Assembly: GCF_008329525.1 (NCBI RefSeq)
Contig: NZ_NPKQ01000003.1
Span: 62,001 to 126,000, forward strand
Source of the DNA: Tardiphaga sp. P9-11
Lineage (GTDB): Bacteria > Pseudomonadota > Alphaproteobacteria > Rhizobiales > Xanthobacteraceae
Direction: 5' to 3'
DNA: 64,000 nucleotides
The translations under genes were made by a program, and so were the position numbers. Position 1 is the stretch's first letter. Every line of letters begins with the position of its first letter. This document shows positions 1-64,000 of this stretch, piece after piece. The notes below the pieces were generated by a model that was not told where the DNA came from, did no database searches, and was given only the letters and a program-made list of their open reading frames with translations.

Positions 1-580
1 GCGATTCCGGCGCCGAGGCCTGCACATTGGTGCCGCCGAACAGCTTGACCATTTCGCCGATCGTACTCTGCGCCGGGCGGACCTTCACGCCGTTGAGGTC
101 TGACGGCACGACGATCTTCTTCTTGCCGTGGATCGAGCCGGGATCGTGGATAAAGGCGAAGCACAACTTGGTGTCCTTCATCTCGGTCTTGGCGTATTTC
201 TGATACCACTCGTTGAGCGCGAGGGTGCCCTTCTTGCCGTCCGAGAACACGAAGGGCAGCTGGCCCGCAGCCACGATGGGGAAACGGCCGGGCTGATAGC
301 CGGGATTCACGTAAGTGATATCGGCGATACCATCGCGCGCCATATCGTAATGGTCGAACGCCTTGCCGAGCTGTTCCGAAGGGAATACCGACATCTTGAT
401 GCTGCCGCCCGAGGCCTTCTCGATATCGGCAGCCCAAGCCTGTGTGGCCGGTACCAGCGGATGGGCCGGCGGCACCCACAGCGATACTTTCATATTGACG
501 GTTTTGTCTTGCGCTTGCGCGGGCGTGAGTACTGGCATGATGCAGCCAGCCGCCAGCAATGCGAGAATTGCTTTCCTCAT
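1..580 (-). CDS. TRAP transporter solute-binding protein, DctP family (partial, C-terminus outside window)
   Basis: Periplasmic solute receptor of a tripartite ATP-independent (TRAP) transporter, delivering an organic acid to DctQ/DctM permeases. The ATG at 578-580 opens a frame that stays open to the window edge (193 codons seen). It starts with a Sec signal peptide (MRKAILALLAAG, then an AQAQ cleavage region) followed by DctP-type sequence including SLWVPPAHPLV, QLPFVFSDGKKG and a VRPAQS segment near the edge; the DctP family is about 330 residues. It is divergent from pobA, so uptake of an aromatic or hydroxy-acid substrate is a reasonable inference; the ligand cannot be read from sequence. 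Permease genes, if linked, lie beyond position 1. Confidence 0.88.
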   Translation of the reverse strand, partial: MRKAILALLAAGCIMPVLTPAQAQDKTVNMKVSLWVPPAHPLVPATQAWAADIEKASGGSIKMSVFPSEQLGKAFDHYDMARDGIADITYVNPGYQPGRFPIVAAGQLPFVFSDGKKGTLALNEWYQKYAKTEMKDTKLCFAFIHDPGSIHGKKKIVVPSDLNGVKVRPAQSTIGEMVKLFGGTNVQASAPES

Positions 581-593
581 CGTCTCTCCCTCT

Positions 594-609
594 ACGTCCG
601 TTTGGACGT
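594..609. promoter_or_regulatory. Perfect inverted repeat, candidate operator between TRAP gene and pobA
   Basis: ACGTCC-N4-GGACGT, a perfect 6-bp dyad, lies 14 bp upstream of the TRAP gene start in the 203-bp divergent promoter region. Position and symmetry suit a dimeric regulator, but no regulator gene is adjacent. An AT-rich patch (TTATATGTTATAAT) at about 659-672 could hold a promoter element. Functional assignment is inference. Confidence 0.35.
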
Positions 610-732
610 GTTCTCTCGAACCTGTTCACCGGACCTTGAATGGCCCTTTGCGAATATTGTTATATGTTATAATCATCCTTGCAAGCGGTGCGATTGCATG
701 CGTTGCGGGCCCAGTGTCGCGACCCCGCTTGA

Positions 733-1956
<1,224 letters not shown>

Positions 1957-1989
1957 GGCGAAGCTTGGCTAAACTTCCCCACATGCTCG

Positions 1990-2075
1990 GATGTCATGCG
2001 CGGGCTTGACCCGCGTATCCATCTTTGCCCGCGCGCTTGTGCAGGAGGATTGCGGGTCAGCCCGGCACTGAAAGC
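1990..2075. repeat. Intergenic palindromic repeat, Rhizobiales type
   Basis: Between pobA and the next gene lies a repeat-like block with hairpin CGCGGG-CTTGA-CCCGCG (1999-2015) and a second partly complementary GC-rich arm around 2051-2071 (GCGGGTCAGCCCGGCA). Sequences with a GGGCTTGACCCGC core are frequent intergenic repeats in Bradyrhizobium relatives (general knowledge; copy number unchecked). It may also act as a transcription end for pobA. Confidence 0.5.
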
Positions 2076-2199
2076 GGTATAACCATTGCCGCCGTCACGC
2101 CTGTTTTAAACGTCGCGTCCAACCCGTTTGAAACTTTGTTGGTCTGTCCTTTGCGCGAGCTTTCGCTTCTATAGCGCAAACAATCCGGATCGATGCGCC

Positions 2200-2619
2200 A
2201 TGACCGACACCACCATCCCCGACGGCTTCGCACCGCACTATCGCAAGAGCCCCCTCACCGCACCTTGGGAGCCGATCTATTCCAAGGTGACCGACACCAA
2301 TGTCATCCTCGGTCTCCGCATCGCCGAAGCACATACCAATTCGCGGGGCATGGCACATGGTGGGCTGATCACCGCGCTGGCCGATAATGCGATGGGCCTG
2401 AGCTGCGGCCATTTGCTTGGCGGCGGCACGCGGCTGGTCACGGTCAATCTCTCGGCCGATTTTCTCGGCTCCGCCCACATAGGGCAATGGCTGCAGATCG
2501 AGACAGATGTGATCAAGACCGGCAAGCGTCTCTGCTTCGCGCAGGCGCTGATCACGGCAGATGGCGAGCCTTGCGCCCGCGCCAATGGCACCTTCAGCGT
2601 GGCCCCACCAAAAGTGTAG
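2200..2619 (+). CDS. PaaI-family hotdog thioesterase
   Basis: Probable acyl-CoA thioesterase of the PaaI/YdiI hotdog-fold group, releasing CoA from acyl- or aryl-CoA esters. The 139-residue length fits the family, and the motif NSRGMAHGGLITALADNAMG carries the HGG and the acidic residue on the central helix that form the active site. The ATG at 2200 was chosen over an upstream in-frame start (2128) because family proteins begin close to this Met and the upstream extension looks non-coding. It lies between pobA and a LysR gene with no clear operon partner; the substrate is unknown. Confidence 0.85.
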   Translation: MTDTTIPDGFAPHYRKSPLTAPWEPIYSKVTDTNVILGLRIAEAHTNSRGMAHGGLITALADNAMGLSCGHLLGGGTRLVTVNLSADFLGSAHIGQWLQIETDVIKTGKRLCFAQALITADGEPCARANGTFSVAPPKV

Positions 2620-2625
2620 CGACGG

Positions 2626-3525
2626 CTATCGCTTGCTGAAATCCCACCGGCAGATTTCGGCGGCGAGATCGATGAAGGCGCGCACTTTCGCGGACAACAG
2701 CCGCGACGTCGGATAGACGATGTGGATCGGCACAGCCGGCGGCTCGAACCTCATAAGCACGCATTTGAGGCGCCCGGCGGCCAGCGCATCGGCCGCCTGA
2801 TAGGCCAGCACGCGGGTCAGGCCGCCGCCATGTTCAGCATGCCAGATGGCGGCATCGGCGACGTCGGTGGTGAAGCGCGGCGTATGTGCGATGCGTACAT
2901 CGGAGCCATCCCGCACGAAGCGCCATTCCGGTACTGACGCGATCGCGCCGAACTGGATCGTATCATGCTTCGCGATATCCTCCGGTGTCTCCGGACGGCC
3001 ACGCTGCGCCAGATAATCCGGCGACGCAACGACGATGCGCGGCATGCTGCCGACATGGCGCGCGACAAGGCTGGAATCGGGGAGATGGCCGATCCGGACG
3101 GCGACGTCTATCCCGTCCTCGACCAGACTGATCATGCGGTCGGTCAGCCGCAATTCGCCTGACACGTCCGGATAGCGCTGCAGATAGGCTGAGATCAGCG
3201 GCGTGACATGCAGACGCCCGAAGCCGACCGGTGCGGAGACGACCAAACGCCCGCTCGGCCGCGCCCGCTCAGCCTGTGCGGAGCCTTCGGCCTCCTCGAT
3301 ATCCGCGAGAATCTGGCGCACTCGTTGCAGATAGCGCGCGCCGACATCGGTCAGCATCACCGAACGCGTGGTCCGCTGCAGCAGGCGGGCGCCGAGGCGC
3401 TCCTCCAGGGCGGCCACCATGCGGGTGACCGCCGAGGCGGATAGCCCGAGCTTGCGGGCCGCAGGCGCAAACCCCTGCAGGTCCGCCACGGCGACGAAGA
3501 CGGTCATGGCTTCGATGCGATCCAT
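2626..3525 (-). CDS. LysR-family transcriptional regulator
   Basis: DNA-binding regulator of 299 residues: N-terminal winged helix-turn-helix (about 1-60, with MTVFVAVADLQGFAPAARKL and SASAVTRMVAALEERLGARLLQRTTR) and a LysR substrate-binding domain (about 90-295). The sequence resembles the large AaeR/DsdC-like group annotated in many proteobacteria without a defined ligand. It is divergent from an FMN-binding protein gene at 3652, and a T-N11-A LysR box lies just upstream of its start (3534-3554), so control of that neighbour plus autoregulation is the likely arrangement. Confidence 0.92.
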   Translation of the reverse strand: MDRIEAMTVFVAVADLQGFAPAARKLGLSASAVTRMVAALEERLGARLLQRTTRSVMLTDVGARYLQRVRQILADIEEAEGSAQAERARPSGRLVVSAPVGFGRLHVTPLISAYLQRYPDVSGELRLTDRMISLVEDGIDVAVRIGHLPDSSLVARHVGSMPRIVVASPDYLAQRGRPETPEDIAKHDTIQFGAIASVPEWRFVRDGSDVRIAHTPRFTTDVADAAIWHAEHGGGLTRVLAYQAADALAAGRLKCVLMRFEPPAVPIHIVYPTSRLLSAKVRAFIDLAAEICRWDFSKR

Positions 3526-3533
3526 CGTACCAT

Positions 3534-3554
3534 TTCATATCGCGCAATAATGAA
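3534..3554. promoter_or_regulatory. LysR box (TTCAT-N11-ATGAA)
   Basis: A perfect 5-bp dyad with an 11-bp spacer, matching the T-N11-A pattern bound by LysR-type regulators. It starts 9 bp upstream of the LysR start codon and ends 97 bp upstream of the divergent gene at 3652. This is the position expected of an autoregulatory and activating recognition site. Confidence 0.6.
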
Positions 3555-3651
3555 GTGTCAATTCAGGCAATTGTTCTTATGACGGAAATAGCCATTTTGG
3601 GTGGTACTGAGAACCTATCCCGTTCCAAGCTCCAAGGAGGGAGTGATCCTC

Positions 3652-4278
3652 ATGTCAGAGATCGACACCTATTCCAGCGACGTTGCTTTCACACCGACCG
3701 TCAAGGCGATCCAGACCCGCAAGGGGTCGCGTTCCGGCTATGCGCATGTCGAGGAAAATGGCGGCTGGCGTACCGAGGTTGACGACAATCTCGCGGCGTT
3801 TCTAGCCGAGACCAACAGCTTCTTTCTGGCCACGGCCAGCGCAGACGGCCAGCCTTACATGCAGCATCGCGGCGGCCCCAAGGGATTCGTGAAGGTGCTC
3901 GACAAGCAGACGTTGGCCTTCGCGGACTACAGTGGCAACCGCCAATACATCACCCAGGGCAATCTCGCCGAGAATCCGAAAGCCAATATTTTCATCATGG
4001 ATTACGCGCATCGCCGCCGGGTCAAGCTCTGGGGTACTGCGCGGGTGGTCGAGGATGATCCAGCCCTGTTGGCATCGCTGATGCCGCAGGGCTATCGCGC
4101 CAAACCCGAGCAGGTGATCCTGTTCACGATTGCTGCGTGGGACACCAATTGTCCGCAGCATATCCCGCAGAAATTCGATGCGGCGGATGTCGCTGCGGCA
4201 CTGGCATCACGCGATGTGCGGATCGCGGAACTGGAAGCCGAACTGGCGACGCTGAAGAACTCAACGTCGCCGGATTGA
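3652..4278 (+). CDS. Pyridoxamine 5'-phosphate oxidase-fold FMN-binding protein
   Basis: Split-barrel flavin-binding protein of 208 residues. It has the typical early segment FFLATASADGQPYMQHRGG and VKLWGTARVVED in the barrel, and a charged C-terminal helix (RDVRIAELEAELATL). Homologs are annotated as pyridoxamine-phosphate-oxidase-like or general-stress FMN proteins; the reaction is unknown. The ATG at 3652 is preceded by AAGGAGG at 3634-3640, which decides this start over an upstream in-frame codon. It probably depends on the divergent LysR regulator through the box at 3534-3554. Confidence 0.85.
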   Translation: MSEIDTYSSDVAFTPTVKAIQTRKGSRSGYAHVEENGGWRTEVDDNLAAFLAETNSFFLATASADGQPYMQHRGGPKGFVKVLDKQTLAFADYSGNRQYITQGNLAENPKANIFIMDYAHRRRVKLWGTARVVEDDPALLASLMPQGYRAKPEQVILFTIAAWDTNCPQHIPQKFDAADVAAALASRDVRIAELEAELATLKNSTSPD

Positions 4279-4294
4279 AGGCGTTGCAGCGTTG

Positions 4295-5020
4295 TCAGGC
4301 CGCGACGCTGCACTGCCAGACGTGTTCGGGATAATACTCGGCCATCATGCGATCGACATAAGTGACGAGGTTGCCGTAGCGGTGCAACTGACGCTGCAAG
4401 GGCGACGGGAACAACGGCGACATAATCCCGGCCAGAACGCCGAATGCGGTCGCGTCGACACCGGCGGGGCGGTTGCTCATCAGATAAGACTTCCCGGCCA
4501 GTAGCACAGACAGAGCCATCAGGGAGCGATCCGCGAGTTGCAGCGCCTCATCCGCAGGATGCCGGCCGAGGCCGTTTGCGAGATGGTTGTGAATGACGGA
4601 TTTCCGCGCGGATGCTCGGATTTCGTCGCGCTGCGCCTCGGGAATACCGTCGAAGAAGTGTGACGGACCCTTGGCGAAATTATCGGCATCGACCCAGCGC
4701 ACGCCGACCAGCGACCAGTAGAGGTGATGCTCGATCATCCGCTCGATCGCCCAGGCCTGAGCACGCTGGGCGAGATCGAGACCCTTATCGAAATCAACGT
4801 CATATCTGCGTTCGATATGGGCGCGAATGAAGGTGGAGTCGGCGATGGTCTCGGCGCCGTCATCGATATAGGGCATCTGCCCCTTCGGCGAATCCTGCGG
4901 CCGGGCCGGTTGCTTCTCATAGTCCAGGCCGGCCATCTTGAGCTGGACTTCCGTCTTGGTGACGAAAGGGCTGATTTCCGGCAGGCCAAAGCCTGCACCT
5001 GCGCCGTGAAGGACGATCAT
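4295..5020 (-). CDS. Glutathione S-transferase-like (metaxin/Tom37-type) protein
   Basis: A 241-residue two-domain GST-fold protein. The N-terminal thioredoxin-like part has SPFVTKTEVQLKMAGLDYE and a cis-proline segment KGQMPYIDDG, then a helical C-terminal domain. The pattern resembles the metaxin/failed-axon-connections branch rather than classic detoxifying GSTs, so catalysis is uncertain. Upstream on the same strand is a 67-residue small gene, and beyond it a divergent WYL regulator; these three look like one regulatory unit. Confidence 0.82.
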   Translation of the reverse strand: MIVLHGAGAGFGLPEISPFVTKTEVQLKMAGLDYEKQPARPQDSPKGQMPYIDDGAETIADSTFIRAHIERRYDVDFDKGLDLAQRAQAWAIERMIEHHLYWSLVGVRWVDADNFAKGPSHFFDGIPEAQRDEIRASARKSVIHNHLANGLGRHPADEALQLADRSLMALSVLLAGKSYLMSNRPAGVDATAFGVLAGIMSPLFPSPLQRQLHRYGNLVTYVDRMMAEYYPEHVWQCSVAA

Positions 5021-5078
5021 GTGGTTTCTCCAAGTGATAAGGACAAGAGACTAGGCAGTTGCTGCTGCCACCGTGGTG

Positions 5079-5282
5079 TCAGCAGCCGTAACGCCGGACG
5101 ACACCGGCGACCCAAGCGCGCGCCTGGACCGCCGCGGTGAAGACCAAGCGCCAGCCGAGCCCGATCAGGGCCCAGCGGAGGTCACCTGACAGGGCGAGAA
5201 TGGCGCGTTCCAGCAGCCATGCCCGGATGCGCCAGAGCCGGTCATCATGCGAAAAGACGTCGAGGCTATCGAAAGCGGTCAT
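5079..5282 (-). CDS. Small hypothetical protein with one hydrophobic helix
   Basis: A 67-residue frame beginning MTAFDSLDVFSHDDRLW, with an amphipathic helix and a hydrophobic stretch (ALIGLGWRLVFTAAVQA) near residues 37-53. The ATG at 5282 has an AGGA ribosome site about 8 bases upstream; longer in-frame starts lack support. It ends 58 bp before the GST-like gene on the same strand, suggesting co-transcription from the promoter facing the WYL regulator. I do not recognise a family. Confidence 0.55.
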   Translation of the reverse strand: MTAFDSLDVFSHDDRLWRIRAWLLERAILALSGDLRWALIGLGWRLVFTAAVQARAWVAGVVRRYGC

Positions 5283-5340
5283 TGCAAAATCCTTCGTTCG
5301 TTTGAACCTGGACCCTGTATGACTGCCCCCTGCTGCCAAC

Positions 5341-5353
5341 ATGCTGTCAGCAT
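5341..5353. promoter_or_regulatory. 13-bp perfect palindrome, candidate WYL-regulator operator
   Basis: ATGCTG-T-CAGCAT lies in the divergent spacer, 32 bp before the WYL regulator start and 58 bp before the small gene/GST unit. A site here could control both directions. Assignment to the WYL protein is inference from position. Confidence 0.4.
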
Positions 5354-5385
5354 CGACATCTGCCAACGAAGATAGAGGGACGACC

Positions 5386-6084
5386 ATGAGACGCGCCGAT
5401 CGCCTGTTTCAGATCATCCAGGTGCTCCGACGCACGCGGAAGCCGCTGACAGCGGATGCCATTGCTACCGAACTGGAGACCTCCAAGCGGACGATCTATC
5501 GCGACATCGCAACACTGATGGCACAGCGCGTCCCGATCCGCGGCGAAGCTGGCATGGGCTATATCCTCGAGCGCGGTTTCGATATGCCGCCGCTGATGCT
5601 GACACCCGACGAGATCGAGGCTGCCGTGCTAGGCGCGCAATGGGTGATGGGGCACGCCGATCCGGCATTGGCCAAGGCGGCGCAAGACCTCATCGCGAAG
5701 ATCGCGGACACCGTTCCCGAACGCTTGCGTCCCTTCGTGCTGGAGCCCGCGAGCCGCGCACGGCCAGACCTCCGCGGCGCCACGGACAGTGTGGATATGG
5801 TGCAGATGCGCGCGCACATTCATGCGGGAAAGAAGGTCCGGCTGCTTTACCGCGACGAGGCCGGTCGTGACAGCGAACGCACCGTCTGGCCGATCGCGGT
5901 GGGCTACCTGGAAGCCGTCCGGCTGCTGGCGGCATGGTGCGAACTGCGCAATGACTTCCGCAGTTTTCGAACCGACCGCGCAATCGAAGCCCATTTCCTC
6001 GATGAGAAATATCCGGAGCGGCGCGAAACGCTGCGCAGCAAATGGCGCAAGACGCTGAGCTGGGAGCGGCCACAGGATACCTGA
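5386..6084 (+). CDS. YafY/WYL-family transcriptional regulator
   Basis: A 232-residue regulator: an N-terminal HTH_11 winged helix (RRADRLFQIIQVLRRTRKP, then SKRTIYRDIATL at about 30-41), a linker, and a C-terminal WYL domain (about 135-225) thought to sense a ligand or nucleic acid. The ATG at 5386 gives the canonical MRRADRL start. It is divergent from the small gene and GST-like gene, the usual position for regulators of GST or stress genes, with a perfect palindrome between them. Confidence 0.9.
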   Translation: MRRADRLFQIIQVLRRTRKPLTADAIATELETSKRTIYRDIATLMAQRVPIRGEAGMGYILERGFDMPPLMLTPDEIEAAVLGAQWVMGHADPALAKAAQDLIAKIADTVPERLRPFVLEPASRARPDLRGATDSVDMVQMRAHIHAGKKVRLLYRDEAGRDSERTVWPIAVGYLEAVRLLAAWCELRNDFRSFRTDRAIEAHFLDEKYPERRETLRSKWRKTLSWERPQDT

Positions 6085-6144
6085 CACGGCGATGCCGGCA
6101 TTCGCACGGCTGGCGAAACTTGCCTGATCGCGATAAACCGCAGC

Positions 6145-6474
6145 ATGACAAGCGACGCAACCATCATCAGCGAAGGAAGTCCGTGCCAGGCCTGTGGTGC
6201 GTGCTGTTCATATTCCAGCAACTGGCCGCGCTTCACCATCGAGGACGATGCCGATTTGGATCTGATCCCGGCGAAGTACGTCAACGATCGTGAATCGGGA
6301 ATGCGCTGCGACGGCGATCGCTGCAGCGCATTGACGGGGAAAATTGGAGAGGCAACAGCCTGCGGGATTTACGCGGTCAGGCCGGATGTGTGCCGAACCT
6401 GCATGCCCGGCGATCCCGAATGCGCCATGGCGCGTCGCCGGCATGGGCTGCCGGTGCTGGCAGCCGCAGAATAA
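6145..6474 (+). CDS. YkgJ-family cysteine-cluster protein
   Basis: A 109-residue protein of the zinc/iron-chelating UPF0153 (YkgJ) family. The sequence shows CQACGACCSYS near the N-terminus, then C-x4-C pairs (MRCDGDRCSAL), and CGIYAVRPDVCRTC, together supplying eight or more cysteines for metal binding. Family members are small, cytosolic and of unproven function. It follows the WYL regulator by 60 bp but has its own translation start, so linkage is uncertain. Confidence 0.88.
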   Translation: MTSDATIISEGSPCQACGACCSYSSNWPRFTIEDDADLDLIPAKYVNDRESGMRCDGDRCSALTGKIGEATACGIYAVRPDVCRTCMPGDPECAMARRRHGLPVLAAAE

Positions 6475-6485
6475 TTGGTATCAGC

Positions 6486-6902
6486 TCACGCCGTGACGGT
6501 GTGAGCGAGTTCCTTGTCGTCCAGCTCGTCGTCGAGATCATCATCCATCGGCGCCAGCGTCGAGAGCGGCTTGGTCGACAGCGTGATTGCCTTGCGGCTG
6601 TGATAGGCCGACACCGAAGGACGCACCACGGCGGTGTCATGCGACAGCGCATAGAGTGTCGACCCAACTCGGCCCCCGAATTCGATCAGCTCACGTTCGC
6701 TGCAGCTCGAAGCGATCGAGATCGCCAGAGCGTGGAGATGGCTACGGCGATAGCAGAACAAAGCCAGCATCGCGCGGACATCGGAAGAAACGCTCTCCAC
6801 GAGATGGGGCAGCCCATTTTCATTTGCACGATACATTGCACCGAGCAGGTCTTCCTCGACGGGGCAAAAATCGTTCTCATAAGCTTGACGGCTGGACCGC
6901 AT
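6486..6902 (-). CDS. Hypothetical protein with acidic C-terminus
   Basis: A 138-residue protein beginning MRSSRQAYENDF. The start is set by a GAGGAG ribosome site about 10 bases upstream of the ATG at 6902. It has a helical middle (VRAMLALFCYRRSHLHALAISIASSCSERELIEFGG) and a very acidic tail (MDDDLDDELDDKELAH). I recognise no domain. It converges on the YkgJ gene with only 11 bp between stops. Confidence 0.7.
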   Translation of the reverse strand: MRSSRQAYENDFCPVEEDLLGAMYRANENGLPHLVESVSSDVRAMLALFCYRRSHLHALAISIASSCSERELIEFGGRVGSTLYALSHDTAVVRPSVSAYHSRKAITLSTKPLSTLAPMDDDLDDELDDKELAHTVTA

Positions 6903-7058
6903 GGCTTTTCTCCTCGTTGATGAGGATGCGGTTGAATTTCCTAACGCAGAGTTAACCAACAGCCTTAATGGCCGTGTGCGACTCTTGAGTAACAGTTTAA
7001 AATGTGGCAGCCGTGCCCTGCTACCGCCACATTGGAACTCGATGCGTTCAAACGCGCA

Positions 7059-7448
7059 TCAGCTGTTAGCGACGATGAAGATGGCGAGGAAGAAATCGGT
7101 CAGGTGATGCAGGGCCTGATCGATGCCAATCAGCCACCAGAACCAGCGGTGCCCCTGAGTGACGCCAAAACGCGATACGCACAGCCCTTTTGCGCGATCG
7201 ATGGTGATGTGGATCGCGAAGTCGACCAATCCGAGGAACCAGAGCTTCGGTTGCAGGACAGCAACGCACAGCGTCGTCAGCACACCATGGATGGTACAAT
7301 GCGCCAGCAGCGGCAGAGCCCATCCGGTTCGCTGATCCTTGCCCATCGCCATCCAGGCGTTCTGCAGCAGGAAATCCGCAATGACGTGCTTGACGGTGAG
7401 GACGAGCATCCACCCGACGAGCCCGCCAAGAGCAATTGACGACGACAT
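7059..7448 (-). CDS. DUF3307 membrane protein
   Basis: A 129-residue integral membrane protein matching DUF3307: VKHVIADFLLQNAWM early, LLAHCTIHGVLTTLC in the middle, HITIDRAKG and a terminal WWLIGIDQALHHLTDFFLAI. Conserved His/Asp pairs (HxxxDF, HxxxD) inside predicted membrane helices suggest a metal or proton-linked site, but no function is established. The ATG at 7448 is preferred over an upstream in-frame start because it opens directly into the first hydrophobic segment. Confidence 0.8.
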   Translation of the reverse strand: MSSSIALGGLVGWMLVLTVKHVIADFLLQNAWMAMGKDQRTGWALPLLAHCTIHGVLTTLCVAVLQPKLWFLGLVDFAIHITIDRAKGLCVSRFGVTQGHRWFWWLIGIDQALHHLTDFFLAIFIVANS

Positions 7449-7633
7449 TGCAGGAAACAACAAGCTGACGTCCCTCTCACCGGCCACGATAGGCTGGCAT
7501 GCTTAGCCAGCCCGATCGCTCGCCCTATTTATGACACTCCGAAACCGGGAATGCACGCCGCGGAACCTGAAACCCACCGCTTCCTTGCGGAACCACCTGG
7601 TCGAGACGGCGCTGCCCGCATTCCATTTCCACG

Positions 7634-8479
7634 CTAGTTCATTACCGCATGCGCCCGGAGTTCGCCGATCGCCTTGCGCAATTGATCACCCTTGGGATCG
7701 CGCGGCACGGTACGCGCCCGCATAATCGCCTCCGCCAGATCGGCGATCACCAGCGTGCCGTCGAAAGCCGGCTTGGCCAGCCCGTCGACGATCTGATGCC
7801 AGGCTGCCATGCCCTGCCGATAGCCCGTGCCATAACCTTCGATCATCGTGGCCGATCGCACCACCGCCTCCACCGCATCGGGCCGCCTTGTCAGCGCACG
7901 ATCGATCATATGCAGCCAGCGCTCGACCCAGACGCGTTCCATCTCATAGCGTGTGGAGAGACGCCGCCAGTGGCGCAGCCAGGCTTCGAATGCGAGACGC
8001 TTGACGCTGAAGACATTCGCCTTGCTGAAACGGATCGGAATGGTCCGATGCGCGCAATAGATCCGCTCCAGGACCCACAGAGCCGGATCGCCGACGATCT
8101 CGGGCAAGGAAGACACCAATTCATCCAGGCGAAAGCGCCGCTTGTCGACGACCGGTTTGCGGCCTGGCGTCACCGGTTCCTGCAATTTCAGCTGCGCGAT
8201 ACGGATCGGATCGAGATAGCTCATGCGCACGGTGAGCAAACGTGCGATCTCGGCAAACAGTCCGTCATCCAAGCCGCGCTTCCCGACGAAACGGCGCAGC
8301 CGGTCGCAATAGAGCTGCGCATAGGCCGGGCTCTGATAGTCGATCAGCAATGCAACGCTCTCTTCTGCAATCAGCCGCACGGCGCCCGGTAGCCCGGCAG
8401 GGTATTGCACCGCGGCGACATCGTGGATGCCGGCGATTTCGCCGATGGTTGAGCGAATGACATTGGTGAAGGCTGCCAC
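7634..8479 (-). CDS. Free-standing DUF6537 protein (C-terminal half of IorB-like oxidoreductases)
   Basis: A 281-residue protein resembling only the C-terminal DUF6537 region of large indolepyruvate ferredoxin oxidoreductase subunits. Recognisable segments are LIDYQSPAYAQLYCDRL, LLTVRMSYLDPIRIAQLKL, AFEAWLRHWRRLSTRY and MIEGYGTGYRQG. The N-terminal pyruvate/ketoisovalerate oxidoreductase catalytic part and the thiamine- and iron-sulfur-binding parts are absent, and no iorA lies nearby. It starts 15 bp downstream of a cyclic-nucleotide-binding membrane protein gene on the same strand, so the two are probably co-transcribed. Function unknown; a regulatory or vestigial role is possible. Confidence 0.7.
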   Translation of the reverse strand: MAAFTNVIRSTIGEIAGIHDVAAVQYPAGLPGAVRLIAEESVALLIDYQSPAYAQLYCDRLRRFVGKRGLDDGLFAEIARLLTVRMSYLDPIRIAQLKLQEPVTPGRKPVVDKRRFRLDELVSSLPEIVGDPALWVLERIYCAHRTIPIRFSKANVFSVKRLAFEAWLRHWRRLSTRYEMERVWVERWLHMIDRALTRRPDAVEAVVRSATMIEGYGTGYRQGMAAWHQIVDGLAKPAFDGTLVIADLAEAIMRARTVPRDPKGDQLRKAIGELRAHAVMN

Positions 8480-8494
8480 GACGATTCCTTACGA

Positions 8495-9160
8495 TCAGGC
8501 CGGCTGTGCAGCGGCCGCAGCAACGGGAGCCGGCGGTTCGCGCTGCGACAGCCGCGCTTCGAGCGCACCGATGTTCTCGAACAGCCGCGCGCTGGCGAGA
8601 CGCAGGAAGAAGAAACCGAATTCCGGATTCTGCACGTAGAGCTCCTCGACCTGGGCGTAGGTCACGCTCAGCACCAGTCCATCCTCTATGCATTCGAGTG
8701 TCTGCGTACGCTCGCCCTGCGGCGACAGCATGCCGAGCTCGCCGACGATGGCGCCGACCGGCAATTCGATCCCGGACTCCACGAGGCGATAGCGGCCGGC
8801 GACGATGTAGAACATCCGGTCGGCCTTCTCATCCTTGTAGAACAGGATCTCACCAGCCTTGCACTTCTCCTTGGTCATGAATGGCTTCAGCCATTCCATC
8901 GACAGATCCGAATTCACGGACTTCTTCACATCGCGCACGAGCTGCAGCATCTGGCGCAGACGATACACATTGACCGGCAGCAGCACGGCGTGAAGCACCA
9001 TGGTCGGATAATTGTGGGTCGGAATCGAAACCGCAATCAGCAGCAGATTGGCCATAATGCCGAACACCCGCAGCGGGATCATCGTCCGCATGGTGGCAGT
9101 CGCGACCACGAAGATCGTGGCGGCAGCGCTACCGAAGTGATGGAGATAGGACATATCCAT
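8495..9160 (-). CDS. Membrane-anchored cyclic-nucleotide-binding protein (Popeye-like layout)
   Basis: A 221-residue protein with two to three N-terminal hydrophobic segments (about 7-60), a short cytosolic linker, and a CRP-type cNMP-binding domain (about 80-190). The latter has FYKDEKADRMFYIVAGRYRLVE and a phosphate-binding-cassette-like VGAIVGELGMLSPQGERTQT. There is no DNA-binding domain, so this is a membrane sensor, not a CRP regulator. The layout resembles bacterial Popeye-domain proteins. It is followed closely by the DUF6537 gene; a nucleotide cyclase is encoded at 25035-26228 but need not be related. Confidence 0.78.
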   Translation of the reverse strand: MDMSYLHHFGSAAATIFVVATATMRTMIPLRVFGIMANLLLIAVSIPTHNYPTMVLHAVLLPVNVYRLRQMLQLVRDVKKSVNSDLSMEWLKPFMTKEKCKAGEILFYKDEKADRMFYIVAGRYRLVESGIELPVGAIVGELGMLSPQGERTQTLECIEDGLVLSVTYAQVEELYVQNPEFGFFFLRLASARLFENIGALEARLSQREPPAPVAAAAAQPA

Positions 9161-9366
9161 GGCAGCAAAACCAATTCAAAAGAGCGGCCGCAACGTCCTC
9201 CGCAATCGTGAAGCGCGGATGACCGGGGCCTTTGCGGGCGCAATATAGCCGATCCGGCTAAAATAGCCCGCCCTGCAGCCACCCAAAATCACGGTCCGGT
9301 GCGCGGATTGACGCGCCATCCGGGCGCGGGCACCGTCACAGGCCTGTCCAAAGGAGAACAAACAAC

Positions 9367-10173
9367 ATGTCGGAAACGACGGACACCGCATCAGACCAGT
9401 CCTCGACGCCCATCCTGACCATCGACGGCCCCCGCGCCACCATCCGCCTGAACCGCCCCCAGAAGCTCAACCGGCTGTCCCAGCTCGATCTGGACACCCT
9501 GATGGATCTGTTCGATCGCGTAGAGGCTGATCACGCCATCCGGGTGCTGGTTGTGACCGGAACCGGCCGCGCCTTCAGCGCCGGCTTCGACCTCAATGCA
9601 ATTTCCGAACGCGCCGCCAGTGCGCCCAAGCCGGTAGCCGAAGGCTCCTCCGGATCGGCCTTCGAGGCCGTCGCCAACCGGCTGGAAGACCTCGCGCTCC
9701 CGACCATCTGCCGGCTCAATGGCGGCGTCTATGGCGGCTCGACCGACCTGGCGCTGGCCTGCGACTTCCGCATCGGCGTCGACACTTGCGAGATGTTCAT
9801 GCCCGCTGCGCGGCTCGGGCTGCATTACTACAAAGGCGGCATCAAACGCTATGTCAGCCGGCTCGGTGTCGACAATGCCAAGCGACTCTTTCTGACGGCG
9901 CAGAAACTGGAAGCCAGCGAATTGCTGCGCATCGGATACCTCACCGCGACGGCGCCCGCCGAAGCACTGGACGAGGAAGTCGACAAGCTGGCGACGATCC
10001 TCGCCGGCAACGCGCCGATCGCCATGCGCGGCATGAAGCAGGCGATCAATGAGTTCGCCCGCGGCGAGCTGGACGAAGCCGCTGCTGATCAGCGCGCGCG
10101 GGACAGTATGCGCGGCGATGAAATCAAGGAAGGGACCAAGGCGTTTGCGGAGAAGCGGGCGCCGAGGTTCTGA
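9367..10173 (+). CDS. Enoyl-CoA hydratase/isomerase family protein
   Basis: Crotonase-fold protein of 268 residues acting on acyl-CoA esters. It carries the oxyanion-hole regions FSAGFDLNAI (about 75-84) and NGGVYGGSTDLALACDFRIG (about 118-137). The loop that normally holds the second catalytic glutamate reads LGLHYYKGGIKRYVSRLG, so the exact reaction (hydration, isomerisation or hydrolysis) is unresolved. The ATG at 9367 follows an AGGAG ribosome site. It is monocistronic, followed by a foldback repeat before the nitroreductase end. Confidence 0.88.
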   Translation: MSETTDTASDQSSTPILTIDGPRATIRLNRPQKLNRLSQLDLDTLMDLFDRVEADHAIRVLVVTGTGRAFSAGFDLNAISERAASAPKPVAEGSSGSAFEAVANRLEDLALPTICRLNGGVYGGSTDLALACDFRIGVDTCEMFMPAARLGLHYYKGGIKRYVSRLGVDNAKRLFLTAQKLEASELLRIGYLTATAPAEALDEEVDKLATILAGNAPIAMRGMKQAINEFARGELDEAAADQRARDSMRGDEIKEGTKAFAEKRAPRF

Positions 10174-10183
10174 AACTAACACT

Positions 10184-10329
10184 CGTCATTCCGGGGCGAG
10201 ACCAGCGCCGAAGGCGACGGGACCAAGCCCGGAATCCCGAGATGATAAAGCACTGCTGGATTCTCAGCCACTCCGGTTGGAGTGACTGAGGTTCGCGTGC
10301 GCAAGATGCGCCTGCGCCCCGGAATAACG
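10184..10329. repeat. Foldback intergenic repeat (CATTCCGGGGCG-type)
   Basis: Ends form an inverted repeat: CGTCATTCCGGGGCG at 10184-10198 and CGCCCCGGAATAACG at 10315-10329, matching at 14 of 15 positions. An internal hairpin (CTCAGCCACTCC-GGTT-GGAGTGACTGAG, 10263-10290) has an 11/12 stem. It fills the gap between convergent genes. The end sequence is repeated at 34511-34524, supporting a dispersed family. Confidence 0.65.
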
Positions 10330-10337
10330 GCCTGGGA

Positions 10338-11015
10338 TCACCCCACAAACGTCGCTACATCGCCTAACTGCGCACGGTTGGTCCGGTAGCTATTCACCTT
10401 GTGCTCGCGATCCGGATAGCCGAACGAGATGCCGCAAACCACGCGGCGGTCGTCGCTCATACCGAAATGCTTGCGCACGACCGCCGAATGAAATGCCAGC
10501 GCGGCCTGCGGCACGGTCGCCAATCCCAGCGCCTGCGCCGCCAGCATGAAGTTGTTCACATAGCCACCGCAGTCCACCGCGCCATAGACGCCGAGTGCCT
10601 CGTCCGAGGTGATGATCGCCACATGCGGTGCGCCGAAGAAGTTGAAGTTCTGCAACGCCTGTTCGGCATAGGCAGCTTTGTCGCCGCGCGCGATGCCCAG
10701 CGTGTTGTAGAGCTGGAAGCCGCTCTCGCGGCGGCGATCCAGATAAACACCGCGATATTCGCGCGGAAACTCAAAGTCCCCGGTGCTCGGCGTACCCGCG
10801 GCCGCAACCGGATACAACACGTCGCGGAATTTCCTGGTCGCTTCGCCCGACGTGATCGTCACCTGCCATGGCTGGCTGTTGCACCATGACGCCGTCTTCT
10901 GCGCGGCATTAAGAACGCGGTCGATGATGGCGCGTGGCACCTGCCCGGTCTTGTAGGCCCGGCAGGAGTAGCGTGACGCCAGGAGATCTTCGAGCGTGTC
11001 GATGGGAGCGGTCAT
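10338..11015 (-). CDS. Nitroreductase-family flavoprotein
   Basis: FMN-dependent NAD(P)H oxidoreductase of 225 residues. The N-terminal RYSCRAYKTGQVPRAIIDRVLNAAQKTASWCNSQPWQV is the FMN-binding hallmark; ARGDKAAYAEQALQNFNFFGAP and a C-terminal GISFGYPDREHKVNSYR complete the fold. It is the last gene of the minus-strand acyl-CoA operon, starting 8 bp after the preceding dehydrogenase, so it may reduce a pathway intermediate rather than a nitro compound. The physiological substrate is unknown. Confidence 0.88.
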   Translation of the reverse strand: MTAPIDTLEDLLASRYSCRAYKTGQVPRAIIDRVLNAAQKTASWCNSQPWQVTITSGEATRKFRDVLYPVAAAGTPSTGDFEFPREYRGVYLDRRRESGFQLYNTLGIARGDKAAYAEQALQNFNFFGAPHVAIITSDEALGVYGAVDCGGYVNNFMLAAQALGLATVPQAALAFHSAVVRKHFGMSDDRRVVCGISFGYPDREHKVNSYRTNRAQLGDVATFVG

Positions 11016-11023
11016 AATCGGCC

Positions 11024-12265
11024 TTACCGTCCCTTGGTCGGGACCTTGTTGAACGGCACGTCCTTGTCGACGCGGATATCGCCCGGCAGACCGAGCACGC
11101 GCTCGGCGATGATGTTGCGCAGGATCTCGTCGGTGCCACCCGCGATACGCATCGACGGCGAGCCGAGAATCGTCGCCTGGAATTCACCGGCCGCTTCCGC
11201 ATCGGCGCCGACCAGCGCGCCGGAGGCCCCCTGCAGGTCGGCGGCGAACATGGCGATGTCCTGCATCATCATGCCGGAGACGAGCTTGCCGATAGAATTT
11301 TCCGGACCCGGACGTTCGCCCTTCGACAGCGCGGAGATCGAGCGATAGCTGGTGTATTTCAGGCCGGAGTTCTTGACCGCCCAGCTTGCCAGCTTCGAAC
11401 GCACATTGGGATCGTCGATGGCGAGGCCGTCTTCCAGCATCAGATTGCTGCAATACTCGAACAGTTCCGGGAAGCCGGTCGCCACGCGCGACCCGATCGA
11501 CATGCGCTCGTTCATCAGCGTGGTCAGCGACACGTTCCAGCCGTCACCGACGGCGCCGAGCCGCTGGCTGTCCGGAATCCGAACATTGGTGAAGAACACC
11601 TCGTTAAATTCCTGCATACCATTGGCCTGTTTGATCGGCTTCACCTCGACGCCTTCGCTCTTCATGTCGAGGAAGAACATGGTGAGGCCCTTGTGCTTGG
11701 GCACATTGGGATCGGTGCGGGTTATGAGGATACCGTAGTCCGAATAATGCGCTCCGGAGGTCCAGATCTTCTGGCCGTTGACGATCCAGTCGTCGCCGTC
11801 CTTCTCTGCGCGGGTGCGGAGGCCGGCGACGTCCGAACCACCCGCGGGCTCGGAGAACAACTGGCACCAGACCTTTTCGCCGGAGGCCAGCGGCGGCAGA
11901 TATTTGCGCTTCTGGTCTTCGGACGCATAGGCCATCACGGTGGGGCCGCACATGCCCTGCCCGATGGCAAAAGGACGCGCCAGCTTGTCATAGACGCCCT
12001 CTTCCTGTTGCCAGATCACGCGCTCGATCGGCGTCGAACCGCGACCGCCATATTCCTTCGGCCAGTGCAGGCACGCCCAGCCGGCATCGGCCTTCTTCTT
12101 CTGCCAGGCCTTGGCGACGTCGAGCATCGCGTCGCGCTTTTCGCTGGCGCGCTTCGCCGACGGCTTGGTCAGCTCTGCTTCCAGTTCCTTGGGCGCATTG
12201 GCATCGATCCACTTGCGCGCGACGGCGCGGAATTCGGCTTCCTGCGGCGTGTCATCGAAATTCAT
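11024..12265 (-). CDS. Acyl-CoA dehydrogenase, first of a tandem paralog pair
   Basis: FAD-dependent alpha,beta-desaturase of acyl-CoA esters, 413 residues. The FAD/substrate regions CQLFSEPAGGSDVAGLRTRA and WIVNGQKIWTSGAH and the C-terminal IAGGTDEILRNIIAERVLGLPG are clear. Relative to the I-Y-E-G-T motif of medium-chain enzymes, the catalytic Glu position reads Gly, as in FadE/ChsE-type enzymes that place the base elsewhere or act as hetero-oligomers. It is highly similar to the next gene upstream (12329-13573) through most of its length, indicating a tandem duplication. 8 bp separate it from the nitroreductase gene. Confidence 0.92.
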   Translation of the reverse strand: MNFDDTPQEAEFRAVARKWIDANAPKELEAELTKPSAKRASEKRDAMLDVAKAWQKKKADAGWACLHWPKEYGGRGSTPIERVIWQQEEGVYDKLARPFAIGQGMCGPTVMAYASEDQKRKYLPPLASGEKVWCQLFSEPAGGSDVAGLRTRAEKDGDDWIVNGQKIWTSGAHYSDYGILITRTDPNVPKHKGLTMFFLDMKSEGVEVKPIKQANGMQEFNEVFFTNVRIPDSQRLGAVGDGWNVSLTTLMNERMSIGSRVATGFPELFEYCSNLMLEDGLAIDDPNVRSKLASWAVKNSGLKYTSYRSISALSKGERPGPENSIGKLVSGMMMQDIAMFAADLQGASGALVGADAEAAGEFQATILGSPSMRIAGGTDEILRNIIAERVLGLPGDIRVDKDVPFNKVPTKGR

Positions 12266-12328
12266 GGCAGTCGTCCTCTACGAAAAAGAAAAACTGCGAC
12301 CAGGACAGCAAGCCACCCTGGTCGCCAG

Positions 12329-13573
12329 TTATCGTCCCTTGGTCGGGATCTTGTTGAATGGCACGTCCTTGTCGACGCGGATGTCACCCGGCAAACCGAG
12401 CACACGTTCCGCGATGATGTTGCGCAGGATCTCGTCGGTGCCGCCTTCGACACGCGTTGCGGGCGAGCGCAGCAGCATCGCCTGGAACTTGCCGGCGACC
12501 TCCGCATCGTCGGGACCGTTGAGCACTCCGGCAGCGCCTTGCAGATCCAGCGCGTAAGTCGCGACGTCCTGCAGCATGGCGCCGGCGACGAGTTTGCCGA
12601 TGGAGTTTTCCGGGCCCGGCCGTTCGCCGCGCGACAGTGCGGAGATCGAACGGAATGCCGTGTAACGCAGGCCCGAGGCACGCACCGCCCAGTTGGCAAG
12701 TTTGGAGCGCACGGCGGGATCGTCGATGGCGGGACCGTCATCGAGCATCAGACTGTTGCAGAACTCGAACAGTTCCGGGAAGCCGGTGGCGACATTGGCG
12801 CCGATCGCCATGCGTTCGTTCATCAGCGTGGTCAGCGACACGTTCCAGCCATCACCGACAGCTCCCAGCCGCTGCGCATCGGGAATCCGCACGTCGGCGA
12901 AATACACCTCGTTGAACTCGGCCTGGCCGTTGGCCTGTTTGATCGGCTTCACCTCGACGCCCGGACTCTTCATGTCCAGGAAGAACATGGTGAGACCCTT
13001 GTGCTTCGGCACAGTTGGGTCGGTACGGGTAATCAGGATGCCGTAATCCGAGTAATGTGCGCCGGAAGTCCAGATCTTCTGGCCGTTGATGACCCAGTCA
13101 TCTCCGTCCTTCTCAGCGCGCGTGCGCAGACCAGCAACGTCCGAGCCGCCGGCGGGTTCGGAGAATAGCTGACACCAGATCTTTTCGCCGGATGCGAGCG
13201 GCGGCAGATAGTGCCGTTTATGTTCCTCGGAGGCATAGGCCATCATGGTCGGGCCGCACATGCCGTGGCCGATGATGAACAGCGCGCCAAGCTTGCCGAA
13301 TACGCCCTCTTCCTGTTGCCAGATCACGCGCTCGATCGGCGACGCGCCGCGGCCGCCATAGTCCTTCGGCCAATGCGGCACGGCCCAGCCGGCATCGGCC
13401 TTCTTCTTCTGCCAGGCCTTTGCGACTTCGAGGATATTCACGCTCTTGAGCTGGATGCGGCCGAGGGCGGCTTTCTTCAGCTCGTCCTCATATTCGCGCG
13501 GCGCATTGGCCGCGATCCATGCGCGCGCCTTGGCGCGGAACTCGGCCTCTTGCGGGGTGTCATCGAAATTCAT
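12329..13573 (-). CDS. Acyl-CoA dehydrogenase, second of a tandem paralog pair
   Basis: A 414-residue paralog of the downstream dehydrogenase with the same start (MNFDDTPQEAEFRA) and end (DKDVPFNKIPTKGR). It diverges mainly at residues 25-60 and in the C-terminal third (RSPATRVEGGTDEIL). FAD-contact segments CQLFSEPAGGSDVAGLR and QKIWTSGAH are intact; the Glu position in the GGT motif is Gly here too. It follows the third dehydrogenase by 12 bp. An alpha/beta pairing with that shorter subunit, as in steroid-type enzymes, is plausible but inferred. Confidence 0.92.
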   Translation of the reverse strand: MNFDDTPQEAEFRAKARAWIAANAPREYEDELKKAALGRIQLKSVNILEVAKAWQKKKADAGWAVPHWPKDYGGRGASPIERVIWQQEEGVFGKLGALFIIGHGMCGPTMMAYASEEHKRHYLPPLASGEKIWCQLFSEPAGGSDVAGLRTRAEKDGDDWVINGQKIWTSGAHYSDYGILITRTDPTVPKHKGLTMFFLDMKSPGVEVKPIKQANGQAEFNEVYFADVRIPDAQRLGAVGDGWNVSLTTLMNERMAIGANVATGFPELFEFCNSLMLDDGPAIDDPAVRSKLANWAVRASGLRYTAFRSISALSRGERPGPENSIGKLVAGAMLQDVATYALDLQGAAGVLNGPDDAEVAGKFQAMLLRSPATRVEGGTDEILRNIIAERVLGLPGDIRVDKDVPFNKIPTKGR

Positions 13574-13585
13574 CTCGATGGATCC

Positions 13586-14713
13586 TTACGCCGCATTCTT
13601 CTGGCGCATGCGTTCGATCAATTGGTCTTCCCAATAGGACAGCGAGCCCAATCCGACCGCGACGGCGTTGGAGCGGCGATAATACAGATGGCAATCGAAC
13701 TCCCAGGTGAAGCCCATACCGCCATGGACCTGGATGTTGTTCTTCGAGCAGTGCTGGAACGCCTGCGTCGCGCTGATGCGCGCGGCTGCGGCGGCTTCAG
13801 GCAGTTCGGATGCATTGGTCGAGAGCGCCCATGCGCCATAGTAGCAGTTGGAGCGCGCCAGCGTCGCGGAGACATACATGTCGGCAAGCATGTGCTTCAC
13901 CGCCTGGAACGAACCGATCTGGCGACCGAAGGCGATACGGTCGAGCGCGTAGTCGCGGCCCATTTCCAGTGCGCGGTCGGAACCGCCGACCTGTTCGAAG
14001 CCGATCAGAACGGCGGCGCGATCGAGCACTTGGCTGAGAATGCTCCAGCCTTCATTGGCGGCGCCAAGCAGCTCGGCCTTGACGTTCTTGAAGGAGATTT
14101 CCGCCTGATTACGCGAGGGATCGATGGAGGTCAGCGCCTTGGCCTCGACGCCTTCGCTGGTGAGATCGACCAGATACAATGCGATATCGGTATCCCGACC
14201 GGTCGAGCCAGTACGTGCGGCGACGATGGCGAAATCAGCAATCGCGCCGTCGGCCACTGGCTTCTTGGTGCCGTTCAACACGCCATTTGCAGCAGTCAGC
14301 TTGATCGCCTTCGGCGATGGATTGCCCGAACCTTCGAACAGCGCCAGCGTGCCGATGGCATTGCCCTGTGCAATCGCCGGCAGCCATTTCTGCTTCTGCG
14401 CATCGGAGCCTGCGAGCAGCAGCGCTTCAGCCGCGAGATAAACCGTGGACGAGAACGGCACCGGTGCCAGCGCGCGGCCCATTTCCTCTGCGATCACGCA
14501 CAGTTCGAGATGGCCAGCACCTGAACCGCCGAAGGCTTCCGGGATGGCGACGCCGAGGAAGCCCATATCCGCAAGGCCCTTCCAGAGCTCGCGATCATAC
14601 GGCGCCTTGCCGTCGATCACGGCGCGCACCGCCTTGGGCGGGCACTTCTCGGTGAGAAAACGCCGGGCCTCATCGCGGAGCTGCTTCTGGTCGTCGGAGA
14701 AATCGAAATTCAT
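13586..14713 (-). CDS. Acyl-CoA dehydrogenase, short third subunit
   Basis: A 375-residue acyl-CoA dehydrogenase family member starting MNFDFSDDQKQLRDEARRFL. It ends with VHGGMGFTWEFDCHLYYRR instead of the GGTDEI motif seen in its two neighbours, a pattern typical of partner subunits in heteromeric FadE/ChsE enzymes. The middle contains KPVADGAIADFAIVAARTG and the helix YALDRIAFGRQIGSFQAVKH. The start at 14713 is the family start; an upstream in-frame extension overlaps the ligase gene and is rejected. It lies 31 bp after the ligase gene in the same operon. Confidence 0.9.
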   Translation of the reverse strand: MNFDFSDDQKQLRDEARRFLTEKCPPKAVRAVIDGKAPYDRELWKGLADMGFLGVAIPEAFGGSGAGHLELCVIAEEMGRALAPVPFSSTVYLAAEALLLAGSDAQKQKWLPAIAQGNAIGTLALFEGSGNPSPKAIKLTAANGVLNGTKKPVADGAIADFAIVAARTGSTGRDTDIALYLVDLTSEGVEAKALTSIDPSRNQAEISFKNVKAELLGAANEGWSILSQVLDRAAVLIGFEQVGGSDRALEMGRDYALDRIAFGRQIGSFQAVKHMLADMYVSATLARSNCYYGAWALSTNASELPEAAAAARISATQAFQHCSKNNIQVHGGMGFTWEFDCHLYYRRSNAVAVGLGSLSYWEDQLIERMRQKNAA

Positions 14714-14744
14714 GGCGGTGTACTCTGTTCTAATCGATGAAAGT

Positions 14745-16619
14745 CTAGTTGAGGATGATGACGTCTTCGCCGGGATGATCGGCGTAAAGCTGCGCGACCA
14801 GCGCCGCGCGGCGTTCGAGGCCGGCGCGCTGGTTGATGTAGCCCTTGTCGGTAAGTTCGTTGCCGTCGATGGATGGCGGCTCGACCATGAACATCGCGCG
14901 CGCGATGCGCCGGCTGCTGGCGCCCTCACAGGAGGCGTTGTGCGTCTGCAGCCCCTTCTTCAGACAGGCAAGAACCGCGGGATGTTTCACCACATCCGCG
15001 AAATCAGCTTCGGGCTCGCCGATCAAGATGCGGCAGGCGGGCAGATTGGGCCAGGCAAGCACGCCGATGTAAGGACGATCCTGCCCGGTGATCAGCGCAT
15101 CCTGCATCACGGGCGTTGCCGCAGCGATGACGTCGGTGCGCAGCGAGCCAACATGCACGAAGGTGCCGGTCGTGAGCTTGAAATCTTCCACCACCCGGCC
15201 GGAAAAGATCAGGCCCTGCACGGGATCATTGTCGTCGACGAAGATGCCGGCATCGCCGATCTTATAGAAGCCTTCCTCGTCGAAGGCCGCTTTTGTCAGC
15301 TCCGGCTGGCGATAGTAACCAGGCATCACATTGACGCCGCGCAAGCGCAGTTCGTACTTCGAATCCACCGGCACCATTTTCAACTCGACGCCGGGGAACG
15401 GCAGACCGATCAGGCCGACGCGTTCTGTGTCCCAATAGGTGCCCGTCGAGGTCGGCGACGTCTCGGTGCAGCCCCAGCCGGTATAGAACACGATGCGCTC
15501 GCCGGTGGCGCGCACGGCCAATGCCTGCATACGGTCATAGAGATCGTCGGGGAGACGCGCACCGCCATAGGCCATCAGGCTCAGGTTCTTGAAGAACGAG
15601 CGCGCCAGCGCATCGTCCTTCTCCATCGCGCTGGCGATCGCCGCATAGCCCGCCGGCACGTTGGCGTAATAGGTCGGCGAGATTTCGCGCAGATTGCGCA
15701 ATGTCTCGTCGATCATGCCCGGCATCGGACGGCCATCGTCGATATAGAGCGTTCCGCCATCGATCAGCAGCGGATTGAACAGAGCATTGCCGCCCATGGT
15801 GTGATTCCACGGCATCCAGTCGAGATAGACCGGCGGCTGCGCATTCGGATCGCGTGGCCGCGTCTGCATCATCATCGCGGCATTCGCTGTCATCATCCGC
15901 TGCGTGTTGACGACGGCCTTGGGCATGCCGGTGGAGCCCGAAGTGAACAGCAGCTTGCCGACCGTATCGGGCTTGATATCCGCAAGTGATGCATCAACCG
16001 CGGGCGTAACCTTGGTCGCGACCATGTCGGCATAGGCCGTGCTGGCGATCCCCGCTGGCGGGCGCGCTACATGGATGATCTTGATGCCGGTGAGATCAAG
16101 CGCATCCAGTGCCTTCTGGAAGGTCGGCCCGTCCTGCACCATGACAGCAACAGGCTTCACCAGATCGAACAGATATTTGAGCTTGGCGTGATCCTGGCTC
16201 ATCAACGAATAGGCAGGCGATACCGGCGCAGCCGGATGCCGCGCCTGCATCGCTGCCATGGTCATCAGCGCATGCTCGATGGAATTGCCTGACAGGATCG
16301 CAACCGGTCCATCGGCCGCAAGCTTCATGTCCAACAGCGCCTGGGTCAGCGCATCGGCGGTCCGCTTCGCCTCGCCATAGCTGAGCCGGCGCCATTGCCG
16401 GTCATCGCCGGCGCGTTGGGCCAGCCAGGTATGATCGGGACGTTCCTTCGCCCATTTGGCCAGAGACGCCGGCAGATGTGTCTCATAAGCCATCAACGGT
16501 ATCAGTGACTTCATGACAATGACGCCGTCCGGCCGGCGCTCGACATCGATGTCGCGCTCCATCCAGTGGATCTTGCGGAAGGCGGGCTTTGTCAGCACCG
16601 CGGCAGCCTGGGCGTTCAT
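14745..16619 (-). CDS. Feruloyl-CoA-synthase-like ATP-dependent acyl-CoA ligase
   Basis: Adenylate-forming enzyme of 624 residues expected to activate an aromatic or related acid to its CoA thioester. Visible motifs are LLFTSGSTGMPKAVVNTQ (P-loop), GWGCTETSPTSTGTYWD, and KIGDAGIFVDDNDPVQGLIFSGRVVEDFKL around the A8 hinge. The long N-terminus (IHWMERDIDVERRPDGVIVMKS) and overall length match the group annotated as feruloyl-CoA synthase. The ATG at 16619 has GGAGAA upstream. Within the operon it would supply the substrate for the three dehydrogenases and the crotonase; the true acid is not determinable. Confidence 0.85.
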   Translation of the reverse strand: MNAQAAAVLTKPAFRKIHWMERDIDVERRPDGVIVMKSLIPLMAYETHLPASLAKWAKERPDHTWLAQRAGDDRQWRRLSYGEAKRTADALTQALLDMKLAADGPVAILSGNSIEHALMTMAAMQARHPAAPVSPAYSLMSQDHAKLKYLFDLVKPVAVMVQDGPTFQKALDALDLTGIKIIHVARPPAGIASTAYADMVATKVTPAVDASLADIKPDTVGKLLFTSGSTGMPKAVVNTQRMMTANAAMMMQTRPRDPNAQPPVYLDWMPWNHTMGGNALFNPLLIDGGTLYIDDGRPMPGMIDETLRNLREISPTYYANVPAGYAAIASAMEKDDALARSFFKNLSLMAYGGARLPDDLYDRMQALAVRATGERIVFYTGWGCTETSPTSTGTYWDTERVGLIGLPFPGVELKMVPVDSKYELRLRGVNVMPGYYRQPELTKAAFDEEGFYKIGDAGIFVDDNDPVQGLIFSGRVVEDFKLTTGTFVHVGSLRTDVIAAATPVMQDALITGQDRPYIGVLAWPNLPACRILIGEPEADFADVVKHPAVLACLKKGLQTHNASCEGASSRRIARAMFMVEPPSIDGNELTDKGYINQRAGLERRAALVAQLYADHPGEDVIILN

Positions 16620-16697
16620 GTGGTTTCTCCCAAAACCGTTCCTGTCGAACCATGATCTCGTTTGTCGGACCCTGTGTTCGTTGCGTGAGATCACGCA

Positions 16698-17513
16698 TTA
16701 ACGTGTGACGTAAACCGGCTTTCGTTTCTCGATGAATGCGCGAATGCCTTCCTCGAAATCGTCCGAGCGGCTGCACAGCACCTGATTGCGATCTTCCATG
16801 GCGATGACGGCTTCGATCGAGCCGGCATCCACGGACATGTTGATACATTCCTTGGACAGCCGCAGCCCCACCGGCGACGCGGTCATCATCGCATCAACAT
16901 AGGGCGCGGCAGCAGATTCGAGTTGACGGTCGTCGACGACTTCCGACACGAGACCGACGGCAAGCGCACGATCGGCATGGATGAAGCGGCCGGTGAGGAT
17001 CAGTTCGGAAGCGACGGAGACGCCGACAAGACGCGGCAGGAAATAGCTGGAGCCGATGTCGCAGCCACCCAGCCCAAGCTTGATGAAGGCGCAGTTCATT
17101 CGTGCCGACTTCGCGGCAATACGGATGTCGGCGGCCAGCGCCAGCGCGAAACCGCCGCCAGCCGCAGCACCCTGCACCAGCGCAATGATCGGCTGCGGGC
17201 AGCGGCGCATCAACATCACGATATCGGCGATGCGGCGCTGGGAATCCAGCGACTCGGTGACGGTACGCGGCGCGTTCTGGCCGGAGCGCGCGGCCATCGC
17301 ATGTTTGAGATCGAGCCCGGCGCAGAAATTGGCGCCTGCCCCCTTGAGGACGACAACGCGCGTCTTGCGGTTGCGCTGCAGGCTTTCGAAGTAGTCGTTG
17401 AGCGCGTCGATCAGAGCAGGATCGAGCGCGTTCAGGCTGTCCGGACGATTGAGCGTCACCCGGTCCACGCCATCGTCGTGTTCGATCAGCAGAGGCTCGG
17501 TCACAACGCCCAC
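16698..17513 (-). CDS. Enoyl-CoA hydratase/isomerase family protein
   Basis: Crotonase-fold enzyme of 271 residues. Oxyanion-hole regions are NFCAGLDLKHAMA (about 62-74) and QGAAAGGGFALALAADIRIA (about 114-133); the following loop KLGLGGCDIGSSYFLPRLVG lacks the usual glutamate of bifunctional hydratases. It probably acts on the enoyl-CoA made by the dehydrogenases of the same operon. It is 64 bp downstream of the SDR gene and 78 bp upstream of the ligase gene. Confidence 0.9.
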   Translation of the reverse strand: MGVVTEPLLIEHDDGVDRVTLNRPDSLNALDPALIDALNDYFESLQRNRKTRVVVLKGAGANFCAGLDLKHAMAARSGQNAPRTVTESLDSQRRIADIVMLMRRCPQPIIALVQGAAAGGGFALALAADIRIAAKSARMNCAFIKLGLGGCDIGSSYFLPRLVGVSVASELILTGRFIHADRALAVGLVSEVVDDRQLESAAAPYVDAMMTASPVGLRLSKECINMSVDAGSIEAVIAMEDRNQVLCSRSDDFEEGIRAFIEKRKPVYVTR

Positions 17514-17577
17514 TCCACACCCATCCGCGACTCAACAACGAGCCGTCCCCGCAACAGCGGGGACGGTGTTCGGATGA

Positions 17578-18336
17578 CTAGCGCGGAGCCATGCGGATGG
17601 CGCCGTCGAGGCGGATGGTTTCGCCGTTCAGCATCGGGTTCTCGACCATGTGAACCGCAAGGTTGCCGTATTCCGAGGCGTCGCCGAGGCGGGCCGGATG
17701 CGGGACCTGCGCGCCCAAGCTGGCGCGGGCTTCTTCGTTGAGGCCCATCAAAAGCGGCGTGAGGAACAGGCCCGGCGCGATGGTATTGACGCGGATCTTC
17801 TGCGACGACAGATCGCGGGCGGCCGGCAGCGTGAGGCCGACGACGCCGCCCTTCGATGCGGCATAGGCGATCTGGCCGATCTGGCCTTCATAGGCTGCAA
17901 CGCTGGCGGTGTTGATGATGACGCCGCGCTCTTCGCCGATGGCGTCCTGCGTGACGAGCTGTTCGGCGAACAAACGCAGGCAGTTGAAGGTGCCGACGAG
18001 GTTGACCATGATGACATTGGTGAACTTCTCGAGCGGATAGACGCCCTGCTTGCCGACGATGCGTTGTGAGCCACCGATGCCGGCGCAATTTACCAGCACG
18101 CGTGCGGTGCCATGCACAGCAGCTGCCTTGGCGAGCGCCGCCTTGACGTCGTTCTCGCTGGTGACGTCGCCGACGGTAGCAACGCCCTTCACTTCGGCGG
18201 CAACCTTCTCGGCATTGTCCTGCGCACGATCGAACACAGCGACCTTGGCGCCCTTGGCAGCCATCGCGCGCGCGGTCGCGGCGCCGAGACCCGAGCCACC
18301 GCCGGTGATGAATACGGCTACGTCTTTCAACTGCAT
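17578..18336 (-). CDS. SDR-family 3-hydroxyacyl-CoA dehydrogenase
   Basis: Short-chain dehydrogenase of 252 residues close to type-2 (HSD10-like) 3-hydroxyacyl-CoA dehydrogenases: glycine motif ITGGGSGLGAATA (10-22), NCAG, catalytic Ser in INTASVAAYEGQIGQIAYAASKGGV with YxxxK, and APGLFLTPLL. It would oxidise the 3-hydroxyacyl-CoA formed by the crotonase, completing a beta-oxidation round with the divergent thiolase. Its leader contains unusual tandem repeats (18350-18511), the last of which carries the ribosome site. Confidence 0.9.
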   Translation of the reverse strand: MQLKDVAVFITGGGSGLGAATARAMAAKGAKVAVFDRAQDNAEKVAAEVKGVATVGDVTSENDVKAALAKAAAVHGTARVLVNCAGIGGSQRIVGKQGVYPLEKFTNVIMVNLVGTFNCLRLFAEQLVTQDAIGEERGVIINTASVAAYEGQIGQIAYAASKGGVVGLTLPAARDLSSQKIRVNTIAPGLFLTPLLMGLNEEARASLGAQVPHPARLGDASEYGNLAVHMVENPMLNGETIRLDGAIRMAPR

Positions 18337-18349
18337 GGAGTAGAGCCTT

Positions 18350-18511
18350 TCCTTGGGCGTTTCTGATCGTTTCTTGAATTTTTGGGTCGCGAAGAAAAAG
18401 AAGAAGAAGAGGTCCTTGGGCGTTTTCTTGTTTTGTTATTCTTGAATTTGGTTCCTTGGGCGTTTCCAAACGTTCTTGAATTTTCTTGGTAGTCTTTCCT
18501 TGGGGCCGTTT
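18350..18511 (-). repeat. Imperfect tandem repeats in the SDR leader
   Basis: Three exact copies of TCCTTGGGCGTTT (18350-18362, 18413-18425, 18453-18465) and a diverged fourth (18497-18511) alternate with TTCTTGAATTT (18371-18381, 18439-18449, 18473-18483). On the coding (minus) strand the unit reads AAATTCAAGAA...AAACGCCCAAGGA, and the copy nearest the gene supplies the AAGGA-type ribosome site of the SDR. Unit spacing is 63, 40 and 44 bp; the 63-bp unit holds an extra GAAGAAAAAGAAGAAGAAG stretch. It lies between the TetR stop and SDR start. Confidence 0.75.
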
Positions 18512-18527
18512 CTTCTTAGCTCTGTAA

Positions 18528-19193
18528 TCAGGCCTTTGCGGCCTTCTTGTTTGTGAGGATTCCGCCAAGCAACATCGCTTCCATGTGGGCGACGTAGTCG
18601 CGGCAGACTTCATCCGTCACCGGGCCGACGCCAATGGCGCGCGACATCGCATGACGGCTGAAGAACAGATTGTCGCAGGCACCGATCAGGCTGGTATAGA
18701 ACAGCACCGGATCGACCTTGCGGAATTCGCCGGATTCAAGTCCCTCCGCCAGCAGACGGCGATGGAAGCCGAGCAACGGTCCCACGAAGAACTTCGAGAC
18801 TTCGTCGGCCGCCTCGTTGCTGCTCTCGTGCAGCAAGTAGTGGATCAGCCGATTCATGTAGGGAAACTGGTAATAGGCCTTGATGATGCCGGCGATGTGC
18901 AGCCGCAGTTTTGCGGTGGCCGAGATCGGCTGCGCCAGCAGATATTCCAGATTGGTCATCTCGGTGGCGGCGTCGCGCGCGAGCAGCGCCAGCAGCAGGC
19001 CATCCTTGTTGCCGAAATGATATTTCACCAGCGCGGCGTTCACGCCTGACTGCTGCGCAATCTCGCTCAGCGACACCTCGATGGAGTTGCTGGCGATCAT
19101 CAATTCGCTTGCCGCGAGCAACAGCTTGTCGGCCGTCGGATTACGGCCGGCGACGGTTTTCACGGAGGTGCTGGGGTTCACAGTCGGTGCCAT
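18528..19193 (-). CDS. TetR-family transcriptional regulator
   Basis: A 221-residue repressor with an N-terminal HTH (VSLSEIAQQSGVNAALVKYHFGNKDGLLLALL, about 40-71) and a helical ligand domain resembling fatty-acyl-CoA-responsive regulators. It heads the minus-strand operon and is divergent from the thiolase gene, so it likely controls both arms with an acyl-CoA ligand. The ATG at 19193 is preferred; an in-frame upstream ATG (19217) is possible. Operator candidates sit at 19232-19258. Confidence 0.9.
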   Translation of the reverse strand: MAPTVNPSTSVKTVAGRNPTADKLLLAASELMIASNSIEVSLSEIAQQSGVNAALVKYHFGNKDGLLLALLARDAATEMTNLEYLLAQPISATAKLRLHIAGIIKAYYQFPYMNRLIHYLLHESSNEAADEVSKFFVGPLLGFHRRLLAEGLESGEFRKVDPVLFYTSLIGACDNLFFSRHAMSRAIGVGPVTDEVCRDYVAHMEAMLLGGILTNKKAAKA

Positions 19194-19231
19194 TCGGAGC
19201 GCAGATAATACGAACAATCGGCCGCACTCAA

Positions 19232-19258
19232 GAGTTAATTGACCGATTGACTAAACTC
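19232..19258. promoter_or_regulatory. Candidate TetR operator in the divergent spacer
   Basis: A 27-bp segment bounded by GAGTT and AACTC with an internal direct repeat ATTGAC-CG-ATTGAC. The symmetry is imperfect (outer 5 bp perfect, inner positions alternate). Located 39 bp upstream of the TetR start and 77 bp upstream of the thiolase start, it is where a TetR protein would control both. Inference from position and partial symmetry. Confidence 0.35.
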
Positions 19259-19334
19259 TCCGCGGACACTTTAATCCCGCGCATTCAACGCCGCGAAAAA
19301 CGCCGCCAAACAAGGCAAAACAGGGAGATCACGC

Positions 19335-20507
19335 ATGGCCGAGGCCTATATCGTCGCCGCCGCACGAACCGCAGGTGGCCGCAAGGGCGGACGTTTAGCC
19401 GGCTGGCACCCCGCCGATCTCGCAGCCTCGGTTTTGAACACGCTGGTTGAACGCACCGGCGCCGATCCCGCTTCGGTTGAAGACGTCATCATGGGCTGCG
19501 TCGGCCAGGGCGGCGAGCAGGCCGTCAATGTCGCACGCAACGCCGTGCTGGCCTCAAAGCTGCCGGAAAGCGTGCCGGGCACTTCGATCGACCGCCAGTG
19601 CGGGTCTTCCCAGCAGGCGCTGCATTTCGCGGCCCAGGCCGTGATGGCCGGCTCGATGGACATCGTGATTGCCGCCGGCGTCGAGAGCATGACCCGCGTG
19701 CCGATGGGCTCGCCAAGTATTCTCGCCTCCAAGGCCGGCATGGGCCACTACAAGAGCGCGGGCATGGAAGCGCGCTACCCCAACATCCAGTTCAATCAGT
19801 TCACCGGCGCCGAGATGGTCGCCGCGAAATACGGTCTGACCAAGGATGAACTCGATCAATACGCGTTCGAGAGCCACCAGCACGCCATTGCAGCCACCGA
19901 GGCAGGCCGGTTCAAGGACGAGATCATCCCGCTGCAGATCACCCGCGCCGATGGCTCCACGGATACGCATCACATCGATGAAGGCATTCGCTTCGATGCG
20001 ACGCTCGACGGCATCCGCGGCGTCAAGCTGATCGCCGAAAACGGCCGCCTCACCGCGGCGTCAGCCAGCCAGATCTGCGACGGCGCGTCAGGCGTGATGG
20101 TCGTCAACGAAAAGGGTCTCAAGCAGCTCGGCGTCAAGCCGATGGCCCGCATCCACCACATGACCATGATGGGCGGCGATCCCGTCATCATGCTGGAAGC
20201 GCCGCTGCCCGCCACCAAGCGCGCGCTTGAAAAGGCCGGCATGAAGATCGACGACATCGACCTGTTCGAGGTCAACGAAGCTTTCGCCTCGATTCCGACT
20301 GCCTGGCTAAAGGCCACCGGCGCCGATCCGAAGCGCCTCAACGTCAATGGCGGCGCTATCGCGCTCGGCCATCCGCTCGGCGGCTCCGGCACCAAGCTGA
20401 TGACAACGCTGGTGCATGCACTTCAGCAGACGGGCAAGCGCTATGGCCTGCAGACCATGTGCGAAGGCGGCGGCATGGCCAACGTGACGATCGTGGAGCG
20501 CCTCTAA
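19335..20507 (+). CDS. Acetyl-CoA C-acyltransferase (thiolase)
   Basis: Thiolase of 390 residues that cleaves 3-ketoacyl-CoA to acetyl-CoA plus a shortened acyl-CoA. Active-site Cys is in SIDRQCGSSQQALHFAAQAV (about residue 90), catalytic His in GGAIALGHPLGGSGTKL and the second Cys in MCEGGGMANV near the C-terminus. The ATG at 19335 follows GGGAG. It faces the TetR gene and precedes an acyl-CoA ligase gene, forming the plus-strand arm of the catabolic locus. Confidence 0.95.
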   Translation: MAEAYIVAAARTAGGRKGGRLAGWHPADLAASVLNTLVERTGADPASVEDVIMGCVGQGGEQAVNVARNAVLASKLPESVPGTSIDRQCGSSQQALHFAAQAVMAGSMDIVIAAGVESMTRVPMGSPSILASKAGMGHYKSAGMEARYPNIQFNQFTGAEMVAAKYGLTKDELDQYAFESHQHAIAATEAGRFKDEIIPLQITRADGSTDTHHIDEGIRFDATLDGIRGVKLIAENGRLTAASASQICDGASGVMVVNEKGLKQLGVKPMARIHHMTMMGGDPVIMLEAPLPATKRALEKAGMKIDDIDLFEVNEAFASIPTAWLKATGADPKRLNVNGGAIALGHPLGGSGTKLMTTLVHALQQTGKRYGLQTMCEGGGMANVTIVERL

Positions 20508-20655
20508 CGATTCCAGCCGGCGGATGGTGACCAACGCGTAGATAACCGGCACAAGACCGTTCTACTGCTCGCCACGTCCCATCCGCCCAAACTATTCTGA
20601 ACCACCACGAGCGGAAGAATCCGCCGGTCTTCGAGGAAACACCAAGGAATTCTCC

Positions 20656-22203
20656 ATGACGCATCCGTCGATTCACGCGAAGACCAATCCCGACAAGATT
20701 GCCTACCGCATGGCCGGCTCCGGCCAGGCGCTCACCTATCGCGAACTCGACGAACGCTCCAACCGCGGCGCGCAGCTGTTTCGCACGCTCGGGCTGAAGG
20801 CCGGCGATCACGTCGCGCTGTTGATGGAGAACCGGCTCGACTTCATGGAGATCTGCTGGGCTGCCCAACGCGCCGGGCTCTATTACACGGCAATCAGCCG
20901 TTACCTCACGCAAGACGAAATCGCCTATATCGTGAAAGACTGCGGCGCCCGCGTCGTCATTACCTCTGAGAAATGCGCCGACGTCGTCGCGCCGCTGATC
21001 ACCACCGCTGCAGACGCCCCGATGTTCTATCTCGTCGATGGATCCCGGCCTGGGTTTCGCGACTGGAACGCGGCGCTCGCATCTCAACCCGCCACGCCGA
21101 TCGCGGATGAGGTCGCCGGCTATGACATGCTGTATTCGTCAGGCACCACAGGACGGCCCAAGGGCATCAAGCGCGCGTCGGAAAACAACCCGATCGACAT
21201 CCCAAATCCGTTCCTGAAGAAGCTCTGTGCCGATATGTGCGGCATGGTGTCGGACAGCATCTATCTGTCGCCGGCACCGCTGTATCACGCGGCTCCCTTG
21301 CGCTTCAACATGATGGCGATCACGCTCGGCGGCACCTCGGTGATCATGGAGCATTTCGATGCTGAGGAATTCCTCAAGCTGGTCGAAAAGTACCGGATCA
21401 CCCAGTCGCAGCTGGTACCGACCATGTTCGTGCGGATGCTGAAACTACCCGACGAAGTTCGATTGAAATACGATGTGTCGTCGCTAAACGGCGCGATCCA
21501 TGCCGCGGCACCCTGCCCGGTCGACGTCAAGGCACGCATGATCGACTGGTGGGGTCCGATCCTGATCGAATATTACGCCGGCTCCGAAGGCAACGGCGTC
21601 ACCGTCTCGAACTCACAGCAGTGGCTGTCTCATCGTGGCACCGTCGGCAAGGCTGTGACCGGCGTCATCAAGATTCTCAACGAAGAGGATCAGGAACTCC
21701 CGGTTGGCGAAATCGGCACCGTGTATTTCGCCGACGCACCTCAATTCACCTATCACAACGATCCCGAGAAGACGAAGCGCGCCTATAATTCCCGTGGCTG
21801 GTCCACGCTCGGCGATGTCGGCTATCTCGATGACGAAGGCTTCCTCTATCTCACCGATCGCAAGTCCTACATGATCATTTCCGGCGGCGTGAACATCTAC
21901 CCGCAGGAGACCGAAGATGTGCTGATCGGCCATCCCGACATCGCCGACGTCGCGGTATTCGGCGTGCCGAACGAGGAGATGGGCGAAGAGGTCAAGGCCG
22001 TGGTGCAGCTCCACGACATGAGCCGGGCCGGCAAGCCGCTGGAGGCCGAGCTGATTGTGTTCTGCCGCAAGCACTTGTCGCCGATTAAATGCCCGAAGAG
22101 CATCGACTTCGAAGCTGAACTGCCGCGCACGCCCACCGGCAAGCTGGTGAAGCGCCATCTGCGCGACAAATACTGGCCGAAGAAGGAAAAGGCGTCAGCC
22201 TAG
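20656..22203 (+). CDS. AMP-dependent acyl-CoA ligase
   Basis: Adenylate-forming ligase of 515 residues: P-loop YSSGTTGRPKGIKRASE (about 158-174), YYAGSEGNGVTVSNSQQ, GDVGYLDDEGFLYLTDRKSYMIISGGVNIYPQE and catalytic Lys in RTPTGKLVKRHLRDKY. It belongs to the medium- or long-chain/aryl ligase group; the acid is unknown. It follows the thiolase by 148 bp and probably provides a second entry substrate for the same beta-oxidation route, or serves the reverse acid of a different chain length. Confidence 0.92.
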   Translation: MTHPSIHAKTNPDKIAYRMAGSGQALTYRELDERSNRGAQLFRTLGLKAGDHVALLMENRLDFMEICWAAQRAGLYYTAISRYLTQDEIAYIVKDCGARVVITSEKCADVVAPLITTAADAPMFYLVDGSRPGFRDWNAALASQPATPIADEVAGYDMLYSSGTTGRPKGIKRASENNPIDIPNPFLKKLCADMCGMVSDSIYLSPAPLYHAAPLRFNMMAITLGGTSVIMEHFDAEEFLKLVEKYRITQSQLVPTMFVRMLKLPDEVRLKYDVSSLNGAIHAAAPCPVDVKARMIDWWGPILIEYYAGSEGNGVTVSNSQQWLSHRGTVGKAVTGVIKILNEEDQELPVGEIGTVYFADAPQFTYHNDPEKTKRAYNSRGWSTLGDVGYLDDEGFLYLTDRKSYMIISGGVNIYPQETEDVLIGHPDIADVAVFGVPNEEMGEEVKAVVQLHDMSRAGKPLEAELIVFCRKHLSPIKCPKSIDFEAELPRTPTGKLVKRHLRDKYWPKKEKASA

Positions 22204-22267
22204 ACCTCGCCCTTGCGGCGTCGCAGTCGCCGCGGTAATCCGCGACGATGTCGCAGATCAATCCATC

Positions 22268-23587
22268 ATGACCGCCGGCCTGCTGGTCTCCGCAGCACGT
22301 TCGGGCGCGGGCAAGACCACCGTCACGCTCGGCCTGCTCGCCGCACTGGGGCGACGCGGAATCACTCTGCGCGCAGCCAAGGCCGGACCTGATTACATCG
22401 ACCCCGCCTTTCACGCGGTCGCCACCGGCGCGCCTTGCATCAATCTCGACAGCTGGACGATGCCGCCGCCGCTGCTGCACGCACTCGTGGCCGGCGCGAC
22501 CGATGCCACCGATCTGCTGATAGTCGAAGGCGTCATGGGTCTGTTCGACGGCGTACCGGGCGTTGCCGACCGAGACGGCAGCAGCGCCAGCATCGCCGCG
22601 CGCTTCAAGCTGCCGGTGCTGCTGGTGCTTGACGTCACGGCGCAATCACAATCCGCTGCCGCCATGGTGCGCGGCTTCGCCAGCCATCATCCTGACGTGC
22701 GTGTCGCGGGCGTCATCCTGAACCGCGTCGGCTCTGACCGGCACCGCCGTCTCATCACGGATGCCATCGCGCCGCTTGATATTCCCGTGGTCGGCGCCAT
22801 CCCGCGCGACGCGGCACTCGCGCTACCCGAACGCCATCTCGGCCTGATTCAGGCCGGCGAACATGGCGACCTTGATCGACGCATTACCGCTCTCGCCGAC
22901 ATGGCGGAGAAGCATCTCGATCTCGACGCCATTGTCGCACTCGCCGCATCTATCGACCACCAGCCAACACTCAATGCCGTTCCGGCTTTGCTGCCGCCCG
23001 GTCAGCGCATTGCGCTGGCCGCCGATGCTGCATTCGCCTTCGTCTATCCGCACCTGATCGACGGCTGGCACAACGCCGGCGCAGAAATCATGCGCTTCTC
23101 CCCGCTCGCCGATGAAGCACCGTCGGATGACTGCGATGCCTGCTGGCTGCCAGGCGGCTATCCCGAGCTTCACGCGGCGACACTCGCCTCCGCACAAACA
23201 TTTCGCGCCGGACTTGTTCGCTTTGCGCAGACACGTCCGGTCCATGGCGAGTGCGGCGGGTACATGGTGCTTGGCGAGGGCCTGGAGGATGCCGACGGCA
23301 ACCGGCATGCGATGACCGGCCTGCTTGGCCACACGACGAGCTTCCACAAGCGACGCCTGCATCTCGGCTATCGCGAGGCGCGCTTGCTATCCGACAGTTC
23401 GATCGGAACACGGGGATCGCTCATCCGCGGACACGAGTTCCACTATGCCTCGCTAATCGATCCCGGCGGCGATGAACCGCTGGTCGATCTCCGGAATGCG
23501 CAAAGCGAGCCTATGGCCGAACGTGGCGGACGGCGCGGCCACGTCACCGGCACGTTCTTCCACGCCATTGCGCAAGTCAGCTCATAA
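22268..23587 (+). CDS. cobB: Cobyrinate a,c-diamide synthase
   Basis: ATP- and glutamine-dependent amidation of cobyrinic acid (or its hydrogeno form) at the a and c side chains during cobalamin synthesis; cytosolic. The 439 residues show the SGAGKTTVTLGLLAALGRRG P-loop near the start, a DxxDE-type ATPase core, and a C-terminal glutaminase domain with the nucleophile in VHGECGGYMVLGEGLED. Other cob genes are absent from the window, and the 64-bp upstream gap is too short for a cobalamin riboswitch. Placement after a ligase gene looks incidental. Confidence 0.93.
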   Translation: MTAGLLVSAARSGAGKTTVTLGLLAALGRRGITLRAAKAGPDYIDPAFHAVATGAPCINLDSWTMPPPLLHALVAGATDATDLLIVEGVMGLFDGVPGVADRDGSSASIAARFKLPVLLVLDVTAQSQSAAAMVRGFASHHPDVRVAGVILNRVGSDRHRRLITDAIAPLDIPVVGAIPRDAALALPERHLGLIQAGEHGDLDRRITALADMAEKHLDLDAIVALAASIDHQPTLNAVPALLPPGQRIALAADAAFAFVYPHLIDGWHNAGAEIMRFSPLADEAPSDDCDACWLPGGYPELHAATLASAQTFRAGLVRFAQTRPVHGECGGYMVLGEGLEDADGNRHAMTGLLGHTTSFHKRRLHLGYREARLLSDSSIGTRGSLIRGHEFHYASLIDPGGDEPLVDLRNAQSEPMAERGGRRGHVTGTFFHAIAQVSS

Positions 23588-23617
23588 CGTCTTAACTTCT
23601 CCCCGCAAGCCGCGCGA

Positions 23618-23631
23618 AGCGAAGCTTCGCT
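23618..23631. repeat. 14-bp perfect palindrome downstream of cobB
   Basis: AGCGAAGCTTCGCT is a perfect palindrome between the convergent cobB and DUF1194 genes, embedded in a GC-rich block. It could be part of a dispersed intergenic repeat or stabilise a 3' end. No T-run follows, so it is not called a terminator. Confidence 0.4.
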
Positions 23632-23679
23632 AGGGGGCGAGGGAGTGCGCTGCCGGCGCTCTGCATTCAAGAAACAATC

Positions 23680-24540
23680 TCACCGCCCCCAGCGATCCTG
23701 CCAGATCTTCTCGCCGATCAGGCAATTCACGCGCGGCTCCCTGCTCGTGTTGGCGACCGGAATTGCGCGCGGCTCCGGCATCAATCCAGCGACTTCCATC
23801 ACCAGCTTGGTGCGGATCGCTTCCTTGAACTTGTCGCGCTCCTTGATCGGCACCACGAAAGAGCCGGCGCCACCGACCACGCAGTCCTCGTAATAGAGAT
23901 CGAGGTTTTCGATATCCATGGTCGAGTAGGACAGTTCCTTGGCCATGATTGGCAGGCCGTTGATGACGATGCCTTTGCCGACCGCCTCGTCGCGCGCGAT
24001 AGTCACGGGCCCGCCATTGTTGTTGGGACCGTCGCCCGAGATATCGATGACCCGGCGCAGGCCGTGTAACTCATTTGCATCGAACAACGGCATGGCGAAA
24101 TTGATGGCGCCGGAGATGGAGGTGCGCGACGCCCGCCGGATTGGCGTCTTCATGATCTCGGCAGCTACCGCATCGGCAGACTCAGGCCCGTCGATAACGC
24201 GCCAGGGGATGATCACCTTCTGATCGTTGGAGGCCGCCCATTCGAAATAGGTGACCGCGATCTTGCCGGTCGGACCGCTCTTCAGCGCGGCGAGGAATTC
24301 CTTGGAAATGATGGCCTGGGCATAGCCCTCCCGCTGGATCGCCAGCTCTTCCATGTCCATCGAATAGGAGACGTCGACCGCCAGCACCAGCTCGACATCG
24401 ACCACGGGATCCTGCTTGCTTTGGGCAAGGATATTTGGGGCAAGCTGCGCTTTCGGGCCTGTCGCAGCCAAGCTCGCGACATCGCCGCCGGCCATCGCTC
24501 CCGCGACGAGTACCGCTCCAATCGAGACACACCAGCGCAT
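23680..24540 (-). CDS. DUF1194 secreted von Willebrand factor A-like protein
   Basis: A 286-residue exported protein: N-terminal signal peptide (about 1-26, MRWCVSIGAVLVAGAMAGG), then a vWA-like domain with the metal-site motif DVSYSMDMEE (about 55-64) and a later ISGDGPNNNGGP segment. DUF1194 members are periplasmic vWA proteins of unknown role, perhaps in adhesion or complex assembly. The MIDAS DxSxS is intact, so metal binding is expected. It is monocistronic and divergent from clpS. Confidence 0.88.
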   Translation of the reverse strand: MRWCVSIGAVLVAGAMAGGDVASLAATGPKAQLAPNILAQSKQDPVVDVELVLAVDVSYSMDMEELAIQREGYAQAIISKEFLAALKSGPTGKIAVTYFEWAASNDQKVIIPWRVIDGPESADAVAAEIMKTPIRRASRTSISGAINFAMPLFDANELHGLRRVIDISGDGPNNNGGPVTIARDEAVGKGIVINGLPIMAKELSYSTMDIENLDLYYEDCVVGGAGSFVVPIKERDKFKEAIRTKLVMEVAGLMPEPRAIPVANTSREPRVNCLIGEKIWQDRWGR

Positions 24541-24725
24541 AGCGGCCCTCCCGTTGAGAATGGGATCGTGACATGCAAATGACGAGCCGCAAAGCAGGAA
24601 CCTGCGAGCATGTTCACAATCCGGTCAGGGATGCCGCCGGATCGAGGCCGATACCTGGGGCTGATCGACAGTGTTGGACGGTGCCCTTATATTGAAGGAC
24701 GTCCGCTCCGCCCGCGTGAGTTGCC

Positions 24726-25031
24726 ATGCCCGACACCGTCATCAAGCCGAGCGCCAAAGCCAAGCCAAGGGTCGAGCGGCCAAAATTATACAAGGTCGTT
24801 CTCGTCAACGACGACTTCACGCCGCGCGAATTCGTCGTGCGGGTGCTGAAGGCCGAATTCCGCATGTCCGAGGATCAGGCCGCCAAGGTGATGATGACGG
24901 CGCATCAGCGTGGCGTCTGCGTCGTCGCCGTATTCACCCGCGACGTCGCCGAGACCAAGGCAACCCGCGCGACAGACGCCGGCCGCGCCAAGGGCTATCC
25001 GCTGCTGTTCACGACCGAACCGGAAGAATAG
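24726..25031 (+). CDS. clpS: ATP-dependent Clp protease adaptor ClpS
   Basis: A 101-residue N-end-rule adaptor that delivers proteins with destabilising N-terminal residues to ClpAP. The core YKVVLVNDDFTPREFVVRVL contains the conserved NDDFT peptide-binding segment, with MMTAHQRGVCVVAVFTRDVAETK following. It is not next to clpA in this window; alphaproteobacteria often carry two ClpS paralogs, one unlinked to clpA, and this may be that second copy. It converges on the cyclase gene with 3 bp between stops. Confidence 0.93.
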   Translation: MPDTVIKPSAKAKPRVERPKLYKVVLVNDDFTPREFVVRVLKAEFRMSEDQAAKVMMTAHQRGVCVVAVFTRDVAETKATRATDAGRAKGYPLLFTTEPEE

Positions 25032-25034
25032 CGC

Positions 25035-26228
25035 TCAGCTTGCAGTCGTCACCAACTCGTCTGCAAGGCCGTACACCCGCTCCGCCTTGGCAAAGCCTGC
25101 AATGGGGAATTCGCCAAGATCGGCCCAATCGGCCTCGGTCGCGTCCGCAAAAGTCGCCGACGCCACGATCGTCCGCTGCTGGCCACTCGCGATTTTCTCC
25201 AGTCGCGCGGCAAGATTCACGGCCGGCCCGATACAGGTGAAATCGAGGCGGTCGCCGCCACCGATATTGCCATAGAGGACGTTGCCCACATGGAGCGCGA
25301 CACCGAAACGAAACCGCTCTTCTGTTCCGGCCACGCCTGACCAGCGCAGGTTCTCGACGGCCTCGCGCGCTTCGCGGGCGGCTTCAAGCACGCGGCCGCA
25401 AACTGCCGACAGGTCGACGTCATTGTCCGCCGCCGGAAACACCGCGAGCAACCCATCACCCATGAACTTCAACACCTCGCCGCCGTGTTTCAGGATCGCC
25501 GGCACCTGGCAGTCGAAATACTGGTTGAGGATCTCGACAACGCTCTCGGACGGCAGCCGATCGGACAGTCGCGTGAAGCCGCGCAGATCCGAAAGCCAGA
25601 TCACAGCCTGCATGTTTTCGGTATGCCCACGCCGGATCTGTCCGGCAAGAATGCGCGCGCCCGCGCGGGCGCCCACATAGTTGTCGAGCAGTCCGGAGGC
25701 GGTCCGACGCAGGAGATGAATCTCGATCATCCGGGTCAGTGCCGGCATGGCGCGTTTCAATCCGTCGAGTTGTGCGTCGGTAAAGCCATCGGGATCGCGG
25801 GTCACCCAGCTCGATGCATGGACGTTGCCGTCCGACATGGTGAGCGGCAGGGCGATGTAGTCCGTGTTCCCCTCGTTGCGCATATCAGCGAGAAACGGGA
25901 CATTGCCGATATCGGCATCGACCAGGCGATGACGAACTTCTATGCCTTCGTAGAAAACACGGCGCAGTGGACTGAGCAGGAACTCGTCGCCCTCGTCCTC
26001 ACCATGGGCCATCGACCCTATGGTGATGCCACCGCCCGCACGCCAGATGAAATTGCGCCCGAGTATGCTGGGGTGCAGCGTGCGCACGAACACACCCACA
26101 CGGAACAGCGGCATGCCGCAAGCGACCATGCGCTCGCAGGTCTCGGCCATAAAGAGATCGGTGCGCACGGCGGAACGGGCGCCGTCTGCGAGCCAGGTCA
26201 CAAGGTCTTCGAGCTGCGTCATATCCAT
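25035..26228 (-). CDS. Class III adenylate/guanylate cyclase
   Basis: A 397-residue protein with an N-terminal sensory-like region (about 1-190, no clear membrane helix) and a C-terminal class III cyclase domain. Metal-binding aspartates are visible in IWLSDLRGFTRLSDRLPSE and LKFMGDGLLAVF, and the transition-state segment in IGPAVNLAARLEKI. It should make cAMP or cGMP; the N-terminal domain resembles those of many rhizobial cyclases. It could feed cyclic-nucleotide effectors such as the protein at 8495-9160, but that link is speculative. Confidence 0.92.
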   Translation of the reverse strand: MDMTQLEDLVTWLADGARSAVRTDLFMAETCERMVACGMPLFRVGVFVRTLHPSILGRNFIWRAGGGITIGSMAHGEDEGDEFLLSPLRRVFYEGIEVRHRLVDADIGNVPFLADMRNEGNTDYIALPLTMSDGNVHASSWVTRDPDGFTDAQLDGLKRAMPALTRMIEIHLLRRTASGLLDNYVGARAGARILAGQIRRGHTENMQAVIWLSDLRGFTRLSDRLPSESVVEILNQYFDCQVPAILKHGGEVLKFMGDGLLAVFPAADNDVDLSAVCGRVLEAAREAREAVENLRWSGVAGTEERFRFGVALHVGNVLYGNIGGGDRLDFTCIGPAVNLAARLEKIASGQQRTIVASATFADATEADWADLGEFPIAGFAKAERVYGLADELVTTAS

Positions 26229-26293
26229 TTCGGATGCATCTTAGCACATCCACACGCATGGTCATCGACCCGAAAGGATGCAGCTGCCTTCGC

Positions 26294-27379
26294 CTAGCCG
26301 ACCTGCCCGCGATGCCGAATGAAATGATCGGCGAGCACACAGGCGGCCATGGCTTCGGCCACCGGCACGGCGCGGATGCCGACGCAGGGATCGTGGCGGC
26401 CCTTGGTCAGGATATCGGTGTCGGCGCCGTTGCGATCGACGGTCTTGCGCGGCGACAGGATCGACGAGGTCGGTTTCACGGCAAAGCGGGCAACCACCGG
26501 CTGGCCGGTGGAAATGCCGCCCAGAATCCCGCCAGCATGATTGGAGAGGAATGACGGGCCGTGATTGGTCATGCGCATCTCGTCGGCATTGTCCTCGCCG
26601 GACAATTCCGCGGCGCCAAAACCGTCGCCGATCTCGACGCCCTTGACCGCATTGATGCTCATCAGCGCCGCTGCCAGATCGCCGTCGAGCTTCGCATAAA
26701 TGGGAGCACCCAGACCTGCGGGCACACCTTCAGCAACGACCTCGATGACCGCGCCGATGGACGAGCCGGATTTGCGGATGCCATCGAGATAGCCTTCGAA
26801 GAACGCGGCCTTGTCCTTGTCCGGGCAGAAGAACGGATTGCGCGCAATCTCGTCCCAATCCCAGTTGCCGCGATTGATCTTGTGCGGGCCCATCTGCACC
26901 AGCGCGGCACGCACGGTCATGCCGGGAATGATCTTGCGCGCAATGGCGCCGGCAGCGACACGCGTCGCGGTCTCGCGCGCGGATGAGCGACCGCCACCGC
27001 GATAGTCGCGCAGACCGTATTTGGCCTCATAGGTGAAATCGGCATGGCCCGGACGAAACTTGTCCTTGATGTCCGAATAGTCCTTCGAGCGCTGGTCGGT
27101 ATTCTCGATCAGCAGCGCGATCGGCGTGCCCGTCGTGACCTGCACGCCGGTCTCTGGATGCGCCATCACGCCGGACAGGATCTTGACCGCATCGGCCTCC
27201 TGCCGCTGCGTGGTAAAGCGCGACTGGCCCGGACGGCGGCGATCGAGATCGGCCTGGATCTCGGTGACATCCAGCGGGATCAGCGGCGGACAGCCATCGA
27301 CCACGCAGCCGATCGCCACCCCGTGGCTCTCGCCAAAGGTGGTGACGCGGAACATGTGGCCGAAGGTGTTGTGGGACAT
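26294..27379 (-). CDS. aroC: Chorismate synthase
   Basis: Last shikimate-pathway enzyme, eliminating phosphate from EPSP to form chorismate using reduced FMN. The 361 residues begin [20 protein letters not shown], an invariant family start with the active-site His, and contain [37 protein letters not shown] and [19 protein letters not shown]. The in-frame upstream extension to 27523 is rejected because the conserved N-terminus starts at 27379. Downstream of a histidine phosphatase gene on the same strand. Confidence 0.97.
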
Positions 27380-27455
27380 GGGGCGCTCGCTGCTTGAGCA
27401 GATGTCGTAACGCGGGCCGTCCGAGGGGTCAAATCGCCCCGGTCGGCCGCAATGC

Positions 27456-28055
27456 TTAACTAAACTTGTCCATCCCGTCGGCGTTGAACACGTAAACCGC
27501 GCCCTGCTGGATCGGCAACTCACTGACGCCGTCCGGCGTCTCGAGGCCCAGCGCCACCATCAGCGCACGCGCTGTGCCGCCATGAGCCACCGCAACGGTA
27601 TCGCCCACGAGGCCGTCAACCCATTCGCGCATCCGCAGCTGGACTTCGGCATAGCTTTCGCCGCCCGGAGCCGGCAGGCTCCATTTGTCCAGCAGCCGCG
27701 CCGCGAAGATATCGGGGTGCGCAGCTTCCTGCTCGGCCAGCGTGAACCCTTCCCAGTGACCGAAGCCGATCTCACGCAGACGATCATCGAGGCCGTAGTC
27801 GTCATGCGACAGATCGAGCTTGCCGCGCACCAGCTCCATGGTGTTGCGCGCGCGGCCGAGCGGGCTGGAGACGAACGCGACATCGCCGCTGGCGCACCCG
27901 TCCCGTGCCAGAATATGCTTCAGGACGGTGCCTGCATGTGCCGCCTGCTCCCGACCGAGATCGTTGAGCGGAATGTCCTTCGAGCCCTGAAAGCGACCGG
28001 CGGCGTTCCAGTCGGTCTGGCCGTGGCGAATATAATAGATGGTTGGCTTCGGCAT
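27456..28055 (-). CDS. Histidine phosphatase (phosphoglycerate-mutase-like)
   Basis: A 199-residue branch-1 histidine phosphatase. The catalytic [21 protein letters not shown] is at the N-terminus and the second His lies in [16 protein letters not shown]. It probably dephosphorylates a small metabolite; function is unassigned. ATG at 28055 is used; a TTG at 28067, abutting the fabI stop and closer to an AAGGA site, is an alternative start. It sits 12 bp after fabI, so the two are very likely co-transcribed. Confidence 0.88.
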
Positions 28056-28067
28056 GAACGTCAGCAA

Positions 28068-28889
28068 TCAGTCCTTGCCGCCCATGCTGATGTCCGGCGC
28101 ATCCGGCACCTTGGTGCCGAGCACGTGATAACCGGCATCGACGTGATGCACTTCGCCGGTCACGCCAGTGGACATATCGGACAGGAAATACACCGCGCTC
28201 TGGCCAACTTCGTCGATAGAGACGTTCTTGCGCAGCGGCGCGTTGACCTCATTGTATTTCAGCAGATAGCGGGAGTCGGCAATCCCTGCGAAGGCCAGCG
28301 TCTTGATCGGGCCGGCAGAGATCGCATTGACGCGGATGCCCTTCACGCCCAGGTCAGCCGCCAGATAGCGCACGCTGGCTTCCAGCGCAGCCTTGGCGAC
28401 ACCCATCACATTGTAGTTCGGCATCCACTTCTCGGCGCCGTAATAGGTCAGCGTAACGATAGAACCGCCCTCGATCATCAGCTTCTCGGCGCGCTGTGCG
28501 ATGGCCGTCAGCGAGTAGCAGGAGATCAACATGCTCTTGCTGAAATTCTCGGCCGATGTGTCGACATAGCGACCTTCGAGCTCGTCCTTGTCCGAGAAGG
28601 CGATGGCGTGGACGACAAAATCGATCTTGCCCCATTTCTCCTTCACCCGGTCGAACACCGCATCGATGGTGGCTGCGTCGGTGACGTCGCAATGGCCCAG
28701 CAGCTCGGCGCCGAGTTCCGCCGCCAGCGGCTCGACACGCTTCTTCAACGCATCGCCCTGATAGGTCAGCGCGATCTCCGCGCCCTGCGCCTGACACGCC
28801 TTGGCGATGCCCCAGGCAATGGAACGGTTGTTGGCGACGCCGAGAATAACGCCGCGCTTGCCCTTCATCAGGCCTGAAACTTCGCTCAT
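28068..28889 (-). CDS. fabI: Enoyl-[acyl-carrier-protein] reductase (NADH)
   Basis: Final reductase of each fatty-acid elongation cycle, 273 residues. The divergent SDR glycine motif GVANNRSIAWGIA (about 17-29) and the Tyr159-x6-Lys166 pair, preceded by Tyr149-Tyr150, mark FabI rather than ordinary SDRs. SAGPIKTLAFAGI forms the substrate loop that contacts triclosan in homologs. It heads a two-gene unit with the histidine phosphatase gene. Confidence 0.96.
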   Translation of the reverse strand: MSEVSGLMKGKRGVILGVANNRSIAWGIAKACQAQGAEIALTYQGDALKKRVEPLAAELGAELLGHCDVTDAATIDAVFDRVKEKWGKIDFVVHAIAFSDKDELEGRYVDTSAENFSKSMLISCYSLTAIAQRAEKLMIEGGSIVTLTYYGAEKWMPNYNVMGVAKAALEASVRYLAADLGVKGIRVNAISAGPIKTLAFAGIADSRYLLKYNEVNAPLRKNVSIDEVGQSAVYFLSDMSTGVTGEVHHVDAGYHVLGTKVPDAPDISMGGKD

Positions 28890-29047
28890 GTCTTGATCCT
28901 ATTCGCTTGGCTGCGGGTTCGGGAAACCCAAGCCGATCTGGCCTTCGGGGTACACCAGCACTTGCGCCCGGTACAGCCCAAAAGCCCGGTTATATGGCTG
29001 TTTACCGTCCAGGCTTAACGCCGGAATAGACGGCCGGCCAAGGTGTT

Positions 29048-29605
29048 ATGATGGATACGGCGCAATTGCGGGCCGCCCGAAATACCGTCAGGATAACAAC
29101 GGATGGCACCAACCCCATGAGCGCCTTTCGCGAAAGCGTGGAGAGCATGATTCCAGCGCTACGCCGTTATGCGCGGGCGCTGGCGCGCGACACCGACATT
29201 GCCGACGATCTGGTGCAGGACACGCTGGTGCGTGCGCTGCGCTCCGAGAAACTGTTCATCGGCGGTGACCTCAGAAGCTGGCTCTACACGATCCTGACCA
29301 ACCTGAACCGCAACCGCCGCCGCTCACTGGCGCGGAAGCCGGTGTTCACCGAACTGTTCGACAACAATCCGGATGCCAGTGGTACCGAAGCCGAAGGCCG
29401 CGACATTTCGCGCGCGCTTGCCGCGCTGGTGGAAGAGCAGCGCTCGGTGCTGCTGCTCGTGATGCTCGAGGGCCTGAGCTACCGCGAAGTCGCCGACATT
29501 CAGGGCGTGCCGATCGGCACGGTGATGTCGCGCCTCGCGCGCGCCCGCGCCCATGTCAAAGCCTATCTCGACGGCGAGCGCCCGGCGCTACGCGCGGTCA
29601 AATGA
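29048..29605 (+). CDS. RNA polymerase sigma factor, ECF family
   Basis: A 185-residue ECF sigma factor: region 2 (RRYARALARDTDIADDLVQDTLVRALRS) and region 4 (LSYREVADIQGVPIGTVMSRLARARAHV) are clear, so it should direct polymerase to a small regulon. ATG at 29048 has AAGG nearby; an internal in-frame ATG at 29117 is nearer the usual start and may be correct. It is followed after 18 bp by a membrane anti-sigma gene, the standard pairing. Confidence 0.92.
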   Translation: MMDTAQLRAARNTVRITTDGTNPMSAFRESVESMIPALRRYARALARDTDIADDLVQDTLVRALRSEKLFIGGDLRSWLYTILTNLNRNRRRSLARKPVFTELFDNNPDASGTEAEGRDISRALAALVEEQRSVLLLVMLEGLSYREVADIQGVPIGTVMSRLARARAHVKAYLDGERPALRAVK

Positions 29606-29623
29606 TTTAAAGGGAAGACGATA

Positions 29624-30397
29624 ATGACCGAACCGAACATTCCCGTGACCGAAGACGAATTGCACGCCTTCGTCGACAATGAATTGCCGGCCGAGCGTCG
29701 TGCCGATGTCGAGATCTGGCTTGCAACACATCCCGCTGATGCCGAACGTGTGCAGTCATGGCGCGCGATGGCCGAACTGCTGCATGCGCGCTACGACGCG
29801 ATCGCAGACGAAGCTGTGCCGCGGCGGCTGGAGATCGAGCGACTGGTTCAACAGCCACGGCGCTGGATCTATGGCGCCGTTGCGGCCACGCTGGTCGCCT
29901 TCATTGCGGGCGGCAGCGCAGGTTGGGTTGCACGCGGCGCAGCGGCCACGCCGTCGACGTTCCGGAATTTCACGGTGGATGCACTCGATGCACACCGCAC
30001 CTATGTGGTCGAAGTCCGTCACCCCGTCGAAGTCGCCGCTAACGAACGTGCACACCTGCAGCAGTGGCTGTCGAAGCGCGTCGGCTACGAGATCAAGGCG
30101 CCGGAACTCGATGCAGCCGGGTTGAAGCTGGTCGGCGGACGCTTGCTGCCCGGTCCCGAAGCACCTGCCGCCTTCTTCATGTATGAGAGCCCGTCGGGCG
30201 AGCGCTACACGCTCTACACATCGCGAGCCGCGAAAGCCGACGCCACCCAGATGCGCTATGCCGCGCAGGACAAGGACGGCGCCATGTTCTGGGCCGACAA
30301 GGGCGTCGGCTATGTCGTGTCAGGTCCGACCGACAAGGATCGACTCAACCAGGTCGCGCGGCAGATCTACGATCAGACGGAGAAGGTGGGGGGATGA
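29624..30397 (+). CDS. Membrane anti-sigma factor
   Basis: A 257-residue anti-sigma protein. The N-terminal cytosolic part (DELHAFVDNELPAERRADVEIWLATHP, about 12-38) resembles the zinc-less anti-sigma domain that clasps ECF factors; one membrane helix follows (about 83-103, WIYGAVAATLVAFIAGGSAGW), then a periplasmic sensor domain. It lacks the HxxxCxxC of ZAS proteins. Located directly after the ECF gene, it should hold that sigma inactive until an envelope signal releases it. Confidence 0.88.
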   Translation: MTEPNIPVTEDELHAFVDNELPAERRADVEIWLATHPADAERVQSWRAMAELLHARYDAIADEAVPRRLEIERLVQQPRRWIYGAVAATLVAFIAGGSAGWVARGAAATPSTFRNFTVDALDAHRTYVVEVRHPVEVAANERAHLQQWLSKRVGYEIKAPELDAAGLKLVGGRLLPGPEAPAAFFMYESPSGERYTLYTSRAAKADATQMRYAAQDKDGAMFWADKGVGYVVSGPTDKDRLNQVARQIYDQTEKVGG

Positions 30398-30422
30398 GAC
30401 AGCGAGCTGATCGCTGCTCGCC

Positions 30423-31406
30423 TCACCCCAGATCGCTCCGCGGATGATACGGGTGCCCGTCGCGCCACTTCTCCATCAGCGCTTCCAGCTCGGCATCGTT
30501 GCCGTCGGGCAGCATGATCCTGGTGGTGAAGTAGAGATCGCCCGCGGCGCCGCCGGCCAGTGGCAGGCCCTTGCCTTTCAGGCGAAACACCCGTCCGCTC
30601 GAGGTGTTCTTCGGAATTGAAAGCTCCACCGCGCCGGTGAGAGTCGGCGCACGCACCTTTGCTCCCAGCACGGCTTCGTACAACGTAATCGGCAGATCGA
30701 CGCGCAGGTCGTTGCCATCCACCTTGAAGTGAGCGTGAGGCGCGATGGTGACGGTGATCATCAGATCGCCGGGACGATGACCGGGCGCAGTTTCGCCCTG
30801 TCCGCGGAGCCGGATCTGCTGGCCCGACGTGACGCCGGCCGGCACCTTGACGTTCAGTTCCTTGCCGGACGGCAGACGTACGCGCTTCTCCGCGCCCTTC
30901 ACGGATTCTTCGAGCGTCACCGTCATGGCGACGTTCAGATCCAGATCGGGCATCCCGCCGGCATAGCCACCGGTGTCGAACTCAAAGCCCTGTGCACCAG
31001 CACGGGCGCCGCCGCGCGGACCCGCGCCGCCGAACATGCTGTTGAGGATATCCTCGAAACCGCCACCAGCACCGGCACCGCCAGGAAATCCCTGCTGCGC
31101 GCCGGGACCACCCCGGAAGGCATGCTCGAAGCCGCGCTGCGACGCGCCGGCGCGGCCGCCACCCGGAAACCCCTGGAAACGCGCCTTGCCCTCGGCATCG
31201 ATCTCGCCACGGTCGAACTGCTTGCGCTTGTCCTCGTCACCCACGATTTCGTTAGCCGAGTTCACTTCCGAAAACCGCTCGGCGGCCTTCGGATCGTCCT
31301 TGTTGTTGTCGGGATGATGCTTCTTGGCGAGCTTGCGATAGGCACTCTTGATCGCCGCAGCGCTGGCGCCCCGCTGCACCCCCAAGACCTCATAGGGGTC
31401 GCGCAT
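30423..31406 (-). CDS. DnaJ-like co-chaperone with C-terminal domain (CbpA type)
   Basis: A 327-residue Hsp40: J domain at 1-65 with the HPD tripeptide in [13 protein letters not shown], a Gly/Phe-rich linker (about 80-140), no zinc-finger Cys repeats, and two beta-sandwich client domains (about 155-320). It should stimulate DnaK, as CbpA does. GGAGA upstream of the ATG at 31406 supports the start. Just upstream (31436-31452) a hairpin with a T-run separates it from the next gene. Confidence 0.92.
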
Positions 31407-31435
31407 CCGTCGTCTCTCCTTCAGGTAACTAAAAG

Positions 31436-31452
31436 GCGGGCCACCGGCCCGC
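31436..31452 (-). terminator. Intrinsic terminator between the lipoprotein and dnaJ-like genes
   Basis: On the minus strand, GCGGGCC-GGT-GGCCCGC forms a 7-bp stem followed by CTTTTAG. It would end the transcript of the gene whose stop is at 31573 before the dnaJ-like gene. Additional hairpins (GCGGGCA-AA-TGCCCGC near 31493-31508) lie upstream. Confidence 0.6.
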
Positions 31453-31572
31453 ATGTTGGGTTTGCAGGCCGAAACCCGCGTTTCTGGTCTGCGGGCAAAT
31501 GCCCGCCTGCTTCTTCATCTGGTGACTTCGTGTCATTTTTGCAACTGGGCCGCAAGCGGCCGGCTGCGAAAA

Positions 31573-32094
31573 CTAGCTCCGTTTCCACGCCTTCAGCGTG
31601 TGAACGTCCCAGCTGCCGCGCTCACCCTTACAGGCTGCACCTTGCATCCAGCTTTCGCTGGTGCCGTTGACATAGCTGGCCAGAAAATCCCTGCAGGTGC
31701 GGCCTTCTGCAACATAAGAATTGGACAAAGGCGTCACCGATCCGCGCGCGCCGGTCGACGGATTTTCCCACGGCTGGCTGGAATCCTTGCTGCCTTTGGT
31801 AAGCACGTCGGAGGCTGCAGTGCGCGTCAGGACAAGATCGGCCTCGGTGGGCTCGTAATTGGTGGCCTGGACCGCCGCCGGCGAAATCGAGCCGGTGACG
31901 TCGCCGCTGTCCATTTTGGCCAGCGCGGACTCGTTTCGACCCATGCTGCAACCACCGAGCGTGCTGCCGATGAGAATTGCTGTCAAAGCCGCACCGAGCG
32001 GGCAGATGGCCGATAGGCCAATGCGCAGCCGTACCCTATATAGGTCTGGCCTATGCAGGGGCAGCAGCAAGCTCTCGACGACAGGCCAACGCAA
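31573..32094 (-). CDS. RT0821/Lpp0805-family surface lipoprotein
   Basis: A small outer-surface lipoprotein with a 17-kDa-antigen-like C-terminus: lipobox LGGC, then [32 protein letters not shown] and [13 protein letters not shown]. The family is widespread in Rhizobiales and of unknown role. The start is unclear: the longest frame (32094) leaves only 14 bp to the divergent pdxH gene and would cover its promoter, so a start nearer the lipobox (for example the TTG before [12 protein letters not shown]) is likely. Confidence 0.75.
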
Positions 32095-32108
32095 GCGGAA
32101 CTCCGGAC

Positions 32109-32759
32109 ATGACCGACACGACCTCCCCTATCAAAGACGCAACTCCGTTAACGTCAGGTGATTTTACGGCCGCTGCGGAACCATTTGCGCTGTTTTCCGA
32201 GTGGTTTACCGACGCCAAGGCCTCCGAGCCCAACGATCCTAACGCAATGGCGCTGGCCACCGTCGACGCTGACGGCCTGCCAGACGTCCGCATGGTGCTG
32301 ATGAAGGGCTATGACACCGACGGCTTCGTCTTCTACAGCCACGTCGCCAGCCAGAAGGGCCAGGAGCTCGCCGGCAATCCCAAGGCTGCCCTGCTGTTTC
32401 ACTGGAAGTCGCTACGCCGGCAGGTTCGCATTCGCGGCCCCGTCAGATCAGTGACCGAAACCGAAGCCGACGCGTATTTCGCGACCCGCCCGAAACAGGC
32501 CCAGATCGGCGCCTGGGCGAGCAAGCAGTCGCAGCCGCTGGAAAGCCGTTTTGCGTTTGAGCAGGCGATCGCCAGGGAAGGCGCCAAGCACCTGATCGGC
32601 AGTGTTCCGCGTCCGCCAGGCTGGAGCGGATGGCGCATCACGCCCCAGCGTTTCGAGTTCTGGCACGACCGCCCTTACCGACTGCACGATCGCATCGAAT
32701 TCCGCCGCGACACCGCGGCACCAGATACGTCCTGGACCAAGGTAAGACTCTATCCGTGA
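32109..32759 (+). CDS. pdxH: Pyridoxamine 5'-phosphate oxidase
   Basis: FMN enzyme making pyridoxal 5'-phosphate from the pyridoxamine or pyridoxine phosphates, 216 residues. The conserved core [57 protein letters not shown] and the C-terminal [10 protein letters not shown]...WTKVRLYP are diagnostic. The ATG at 32109 is chosen over upstream starts. The next gene overlaps its stop (GTGA), so the two are translationally coupled. Confidence 0.95.
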
Positions 32760-33544
32760 CGTCAGACAAAGAAACGAGAGCCAGACCCGTGAACCATCCA
32801 GGATCGAACGCCCCAAAACGCACCATGCTGCTCACCGGCGCAAGCCGCGGCATCGGTCATGCGACCGTGATGCGTTTTTCAAGCGCCGGCTGGCGTGTGC
32901 TGACCTGCTCACGGCATCCGTTTCCGGAAGTCTGCCCGTGGGACGCAGGCCCCGAAGATCACATCCAGGTCGATCTCGCCGACCATGACGACACAGTCCG
33001 CGCCATCGACGACATCAAGGAGCGGCTGAACGGCGGCCCACTGCATGCGCTGGTGAACAATGCCGCCATCTCACCCAAGGCCGAAGGCGGCGCGCGCATG
33101 GGCTCCATCGAGACCGACGTCGCGACCTGGAGCCACGTCTTCAACGTCAATTTCTTCGCACCGATCATGATGGCGCGTGGACTGATCGAGCAGTTGAAAG
33201 CCGCGAAGGGATCGGTCGTGAATGTCACCTCGATCGCCGGCTCGCGCGTGCATCCGTTTGCCGGCGCGGCCTATGCCACGTCGAAAGCGGCACTCGCATC
33301 GCTGACGCGCGAAATGGCGTCCGACTTCGGCCGCCTCGGCATCCGCGTCAATGCCATCGCGCCGGGCGAGATCGACACCTCGATCCTGTCGCCGGGCACC
33401 CAGACCATCGTCGATCAGCAAATCCCGTTGCATCGGCTGGGCACACCCGACGAAGTCGCCAAGATCATCTATATGCTGTGCACGGAGACGAGTTCATACG
33501 TGAACGGCGCCGAGATCCATATCAATGGCGGCCAGCACGTTTGA
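32756..33544 (+). CDS. SDR-family oxidoreductase
   Basis: A 262-residue short-chain dehydrogenase: [16 protein letters not shown] (glycine motif about 26-32), NNAAIS, catalytic Ser in [25 protein letters not shown] with YxxxK, and a C-terminal GGQHV. A GTG at 32756 overlaps the pdxH stop as GTGA and is preceded by AAGGTAAG; an inner GTG at 32786 is an alternative. Co-transcribed with pdxH; substrate unknown, perhaps a sugar or a pyridoxal-linked aldehyde. Confidence 0.88.
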
Positions 33545-33618
33545 TCTGCTGTGTCAGGTAGGAATGGTCAGGCTGAGGACCGCGCCATTCTGGCGCTACC
33601 CAAGACACGCGGGACTTT

Positions 33619-33828
33619 CTAGTCCGCGTAGAACTTCCGCGGCATCGGCGCAGCCGCGCTGATCCCGGCGCTGGAACAATCGTCTTCGGATTCGCCGTCC
33701 ATCAATCCGGCGCCGCAATGCCGGCAGGTTCGCGCAGAGATTGCCTGAGCTTTGCCGGCTATGCGCGCCTGTTGATAGGACCTGAGATCGACGACGTTCC
33801 GTCCCGATGTTTCTGTTTTGTCAACCAT
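33619..33828 (-). CDS. Small conserved Rhizobiales-type protein with CxxC
   Basis: A 69-residue protein starting MVDKTETSGRNVVDLRS, with a central TCRHCGAGLMDGESEDDC carrying three cysteines that could bind a metal. It is similar in style to small hypothetical proteins common in Bradyrhizobium genomes. It lies downstream on the same strand of the candidate structured RNA (34010-34434), which may be part of its leader or an independent transcript. Confidence 0.65.
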   Translation of the reverse strand: MVDKTETSGRNVVDLRSYQQARIAGKAQAISARTCRHCGAGLMDGESEDDCSSAGISAAAPMPRKFYAD

Positions 33829-34009
33829 TGCTGTCCTCATCGCTACTGACAGCGTTATGACAGCAACCATTAGCGCAACCGTTCAGCGGAACGCTCGAAT
33901 TTTACCGGATAAATTGTGGCGGGAATCGCGCCAAGCCTATGATCATTGAGCTTTTCGAACACGCATCGTGAATGCATTTTGATAGTTGGAAAAAGATTCA
34001 GACAGTCAG

Positions 34010-34434
34010 GTTTGCAGCCGCGCCGATATGATCCCGCGAGCGCATGCTCGGGATTGTCGAAGCGGTGTCCCCTCCTGAAACATGAGGGGTGGCAGCGCGC
34101 CTGACGACGCGAAATAGTGGTAATTTTCGCGATCCGCTCCGCCGGAACGCCGGCAAGCTGCAACCGCGCAACGCCATCAGGCGCGCCACCGCGGCTTTTC
34201 TGTCCCTGGGGCCGTGCTTCCGGGTACTGGGCACTGGCATCGCACCCGTCATCCAGCAGGCTTTCGCCCACCTTCGCCCGCACCCGTCCAGCCTCAAGCG
34301 GCAGAGCCCCGTAGTGGGCCCGGACGGCTACCCAAGGCCTCCCGAGTGCGCAGGGTACGTCACCCCACACCCGCAGGCGCCGCATCCTGTCCCACTTCAA
34401 GACGCCTCATGAAGCGCCCCTCGTGAACGGGATG
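34010..34434 (-). ncRNA. Candidate structured non-coding RNA of about 0.4 kb
   Basis: A 746-bp stretch without a convincing gene (33829-34574) holds this block. On the minus strand a promoter-like TTGACA (34467-34462), a 16-bp gap and TATTCT (34445-34440) precede it. Helices: long-range pairing of 34089-34104 with 34177-34189 (14 bp, one bulge); a 7-bp stem at 34108-34131; GCCGG/CCGGC at 34141-34154; CCCCTC/GAGGGG at 34069-34089; a GGC-GAAA-GCC tetraloop at 34259-34268; and a hairpin at 34031-34054. No RNase P GAGGAAAGUCC core, SRP, tmRNA tag or riboswitch consensus was found. The 3' end is uncertain; a T5 run lies at 33994-33990. Confidence 0.6.
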
Positions 34435-34439
34435 ATCGG

Positions 34440-34467
34440 AGAATAATCCTTATGGGTACATTGTCAA
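34440..34467 (-). promoter_or_regulatory. Sigma-70-like promoter for the candidate RNA
   Basis: Read on the minus strand: perfect -35 TTGACA at 34467-34462, 16-bp spacer, -10 TATTCT at 34445-34440. The expected start is near 34433, at the edge of the structured block. No open frame of quality follows it. Confidence 0.55.
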
Positions 34468-34503
34468 GACAAACTAGGAAAAAATGTTTGATGGCTAATT
34501 TCC

Positions 34504-34552
34504 CATTTGTCATTCCGGGGCGCGCCCTTGCGCGAGCCCGGCACGACAAATG
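34504..34552. repeat. Palindromic intergenic repeat downstream of corA
   Basis: Outer arms CATTTGTC (34504-34511) and GACAAATG (34545-34552) are perfectly complementary, and inside CCGGG/CCCGG pairs again. It shares the TCATTCCGGGGCG core with 10186-10198. Placed 22 bp past the corA stop, it probably ends or protects the corA transcript. Confidence 0.6.
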
Positions 34553-34574
34553 AGACGTTAGCGCCGCCTTGCGC

Positions 34575-35555
34575 CTACAGCCACTTCTTCCACTTGAAGA
34601 ACATGTAAGGCAGTGCCGCGGCTAACAGCATCATGACGAGCGCCACAGGATAGCCGAAGTCCCACTGCAGTTCCGGCATCAGCTTGAAATTCATGCCGTA
34701 AACCGAGGCGATCAGGGTCGGCGGCATCAGCACGACGGCCATGACCGAGAACAGCTTGATGATGTTGTTCTGTTCGAGATTGACGACGCCGAGCATGGCA
34801 TCGAGCGTGAAGGTGATCTTGTTCGACAGATAGGACGCGTGATCGGTCAGGGAGACCACGTCGCGCTGCATGGTCTTGAGCTGCGCGCGCATGTCCTTCG
34901 ACCACTTCACGCCTTCCGCCTCGGCGGTGATGAAGGTGACGACGCGGCCGATCGAGACCAGGCTTTCACGCACTTTCGAGGTCAGATCTCCCTTGCGGCC
35001 GATGGTGATGAGGATTTCTGAGTAACGCTTGGCATGGCCGGTCCGCAGCGACTCATCCGGTTCGAAGATGTCGTGGCTGACCTGATCGACATCGGCGCCG
35101 ACGCGTTCGAGAATGTCGGCGCAGCGATCGATCACTGCATCGAGCAGTTCGAGCAGGGTGGTTTCGCCATTGGCGCCGGCGGGCGCATTGCGACCAAGCT
35201 TCAGTTCGACTGACGCGAACGGGCGCGGTGTGTCGTAGCGCACCGTCACCAGCCGCTGCCGGGTGAGAATGAAGGTTACCGCCGTGATCCGCGGCGACTC
35301 CGTATCTGAGCCGCACATCAAGCTGGCGGTCATGTAACGGGCGCCATTCTCGATATAGAGCCGGCTGGAGATTTCGATCTCCTGCATGTCTTCACGGGTC
35401 GGAATCTCGATTCCCGCCAGCTTCTCCACCGCCTTGTCCTCGGCCGGCGACGGCTTCACCATGTCGATCCACACCGCATTGTCCGGCAACGCCTCAAGAT
35501 CGGTCGGCTCGGATTTTCTCAAGGCGTGATCGGCAGGGGTGAAGACAGCGAGCAT
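34575..35555 (-). CDS. corA: CorA-family magnesium/cobalt transporter
   Basis: Pentameric inner-membrane channel for Mg2+ (also Co2+/Ni2+), 326 residues. A large N-terminal cytosolic domain is followed by two C-terminal membrane helices flanking the YGMNF selectivity motif, with a basic end (MFFKWKKWL). Length and topology are canonical. It is monocistronic; its upstream region (35556-36001) has a TGACAA dyad but no magnesium-sensing leader that I can recognise. Confidence 0.95.
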   Translation of the reverse strand: MLAVFTPADHALRKSEPTDLEALPDNAVWIDMVKPSPAEDKAVEKLAGIEIPTREDMQEIEISSRLYIENGARYMTASLMCGSDTESPRITAVTFILTRQRLVTVRYDTPRPFASVELKLGRNAPAGANGETTLLELLDAVIDRCADILERVGADVDQVSHDIFEPDESLRTGHAKRYSEILITIGRKGDLTSKVRESLVSIGRVVTFITAEAEGVKWSKDMRAQLKTMQRDVVSLTDHASYLSNKITFTLDAMLGVVNLEQNNIIKLFSVMAVVLMPPTLIASVYGMNFKLMPELQWDFGYPVALVMMLLAAALPYMFFKWKKWL

Positions 35556-36001
35556 GGCAACTCCGGGACATTGATAGGGCAGAGAACCGCGATGGGGACG
35601 ATCCGGACCGAACCGGCCGGGGGTGACCGACCATGACCGACGCGGATGCAGCCGTCATGACAGCCTTTGTGCGGCGCGCCAACCCCACGCGAACCCGGGG
35701 AATTTTTCCCGCGAGATCATGTGTTTTAGGGGGGCTCGATCTGACAAAATTGTCACGCGCGCATCACGGCTTCGCGAGGCGCTGCGCTTCTGCACAGGAT
35801 TTGCCCGGAGCATCGGAAATTCTGCGGCAAATATGACACAGGTTGTGCGCTGCATGATGCGCAGCGCATCTAACCGCTGGAATTGCAGCGGATTTCAGCG
35901 ATAGTAGCTTTAACGGAATCGTGGCGTTCGCAGGCTATTTTGGGTGTGTTTCCTTGCACCAGCCTGTCTGAATTCGGACCTCACGCAATTGGAACAATGA
36001 C
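35556..36001. other. Gene-free 446-bp spacer between corA and the L,D-transpeptidase gene
   Basis: This divergent spacer has no supportable gene; short frames in it lack ribosome sites. It contains a dyad TGACAA-AA-TTGTCA (35742-35755), in the middle of the spacer, which could be an operator. The half next to the transpeptidase gene is AT-richer and should carry its promoter. Confidence 0.5.
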
Positions 36002-36688
36002 ATGTCGCCGCTGAAAATTAAGCTTGGACTGATTGTCGCCGCCGGCCTGATGCTGTCGGGCTGCATGCAGACCGCAACGCAATTCCAGGCCGCTCCGGAA
36101 GCCAGCCTCAAGCCGAATGACAAGGCACAGCTCGCCAAGGCGCGTTACGCCAAGGTCGCCGTAGCCGAGCCGTTCCGCCGCGCCATCGTCGATTTCCACC
36201 GCAAGGAAGCGCCGGGCTCGATCGTGGTCGATTCCGACAACCACTATCTCTATTTCGTCCAGGACGGCGGCAAGGCGATCCGTTACGGCGTGACCGTCGG
36301 CGAAGAAGCGCTGGCCTTTTCGGGCGTTGCGCGCGTCGGCAACATGGCCGAATGGCCGAAGTGGACCCCGACCGCCGACATTCACAAGCGCATCGAAGGC
36401 CTGCCGGCCCAGGTGCCCGGTGGCGTCGACAATCCGCTCGGTGCCCGCGCCCTGTATCTCTATCAGGGCAACAAGGACACGCTGTTCCGCATCCACGGGA
36501 CCAACCAGCCGGAATATATCGGCTCGTCGATCTCGTCGGGTTGCATTCGCATGACCAACGAGGACGTCATCGACCTCTACAGCCGCGTCAAGCCGGGTGC
36601 TGTGGTCGTCGTGCTTGAGCCGAAGGCCGGCGACTCGCCGTACAATTCGAAGCTGGCCCTGCAGGGCGGCGGCGGAACGCCGTACTGA
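36002..36688 (+). CDS. L,D-transpeptidase (YkuD) lipoprotein
   Basis: A 228-residue periplasmic enzyme that forms 3-3 peptidoglycan cross-links or attaches outer-membrane proteins to peptidoglycan. It has a lipoprotein signal peptide with lipobox LSGC (Cys21) and a YkuD domain (about 70-215) with His165 in FRIHGTNQP and catalytic Cys181 in SSISSGCIRM. Rhizobial genomes carry many such paralogs. A strong terminator follows at 36716-36740. Confidence 0.93.
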   Translation: MSPLKIKLGLIVAAGLMLSGCMQTATQFQAAPEASLKPNDKAQLAKARYAKVAVAEPFRRAIVDFHRKEAPGSIVVDSDNHYLYFVQDGGKAIRYGVTVGEEALAFSGVARVGNMAEWPKWTPTADIHKRIEGLPAQVPGGVDNPLGARALYLYQGNKDTLFRIHGTNQPEYIGSSISSGCIRMTNEDVIDLYSRVKPGAVVVVLEPKAGDSPYNSKLALQGGGGTPY

Positions 36689-36715
36689 GCTGACAGAGTT
36701 TTATCTGATTAAAAA

Positions 36716-36740
36716 GCGCCGGTTGATCCGGCGCTTTTTT
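36716..36740. terminator. Intrinsic terminator, usable in both directions
   Basis: GCGCCGG-TTGAT-CCGGCGC (36716-36734) is a perfect 7-bp stem followed by six T and preceded by five A. It lies 28 bp after the L,D-transpeptidase stop. Confidence 0.9.
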
Positions 36741-36788
36741 GTTGGGAGTTGTAACGGCGTGCAATGTCCGCGGTCTCCCCCCAAGCAA

Positions 36789-36936
36789 GCGGAGCTGCGC
36801 AGTGGGGTCTGGCGAACGAAGTCGTTCGCCATGTGTCGGCCGATAGGCCGGGGTGGGGCGCTACAAGCGTCGCCGCCTGCGGCACCCCCACCCAACGGCC
36901 TAACGGCCGGCCATCCTCCCCACTGCGCGCGGCTCT
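36789..36936. repeat. Foldback repeat element with nested hairpins
   Basis: Outer inverted repeat GCGCAGTGGGG (36797-36807) pairs with CCCCACTGCGC (36918-36928). Nested inside are a perfect 10-bp-arm palindrome at 36810-36831 (TGGCGAACGA/TCGTTCGCCA), GGCCGATAGGCC, and GGGTGGGG facing CCCCCACCC. No frame in it is credible. It resembles a REP- or MITE-like element in the gap between two genes; a GGGA tandem run (36949-36962) follows. Confidence 0.6.
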
Positions 36937-36973
36937 GCCGTGCTGTAGGGAGGGAGGGAGGGAGAAGAAAGCA

Positions 36974-38056
36974 TCACCGCAAAAAGCTGAACGGCGATGG
37001 CGGCGGCGCGCGGCGCTTCTTCGGCTTGGGTTTTGGCTTCGGCTTGGGCTGCTCCTGTGGGGGGGCTGCTTCTGCCTCGGGCTCCGGCTCGGCTTCAGCC
37101 GTAGGCCGAGCGGCTGCAGGCTCAGCAGCCTCAGACTTGGCCTCCCCCGGCTTGCCCTCCGCCACTTCGCGCGGCGGCGCCTCGTCCGGGCGCAAGGCCG
37201 GCATCAGCGGCGCGAGGCGCGGCCACTCGTCCCAGACATCCCATTGGCAGATCTTGTAGTTGCCGCGCCGCTCGGCGATATCGAGATGGATGTGATCCTC
37301 GTGATAGCCGTCGGAGCCCGGGCCCAGCACGGTGGTGAACCGCGTACAGACCGAATGCAGCACGGCCTCGCGCTGCTCGCGCGGTGTGTTGCGCTCGGTG
37401 AGTGCGATCGAGCGGCCGTTGGCGAGTTTCAGCCCGCGCACATCCAGCGCATTGGCGCGGCCATGCTCTGACAGTTTTGCACCAACCACGCGATTGCGGC
37501 CGCGGCAATCGAAGGAGTCGAAATTATCGAGCTCAAGAAGCTTCGTGCCCAGGCTGGTCGCGAGCGGCGCCATGTCGGTGCGTATCCAATCGGCCACGGC
37601 CGTTGCCATGGCGCAGCGCATGGTTCCCGCCGGCTTCAGCGGCACGCGCGTCTTGTCAGGCAGTATCACGGCCTCGAGCCGCACCATGTCGGGCCCGCCG
37701 CAGGCGCCCGGGCCCTTGATGTCGGGAATACTGGGCGCAACGGCGATGGCGTCGGTGAGAGCGAGGCGGCAGGCGGAAGCCGGCGGCGGCTCCGGCGGAC
37801 GTGCCTCGGCAGCGGGCTTCCCGAGCTCAGCGGGGAGCCCGGATTTGGCGGGCTCCTCGCCGGGCTTTTGCGCCGGCTCGATCACGGGCGCTTCTGCCGG
37901 GCGGGGCTTTGGCAGCGGCACACGCGATGTCGTCAGATAGGCCTGCGCCGGCGCGGACACCAGCAACAGTGCCAGAACCGCTCCAATTGTCCTTTGGTCG
38001 CAGCCGGATAGGCCAAAAGTCCATTTCCGGGCCGCTTTCCCCGCGCTAAACTTCAT
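36974..38056 (-). CDS. Extensin-like secreted protein
   Basis: A 360-residue exported protein: signal peptide (about 1-40), a Pro/Glu-rich spacer (about 50-100), and an extensin-like C-terminal domain (about 105-285) with CRLALTDAIAVAPSIPDIKGPGACG, SEHGRANALDVRGLKLANGR and GPGSDGYHEDHIHLDIAERRG. The last two contain the D-Ala-D-Ala peptidase-like HxxxxxxD and HxH metal ligands, suggesting peptidoglycan hydrolysis. The tail is a low-complexity Pro/Lys run (KPKPKPKPKK). The ATG at 38056 starts the signal peptide; an upstream in-frame start is rejected. Confidence 0.9.
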   Translation of the reverse strand: MKFSAGKAARKWTFGLSGCDQRTIGAVLALLLVSAPAQAYLTTSRVPLPKPRPAEAPVIEPAQKPGEEPAKSGLPAELGKPAAEARPPEPPPASACRLALTDAIAVAPSIPDIKGPGACGGPDMVRLEAVILPDKTRVPLKPAGTMRCAMATAVADWIRTDMAPLATSLGTKLLELDNFDSFDCRGRNRVVGAKLSEHGRANALDVRGLKLANGRSIALTERNTPREQREAVLHSVCTRFTTVLGPGSDGYHEDHIHLDIAERRGNYKICQWDVWDEWPRLAPLMPALRPDEAPPREVAEGKPGEAKSEAAEPAAARPTAEAEPEPEAEAAPPQEQPKPKPKPKPKKRRAPPPSPFSFLR

Positions 38057-38144
38057 GCCAAGACCTAAAGCAAGAACACGGTCGAAGTTCCCCGGCAACG
38101 ATCGGGGAGCTGGCACGCCAACCACAAGACGGAGGAACGATCAA

Positions 38145-39773
38145 ATGCGTGGCTTGATGCAAGACTGGCCTTTGCTGTGTCATCGGATCATCGATCATGC
38201 GGCGCAGGTCCACGGCGAGCGCGAGGTCGTGACCAGATCAGTCGAAGGTCCCATCCACCGCACCAATTACGCCGAAATTCGTACCCGTGCCCTGAAAGTC
38301 GCGCAGCGCCTTGATCGCGAAGGCATCAAGATGGGCGACCGCGTCGCCACCATCGCGTGGAACACGTGGCGGCACCTGGAAACTTGGTACGGCATCATGG
38401 GCATCGGCGCCATCTGCCACACCGTCAATCCACGTCTATTCCCCGATCAGATCGCCTGGATCATCAACCATGCGCAGGATCGCATCGTGATGACCGACCT
38501 CACCTTCGTTCCGATCCTCGAAAAACTGGCCGACCAGTTGCCATCCGTCGAGCGCTATATCGTCTACACCGACAAGGCGCACATGCCGCAGACCACGCTG
38601 AAAAACGCCGTGGCCTATGAGGACTGGATCGCGGAAGTCGACGGCAACTTCAAATGGAAGGAGTTCGACGAGAACACCGCAGCGGCGATGTGCTACACAT
38701 CGGGAACAACAGGCGATCCGAAGGGCGTGCTGTATTCGCACCGCTCCAACGTGATGCATGCGCTGATGGCCAATACCGGTGACTCGCTCGGCGCCAATGC
38801 CGCCGACACCATGCTGCCGGTGGTCCCGCTGTTCCATGCCAATAGCTGGGGCATCGCATTTTCCGCGCCGTCGATGGGCACCAAGCTCGTCCTGCCGGGC
38901 GCCAAGATGGACGGCGCCTCGATCTACGAATTGCTCTCGACCGAGAAGGTGACGCATACCGCCGGCGTGCCGACGGTGTGGCTGATGCTGCTCAACTACA
39001 TGTCCGCCAACAACCTGAAACTGCCCGACCTGCGCATGGTGGTGTGCGGCGGTTCGGCGATGCCGCGCTCGATGATCAAGGCCTTCGTCGACATGGGCAT
39101 CGGTGCGCGTCATGCCTGGGGCATGACCGAAATGAGCCCGATCGGCACGCTGGCGGCGTTGAAGCCGCCGTTCGACCAGCTCGAAGGCGACGAGCGGCTG
39201 GATATCCTGCAGACCCAAGGCTATCCGCCATTCGGCGTCCAGATGAAAATCACCGACGACAGCGGCAAGAGCCTGCCCTGGGACGGCAAGACCTTCGGCC
39301 GTCTCAAGGTGCGCGGCCCTTCAGTGTCGCGCGCCTATTTCCGCGTCGAGGACGAGATTCTCGACGAGGAAGGTTACTTCGACACCGGCGACGTCGCGAC
39401 CATCGACAAGCATGGCTACATGCGGATCACCGACCGCTCCAAGGACGTCATCAAGTCCGGCGGCGAATGGATTTCGTCGATCGATCTGGAGAACCTCGCC
39501 GTCGGCCATCCGCAAGTCGCGGAAGCCGCGGTCATCGGCGTCTATCATCCGAAATGGGACGAGCGCCCGCTGCTGATCGTGCAACTCAAGCAGGACCAGA
39601 CCGCGACGCGCGAGGACATCCTGAAATACATGGATGGCAAGATCGCCAAGTGGTGGATGCCGGATGACGTGGTGTTCGTCGACGCGATCCCGCACACGGC
39701 CACCGGCAAGATCCTGAAGACCGCGCTGCGCGATCAGTTCAAGACCTATAGCCTGCCGACGGCAGCGGCTTAA
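38145..39773 (+). CDS. Long-chain-type fatty acid/acyl-CoA ligase
   Basis: A 542-residue adenylate-forming ligase: [20 protein letters not shown] (P-loop, about 185-204), [54 protein letters not shown] and catalytic Lys in [15 protein letters not shown]. It is near the group annotated as long-chain fatty-acid-CoA ligase or 3-(methylthio)propionyl-CoA ligase (DmdB); substrate is open. GGAGG upstream of the ATG at 38145 decides the start. It converges on the GatB/YqeY gene across a terminator. Confidence 0.92.
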
Positions 39774-39786
39774 AAAGAAAAAACCT

Positions 39787-39810
39787 CTCCTCGCACGGCG
39801 GGGAGATGTT
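39787..39810. terminator. Bidirectional intrinsic terminator between convergent genes
   Basis: CTCCTCGC-ACG-GCGGGGAG (39787-39805, one G-T pair) is followed by ATGTTTTC and preceded by a run of A, in the 60-bp gap between the ligase stop and the YqeY-type stop. Confidence 0.75.
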
Positions 39811-39833
39811 TTCAATTTGGGGCAACGAGAGTC

Positions 39834-40289
39834 TCAGCCGTTGAGTGCGGCCTTCACCAGACCGCTGGCCTTGCCGAAGTCCATCTGGCCGGCATATTTC
39901 GCTTTCAGCGCGGCGATCACCTTGCCCATGTCTTTCATGCCGGCAGCACCCGTCGCTGCGATCTCGGCTGCGATGGCCGACTTGGTCTCGTCCTCCGACA
40001 TCTGCTGCGGCAGATAGGCGGAAATGATCGCGATCTCCTCGCGCTCCTGGGTCGCGAGTTCTGCGCGACCACCCTTGTCGTAGAGCTCGACCGACTCCTG
40101 ACGCTGCTTGATCATCTTCTGCAGTAGGCTCAGCAGATCGCTGTCCGACAGCGGCGGCTTGCTCTGGCCGCGTGCCTCGATATCGGCATTCTTGATGGTC
40201 GAGTTGACCATGCGAAGCGTCGAAAGCTTGCGCTCGTCCTTGGCCCGCATGGCGTCCTTGACGGCGTTGTTGATGTCATCGCGCAGCAT
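39834..40289 (-). CDS. GatB/YqeY-domain protein
   Basis: A 151-residue protein homologous to the tRNA-binding tail domain of GatB, free-standing as in YqeY: MLRDDINNAVKDAMRAKDERKLSTLRMVNSTIKNADIEARG at the start and MKDMGKVIAALKAKYAGQMDFGKASGLVKAALNG at the end. In many proteobacteria it lies near rpsU or dnaG; here it does not. It likely acts on tRNA, but no activity is established. A longer in-frame start is rejected because the conserved start is at 40289. Confidence 0.92.
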   Translation of the reverse strand: MLRDDINNAVKDAMRAKDERKLSTLRMVNSTIKNADIEARGQSKPPLSDSDLLSLLQKMIKQRQESVELYDKGGRAELATQEREEIAIISAYLPQQMSEDETKSAIAAEIAATGAAGMKDMGKVIAALKAKYAGQMDFGKASGLVKAALNG

Positions 40290-40405
40290 CTGCGTCTCCT
40301 CTTGCGGCCGCCAATCGCAGCGCCGGAACTCGGTTGGCCTCGATCTAAGCGTTTTGAGGAGTATGCACAACTGCACCCGCCGGGCACGAGGTCCCTGCCC
40401 GAAGC

Positions 40406-42031
40406 TTACTGCCGGTGACTGGAGCTGAAATCCTCGACGCCTTCGGACAGCGGCCCGGGCACATTGGTCTCGGCAGGGCGCGGCAGAACCATCAGCGCCG
40501 ATACACTGGCCGGAATACCGGCCTGCCCCCACAACCGGGGCTGAACCTCGAAATCGAAGCGGACATGCTGCGGCTCGAGCGCCGCGACGCGGCCCATCCA
40601 CGCCACGCAAACGTCGTCCGTCGTGAAACACATCGCGGCCCAACCCCTCTGCAGCGTCGTCGGGCGCGGCATGCCCCACGTATACTGAAACTGGAACGGC
40701 CGGCTGTAGACGGGATGGTCCGGGCTGTAAAAGGCTGTAGCGAATGCCAGCCCGTCGTCGCCACTGATCCGTGGCATCGGCCAGTCCGTCATCCGGTGCC
40801 AGCGCTCGGTCAGCTCTTGAGCGGCCAGCCGATAGTAAGTCCGCTCGTTAGGATTGATACTGTTGCGATAGATGGCATGAATTGGCGCCGCCACGACGGT
40901 GGCGATGACGGCAATGCCGGCGACGAACACCACCATGTTGACCACATACAGGCGTTCGAGCGTGAAGCGGGCACCGCAGACGATCAAAATGGCAGGCAGG
41001 AACAGCCCTTGAAGCGCCCATAGCGAAGGCATGTCGGTGCCAAGCGTGACGGTCGTCGCAACGGGTAGCAGCACCGTGCCGATGAACACCCAGAACAACA
41101 GCAGTAAACCGGGACCCATTGCGCGGAAATCGGCCGAAAAGTACTTCAGGCGCAGCTCGGCCGATAAAACCCAGACGATGGCCGGCAGCGCCATCGTCGC
41201 CGCGAGACCCAGCAAAAACATGCTGACTTCGATCAGTGACTGAGCGAACTCGATGCCGCCATGAACCTGCATGGCATAGGTGAACGGCGTAGCACCGGTC
41301 GTCACCAGCCAATGAATATGCGGCCCAAGGGCAATGAGCCCGGCGAGTGTCGAGACCCACGGTGCCCAGGACCTGAAATAGACCGCCCGCTGCGGATGCA
41401 CGATCGCTGCCAGCGCGAAGCTGCCGATCAGAAAGATCGAATAGTACTTTCCGAGCATCGCCAGCGCGGACAGGACGCCGGCAGCGGCCGCCCAGCCGAT
41501 AGCGCGCGTTTCAAAGGAGCGCAGGAAGCAATAGGTCGCCAGGGGCCAGATCGCGAGCAGCACCGTGTTCGCGTTGAAGCGCTGGGCATGGAATTGATAG
41601 GCCGGCAGCAACATCAGCAGCAGCAACACGACGGCCCGCGAATCGCCGCGCACGAAGCGCCGCGCGATCAGATCGACAGCCCAGAGCGCGACAGCAGCAT
41701 TGGTCATCGACAGCAGCTGGAACGACCAGTCGGTCAGCGGGAACACCAGCGTCCACACCCGCGCGACCCAGCCCATCAAAGGCGGATGTTTGGGATTCCC
41801 CCATGCGAATTCGCGCCCAAGGGTCCAGGTTTCCAGTGCATCCGCATGCAGATCGCCGCTCTGATAGGCGATCACCAGAAACAGCAGCCAGATTCCCGCG
41901 AAGCCGACGATCAGCACTGGAATTGTCCAGCCTTTCTCGATTCCATCGAGGAAGGTCAGAAAAGGCCTGCGCCATCGCGCCGGTCCGACGGCTGAGCGCG
42001 CGGCCATCTTGGCGAAATAGTCCAACTGCAC
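40406..42031 (-). CDS. Glycosyltransferase family 39-like membrane protein
   Basis: A 541-residue polytopic protein with about ten predicted membrane helices. The first periplasmic loop has DLHADALETWTLGREFAWGNPKHPPLMGW, with acidic residues and HPP typical of GT39/ArnT-like enzymes that use polyprenyl-phosphate sugars. The C-terminal soluble part is about 150 residues. It may decorate a cell-surface glycan or lipid A; donor and acceptor are unknown. It is divergent from carA across a 310-bp spacer. Confidence 0.85.
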   Translation of the reverse strand: MQLDYFAKMAARSAVGPARWRRPFLTFLDGIEKGWTIPVLIVGFAGIWLLFLVIAYQSGDLHADALETWTLGREFAWGNPKHPPLMGWVARVWTLVFPLTDWSFQLLSMTNAAVALWAVDLIARRFVRGDSRAVVLLLLMLLPAYQFHAQRFNANTVLLAIWPLATYCFLRSFETRAIGWAAAAGVLSALAMLGKYYSIFLIGSFALAAIVHPQRAVYFRSWAPWVSTLAGLIALGPHIHWLVTTGATPFTYAMQVHGGIEFAQSLIEVSMFLLGLAATMALPAIVWVLSAELRLKYFSADFRAMGPGLLLLFWVFIGTVLLPVATTVTLGTDMPSLWALQGLFLPAILIVCGARFTLERLYVVNMVVFVAGIAVIATVVAAPIHAIYRNSINPNERTYYRLAAQELTERWHRMTDWPMPRISGDDGLAFATAFYSPDHPVYSRPFQFQYTWGMPRPTTLQRGWAAMCFTTDDVCVAWMGRVAALEPQHVRFDFEVQPRLWGQAGIPASVSALMVLPRPAETNVPGPLSEGVEDFSSSHRQ

Positions 42032-42341
42032 TGAAATATCCGGAAATATGGCGAAGTTGTTGCTAGCTAGCGGCGAAAGTTACCTCCGGCAAGCGTTCGG
42101 ATTTATAATTGGTTGATTCTACGTCTCATTCTGCAAATTACGCGCTATCAGCGTATCCGCTTCGCCGGACAACCGGTGCACTTTAGCAGGCGCCGATTGA
42201 GATATTTTCCTCTACCGCGCGCCATTCGGCCCCCTCTTGCGAGGCCAAGGCCCCGTCCCGACCCGCCCGACCGCACGTGACGTGTGAATCCGGCCGTTCC
42301 GGCTTTGACGGCGGCAGACGCCGGGACTATGTAGTCCCCTC
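42032..42341. promoter_or_regulatory. Divergent spacer upstream of carA with a hairpin abutting the start codon
   Basis: No gene in this 310-bp stretch. Just before carA, GGGACTA-TG-TAGTCCC (42323-42338) is a perfect 7-bp inverted repeat ending 3 bases before the ATG at 42342, and no purine-rich ribosome site is visible between. Folding in mRNA would cover the initiation region, suggesting translational control. The half near the glycosyltransferase gene is AT-rich and likely holds promoters. Confidence 0.45.
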
Positions 42342-43532
42342 ATGACCCCCTCAGAAACATCCCCAGCCTGGCCGGACCACAAACCGACCGCGCTCCTCGT
42401 GCTCGCCGATGGTACCGTGCTGGAAGGCTTCGGCCTCGGCGCGGAAGGCCAGGCCGTGGGCGAAGTCTGCTTCAACACGGCCATGACCGGCTATGAGGAA
42501 ATCCTCACCGATCCCTCCTACGCCGGACAGCTCATCACCTTCACGTTCCCGCATATCGGCAATGTCGGCACCAATGACGAGGATATCGAGACGGTGAACA
42601 TGGCGGCGACGCCTGGCGCCCGCGGCGTGATCCTGCGCTCGGCGATCACCGATCCGTCGAATTACCGCTCTTCCCGGCATCTCGACGCCTGGCTCAAGGC
42701 GCGCGGCATCATCGGCATTTCCGGCATCGACACCCGCGCCTTGACCGCGCTGATCCGCAACAAGGGCATGCCCAATGCGGTGATTGCCCATGCCAGGGAC
42801 GGCAAGTTCGACCTGCACGGCCTCAAGGAAGAAGCGCGCGAATGGCCAGGCCTCGAAGGCATGGACCTGGTGCCGATGGTGACATCCGCCCAGCGCTTCA
42901 CCTGGGACGAAACACCCTGGGAATGGGAGAAGGGCTTCGGCCGCCAGACCAATCCTGAATTCAACGTTGTCGCCATCGATTACGGCATCAAGCGCAACAT
43001 CCTGCGCCTGCTGGCAGGTGAAGGCTGCAGGGTCACAGTCGTTCCAGCCACGACTTCGGCCGAAGAGATCATGGCGTTGAAGCCGGATGGCGTGTTCCTG
43101 TCGAATGGTCCCGGCGATCCCGCCGAGACCGGCAAATATGCCGTGCCTGTCATCAAGCAGGTGATCGATTCCGGCGTGCCCACATTTGGCATCTGCCTCG
43201 GTCACCAGATGCTGGGCCTTGCGGTAGGCGCCAAGACCAAGAAGATGCATCAGGGCCACCACGGCGCCAATCATCCGGTCAAGGACGAGACCACCGGCAA
43301 GGTGGAAATCACCTCGATGAATCACGGCTTCGCGGTGGATGAAGCGACGCTGCCGAAGGGCGCAACGCAGACTCACATCTCGCTGTTCGACGGATCCAAT
43401 TGCGGCATCCAGCTCGACGGCAAGCCAGTGTTCTCGGTGCAGTATCATCCGGAAGCCTCACCGGGCCCGCGGGACTCGCACTATCTGTTCAAGCGGTTCG
43501 CTGACCTGATGCGGGCGAAGAAGGCGTCGTAA
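42342..43532 (+). CDS. carA: Carbamoyl-phosphate synthase small subunit
   Basis: Glutaminase subunit of carbamoyl-phosphate synthase, supplying ammonia to CarB for arginine and pyrimidine synthesis; 396 residues. N-terminal domain segment [27 protein letters not shown] and the class I glutaminase triad: Cys in [16 protein letters not shown], His and Glu in [13 protein letters not shown]. carB is not in the window. An unusual hairpin precedes the start codon. Confidence 0.97.
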
Positions 43533-43563
43533 AGCGCCTTTCGAAGACCATCCCAACGTCGCC

Positions 43564-43608
43564 ATGGCCGGGCAGCGCGAAGCGATCTTCGCTCGCTGTT
43601 CCGGCCAT
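43564..43608. repeat. Palindromic intergenic repeat after carA
   Basis: Arms ATGGCCGG (43564-43571) and CCGGCCAT (43601-43608) are perfectly complementary, with internal GCGAAGCGA/TCTTCGC pairing. It lies 31 bp after the carA stop. It looks like a dispersed palindromic unit and may stabilise the carA 3' end. Confidence 0.55.
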
Positions 43609-43688
43609 CTTCGTTTCAGGGCTGAAAAGATGACACGTCGTCGCTCCGTACGTACGATGCTTATCATTGCAAATCGTCAGGACGCATT

Positions 43689-44189
43689 GTGACCGACACG
43701 CCTGCCCCAACCGCCGTCTACGACGTCGTCCCCACCAGCCTGATGGCCTCGATGCCCGGGCTCGATTTCGTGCGCAAGATCTTCTCCGGCGAGCTGCCGC
43801 AGCCGCCGATCATGGAAAATGTCGACCCCTTCGACTCCACAATCGAGGCCGGTGTTGTCGTGTTTCATAGCGTCCCAGGCTTCCGGCACTACAATCCGAT
43901 CGGCTCGGTGCATGGCGGTTACGCAGCGATCCTGCTGGATTCGGCGATGGGCCTCGCCGTACACACCATGCTGCCTGTCGGCACCGGTTACACCACGCTG
44001 GAATTCAAGATCAGTTTCATCCGCGGCATGAGCAAGGATAGCGGCACCGTGCGCACCGAAGGCCGCACGCTGAATGTCGGCCGCCGCGCCGCCACTGCCG
44101 AGGCGCGCATCACGGATTCCAAGGGCCAGCTCATCGCCCATGCGACCACGACGTGCCTGGTGTTCGAGATTCCGAAGGACGCGGCCTGA
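43689..44189 (+). CDS. PaaI-family hotdog thioesterase
   Basis: A 166-residue acyl-CoA thioesterase-like protein. The active-site segment IGSVHGGYAAILLDSAMGLAVHTML holds the HGG and the acidic helix residue; TGYTTLEFKISFIRGMSKDSGTVRTEG follows as in PaaI/ACOT13. Start is GTG at 43689 with a weak AGGA upstream. It is a second thioesterase besides 2200-2619, with a longer N-terminus (about 60 residues before the HGG). Its substrate is unknown. Confidence 0.83.
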   Translation: MTDTPAPTAVYDVVPTSLMASMPGLDFVRKIFSGELPQPPIMENVDPFDSTIEAGVVVFHSVPGFRHYNPIGSVHGGYAAILLDSAMGLAVHTMLPVGTGYTTLEFKISFIRGMSKDSGTVRTEGRTLNVGRRAATAEARITDSKGQLIAHATTTCLVFEIPKDAA

Positions 44190-44227
44190 CGTGGAACCCG
44201 CGGGCACTCTCACAGAAATTCGATACG

Positions 44228-45007
44228 TCACGGCCTGACAGCAGGAGTTTCGCTCGGCATGCCCCGCGCGCGCGACATCAGATAGAGTTCAAGTTCGACC
44301 ATCTCAGGCGCGTCGGCGCTGTAAGGTTGCGCCCGCACGCCGATCATGCAGTTGCGCAGTCGCCGCTTGAGCGAGCCAAGCCCCTGCCACTCCAGCCGAT
44401 AGACGGGATAGCCGGTCGGATGGGCCTGCGTGATCGCCGAACCCGCCAGCCGCTTGTCCCAGTTGTCGTCGTGACAATTGGTGCATGCCAGATTCAATTG
44501 CCCCTGACGCCGCATGAAGGCATCGCGCCCTTTGTCGATGAACGTCTGCAGGCGTGAATCGGTGCCGGTCTCGATGGGCATCCCCCGGGATTGCCGGCCG
44601 ATCAGTGCGGTCAGCGCCAGCAGATCGCGGCTTTCATCGGCGAGTGGCGGCAATTGCTGATGATCGACGCGGCAGAGATTGACGCGCTGTTCGAGATCGA
44701 CCGGACGATTGAGTTTCTCATCGAATGCCGGGTACCGCACAGCGACGCCGCGCATGCTCGACGCATCACCGTGGCAATCCGCGCAAGCACGGCCGGCGAC
44801 GGGCTTCCGGGACCATAGCGCCTCGCCATCCAGCACCCACAGCATGCCGGGATTGGCCGTGGCGTCGGTCTGCATGGCCAGGGTTTCGACGGACATGAAA
44901 CTGGCACCGGAGCGTCGCTCACCCGGTGCGATCTCTGCCGCTTCGGCGAGCGACGTGAAAGCGGCGACTGCCAGCAAAGACAGGCTGATATTTCGCAGTC
45001 GGTTCAT
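44228..45007 (-). CDS. soxA: Sulfur-oxidation cytochrome SoxA (dihaem type)
   Basis: SoxA subunit of the SoxXA complex that couples thiosulfate oxidatively to the SoxY cysteine in the periplasm; 259 residues. A signal peptide (about 1-23) precedes two haem-binding motifs, CADCH and CTNCH, and the C-terminal RNCMIGVRAQPY carries the Cys that in known SoxA ligates the active-site haem. It is the last gene of the operon, overlapping the soxZ stop region. No soxB follows. Confidence 0.93.
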   Translation of the reverse strand: MNRLRNISLSLLAVAAFTSLAEAAEIAPGERRSGASFMSVETLAMQTDATANPGMLWVLDGEALWSRKPVAGRACADCHGDASSMRGVAVRYPAFDEKLNRPVDLEQRVNLCRVDHQQLPPLADESRDLLALTALIGRQSRGMPIETGTDSRLQTFIDKGRDAFMRRQGQLNLACTNCHDDNWDKRLAGSAITQAHPTGYPVYRLEWQGLGSLKRRLRNCMIGVRAQPYSADAPEMVELELYLMSRARGMPSETPAVRP

Positions 45008-45324
45008 GTAACCGCGATGCTGGCCGACGCCGTTTCCTGAAATCCGTTGTCGCCGATCCACTGGAATTCGAACTTCCCGCTCTCGGTGGCAATCGTAAAG
45101 AAGGAGATGAAGGGATTGGCCGAGAAGGCCGGAAACAAATCTGCCTGAAAGACTTCATCGCCATTATAGCGGCAGGTGAAATTGGTGATGATGTTGCGCG
45201 GGATGACCTCGCCGGTCACGGTATGGCGAAAGCCGGTCTCCATGATGTGGGACATCAGCGTCTTGATCTCGATGATGTCGCCACGCTTCGCCGTGGCGGG
45301 AACGTTGATCAGCGCGGATGCCAT
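45004..45324 (-). CDS. soxZ: Sulfur-carrier complex subunit SoxZ
   Basis: A 106-residue immunoglobulin-fold partner of SoxY, forming the periplasmic SoxYZ sulfur carrier. Clear segments: AKRGDIIEIKTLMSHIMETGFR, IPRNIITNFTCRYNGDEVF and FPAFSANPFISFFTIA. The start codon overlaps the soxY stop (TGATG), showing coupling; the stop overlaps the soxA start by four bases. It lacks its own signal peptide, as expected for a protein exported as a complex with Tat-signal SoxY. Confidence 0.95.
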   Translation of the reverse strand: MASALINVPATAKRGDIIEIKTLMSHIMETGFRHTVTGEVIPRNIITNFTCRYNGDEVFQADLFPAFSANPFISFFTIATESGKFEFQWIGDNGFQETASASIAVT

Positions 45325-45800
45325 CAGGTTGCCTCCTCGGTACATGCCGCGAGGGTGACGACGACATCGGCGCTCGCCAACCAGAAAGAGCCATCGGAGA
45401 GTTTCGCGATGGCTGTGAGCGTCTGCGTGTCGGCGAGCCGAATGCGCGTCGATATCTGCGCACGCCCTGCGCGCAGGCTGAGATAGAAGTTGCCGACATT
45501 AGGCTGCGGATTCTTCTCGTTGAAGATGTGGATACTGACCACGTGATCCGCATCACTCATCGGGCTCGTGACCGTCACGGTGAGTGGCACGGTGTTGCCG
45601 TTCTCGACCAACGGCGGGACGTCGAGCTTCACCTTGCCGGGGCGCACCGTCGCGCCTTTGACGACATCGCGAATGGCGGCCTTCATGGTGTCGGGCGTCG
45701 CGTGGGCCGAACCGACATGCACCAGAGACACGGCACCGAGCGCAGCGCCACCGGCCGTCGCCAGAAACTGGCGGCGCGTCGATCGATCGGGCTCAGTCAT
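45324..45800 (-). CDS. soxY: Sulfur-carrier protein SoxY with atypical C-terminus
   Basis: Carrier subunit on which thiosulfate-derived sulfane is bound; 158 residues with a Tat-type signal (STRRQFLATAGGAALGAVS). Family regions VPPLVENGNTVPLTVTVTSPM and HIFNEKNPQPNVGNFYLS are intact. The classical carrier arm is a terminal GGCGG; here the end reads VVVTLAACTEEAT, so the Cys is kept but its glycines are replaced and it is six residues from the end. This may restrict or alter partner access. Confidence 0.93.
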   Translation of the reverse strand: MTEPDRSTRRQFLATAGGAALGAVSLVHVGSAHATPDTMKAAIRDVVKGATVRPGKVKLDVPPLVENGNTVPLTVTVTSPMSDADHVVSIHIFNEKNPQPNVGNFYLSLRAGRAQISTRIRLADTQTLTAIAKLSDGSFWLASADVVVTLAACTEEAT

Positions 45801-45812
45801 GGATTGCTTTCG

Positions 45813-46316
45813 TCATGATGGGTTCCGCAGCGTCGTCAGATAGGCCACGACGTCATCGATTTGTTGCGCCGACAGGATCGGCTTGCCAAGCCACGCATCC
45901 CCGACACGCTGCAACCCGTCGACCCGATAATAGGACGGCATGATCGTCGCCGCATTGAGGCGGGAGGCATCCACCAGCCGCAGCCGCAACTGGCCTTCCG
46001 ACCAGCGGCTGCCGATGCCGGCAAGGCTCGGCGCAAGATCGCCCTGAAACCTTTGTTCGGCAAACGGCCCGCTGTGACAGAGCAGGCACGTATACGCGCG
46101 GTTGACGACGATCGCCCTGCCCGCCGACGCGTCGCCGACCGCGCCCGAGAGGGGCAGCGGAATCGTATCGCCCACCACCGCATAAGGGACGAGTTCCTCG
46201 GCTTGAACGAGAGCAGTCAGCAGTAGCGTCGCCACACTCCCCGACAACAGCGTCAATGCAAGGCGACGACTAACCAAAGACCTCTGCTCCGATCGTCTCG
46301 AACCAGGATCGTGCAT
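45813..46316 (-). CDS. soxX: Sulfur-oxidation cytochrome SoxX
   Basis: Monohaem partner of SoxA; about 167 residues from the ATG at 46316. A hydrophobic signal segment (LALTLLSGSVATLLLTALVQA) precedes CLLCH (haem) and IMPSYYRVDGLQRVGDAWLGKPILSAQQIDDVVAYL, with the distal Met ligand. This ATG overlaps the end of the upstream flavoprotein gene by 47 bp; a TTG at 46277 with GAGG upstream is a plausible shorter start giving a tidier signal peptide. Confidence 0.9.
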   Translation of the reverse strand: MHDPGSRRSEQRSLVSRRLALTLLSGSVATLLLTALVQAEELVPYAVVGDTIPLPLSGAVGDASAGRAIVVNRAYTCLLCHSGPFAEQRFQGDLAPSLAGIGSRWSEGQLRLRLVDASRLNAATIMPSYYRVDGLQRVGDAWLGKPILSAQQIDDVVAYLTTLRNPS

Positions 46317-47550
46317 AGATCGCTTCGCGGGCCCGGACAGCACGCGGCGCATCCAGCGGGCTCGTGCCACCGGCGCCTTCGATATCCGCAAACAGGCCAT
46401 TGCGCGGCTGATAGACGCCCGCGATGGAAATGCCGTAATCGGGCGCGACCAGACTGTAACAGGTATTGATCAGCTTTGGAGACGTCGGCGTCGCGCCTGA
46501 CAGCAACGTCACGATGGCGCTCGCACAGGTCTTTGCCTGCGCATTTGCCGAGAACGCGGATTTGGGCATGGCGCCGGCAATACAGGCATCGCCGATCACG
46601 TGGATGTTCGGCACCTGCGTGGATTCGAGGCTGACGGGATTGATCGGACACCAGCCGGATTTATCGGTGACGCCAGCGATCTCCGCGATGCGTCCCGCGC
46701 GCTGCGGCGGGATGACATTGGCGACCTGAACCTGATGCGTCGCGAAATCGGTCACCAGCATATTGGTCGCCGGATCGACCGACGTAACCTTGCCGCCCTG
46801 CGACAGCGCGACCCACTCGATCAATCCTGGATACAGCTCCTGCCACGCCGCCTGAAACAGCCGCTGCTTCGAGAACGCGTCTTTCGAGTCGAGAATGATC
46901 AGCTTCGATCGCGGCTTGCGGGTCTTGAGGTAATGCGCAATCAGGCTCGCGCGCTCATAAGGTCCGGGCGGGCAACGAAAGGGATTGGCGGGAACGACGA
47001 TCGCAATCACGCCGCCATCGTCCATGGCTTCCAACTGGCGTCGCAGCAGCAGCGTCTGCTCGCCGGCCTTCCAGGCATGCGGCATGCGCAATGCCGCCGC
47101 CTCGTCATAGCCCGGCAGTGCGTCGAAGCGCAGATCGATTCCGGGCGACAGAACCAGCCGGTCGTAGCGCAGCGTCGATCCATCGGCGAGACCGACCGTG
47201 CGCGCCTGCGGGTCGATCGTCTGCGCCATTTGCGTGACGAGTTTGATGCCGCCCGTGGCGATTTTCTCGTAAGTGAATTGCTGGGCTTCGATGGCGCGGT
47301 CGCCGGCGATGACCTCGTTACTGAACGGGCACGCGACATATTGGCGATCAGCCGTCACCAGCGTGACATCCAGCGACGGATCGAGCTGCCGCAGCGCGCG
47401 TGCGCAACTGGCGCCGCCGAAACCGCCGCCGATCACGACGACGCGCGCAGGCGATTGCGCGAGGCTCGGCGAAGCCAGGGCGAGGGATGCCGTCGCCGCA
47501 GCGGCAGCGCGAAGAAACTCCCGTCGTGAGCTATGATTTTTCCGGGTCAT
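46270..47550 (-). CDS. fccB: Flavocytochrome c sulfide dehydrogenase flavoprotein subunit (FccB-like)
   Basis: Periplasmic FAD enzyme oxidising sulfide to polysulfide/sulfur, or serving as the SoxF partner that helps reactivate SoxYZ; 426 residues. Tat signal SSRREFLRAAAAATASLAL, FAD motif VVIGGGFGGASCARALRQ, GDACIAGAMPKSAFSANAQAKTCA near the end. Redox-active cysteines occur at YVACPFSNEV and in KSGWCPINPVSLESTQ, as in FccB. It follows a small cytochrome gene by one base and precedes soxX, so it belongs to the same transcript. Confidence 0.92.
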   Translation of the reverse strand: MTRKNHSSRREFLRAAAAATASLALASPSLAQSPARVVVIGGGFGGASCARALRQLDPSLDVTLVTADRQYVACPFSNEVIAGDRAIEAQQFTYEKIATGGIKLVTQMAQTIDPQARTVGLADGSTLRYDRLVLSPGIDLRFDALPGYDEAAALRMPHAWKAGEQTLLLRRQLEAMDDGGVIAIVVPANPFRCPPGPYERASLIAHYLKTRKPRSKLIILDSKDAFSKQRLFQAAWQELYPGLIEWVALSQGGKVTSVDPATNMLVTDFATHQVQVANVIPPQRAGRIAEIAGVTDKSGWCPINPVSLESTQVPNIHVIGDACIAGAMPKSAFSANAQAKTCASAIVTLLSGATPTSPKLINTCYSLVAPDYGISIAGVYQPRNGLFADIEGAGGTSPLDAPRAVRAREAIYARSWFETIGAEVFG

Positions 47551-47551
47551 A

Positions 47552-47839
47552 CTATTTCTGCGTTGCCAGCCAGGCCGCAATCGACCCGATTTCGTCTTCG
47601 GAAAAGCCTTTGGCGATCCGCGTCATCACCGTGGCCGGCATCGATCCATTGCGGAAGGCCAGCAGCGTCGATCGCGTCGCATCGGCATCGCGCCCATAGA
47701 TGTTAGGGATGGCCTGCGATGTCGGTGCATGGCAGCCCGAGCACGACGCCGCTCCGGGCGGCGGCGCCGATGCCGCCCGGACCGGCACCGCCGAGGCGAC
47801 GATCAGGCCGATCGCAAGTGAGGTACGCAACGTCTTCAT
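47552..47839 (-). CDS. Small monohaem cytochrome c
   Basis: A 95-residue exported class I cytochrome: signal peptide (about 1-27), one haem motif CSGCH, and a distal Met (RNGSMPATVMTRIAKGF). Size and place before fccB suggest the FccA-type electron acceptor of the flavoprotein; it could equally take electrons from the upstream Mo-hydroxylase. ATG at 47839 is preferred; an in-frame ATG at 47869 would extend the leader by ten residues. Confidence 0.88.
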   Translation of the reverse strand: MKTLRTSLAIGLIVASAVPVRAASAPPPGAASCSGCHAPTSQAIPNIYGRDADATRSTLLAFRNGSMPATVMTRIAKGFSEDEIGSIAAWLATQK

Positions 47840-47881
47840 GAGCGAGATCCAGTGACGGGCAGCAACCATGGCGACCGTCGT

Positions 47882-50056
47882 TTACGCAAAGATGATGTCG
47901 TGGTTCTTCAGCGGCACGGAACGGATGCGTTTCCCGGTCGCGGCAAAATAGGCATTCAGCACGGCCGGCGCCGCAACGCAGATCGTCGGCTCACCAACGC
48001 CGCCCCAGAAGCCGCCTGACGGCATCAGGATCGACTCGACCTTCGGCATCTCTTTCATGGTCATCGATGGATAGGTGTCGAAGTTCTCCTGCTCGATGCG
48101 GCCACCCTTCACCGTGCACTCGCCATAGAACAGCGCCGACAAGCCGTAGACGAACGAGCCGGCAATCTGGCGATCGATCTGCCAGGGATTCACCGCGTAA
48201 CCCGGATCTGTGGCGGCAACGATGCGATGGATCTTGATCTTGTTACCACCCGTCACCGAAATTTCCGTCGCCGCCGCCACATAGCTGCCGAAACCCATAT
48301 GCTGGCAGATGCCGCGAAACACGCCTTGTGGCGCCGGCGTCGTCCAGCCGATCCTTTCAGCGACCGCATTGAGCACGGCCAGATGCTTGGGATGTTTGGT
48401 CATCAGCTTGCGGCGGAATTCGAGCGGGTCCTGACCGACCGAATGGGCGAGCTCATCCATGAAGCTCTCGAGATAGATCGCATTCTGGTTGACGTTGACG
48501 CCGCGCCAGAAACCCGGCGGCACATGCGGGTTGCGCATGGAATGGTCGATCAGCAAATTCGGAACGGTGTAGCCGATCGCAGCCTCGCCGCTGGCATTCA
48601 GACCCTGGAAAGTGACGGTATCCATCCCGTTCTGCATGGCCTCAGGACGCACACTGGCCAGGATAGACTGGCCGGAAATGCGCATGTGCAAACCGATCAG
48701 ATTGTTATCGGCATCAAAGGCGCCGATCAGCTTGCTCTGCGTGACGGGATGATAGCGGCCGTGCAGCATGTCCTCTTCGCGCGACCACATCAGTTTGATC
48801 GGCGTGCCGGGCATCTGCTTGGCGATAGCCACCGCCTGCCGGACGTAATCGGTCATCCCGCGCCGACCGAAGCCGCCGCCCGGCATGATCTTGTAAACCT
48901 CGCATTTGTCGCTCGGCAGGCCTGACGCTTCGACAGCGGCCGCAAACACGGCTTCGCCGTTCTGCGTGCCGGTCCAGACCTCGCACTTCTCCGCCGTATA
49001 GAGCACCGTCGCGTTCATCGGCTCCATGGTGGCGTGGTTCTGATAGGGATAGGCGTAGACCGCCTCCACCGTCTTCGCAGCACTAGCGAACGCTGCTTTA
49101 ACGTCGCCGGCCTTGTTGCCGACGAAAGCGGGCTGCGCAGCGTCGAGGCCTTCCTGCAGCCACTTGCCGATGGACTCGCTGGACACGTTGGCGTTCTTGC
49201 CGTCGTCCCAGACGACCGGCATCGTTTCCAGCGCCGACTTGGCGTGCCACCATGTATCGGCGACCACAGCCACGGCGCTCTCGCCGACGCGCACGACCTT
49301 CTTGACGCCCTTCATGCCAAGAATCTTGCTATCGTCGAAACTCTTCAGCGTGCCACCGAACACCGGGCAATCCTTGATCGCGGCATTCAGCATTCCCGGC
49401 AGCTTGATATCCGCGCCGTAGATCATCTTGCCGTTGGTCTTCTCGACCGTATCGAGTCGCTTCAGCGGTTTGCCCGCGATGGTCCAGTCCTTGGGATCCT
49501 TCAGCTTGACGTCGGCCGGCGGTTGCAGCTTCGCCGCCGCTTCCGCGACCTTGCCGTAAGTGACGGTGCGTCCCGACGGGACATGGGTGATGACGCCCTT
49601 GCTGGTCGCGCATTCCGACACAGGTGCGGCCCATTCATTGGCGGCCGCCTGGATCAGCATCAGGCGCGCAGCGGCACCACCTTTGCGGACGTATTCATGC
49701 GAGGTGCGGACGCCGCGGCTGCCGCCCGTGGAGAAGTCACCCCAGACGCGCTTGCGTGCGACACTTTGTCCGGGCGTCGGATACTCCGTCGTGACCTTCG
49801 ACCAGTCGCATTCAAGTTCCTCGGCAACTAGCTGCGCCAGACCGGTCAGCGTTCCCTGCCCCATCTCGGACCGCGCGATACGTACGACAACGGTCTCATC
49901 AGGCCGGACCACCACCCAGGCATTGACCTCGAGCGTGCCATCGGCCGCATGGACTGCGGTCGGGCCGCCAAAAGGAATACCGAGTGCTAGTCCGCTGCCG
50001 ATAGCAGCGGTTCCCAGGACAAACGAGCGGCGATTGAGTTGCGGAGCATGACCCAT
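47882..50056 (-). CDS. Tat-exported molybdopterin-binding dehydrogenase subunit (xanthine dehydrogenase/IorB family)
   Basis: Large catalytic subunit of a Mo-hydroxylase, 724 residues, with a Tat signal LNRRSFVLGTAAIGSGLAL. Family regions: RIARSEMGQGTLTGLAQLVAEEL, YPYQNHATMEPMNATV, MPGGGFGRRGMTDYVRQAVAIAKQM, and C-terminal GGFWGGVGEPTICVAAPAVLNA with the Glu expected at the Mo site. It pairs with the 2Fe-2S gene upstream, as in isoquinoline 1-oxidoreductase and membrane aldehyde dehydrogenases. The substrate is unknown; operon context raises a sulfur or aldehyde compound. Confidence 0.93.
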   Translation of the reverse strand: MGHAPQLNRRSFVLGTAAIGSGLALGIPFGGPTAVHAADGTLEVNAWVVVRPDETVVVRIARSEMGQGTLTGLAQLVAEELECDWSKVTTEYPTPGQSVARKRVWGDFSTGGSRGVRTSHEYVRKGGAAARLMLIQAAANEWAAPVSECATSKGVITHVPSGRTVTYGKVAEAAAKLQPPADVKLKDPKDWTIAGKPLKRLDTVEKTNGKMIYGADIKLPGMLNAAIKDCPVFGGTLKSFDDSKILGMKGVKKVVRVGESAVAVVADTWWHAKSALETMPVVWDDGKNANVSSESIGKWLQEGLDAAQPAFVGNKAGDVKAAFASAAKTVEAVYAYPYQNHATMEPMNATVLYTAEKCEVWTGTQNGEAVFAAAVEASGLPSDKCEVYKIMPGGGFGRRGMTDYVRQAVAIAKQMPGTPIKLMWSREEDMLHGRYHPVTQSKLIGAFDADNNLIGLHMRISGQSILASVRPEAMQNGMDTVTFQGLNASGEAAIGYTVPNLLIDHSMRNPHVPPGFWRGVNVNQNAIYLESFMDELAHSVGQDPLEFRRKLMTKHPKHLAVLNAVAERIGWTTPAPQGVFRGICQHMGFGSYVAAATEISVTGGNKIKIHRIVAATDPGYAVNPWQIDRQIAGSFVYGLSALFYGECTVKGGRIEQENFDTYPSMTMKEMPKVESILMPSGGFWGGVGEPTICVAAPAVLNAYFAATGKRIRSVPLKNHDIIFA

Positions 50057-50067
50057 GACCATCTCCC

Positions 50068-50517
50068 TCAAGCGCTTGCGGCAGCGTGAATCGCTTCACG
50101 CACCTGCTGGAACGTGCCGCAGCGGCAGATATTGGTGATGGCGAGGTCGATATCCTCATCGGTCGGCTGGGGAATCGTCTCCAGCAGCGCTGCAACTGCC
50201 ATGATCATGCCGCTCTGGCAGTAGCCACATTGCGGGACGTCGTGATCGATCCAGGCCTGTTGCACCTTGTGCACGGCCCCCTCGGACGCGAGGCCCTCAA
50301 TCGTCGTGACCTGTTTTCCGATCGCTTCACTCAATGCCATGCTGCAGGAACGCACCTGCTGGCCATCGACATGAACGGTGCAGGCACCGCATTGCGCAAC
50401 GCCGCATCCATATTTCGTCCCCGTCAGCCCGGCATTTTCGCGGATCGCCCATAGCAACGGCGTGTCCGGCTCGACATCGATCTCGTAGCTTCGTCCATTG
50501 ATCGTGAGGCTTGCCAT
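50068..50517 (-). CDS. 2Fe-2S subunit of the Mo-hydroxylase
   Basis: A 149-residue electron-transfer subunit with two 2Fe-2S sites: the plant-type site in [17 protein letters not shown] plus a fourth Cys (RSC), and the helical site in CGYCQSGM with NICRCGTF. It has no signal peptide and would be carried out with the Tat-signal catalytic subunit. It is first in the operon that continues through the catalytic subunit, cytochrome, fccB and sox genes. The ATG at 50517 gives the canonical N-terminus. Confidence 0.95.
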
Positions 50518-50970
50518 CGCATTTCCCCGAGGTCTTGGCGCATATCGCCGTTTGCACAAACATTCCCCTGAAACTGGAAGAACTCCAAATCAAATGTTTG
50601 GTGACCGCAGGGCTCGAAGATGTCGGCGATGTCCCTGCCATACGGACGTCAAAGTCGTCACGCGGGATTTTCTGTTTGCATGTGTTCTATCACCGCAGGT
50701 CGAACACAATACGATCACACAAGGATCCGATCATCGCGCGACAGGCCGCCCTGGCATCGGCGAACGGGCAGATCGCATGGGGCAAAATCGGAAACGGCTT
50801 GAGATCGCCATTGGCGAAGCCCGGCAGCGCCGTACGCAGGATAACCGCCGAATCGCTGTCGCGATTTACTTGGTGAGAGTTGCGCGGAACACGGGATGAT
50901 TGTCGCACGCCGCTCGACGCACCGCGGTCGGATTGGTAAGCCGTCTCCGCAAGGAGACCTGAGTCGAGAT
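50518..50970. other. Gene-free 453-bp divergent spacer upstream of the Mo/Fcc/Sox operon
   Basis: No convincing gene lies here. A dyad CCAAA-N7-TTTGG (50585-50601) sits 68 bp upstream of the 2Fe-2S start codon and could be an operator for the operon. AT-richer patches nearby could hold promoters. The rest, up to the ATPase start, shows no recognisable RNA or regulatory family. Confidence 0.45.
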
Positions 50971-52470
50971 ATGACCGTTGCGATCGAGATGGGGCAGACG
51001 ACGTCAGGCGCCCCGGCGGCTCTGGACCTCGAGGAACTGCTGGCGACGCGCCTGCTCGTGCAGGGCAATTCAGGTTCCGGAAAATCGCATCTGCTGCGCC
51101 GGCTGCTCGAACAGAGCGCCCCATGGGTGCAGCAAACCATCATCGATCCTGAAGGCGATTTCGTTTCACTGGCCGAGCGATTCGGCCATCTGGTGATCGA
51201 TGCCGACGCGCACACGGAGCGCGGGCTGCAGGTCGCCGGCGAGCGTGCACGCATGCATCGCGTCTCCACGGTGCTCAATCTCGAAGGCCTTGACGCCGAG
51301 AATCAGATGCGCCGCGCGGCGGCATTTCTCGGCGGGTTGTTCGACGCGCCGCGCGACCACTGGTACCCGATGCTCGTGGTGGTGGATGAAGCCCAGTTGT
51401 TCGCCCCTGCGGTCGCCGGCGAGGTGTCCGACGAAGCACGCAAGCTCTCGCTCAACGCGATGACCAACCTGATGTGCCGGGGCCGCAAGCGCGGGCTTGC
51501 GGGTGTCATCGCTACACAGCGACTGGCGAAGCTCGCCAAGAATGTCGCGGCCGAAGCGTCGAATTTCCTGATGGGCCGCACCTTCCTCGATATCGATATG
51601 GCGCGCGCCGCCGACCTTCTGGGCATGGAGCGGCGACAGGCCGAATCCTTCCGCGATCTTGAGCGCGGACAATTCATGGCGCTGGGTCCCGCTCTCTCCC
51701 GTCGTCCGCTGGGCCTGCGCATCGGTGCAACAGAAACTGCGCCGCGCAATGCAACGCCGCGCCTGATGCCGCTGCCGGAAGCAACTCTCGAAGACGTCCG
51801 CGCCACGATTCTCGCAGCGCCGCCACCGGAGCCTGTCCGGCCGCAGCGCCGCACGCCATCGTCGCCCGACCTGCTCGGCCAGCTCATGGCCGCGAAATCC
51901 GCCGCACTGGAGATTCGCCCGGAAACGCCGGAGGCGCCGATCAGCGCCGAGGAACTCGCGCGGCGGCGCGAACGCGTCGACCGCGTATTGCAAGCCTTGA
52001 TGGCCGAACCCGATGCCGGATTCCGTGTCGTCGGCGTGCTCTATCAGGAATTCGTGGTCCGCTGCCGGATCGAGGGTCTCGGCGCTGCTGTGCCGGATCT
52101 CGATGACTTCCGCCGGATGTTGACGCGGGCCCGCGCCGGCCTTGGCTCCGACGTGACTGATGATGACGGCTGGCAGGACGTCTCCGTTCGCGCCTCGGTT
52201 CTGCCAGATGACATGCAGGGCGTCTTCATGATGATCGCCCGTGCCGCCAAGGAAGGCTGGCCCTGCCCGAGCAATGCCGCGATCGCCCGCGCCTATGGCT
52301 CGCATTCGCTGCGCCGCGCACAGCGCCTGCTGAACTATATCGAGGAGCAGGGCCTGATCGTGTGCCAGCTTGATGGCGCCGGTCGGCGCATTGTGACGCT
52401 GGTCGAACTGGCCTGGGCCACGGCTCCGGGCGATCCCAATGCCGAGGAAGTGCCGGCGGAACAGGCCTGA
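50971..52470 (+). CDS. HerA/DUF87-like ATPase
   Basis: A 499-residue P-loop protein of the HerA-FtsK superfamily: Walker A LLVQGNSGSGKSHLLRRLL (about 30-48), Walker B MLVVVDEAQLFAP, and sensor-region GVIATQRLAKLAKNVAAEASNFLMGRTFLD. The second half (about 290-499) is a helical region ending in a winged-helix-like segment (AIARAYGSHSLRRAQRLLNYIEEQGLI). Homologs pump DNA with NurA nucleases, but no nuclease gene is adjacent. The ATG at 50971 follows AAGGAG. It converges on the regulator gene with 7 bp between stops. Confidence 0.85.
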   Translation: MTVAIEMGQTTSGAPAALDLEELLATRLLVQGNSGSGKSHLLRRLLEQSAPWVQQTIIDPEGDFVSLAERFGHLVIDADAHTERGLQVAGERARMHRVSTVLNLEGLDAENQMRRAAAFLGGLFDAPRDHWYPMLVVVDEAQLFAPAVAGEVSDEARKLSLNAMTNLMCRGRKRGLAGVIATQRLAKLAKNVAAEASNFLMGRTFLDIDMARAADLLGMERRQAESFRDLERGQFMALGPALSRRPLGLRIGATETAPRNATPRLMPLPEATLEDVRATILAAPPPEPVRPQRRTPSSPDLLGQLMAAKSAALEIRPETPEAPISAEELARRRERVDRVLQALMAEPDAGFRVVGVLYQEFVVRCRIEGLGAAVPDLDDFRRMLTRARAGLGSDVTDDDGWQDVSVRASVLPDDMQGVFMMIARAAKEGWPCPSNAAIARAYGSHSLRRAQRLLNYIEEQGLIVCQLDGAGRRIVTLVELAWATAPGDPNAEEVPAEQA

Positions 52471-52477
52471 CGCCGCG

Positions 52478-53917
52478 TCAGTCCGCCGAGAAGCCGAACG
52501 GAACGTTCAGCGTCCTGAAATCATCCGGCAACAGCTCACGGCCGATCGGAAGCGCCGAACGTGCGGCGCATCGTGGACGGTGGCAGACTCGGCATGCGAC
52601 ACCGATCGGTGTGGGTGCATCCGCGCGTGGCGCTGATGCATCGCGCGTATAGATCAACTGACTTGCGTACTCGGCTGCACAACCGATCGCGATAGCGCGC
52701 TCGACGCGCTGCGCGCCGAACGCCCCTCCTCCGGCCGTAACGGTGCGGGCGATGGAGAAAAAACGCTGGCCATCCGGCAATTCCAGCCACTGCGTAACGA
52801 TCTGACGCGGCGTTTTGAAAACGTCGTGGACGGACCAGAGCGGGCACGCACCGCCGTGCTTCGCAAAGGGAAAGCCCGCACCATCAAGCAGTTTTGAAAT
52901 ATTGCCGGCAGGATCGACGCGGATCAGAAAGAACGGCACTTTTTCGGCACCCGGCCTTTGCAAGGTGGTGATGCGATGCGCGGTCTGCTCGAAGCTGGTG
53001 CCGAATTGACGCGCCAGTGCTTCGAGATCGTAACGACGTGTCTCGGCAGCGCGTGCGAAGGCTGCATAGGGCATGATCAATGCTGCAGCGGCGTAGCCTG
53101 CGAGCGCCCGGCGCGCGAGAAGTTCGGCGCTTTTGGTCGTGAACTGACCGTCTTCGAGCGCGGTGCCGATCTCGTTCTCCATTTCGAGATAGACGAGTTG
53201 CTGTGCGAGTTGAAAGTTGAGGCTCGCGGTGTCGAGCGAGTCCTCAAGCAGCAATTGCTTGCGGTGCAGATCAAGCCGCCTGACCGAGCCAAGCATGACG
53301 TCCGGCGGCAGATAACGGACCTGCAGTCTGTGGCGAGTCTTGAGGCGCTCGACGAAACCGCTCGTACCCGACGTCGCCTGGACGAGGCGTTCGGCGGCGT
53401 CGTCGATCACAGCGAAATTGTTGCGGCGTGCGGCGAGAAACCGCCTGACCTCGGCAACGGGATCGTTGGCATCGAAGCCCGCGCTATCCAAAGATAACGC
53501 GCCACCGGTGAGCGCCGGAGCACGTCGATCCGCGAGCGCGAGCTGCTCCTCGCGATAGGCCGTGTAGAGGCGCAGGAAAGCCTCGGCCATGCCGGGATAG
53601 CTGACCGCGAGATCGCTGATTTCAAGCGCGGGGATATCGATGTCCGAGAACATCGGCTCCTTCAGGATCGATTGCATCCGCGCCGTATTGTCGGCACCGC
53701 CGTCACCCGCCAAATCCGCCAGATCGATCGTGTAAGTGCGGGCCAGCCGCAGCAGCATGTCGGCGGTCATCGGCCGCTGATTGCGCTCCAGCAGTGCGAC
53801 ATAGGGCGCGGATATTTCAAGATCGGCCGCCATATCGGCCTGAGTCAGGCCCAAATCGCGCCGAAGTCGCCGCAGTCGCGGTCCCATAAAGACAGAACGA
53901 CCAGCTGAGGCGGCCAT
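52478..53917 (-). CDS. XRE-family regulator with ImmA/IrrE-like domain (ScfR/RamB type)
   Basis: A 479-residue short-chain fatty-acyl-type regulator: HTH (about 12-70, GLTQADMAADLEISAPYVALLERNQ), a central DUF955-like region (about 140-300), and a C-terminal domain with CRVCHRPRC that may bind metal. Such proteins (RamB, ScfR, MccR) respond to acyl-CoA and regulate glyoxylate or methylcitrate genes. It is divergent from aceA; two CTTGTAA-type sites lie between. ATG at 53917 is used, with 53929 as an alternative. Confidence 0.9.
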   Translation of the reverse strand: MAASAGRSVFMGPRLRRLRRDLGLTQADMAADLEISAPYVALLERNQRPMTADMLLRLARTYTIDLADLAGDGGADNTARMQSILKEPMFSDIDIPALEISDLAVSYPGMAEAFLRLYTAYREEQLALADRRAPALTGGALSLDSAGFDANDPVAEVRRFLAARRNNFAVIDDAAERLVQATSGTSGFVERLKTRHRLQVRYLPPDVMLGSVRRLDLHRKQLLLEDSLDTASLNFQLAQQLVYLEMENEIGTALEDGQFTTKSAELLARRALAGYAAAALIMPYAAFARAAETRRYDLEALARQFGTSFEQTAHRITTLQRPGAEKVPFFLIRVDPAGNISKLLDGAGFPFAKHGGACPLWSVHDVFKTPRQIVTQWLELPDGQRFFSIARTVTAGGGAFGAQRVERAIAIGCAAEYASQLIYTRDASAPRADAPTPIGVACRVCHRPRCAARSALPIGRELLPDDFRTLNVPFGFSAD

Positions 53918-53932
53918 CGCATACTCCAATAC

Positions 53933-53982
53933 CTTGTAATTACCTTACAGACTTACACGTCTATCTTGTAAAGTATGACAAG
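53933..53982. promoter_or_regulatory. Paired CTTGTAA sites, candidate operators of the aceA regulator
   Basis: CTTGTAATTACCTTACAG (53933-53950) and CTTGTAAAGTATGACAAG (53965-53982) are related dyads; the second has perfect CTTGT/ACAAG arms. Their starts are 32 bp apart, about three helical turns. They lie between the regulator start and aceA, so one protein could control both. Confidence 0.5.
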
Positions 53983-54063
53983 TTATCTGCGTTCCGTCTA
54001 GCGGCTGGCGATCCCGCGCTTACAACCCATGCAGGTTTTTCGTCAGCCAAAGGGATCAAGAAA

Positions 54064-55698
54064 ATGAACTTCCAACCACGCGGGATTAGCGAACAGAGCA
54101 TCCGTGGCACCGGCGCCTACCAGAACGAGATCGAGGCCGCATCCGCGCTGCTCAAGACCCAGCCGACCTGGAACGGCGTGACCGCCGAAGCCATTGCGCG
54201 CATGCGCCTGCAGAACCGCTTCAAGACCGGCCTCGACGTCGCGCGCTATACCGCGTCGCTAATGCGTGCCGACATGGCAGCCTATGATGCCGACACCACC
54301 AAATACACCCAGTCGCTCGGCTGCTGGCATGGCTTCATCGCCCAGCAGAAGCTGATCTCGGTCAAGAAGCACTTCGGCACTACCGATCGTACCTACCTGT
54401 ATCTGTCGGGCTGGATGATCGCCGCACTGCGCTCGGAATTCGGCCCGCTGCCGGATCAGTCGATGCACGAGAAGACCTCGGTGCCGGCACTGATCGAAGA
54501 GCTTTACACCTTCCTGCGTCAGGCGGACTCCCGTGAGCTCAACGACATCTTCCGCAACCTCGACGCCGCCCGCAAGGCTGGCGACAAGGCGAAGGAAGCG
54601 GCATTGATCGAGAAGATCGACAACTTCCAGACCCACGTCGTCCCGGTCATCGCCGACATCGACGCCGGCTTCGGCAATGCCGAAGCGACCTATCTTCTGG
54701 CCAAGAAGATGATCGAGGCCGGTGCCTGCGCGCTGCAGATCGAGAACCAGGTGTCGGACGAGAAGCAGTGCGGCCATCAGGACGGCAAGGTCACCGTGCC
54801 GCACGAGGTCTTCCTGGCGAAGATTCGCGCCTGCCGCCACGCCTTCCTCGAAATGGGCGTCGAAGACGGCATCATCGTCACCCGCACCGATTCGCTTGGC
54901 GCCGGCCTGACGCAGCAGATCGCTGTCAGCCACAAGCCGGGTGACCTTGGCGACCAGTACAACAGCTTCCTGGATTGCGAGGAAATCACCGCTGACAATG
55001 CGAAGAACGGCGACGTCATCATCAACCGCAATGGCAAGATGATGCGTCCGAAGCGCCTGCCCAGCAACCTGTACCAGTTCCGCGAAGGCACCGGTCAGGA
55101 CCGCGTCGTGCTCGACTGCATCACCTCGTTGCAGAACGGCTCCGACCTGTTGTGGATCGAAACCGAAAAGCCGAATATCGAGCAGATCGCCAAAATGGTC
55201 GATCGCATTCGCGAAGTGATCCCGAATGCGAAGCTGGCCTATAACAACTCGCCGTCATTCAACTGGACGCTCAACTTCCGTTGGCAGGTCTATGACGCGA
55301 TGAAGGAAGCCGGCAAGGATGTCAGCAAGTACAACCGTGCCGAGCTGATGAAGGCCGAATACGACAGCACCCCGCTGGCGCAGGAAGCCGACGAACTGAT
55401 CCGCACCTTCCAGGCAGATTCGGCCAAGCGCGCCGGCATCTTCCATCATCTGATCACGCTGCCGACCTATCACACGGCTGCGCTGTCGACCGACAACCTC
55501 GCCAAGGAGTATTTCGGCGAACAAGGCATGCTGGGTTACGTCAAGAACGTCCAGCGCGCCGAAATCCGCCAGAGCATCGCCTGCGTCCGCCACCAGAACA
55601 TGGCTGGCTCGGACATCGGTGACGATCACAAGGAATATTTCGCCGGCGAGGCTGCCCTGAAGGCGGGTGGCGCACACAACACGATGAACCAATTCTAA
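54064..55698 (+). CDS. aceA: Isocitrate lyase
   Basis: Glyoxylate-shunt enzyme splitting isocitrate into succinate and glyoxylate, needed for growth on acetyl-CoA from fatty or aromatic acids; 544 residues. The active-site loop reads EKQCGHQDGKVTVPHEVF with the catalytic Cys; SLGCWHGFIAQQKLIS and YNNSPSFNW are also characteristic. The length is greater than the roughly 430-residue classic bacterial form, marking the long isocitrate-lyase branch. The adjacent regulator and operators imply control by acyl-CoA. A long hairpin follows. Confidence 0.96.
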   Translation: MNFQPRGISEQSIRGTGAYQNEIEAASALLKTQPTWNGVTAEAIARMRLQNRFKTGLDVARYTASLMRADMAAYDADTTKYTQSLGCWHGFIAQQKLISVKKHFGTTDRTYLYLSGWMIAALRSEFGPLPDQSMHEKTSVPALIEELYTFLRQADSRELNDIFRNLDAARKAGDKAKEAALIEKIDNFQTHVVPVIADIDAGFGNAEATYLLAKKMIEAGACALQIENQVSDEKQCGHQDGKVTVPHEVFLAKIRACRHAFLEMGVEDGIIVTRTDSLGAGLTQQIAVSHKPGDLGDQYNSFLDCEEITADNAKNGDVIINRNGKMMRPKRLPSNLYQFREGTGQDRVVLDCITSLQNGSDLLWIETEKPNIEQIAKMVDRIREVIPNAKLAYNNSPSFNWTLNFRWQVYDAMKEAGKDVSKYNRAELMKAEYDSTPLAQEADELIRTFQADSAKRAGIFHHLITLPTYHTAALSTDNLAKEYFGEQGMLGYVKNVQRAEIRQSIACVRHQNMAGSDIGDDHKEYFAGEAALKAGGAHNTMNQF

Positions 55699-55722
55699 TC
55701 GTCACGGTTCAGCTCGTCGCTA

Positions 55723-55758
55723 AATCAGCCTGGGGTCTTGTCAGACCTCAGGCTGATT
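55723..55758 (+). terminator. Long hairpin after aceA
   Basis: A 16-bp stem (one G-T pair) with a 4-base loop: AATCAGCCTGGGGTCT pairs with AGACCTCAGGCTGATT around TGTC. It begins 24 bases after the aceA stop. Few T follow, so it may end transcription less sharply or protect the 3' end. Confidence 0.75.
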
Positions 55759-56108
55759 TCGTTGTCGGTATTCAAGTGCCGAACGACTGTCCCGCTAACA
55801 GACACGCATCAGAGCGGTCCGGGATTGGCTCGCGTCCGTTCCATCAACCTCTTCGATGACTATCATTGCTGCCCTCTTACTCTTTGTGAGCAGCATCCGA
55901 GGATGCTAGCTGGCGCGAACCGCGCCGTTTGTGTGCGTTCCGACATAGTTGAAGGATATTGGAGGGGTTACGGACGCACCTTTGTCGCTTGCCGGCTGGT
56001 TTTTCCGGGAACGAGATTGGTTGTTCCGCCGTTTTCAAAGACACCGGGCCTGTTCGGTTTCCAGCGGAACCAGTTTGCTTCGGCTCGGAGAAAATCGGGA
56101 GACAGCAA
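55759..56108. other. Gene-free stretch after aceA
   Basis: No supportable gene in these 350 bases; the frames present lack ribosome sites and family-like sequence. Base composition is lower in GC than in the neighbours. A GGGAGA ribosome site at its end serves the microprotein at 56109. Confidence 0.5.
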
Positions 56109-56294
56109 ATGATTTCCGAGATCCAGGTCCATACGATCGCCCGCCAGATGCTCGATCGGCACGGCCCCGTAGCCATCGCTCATGCCGCCCAGAATGCCCT
56201 GACGTGCGAGCACAAGGGGCAGATGGAAGAAGCCAGCGAGTGGCGCCACGTGAAGGATGCTATGAAGATCATGCAAGGCCCGCCTCAGAGCTGA
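56109..56294 (+). CDS. Small conserved Rhizobiales-type protein
   Basis: A 61-residue protein beginning MISEIQVHTIARQMLDRHGP and ending KDAMKIMQGPPQS, mostly helical with a central Ala/His-rich stretch. I recall near-identical small proteins annotated as hypothetical across Bradyrhizobium and relatives, often in multiple copies. GGGAGA 6 bases upstream of the ATG supports translation. Function unknown. Confidence 0.75.
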   Translation: MISEIQVHTIARQMLDRHGPVAIAHAAQNALTCEHKGQMEEASEWRHVKDAMKIMQGPPQS

Positions 56295-56668
56295 CATCGC
56301 GACATAGCCTTGCGAGTGTTCGCGGTGCAGATGAAACTGGCGGACAAATTCTTCCTGTTGGCTACCACGTTGAACGTGTCGCAGAAGTCTGCGACCCACG
56401 GCCAGAATGGAAGATGCCGAACTAGACGCGGCGGAATCGTAGTTGCAGATCTCGGATATCGTTGCGTTGTTATTTGGAAGCCGGCCGCCAATTATGGCTG
56501 CTTTGCGCAAAGTTGCTTGGCGCAAGTTACTGAAAAGATGGATCAGAGCGATTCGCATGACAGGTCTGACGTCATGTGGGATGCAATAAAGGTTGATCTA
56601 CAGTAACTCGGCGCGATTCCACGTTCGATCTTACTATGCTGGGCGGTTCCCACGCTAGGGAGCCCAAG
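56295..56668. other. Low-evidence spacer between microprotein genes
   Basis: A 98-codon frame (56310-56606) exists here but has no ribosome site, no recognisable family and a mixed composition, so it is not called. Nothing else stands out. Confidence 0.4.
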
Positions 56669-56842
56669 ATGCCTGACGTTTCTCGCCGTACTCAACTTAT
56701 CCTGCTGAAGAACGATCTGCACATCATGCGAGGTCGGGCTCAACGTTTGGATCTACCTGGCGTTGCCTCACTGATATTGGAGGCTATTTCGATCATCTCT
56801 GATCAGCCAGAGGTACCTAAGTCCGAGCAGCCGCGCGCCTGA
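56669..56842 (+). CDS. Small hypothetical protein
   Basis: A 57-residue frame beginning MPDVSRRTQLILLKNDLHIM, predicted as two helices. A GGGAG-like ribosome site lies about 10 bases upstream of this ATG, which is why it is preferred over the upstream in-frame start. Its last 40 bases overlap, tail to tail, the end of the minus-strand gene at 56803-56934. No family recognised. Confidence 0.5.
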   Translation: MPDVSRRTQLILLKNDLHIMRGRAQRLDLPGVASLILEAISIISDQPEVPKSEQPRA

Positions 56843-56934
56843 CTATCCTGTTCGCTATCGGCAGGATTGGTCGCCAGAACGAACATACTAACGGCAGCTG
56901 CCGTCACCAAAAACGGCATAATGATAAGCGCCAT
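56803..56934 (-). CDS. Single-helix membrane microprotein
   Basis: A 43-residue protein: MALIIMPFLVTAAAVSMFVLATNP forms one membrane helix, followed by a short polar tail. The start is decided by GGAG 6 bases upstream of the ATG at 56934; the longer in-frame extension has no such support. It could be a membrane regulator or toxin-like peptide; no family recognised. Its 3' end overlaps the opposite-strand gene. Confidence 0.55.
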   Translation of the reverse strand: MALIIMPFLVTAAAVSMFVLATNPADSEQDSQARGCSDLGTSG

Positions 56935-57286
56935 TGACGTCTCCTTATCGAAGTTGATCTTCGAACATGGCGCAATATCCCTCATGCGGCTCCATCCTTC
57001 CCTAAAGCGGATGGTGAACAGAATCATACGGAGAGATTTGGTTGAGGAAAGCCAAATTCACGACCCGTAAAGCATGCATTTCGCGCATCGATAGCGCGCT
57101 GTAACTGACACTCGTAGTAACTGACTGGAACTTCGAAGGGGCGCACCGCCGCTGAAACGGGTACGGTCAAGCAACTGTCGGGTGCGGTATTGAACATCAC
57201 GCTGCTTAAGATCGAAATCTTAAGAGGAACTTCCAGCATCCAACCGGCAGTTTTGCGCTCGACCAATTACGCTCAGCCACAGTGGT
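56935..57286. other. Gene-poor spacer before the DUF2778 gene
   Basis: An 80-codon minus-strand frame (57024-57266) is present but lacks a good ribosome site and a recognisable family, so I do not call it. No repeat or RNA family is apparent. The composition is AT-richer than the rest of the window. Confidence 0.4.
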
Positions 57287-58321
57287 ATGATTTTAAGCCC
57301 CACTGGCTTTGAGCTCAATCATATGATGGAATTCGCCGCGTGGTTGGCGTATCGGTGGGTTATGCCCGGGACCAGGCTGTTAGCACGAACCGTCATCTTC
57401 TGCGCTGCCACCGTCGCCCTGATCGGCGCGAGCCTTGTGCTCCGCGTTTTTTTTGACGACGGCTTCAGCAATTCGGAATTGACTGGCCGCTCGACGTTGC
57501 GTTCTGCTGACCATACCGCCGCGCCATTTGCTCATCGGTTCGCAGAGCTAGGCAATTTTGCATTGCGGCCGTATGCCACCGGCGTCCAGGTCGATCGGGC
57601 GAAAACCTCACTAGCCACCGGTCTCATCGCTCAACAATCAAAGATTGCCTCTGCTGATCAAACTGCGGAGCCCAATCCAACGGTTGCTGCCGTTCCCATG
57701 CCGAAAGCGCGCCCGATCGAAGCTCAATTCGGCCAGAATGCCTTGTCTGCCCCCTCTGGTGATCAACCATCGGCCTCGACCGACGATACCATCAAGACAG
57801 CGCTTCAAAAGGTGCTCGCATTCTTGCAACCATCGGGGCCACAGCTAGCTTCCGTTGCGCCTGACGGAGGTGTGTCTGGTGACGGCAAAGCTCTTCAGCC
57901 GGGTGTCTTCGACAAACACACCGCCGTCTACGACATCAGCGCGAAGACGGTCTATATGCCTGACGGGACGCGACTGGAAGCGCATTCCGGTCTCGGCGAA
58001 TTCATGGACGACCCTCGCTATGTTGCGGTCAAAGACCGCGGCCCGACCCCACCAAATGTGTATGAACTGAAACTGCGCGAGAAGCGCTTTCACGGCGTCC
58101 AGGCGATACGAATGAGGCCGGTTGGAAACGGCGAATTGTTTGGCCGCTCTGGGCTGCTAACGCATAGTTATCTGATGGGGCCAAACGGAGATTCGAACGG
58201 TTGCGTGTCGTTCAAGGATTATGACGCATTTCTGCAAGCGTTCGTCAGAGGTGATATCAAACGACTGGTCGTTGTGAAAAGCCTGTCCGATGAGGCGACT
58301 CCAGTCCCCGCTAAAGTATAA
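57287..58321 (+). CDS. DUF2778 protein (L,D-transpeptidase-like fold) with membrane anchor
   Basis: A 344-residue protein: N-terminal membrane helix (about 35-53), a long Ala/Ser/Pro-rich spacer (about 60-195), then a DUF2778 domain (about 205-330). VYMPDGTRLEAHSGLGEFMDDPRYV and HSYLMGPNGDSNGCVSFKDY supply the His and Cys of an L,D-transpeptidase-like site. The fold is shared with Tlde1 effectors, but no secretion or immunity gene is adjacent, so a chromosomal cell-wall enzyme is more likely. An internal ATG (57323) is an alternative start. Confidence 0.82.
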   Translation: MILSPTGFELNHMMEFAAWLAYRWVMPGTRLLARTVIFCAATVALIGASLVLRVFFDDGFSNSELTGRSTLRSADHTAAPFAHRFAELGNFALRPYATGVQVDRAKTSLATGLIAQQSKIASADQTAEPNPTVAAVPMPKARPIEAQFGQNALSAPSGDQPSASTDDTIKTALQKVLAFLQPSGPQLASVAPDGGVSGDGKALQPGVFDKHTAVYDISAKTVYMPDGTRLEAHSGLGEFMDDPRYVAVKDRGPTPPNVYELKLREKRFHGVQAIRMRPVGNGELFGRSGLLTHSYLMGPNGDSNGCVSFKDYDAFLQAFVRGDIKRLVVVKSLSDEATPVPAKV

Positions 58322-58606
58322 GCAAAGCATCATAGCCGCCCACGTGGCGCACCGTGGTTCAAGTTGAGAGCAACGAGCAAGCCATCAAATTCACCATTCT
58401 TCTGATTGCATGTCGTTCGCTCCGGCGCGGTCTTGGCAGGAGCTACTCGGACCTCGGCAAAAGAAAGATGCCCGAATTTCGGACTTGCACCGACACCGGT
58501 AGCCCATCACGTCGACTTTGTGTCAGAAGCGGGCACTCACCCACGAGGTTCCCTAAAGCGGAGGAGGCGGACATCTCCTGCACTGCCTGCCTCCTCCAAG
58601 GATAGC
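58322..58606. repeat. Degenerate repeat-like spacer
   Basis: No gene. The block with GTGTCAGAAGCGGGCACTC and GGAGGCGGACATCTCC resembles short sequences often seen between genes in Bradyrhizobium and often over-annotated as small proteins. Frames here (58354-58605, 58406-58762) are therefore not called. Copy number could not be checked. Confidence 0.4.
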
Positions 58607-59530
58607 TCAAACCTCCAGCTTGTCCCCACCCTTCAGATCAAGGATCTCGCGCGCTTCATCCGGGGTCGCGATTTCGAGGCCAAGGCCTTCGACAATCTTG
58701 CGCGCGAGGGTGACCTGCTCGGCATTCGACGACGCCATGCGGCCGGGCGCCGCCCACAGTGAGTCTTCCAGACCGACACGGATGTTGCCGCCCATGGCCG
58801 CAGCCATCGCTGCGATCGGCAGCTGATTGCGCCCGGCGCCGAGCACCGACCAGACATACTTGTCGCCGAACAGCCGATCTGCTGTGCGCTTCATGTGGAG
58901 CACATCTTCGGGATGCGCACCTGTGCCGCCCTGCAGACCGAACACCGTCTGGATGAACAATGGCGGCTTCACCAGACCCTGTTCCAGGAAATAGGCCAGG
59001 TTGTAGAGATGCGCGGTGTCGTAGCATTCGAACTCGAAGCGCGTGCCGGTCTCCGCCAGCGTCTTCAGCACATATTCGATGTCCTGGAACGTGTTACGGA
59101 ATACGATGTCCTTGTTCTGCAGGTGCTTCAATTCCCAGTCGTGATCGAACTTCTTGAAGCGGTTCAGCATGCCGAAGAAACCGAAATTCATCGAGCCCAT
59201 GTTCAGCGACGCGACTTCCGGCTTGTAAACCGCGGCAGGACGCACACGCTCGTCCACCGTCATGGTCGGCGCGCCACCCGTGGTCAGGTTAATAACGGCA
59301 TTCGTGCGCTGCTTGATGATCTTCAGGAACGGCGCGAAGGCCTCCGGGCTCTGATCGGGCTGGCCAGTTTTGGGATTGCGCGCATGCAAATGCACGATGG
59401 CGGCACCCGCTTCCGCCGCATCGACGGCGGCGTCGGCGATTTCCTGCGGCGTTACCGGCAATGCCTTGGACATCGAGGGCGTATGAATGGCACCCGTCAC
59501 TGCACAGGTGATGATGACTTTGCGGCTCAT
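58607..59530 (-). CDS. Beta-keto acid cleavage enzyme (BKACE family)
   Basis: A 307-residue TIM-barrel enzyme that condenses a beta-keto acid with acetyl-CoA to give acetoacetyl-CoA plus a shortened product. Segments KVIITCAVTGAIHTPSMSKALPVTP, GAAIVHLHARNPKTG (zinc HxH), NLTTGG and GGNIRVGLEDSLW are family marks. It sits 34 bp after a hydroxyacyl-CoA-type dehydrogenase gene, a pairing known in carnitine degradation (dehydrocarnitine to betaine); other beta-keto acids are possible. The ATG at 59530 is the conserved start. Confidence 0.92.
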   Translation of the reverse strand: MSRKVIITCAVTGAIHTPSMSKALPVTPQEIADAAVDAAEAGAAIVHLHARNPKTGQPDQSPEAFAPFLKIIKQRTNAVINLTTGGAPTMTVDERVRPAAVYKPEVASLNMGSMNFGFFGMLNRFKKFDHDWELKHLQNKDIVFRNTFQDIEYVLKTLAETGTRFEFECYDTAHLYNLAYFLEQGLVKPPLFIQTVFGLQGGTGAHPEDVLHMKRTADRLFGDKYVWSVLGAGRNQLPIAAMAAAMGGNIRVGLEDSLWAAPGRMASSNAEQVTLARKIVEGLGLEIATPDEAREILDLKGGDKLEV

Positions 59531-59564
59531 GTCAGTCTCCGTCTTGCTGTTGAGAGATTGCGGT

Positions 59565-60512
59565 TCAGGATTTGCGGCCCTGCGCGGCCTTGTGGGCCGC
59601 CAGCGCTGCAAGGCGTTCGTTGCGATGCTGCGTCAATGCGGCGATCCGTTCGGGCGACGGCTGATGCGGCCAGGCCGCAATCACCCGATCGACATTGGGG
59701 CTTTGGTAGACCTCTGGCCCTGCCGCAGCAGCAGCCAGCTCCTTATAAAAGCCCTTGTAGCGCGCGCAATAATCGGGAATGCCGCCTGGCGCATTGAGCT
59801 CGATGGTTTCCAGCGGGCCCAGAAACGACCACCGCAGACCCAGACCGTCTTTCACAGTGTGATCGAGATCTTCTGCGGACACGTAGCCTTCGCCAACCAG
59901 ACGAAACGCCTCTGCGAGCAAAGCGCCCTGCAGACGATTGAGAATGAAGCCATTGATTTCACGATTGACCGTCACGGGCACCTGTCCGATCTCGCGATAG
60001 ACCTCACGCGCGCGATCCACAGTCTGCTGCGCGGTCCATGGCGCGCCGCATAGTTCCACCAGCGGCACCAGATGCGGTGGATTGACGGGATGGCCGACAA
60101 GACACCGCGCGCGCCCCGGAAGCATTTCCGTAAAGCGCGAAGCCACGATGGCCGAGGTGGATGAGGCGAGCAGCGCATCCGGAGGCGCCAGACGATCCAG
60201 CTCGGCGAAGATGGCAATCTTCTGATCGACATTCTCCGGGCCGTTCTCCTGCACGAAGGTAACGTCCCTCACCGCATCGGCCAGACTCGCCGCGACCGAG
60301 ATTCGTGCAGCGGCGGCGTCGGGATCATTGGCGAGGCCATGGCTAGCGAGCGCATGCAGCTCATCGCGAATGAGCTGGGGCGCTGCTTCCAGTGTCGGGC
60401 CATGCGGATCGGTCAACCGCACCGTCCACCCCGCACGCGCGAAGATCGCTGCCCAAGCGCGTCCGATCAGACCCACGCCAACGATCGCTACATGTCGATT
60501 ATTCTCTGTCAT
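59565..60512 (-). CDS. 3-hydroxyacyl-CoA/carnitine-type dehydrogenase
   Basis: NAD-dependent dehydrogenase of 315 residues: VAIVGVGLIGRAWAAIFARAG (Rossmann, about 9-29), VQENGPENVDQKIAIFAELDRL, SSTSAIVASRF, the catalytic His in VGHPVNPPHLVPLVE, and a C-terminal 3HCDH dimer domain. The single-domain length and linkage with a BKACE gene resemble L-carnitine dehydrogenase, which makes 3-dehydrocarnitine. It is 8 bp after the fused transporter gene, so uptake and catabolism are co-transcribed. Confidence 0.9.
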   Translation of the reverse strand: MTENNRHVAIVGVGLIGRAWAAIFARAGWTVRLTDPHGPTLEAAPQLIRDELHALASHGLANDPDAAAARISVAASLADAVRDVTFVQENGPENVDQKIAIFAELDRLAPPDALLASSTSAIVASRFTEMLPGRARCLVGHPVNPPHLVPLVELCGAPWTAQQTVDRAREVYREIGQVPVTVNREINGFILNRLQGALLAEAFRLVGEGYVSAEDLDHTVKDGLGLRWSFLGPLETIELNAPGGIPDYCARYKGFYKELAAAAAGPEVYQSPNVDRVIAAWPHQPSPERIAALTQHRNERLAALAAHKAAQGRKS

Positions 60513-60520
60513 CTATGTCC

Positions 60521-63040
60521 TCACAGCCACAACACCTTGCGGCGCAGATCGAGATCGTCGCGCAGAGCCCTGGATGGCCCCTGATGAATGACTTTGCCCC
60601 GCTCCAGCGCCACCGTCGAATCGGAGAGAGCCAATGCCAGATCGAGATTATGGTCGACAATGATGATGGCAATTTCCTTGCGGAGCCGATCGAAGGTTTC
60701 GAACAACTGTTCCACCACCGCCGGCGCCAATCCCTCGAATGGCTCATCCAGCAGCAGCACGCGCACATCGCCGGACAACGCACGCGCGACAGCTACCATC
60801 TGCTGTTCGCCGCCTGAGAGATAATCGGCGGGGCTGTCGAGACGTTCACGAATCCTCGGGAAATATTCGTAGATGCGCTCGCGCGTCCAGTGCACGCCAT
60901 TGCCGGTCTGCCGCTTGAGACCACCGAGCTCGAGGTTTTGCTCGACACTCATGCCGGCAAACAGCGCGCGCCCCTGCGGCACATAGCCGATGCCGAGCCG
61001 TGCAACCTCCGCAGACGACAGGCCAACCAGCTCGTTCCCAGCGAGCTCGATCGAGCCGTTCGATGCCGGCGCTATGCCGATCAACGACTTGAGTAATGTC
61101 GACTTGCCGGCACCATTGCGACCGAGCAGCGCGATGATCTCGTTTTCATGCAGGGTGAAATTAACGTCGTTCAGAATATGGCTCTTGCCATAGAACGTAT
61201 CGACATTCTTCACCGTCAACAGCGGCTTTGCGCCCGCCGAAGTCTCGCGTGGGCGCGAAGCAACGGCCGTCGTGCCCGACCCGATATAGACTTCCTGCAC
61301 CCGCGCACTGGACCGCGCATCCTCGACCGAGCCATCCAGCAGCACTCGCCCTTCATTCATGACGGTGACGTGGTCTGCCAACTGGAACACCCGGTCGATA
61401 TCATGCTCGACCAGCAACACCGGCAGATCCGCCGAAATGCGTTTGATGATCGCGCCGATGCGTTCGCGTTCGGCAGCAGCGAGGCCTGCGAGCGGTTCGT
61501 CGAGCAGCAGGATGCGCGGCGCGGTCGCAAGCGCCACGCCCATGTCGAGCAACCGCTGCCCGCCGTAAGACAGCATGCCCGCTTCCGCCTTCTCGATCCC
61601 CGCGAGGCCGAGATAGCGGATCACCGCGTCGGTCTCGTGGTTGATCGGATCAATCGACAGCGCATTGGTGATGGGGTCGAAGCGTCGAGGATGCCGCGCC
61701 TGCACAGCGAGGCGGATATTCTCGCCGACGCTCAAAGCTGGAAACAGATTGGTGATCTGGAACGAGCGCCCGATGCCTGCACTTGCGATATCTTCCGGCG
61801 TATGGCCGGCAATGGGCCTGCCCATCAGCGACACACTACCCTGATCCGGCCTGTACATGCCCGACAGAAGATTGAACGCCGTGGTCTTGCCGGCACCATT
61901 CGGGCCGATCAGCGCATGTAGCGTGCGATCGGCGATTGCAATGTCGACGCCTTGCACAGCCTTGATGCCACCGAAGCTCTTCACGATGTGACTGGCCGCA
62001 AGCACAGCCCCGTCGACGGACGATTTCGGCTTCAGGAATTCCGGCAATGGCAACACTTCAATGCGCCGCGCCGACATGGCCGCATCTTCTTCCACCTTTT
62101 TACGAAACGGCGCGATCAACCGCTCGCCCATGCCGATCAGGCCGGTCGGCGAGAAAATGATGAAGCCGACAAAGACAAGACCGAACCAGAACAGCCAGTT
62201 CTCGGAATAGATGCCGAGGAATTCACGAAACAGAATGAAGAACAACGCGCCGAGCGCAGGCCCGAGAAAGCTGCGCATGCCACCGATCACGACCATCGCC
62301 AGCAATTCACCAGAGAATGCCACCGAGATTGGATCAGCTGAAGTCATGCGATTCTTGTACAGCAGCAGCACGCCAGCAAGCCCGGTGATGGTGGCTGACA
62401 ATACGAAAGCGGTGAGCTTGTAGCGATTGGTGGGATATCCGAGAAAACGCGCGCGCTGTTCGTTCTCGCGGATCGCGACCAGCACCGAACCAACCGTCGA
62501 ATTATGAAAGCGCCAGAGCAGGCACAGCACCGCAAACGCTACGATTGCCACGAACCAGTAATAGGTCGCCGCGGCATCGAGGTCGAAGCCGAGCAGTGCA
62601 GGCCGCGTGATTCCGCCGAGGCCGTTCTCGCCACCGGTCACGTCGGTCCAGCGAAACGATACGCTGTAGAGCATCGCCGCCAATGCCAGCGTGAGCAGCG
62701 AGAAATACACGCCGCGACGTCGCAGGATCAGATAACCGAAAGCCGCCGCTGTGATGGCCACGACGACCAGCGCCAGCAGCGTTGGACCGACGAATGAGTT
62801 CGGCAGCCAGTTGCGCTGGATCAGGGCTGCGGCATAGGCAGCAAGGCCGAACCAGGCCCCATGGCCGAACGAGACCAACCCGGTATGTCCGACCAGAATG
62901 TTTAATGCCATGCAGGCCAGCGCGAAGACGACGATTTCCGTCGCCGACGTCATGGTGAGTCCGAGCGCCAACAGGATCGGGGGCAGGATGAGCAGGCCGA
63001 CGCCCGCGATCAGCAAAGGAATAGGGAGACGATTCAACAT
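60521..63040 (-). CDS. Fused branched-chain-type ABC transporter: LivM permease plus LivG and LivF ATPases
   Basis: An 839-residue three-part polypeptide. Residues 1-330 are a LivM-like permease (about ten helices). Residues about 355-595 are an ABC ATPase with Walker A GPNGAGKTTAFNLLSG (about 385) and signature SYGGQRLLDMG. Residues about 610-839 form a second ATPase with GRNGAGKSTLLKSL (about 640) and YLSGGEQQMVAVARAL. These are normally two or three separate genes. With LivH (63051) upstream it makes a transporter lacking only the periplasmic receptor. Operon placement suggests the substrate of the BKACE pathway. Confidence 0.92.
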   Translation of the reverse strand: MLNRLPIPLLIAGVGLLILPPILLALGLTMTSATEIVVFALACMALNILVGHTGLVSFGHGAWFGLAAYAAALIQRNWLPNSFVGPTLLALVVVAITAAAFGYLILRRRGVYFSLLTLALAAMLYSVSFRWTDVTGGENGLGGITRPALLGFDLDAAATYYWFVAIVAFAVLCLLWRFHNSTVGSVLVAIRENEQRARFLGYPTNRYKLTAFVLSATITGLAGVLLLYKNRMTSADPISVAFSGELLAMVVIGGMRSFLGPALGALFFILFREFLGIYSENWLFWFGLVFVGFIIFSPTGLIGMGERLIAPFRKKVEEDAAMSARRIEVLPLPEFLKPKSSVDGAVLAASHIVKSFGGIKAVQGVDIAIADRTLHALIGPNGAGKTTAFNLLSGMYRPDQGSVSLMGRPIAGHTPEDIASAGIGRSFQITNLFPALSVGENIRLAVQARHPRRFDPITNALSIDPINHETDAVIRYLGLAGIEKAEAGMLSYGGQRLLDMGVALATAPRILLLDEPLAGLAAAERERIGAIIKRISADLPVLLVEHDIDRVFQLADHVTVMNEGRVLLDGSVEDARSSARVQEVYIGSGTTAVASRPRETSAGAKPLLTVKNVDTFYGKSHILNDVNFTLHENEIIALLGRNGAGKSTLLKSLIGIAPASNGSIELAGNELVGLSSAEVARLGIGYVPQGRALFAGMSVEQNLELGGLKRQTGNGVHWTRERIYEYFPRIRERLDSPADYLSGGEQQMVAVARALSGDVRVLLLDEPFEGLAPAVVEQLFETFDRLRKEIAIIIVDHNLDLALALSDSTVALERGKVIHQGPSRALRDDLDLRRKVLWL

Positions 63041-63050
63041 TGGTATCGCC

Positions 63051-63929
63051 TCACTCGAACCGCATGATGCGTTCGCCGAACAGGCCGCGCGGCCGGAACA
63101 GCAACACCAAAAGCATCAGAAGATAGATCGCCGCCGTGGAAGCCGCCGAATAACCGACGCCGACCATCACCCCTTTGACCAATCCGACAAGCAGCGCGGC
63201 GAGCACGACGCCCCAGAACGAGCCGAGGCCGCCGATCACCACTACGACGAACGCCGGGGTGATGATCTCCTGGCCCATTGCCGGATGAATCGAATAGATC
63301 GGTGCGAGCAGTACGCCCGCCAGACCCGCTAGACCTATGCCCAGAGCTGCCACGACGGACATATATGGTTGCAGCGAGATACCCAGCGCGCCGACCATGT
63401 CCGGATTCTGCACACCGGCACGCACGACACGGCCGAACGAGGTCTTCTGCAGCAGTACCCAGAGGCCGAGCACACAGGTCACAGCGATACCGAGCAGGAC
63501 CACGCGGTAGAATGAATAGATGAAGCTGCCGATTGCCACCTGGCCACGCAGCGCCGGCGGGATCGAATAGGATAGTGGCGGTGCGCCAAAGATCATACGC
63601 AACGCCTGCTCGGCCACCATCGCGAGCCCGAAGGTGAGCAGCAGCGACAGGATCGGATCGGATCGATAGAACCGCCGGAACAGCGTCCGCTCGATGACGA
63701 CGCCGAACAGCGCGACGACAACGGGTGCCACGACAAAGGCGCCGCCGAAGCCAAGATATGGCGAAATCACCAGCGTCAGATAGGCGCCGATCGCATAGAA
63801 CGCGCCATGCGCGAGATTCACGATACCGCCGAGCGAGAAGATCAACGACAGACCGAGCGCAATCAGAAGGTAATAGACACCGTCGAGCAGTCCGTTGAGG
63901 ATCTGCTGGGTGAGCAACATGGCGGACAT
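63051..63929 (-). CDS. Branched-chain-type ABC transporter permease LivH
   Basis: A 292-residue permease with about eight hydrophobic segments and the LivH pattern GLLDGVYYLLIALGLSLIFSLGGIVNLAHGAFYAIGAY near the start and FVVVVIGGLGSFWGVVLAALLVGL toward the end. It pairs with the fused LivMGF protein, whose gene begins 10 bp downstream. The receptor gene may lie beyond the window edge upstream. It transports amino acids or amino-acid-like compounds such as betaines; the ligand is unresolved. Confidence 0.93.
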   Translation of the reverse strand: MSAMLLTQQILNGLLDGVYYLLIALGLSLIFSLGGIVNLAHGAFYAIGAYLTLVISPYLGFGGAFVVAPVVVALFGVVIERTLFRRFYRSDPILSLLLTFGLAMVAEQALRMIFGAPPLSYSIPPALRGQVAIGSFIYSFYRVVLLGIAVTCVLGLWVLLQKTSFGRVVRAGVQNPDMVGALGISLQPYMSVVAALGIGLAGLAGVLLAPIYSIHPAMGQEIITPAFVVVVIGGLGSFWGVVLAALLVGLVKGVMVGVGYSAASTAAIYLLMLLVLLFRPRGLFGERIMRFE

Positions 63930-64000
63930 GGGATGGGCTCCGCGGCCGTGCGCTGATGCGCATCTGACAGGGGTCGGAAGGACGGGACCGAAGCAACGTC

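What the first reader, a model, noticed from the sequence alone, without database searches (positions are those of the whole stretch)
33990..34467. Candidate long structured RNA with its own promoter and no match to known families
A 746-bp gap holds about 425 bases that fold into several helices, including a long-range 14-bp pairing (34089-34104 with 34177-34189) enclosing a 7-bp stem (34108-34131) and a GCCGG hairpin (34141-34154), plus a GGC-GAAA-GCC tetraloop. Directly upstream on the minus strand is TTGACA-N16-TATTCT. None of the cores I know (RNase P GAGGAAAGUCC, SRP, tmRNA tag, common riboswitches) is present. The length would suit a stable structural RNA or a long leader of the 69-residue CxxC protein at 33619-33828.
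Basis: partly seen in the sequence, partly recalled or inferred. Interest (0 to 1): 0.78.

Follow-up and report, generated by a model that had tools for sequence, protein, structure and literature searches.

The report
Large structured RNA, many copies per genome
This stretch appears to encode a previously unclassified, roughly 430-base folded RNA that this soil bacterium and its relatives carry in many scattered copies, most with their own start signal, which suggests a large and still unstudied family of RNA genes.

Summary
Window 34467-33990 (minus strand) has a sigma-70-type promoter and a ~424-nt RNA body with no Rfam match. It is one of 10 'type A' copies in its genome; 23 matches to a related 'type B' (~510 nt, same promoter and five-domain order, different core) lie in the same genome. 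Compensatory changes support the fold: on 51 diverse A copies, 124 pairs, 90.9% of cells paired, 516 double-change cells against 188±13 in shuffles. 100 of 104 A and 59 of 59 B copies have a promoter match (16 of 400 control windows). Of 18 sites shared between genomes, all same-direction, 8 have A in one species and B in another, and copies within some genomes are nearly identical: rRNA-like concerted evolution. Neighbouring genes vary, which argues against a leader of the CxxC gene. The family is found in Tardiphaga, Rhodopseudomonas, Afipia, Pseudolabrys and Bradyrhizobium and, by six supported genomes, in other families of the order. Best reading: a multi-locus, trans-acting structural RNA; main rival: a selfish repeat. 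Expression and function are untested.

The parts
34462..34467 (-). -35 box TTGACA
   Evidence: sequence; scan; 100 of 104 A and 59 of 59 B copies have a -35/-10 pair with at least 9 of 12 matches
34440..34445 (-). -10 box TATTCT, 16 nt from the -35
   Evidence: conserved position in the aligned copies
34010..34433 (-). Type A RNA body, about 424 nt; start inferred from the -10, end from the limit of conservation
   Evidence: nhmmer and alignment of copies; consensus fold
34383..34434 (-). Domain I: closing helix with inner hairpin (GAGGGGCG...GGCGTC)
   Evidence: helices 1 and 3, 93.4% and 98.6% of cells paired, 7 of 11 pairs of helix 1 with double changes
34200..34377 (-). Domain II: multi-branched core with CACTACGGGG hairpin; model R1 hit 34200-34340
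   Evidence: helices 6-12; R1 match 132 bits, the window is one of the sequences R1 was built from
34091..34190 (-). Domain III: about 20-bp helix GGTGGCGCGCC...GGCGCGCTGCC with inner arm and variable GCCGG hairpin
   Evidence: helices 13-15; helix 13 97.2% of cells paired, 8 of 19 pairs with double changes
34071..34089 (-). Hairpin IV CCCCTC...GAGGGG
   Evidence: helix 16, 81.5% of cells paired; 4 of 6 pairs canonical in the window copy
34031..34054 (-). Hairpin V ATCCCGAGCATGCGCTCGCGGGAT
   Evidence: fold of the window sequence; consensus helix 17 in other copies, 81.1% of cells paired; misaligned for the window row, 1 of 7 pairs
33990..34009 (-). Degenerate copy of the family's 3' tail (CTGTTTGACAGTTGAATC in others), here CTGACTGTCTGAATCTTTTT, ending in a T-run
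   Evidence: alignment; the intact tail pattern occurs 6 times in the genome, each just beyond the 3' end of a copy by coordinates

Best explanation
The feature is one gene of a new multi-locus family of large structured RNAs. SHOWN by sequence: the window copy and nearly all aligned Tardiphaga copies carry a sigma-70-type promoter match and a five-domain RNA whose pairing is kept through compensatory changes; the genome has 10 type A copies and 23 type B matches; copies at shared sites keep their direction between species while the RNA at the site is homogenised or exchanged (A for B). INFERRED: each locus makes an independent stable transcript; the copies act together in trans, so that the summed dose matters, as for rRNA genes; gene conversion, apparently with the promoter, keeps the set alike. 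INFERRED, weaker: the RNA works as an abundant RNA-protein or RNA-only scaffold, or binds and titrates a common protein, rather than regulating its neighbours. Of the stated confidence about 0.3 would go to that specific mechanism.
For: Covariation on A (fold derived from the same 51 sequences): 124 pairs, 63 with double changes vs 48.7 shuffled, 516 double cells vs 188±13 shuffled and 92-202 slid. A structure derived from 68 copies keeps 90.5% of cells paired in 31 others, slid 45-47%, with 352 double-compensatory, 359 one-sided and 371 broken cells (at least 14 of the 31 are from Tardiphaga genomes). B: 151 pairs, 91.1% paired, 266 double cells vs 92 shuffled. Own-genome copies are 87-98% paired (8 A and 18 B examined). 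Promoter: 100/104 A, 59/59 B, 16/400 random windows. No frame is open in more than 15/104 A or 10/59 B copies. Census: 10 A, 23 B. Sites: 18 shared between genomes, 8 of them A in one and B in another, flanks of the eight 73-94% identical. Within-genome identity up to 99-100% between sites in G011 and G013. Homologues outside the family.
Against: No transcript has been seen; no RNA-seq was available. In the Bradyrhizobium-like genus g40 only 1 of 11 sampled copies keeps TTGACA. High copy number and varied neighbours are also what a selfish repeat would show. Ten of 59 B and two of 99 A copies have under 80% canonical pairs. Of 12 orthologous site-genome pairs with both flanks on one contig, 3 are empty. 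The shuffle control does not remove relatedness of the copies. No intrinsic terminator was found at the 3' end.
Confidence: 0.62

Rival explanations
1. A selfish or mobile repeat that carries a promoter and whose RNA fold serves its own spread (the 'mobile/repeat sequence candidate' class of PMC11109978).
For: About 33 copies in the genome, 51 R2 matches in G151; varied neighbours on either strand; near-identical copies at different sites in G013 and G011; promoter mostly lost in g40; site L278 empty in G013 and G011 without a clear remnant.
Against: Where sites are shared, direction is kept (18 sites; no inverted two-flank match, 4 one-flank), but only occupied loci were compared there. The L269 site, empty in G016, keeps the 3' tail, so it is a loss. 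The 64 diverse A copies are 373-499 nt, without room for a transposase gene; copies split by an insertion would have been missed. The window copy and one g40 copy match no plasmid or phage record; another g40 copy matches 1 of 72,556 plasmid records. Most copies keep pairing and, in Tardiphaga, promoter.
Confidence: 0.27
2. A long leader or riboswitch of the downstream gene (CxxC ORF 33619-33828 in this window).
For: The CxxC ORF is on the same strand about 160 nt beyond the tail.
Against: Neighbours differ between copies; the downstream gene is on the other strand in 34 of 79 loci; the CxxC ORF has no Pfam family.
Confidence: 0.03
3. A chromosomal recombination or architecture element in which the DNA, not the RNA, matters; copies lie at rearrangement breakpoints.
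For: For several copies one flank matches one site and the other flank another site in relatives; many draft contigs end within copies.
Against: DNA-level function does not explain compensatory changes in many helices or the kept promoter. Breakpoints at long repeats are expected anyway.
Confidence: 0.05

Closest known systems
Large 'ornate' bacterial RNAs: OLE, ROOL, GOLLD (PMC12286853, search listing with the start of the abstract only)
   Same: Hundreds of nucleotides, elaborate conserved fold; function unknown (recalled)
   Different: No Rfam match to them; tens of dispersed copies in a genome with two types that replace one another at shared sites
rRNA operons (as genomic behaviour; recalled)
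   Same: Multi-locus, own promoter, concerted evolution at conserved sites, rearrangements at copies
   Different: Shorter; not rRNA by Rfam scan; more loci; two types
Mobile/repeat sequence candidates in GC-rich intergenic regions (PMC11109978, three passages read)
   Same: Multiple copies per genome, no consistent orientation to neighbours
   Different: Shared sites across species, promoter and pairing kept in nearly all Tardiphaga copies; the window copy's neighbours are CorA and an SDR enzyme, not mobile genes
Br-REP1/Br-REP2 of Bradyrhizobium (PMC5082802: abstract, section 12 and passages read)
   Same: Repeats in intergenic regions of related bacteria
   Different: Those are short palindromes; a Br-REP2-like one lies beside this RNA (about 34504-34545) and is not part of it. 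That paper's multi-copy sRNAs BjsR5/6/7/10 have 2-4 copies; I could not compare their sequences

Membership tests
Any of the 4,227 Rfam 15 families (that RNase P, SRP, tmRNA, 6S, riboswitches and group I/II introns are among them is recalled) | Covariance-model score above the family's gathering cut-off | tested here: not met
   12 further loci holding A, B or related copies at E<=1 gave six hits, none overlapping an element by coordinates
Ornate large RNAs (OLE, ROOL, GOLLD) | Match to their Rfam models (recalled to be in Rfam) | tested here: not met
Cis-acting leader or riboswitch | Consistent, same-strand downstream gene family | tested here: not met
   45 of 79 downstream genes co-directional, varied families
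Mobile/repeat sequence candidate | Multiple copies per genome with inconsistent orientation to neighbours | tested here: met
Mobile/repeat sequence candidate | Association with transposase, integrase, nuclease or helicase genes | tested here: inconclusive
   Window neighbours are CorA, an SDR enzyme and an unnamed ORF; neighbours of the other loci were clustered but not named
MITE | Terminal inverted repeats and target-site duplication | tested here: inconclusive
   Conserved ends are a promoter and a CTGTTTGACA tail, not inverted copies by eye; one empty site is a deletion with a remnant, another is unclear; not scanned in all copies
Protein-coding gene | Open frame conserved through the copies | tested here: not met
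   at most 15 of 104 A and 10 of 59 B copies open in any one frame
Transcribed ncRNA gene | Transcript from the promoter | not testable with these tools
   No RNA data; only promoter conservation

The most novel reading that the evidence does not exclude
Hyphomicrobiales carry an rRNA-like multigene family of a new large RNA: tens of chromosomal loci, two interchangeable types swapped by gene conversion, together producing an abundant structural RNA or ribonucleoprotein that has not been named.
Probability: 0.35. Interest if true: 0.92.

Novelty: new variant of a known kind. Interest (0 to 1): 0.8.

Why it matters
If transcribed, this would be an unusually amplified structured-RNA gene family: about 33 loci (10 A by R1; 23 B by R2) in a probable Tardiphaga genome and 51 R2 matches in a relative. 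It offers a direct test of why a genome keeps tens of copies of a non-ribosomal RNA, and a natural system for gene conversion in bacteria. It is also a warning for annotation: one matching plasmid stretch lies within a predicted 'hypothetical protein'.

Tried and rejected
Leader hypothesis: disfavoured on varied neighbours. Coding: not supported. Known RNA: no match (the hits at E<=10 or E<=1 lay outside the elements). boxA/rRNA link for the 3' tail: considered from memory; the tail pattern occurs 6 times in the genome, each beside a copy by coordinates; I did not look up the rRNA operons.

Model R1 (domain II) found only the own genome among 199 genomes drawn from the order, under stricter filters, which looked like family restriction. 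A search with a distant copy from G039 then matched 12 of 397 order genomes, 9 of them outside the family. nhmmer matches to the A model or the G039 copy support six of the nine, G039, G263, G291, G331, G455 and G499 (the last with pieces at contig ends); G350 and G388 are weak, and G431 rests on the short BLAST match alone. So one search missed the wider class. The pattern had a wrong spacing and is void. Alignment A3 joined A and B domain I poorly and was not used for a model. In alignment A1 the window row was offset by 6 nt and lacks its -35 box. Five of 104 A copies were dropped as too gapped before the fold; pairs starting before column 75 were dropped. R1, R2, A1 and A2 hold chosen diverse copies, not all.

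Literature: no description found in nine searches of open papers. Looked into: PMC5082802 (abstract, section 12, passages), PMC4842269, PMC11109978 and PMC8225791 (passages), PMC8632094 (term search, nothing found). In one search one of five sequence strings was mistyped, so four count. Subscription papers and supplements were not searched. I recall that the type B-like sequence is common in Bradyrhizobium genomes; that comes from no call.

Full report
WHAT IS THERE. Window 34467-33990, minus strand, between corA (34575-35555, CorA) and a 69-residue ORF with no Pfam match (33619-33828), holds TTGACA-N16-TATTCT and about 424 nt of GC-rich sequence. Rfam finds nothing on the element at E<=10, and nothing at gathering score in the whole window.

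IT IS A FAMILY. A BLAST of the gap against the window's own genome found ten long relatives, the window copy included, plus shorter matches, and against 41 relatives found matches in 21. An exact 28-nt core pattern occurs in 90 stretches of named records; the 80 listed are mostly Tardiphaga and Pseudolabrys, with Rhodopseudomonas, Afipia, Bradyrhizobium sp. NFR13, unnamed Hyphomicrobiales, and single MAGs labelled Rhizobium and Devosia. G001, G009 and G004, of the window's genus, share contig lengths with T. robiniae Vaf-07, T. robiniae LMG 26467 and NFR13, so the window genus is most likely Tardiphaga (inference). By BLAST, type A occurs in 82 of 198 family genomes and 24 of 41 genera.

STRUCTURE. 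RNAalifold on 99 of 104 full-length A copies gives one fold (pair table). On a plain MAFFT alignment of 51 diverse copies, with the fold computed from that alignment, 124 pairs are 90.9% canonical; 63 pairs and 516 cells carry changes on both sides, against 48.7 and 188 in shuffles and 31-51 and 92-202 when partners are slid. Shuffles do not remove relatedness, and a fold taken from the same sequences favours itself over slid versions, so the hold-out matters: a fold from 68 copies is 90.5% canonical in 31 others, slid 45-47%; at least 14 of those 31 are from Tardiphaga genomes, so it is a partial hold-out. The layout is domain I (closed helix with inner hairpin), domain II (multibranch core), domain III (about 20-bp helix with an inner arm), hairpins IV and V, and a short tail. 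Modules inside domain II change together on both arms in different copies (by eye).

TYPE B. Partial hits led to a second type with the same promoter, domain I, hairpins IV/V and tail but another domain II/III sequence. Its fold, from 59 copies, has the same five-domain order, 91.1% paired, 266 double-change cells vs 92 shuffled. A model of its 5' domain (R2) matches 23 places in the own genome, 31 in G016, 51 in G151, and at least two in every one of the 20 genomes given, from six genera (E<=0.01, 5' domain only, so truncated copies count). Type A by model R1: 10 in the own genome. By BLAST, B occurs in 73 of 198 family genomes and 13 of 41 genera, including the large-genome genus g40, which I take to be Bradyrhizobium (inference). 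A named Bradyrhizobium plasmid carries one partial match, within an annotated hypothetical protein, which R2 also finds.

PROMOTER AND TAIL. A -35/-10 pair with at least 9 of 12 matches is present in 100 of 104 A and 59 of 59 B copies, against 16 of 400 random windows, while sequence further upstream is mostly unrelated. Against this, only 1 of 11 sampled g40 copies keeps TTGACA-N17-TATATC, so the promoter is eroded or different there. No intrinsic terminator was found at the 3' end; the window copy's tail ends in a T-run.

GENOMIC BEHAVIOUR. Neighbours of 80 loci are diverse by a crude gene call; the downstream gene is co-directional in 45 of 79. Comparing both flanks of 120 fetched, hence occupied, loci gives 18 sites shared by at least two genomes; at 8 of them one species has A and another B. 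Flanks of those eight are 73-94% identical; in the closest pair (L276/L120) homology stops 111/67 nt before the element and resumes in its last 25/20 nt, in others it stops up to about 1 kb away. That search looked for the same direction; a second one found no two-flank match in the opposite direction and 4 one-flank matches. Copies at different sites of one genome can be 99-100% identical (G013, G011), as under gene conversion; in other genomes copies differ (own genome mean 0.66). Single-flank matches suggest rearrangements at copies.

OCCUPANCY. Flanks of eight own-genome sites were sought in six relatives. In 12 site-genome pairs both flanks lie on one contig: 9 are occupied and 3 empty (with copy positions); other pairs had flanks on different contigs, apart, or missing. 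The L269 site is empty in G016 but keeps the 3' tail, hence a deletion; the L278 site is empty in G013 and G011 without clear remnant, so gain there is not excluded.

RANGE. A short hit in G039, of another family, proved to be a five-domain homologue by eye and partly by profile. With it, 12 of 397 order genomes match, 9 outside the family, of which six are supported by profile matches. The core model R1 had missed these. Range outside the order was not tested. Plasmids: no match to the window copy or one g40 copy, one record for another g40 copy. Phage records: none. Viral contigs: no match to the exact pattern.

READING. Kept structure and promoter in tens of copies, with shared sites and exchange of types, fit a multi-locus RNA gene acting in trans better than a leader, a coding gene or a dead repeat. 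A selfish repeat whose RNA fold serves itself remains the serious rival. Transcription, abundance and partner are unknown; the scaffold or titration role is inference by analogy.

NOVELTY. Not in Rfam, and not found in the open literature searched (calls listed under Tried and rejected). As a kind, large structured bacterial RNAs are known; the copy number, the exchange of two types at shared sites and the rRNA-like evolution are what is new.

Noticed in passing
window 34504-34545: A REP-like palindrome (TCATTCCGGGGCGCGCCCTTGCGCGAGCCCGG) resembling Br-REP2 of PMC5082802; similar ones flank other copies, e.g. the L269 and L278 sites.
   Followed up: partly
L068, L281 (one-flank matches): Copies whose two flanks match two different sites in relatives, a sign of inversions or translocations through recombination between copies.
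   Followed up: partly
G001 and G009 contig ends: Many draft contigs end inside type B copies, so these RNAs seem to fragment Tardiphaga assemblies.
   Followed up: no
upstream of the promoter, own-genome copies: AAACATTTTTTCCTAT or close forms precede the -35 box in the five type B copies shown and several type A copies, and the spacer often holds TCCCTATANGGAT-like sequence; possible UP element or operator.
   Followed up: no
L040 / G039:C15: The distant homologue lies directly upstream of an ORF that looks DinB-like (recalled resemblance, not searched).
   Followed up: no
g40 copies L332-L341: Upstream of several copies, CAACCCGTCGGGCAAATCAC-like units recur, a further REP-type repeat.
   Followed up: no
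L062:3964-4064: An Rfam Rhizobiales-2 RNA (75.6 bits, gathering 40) lies in the same own-genome stretch as a type B copy, about 2.4 kb away.
   Followed up: no
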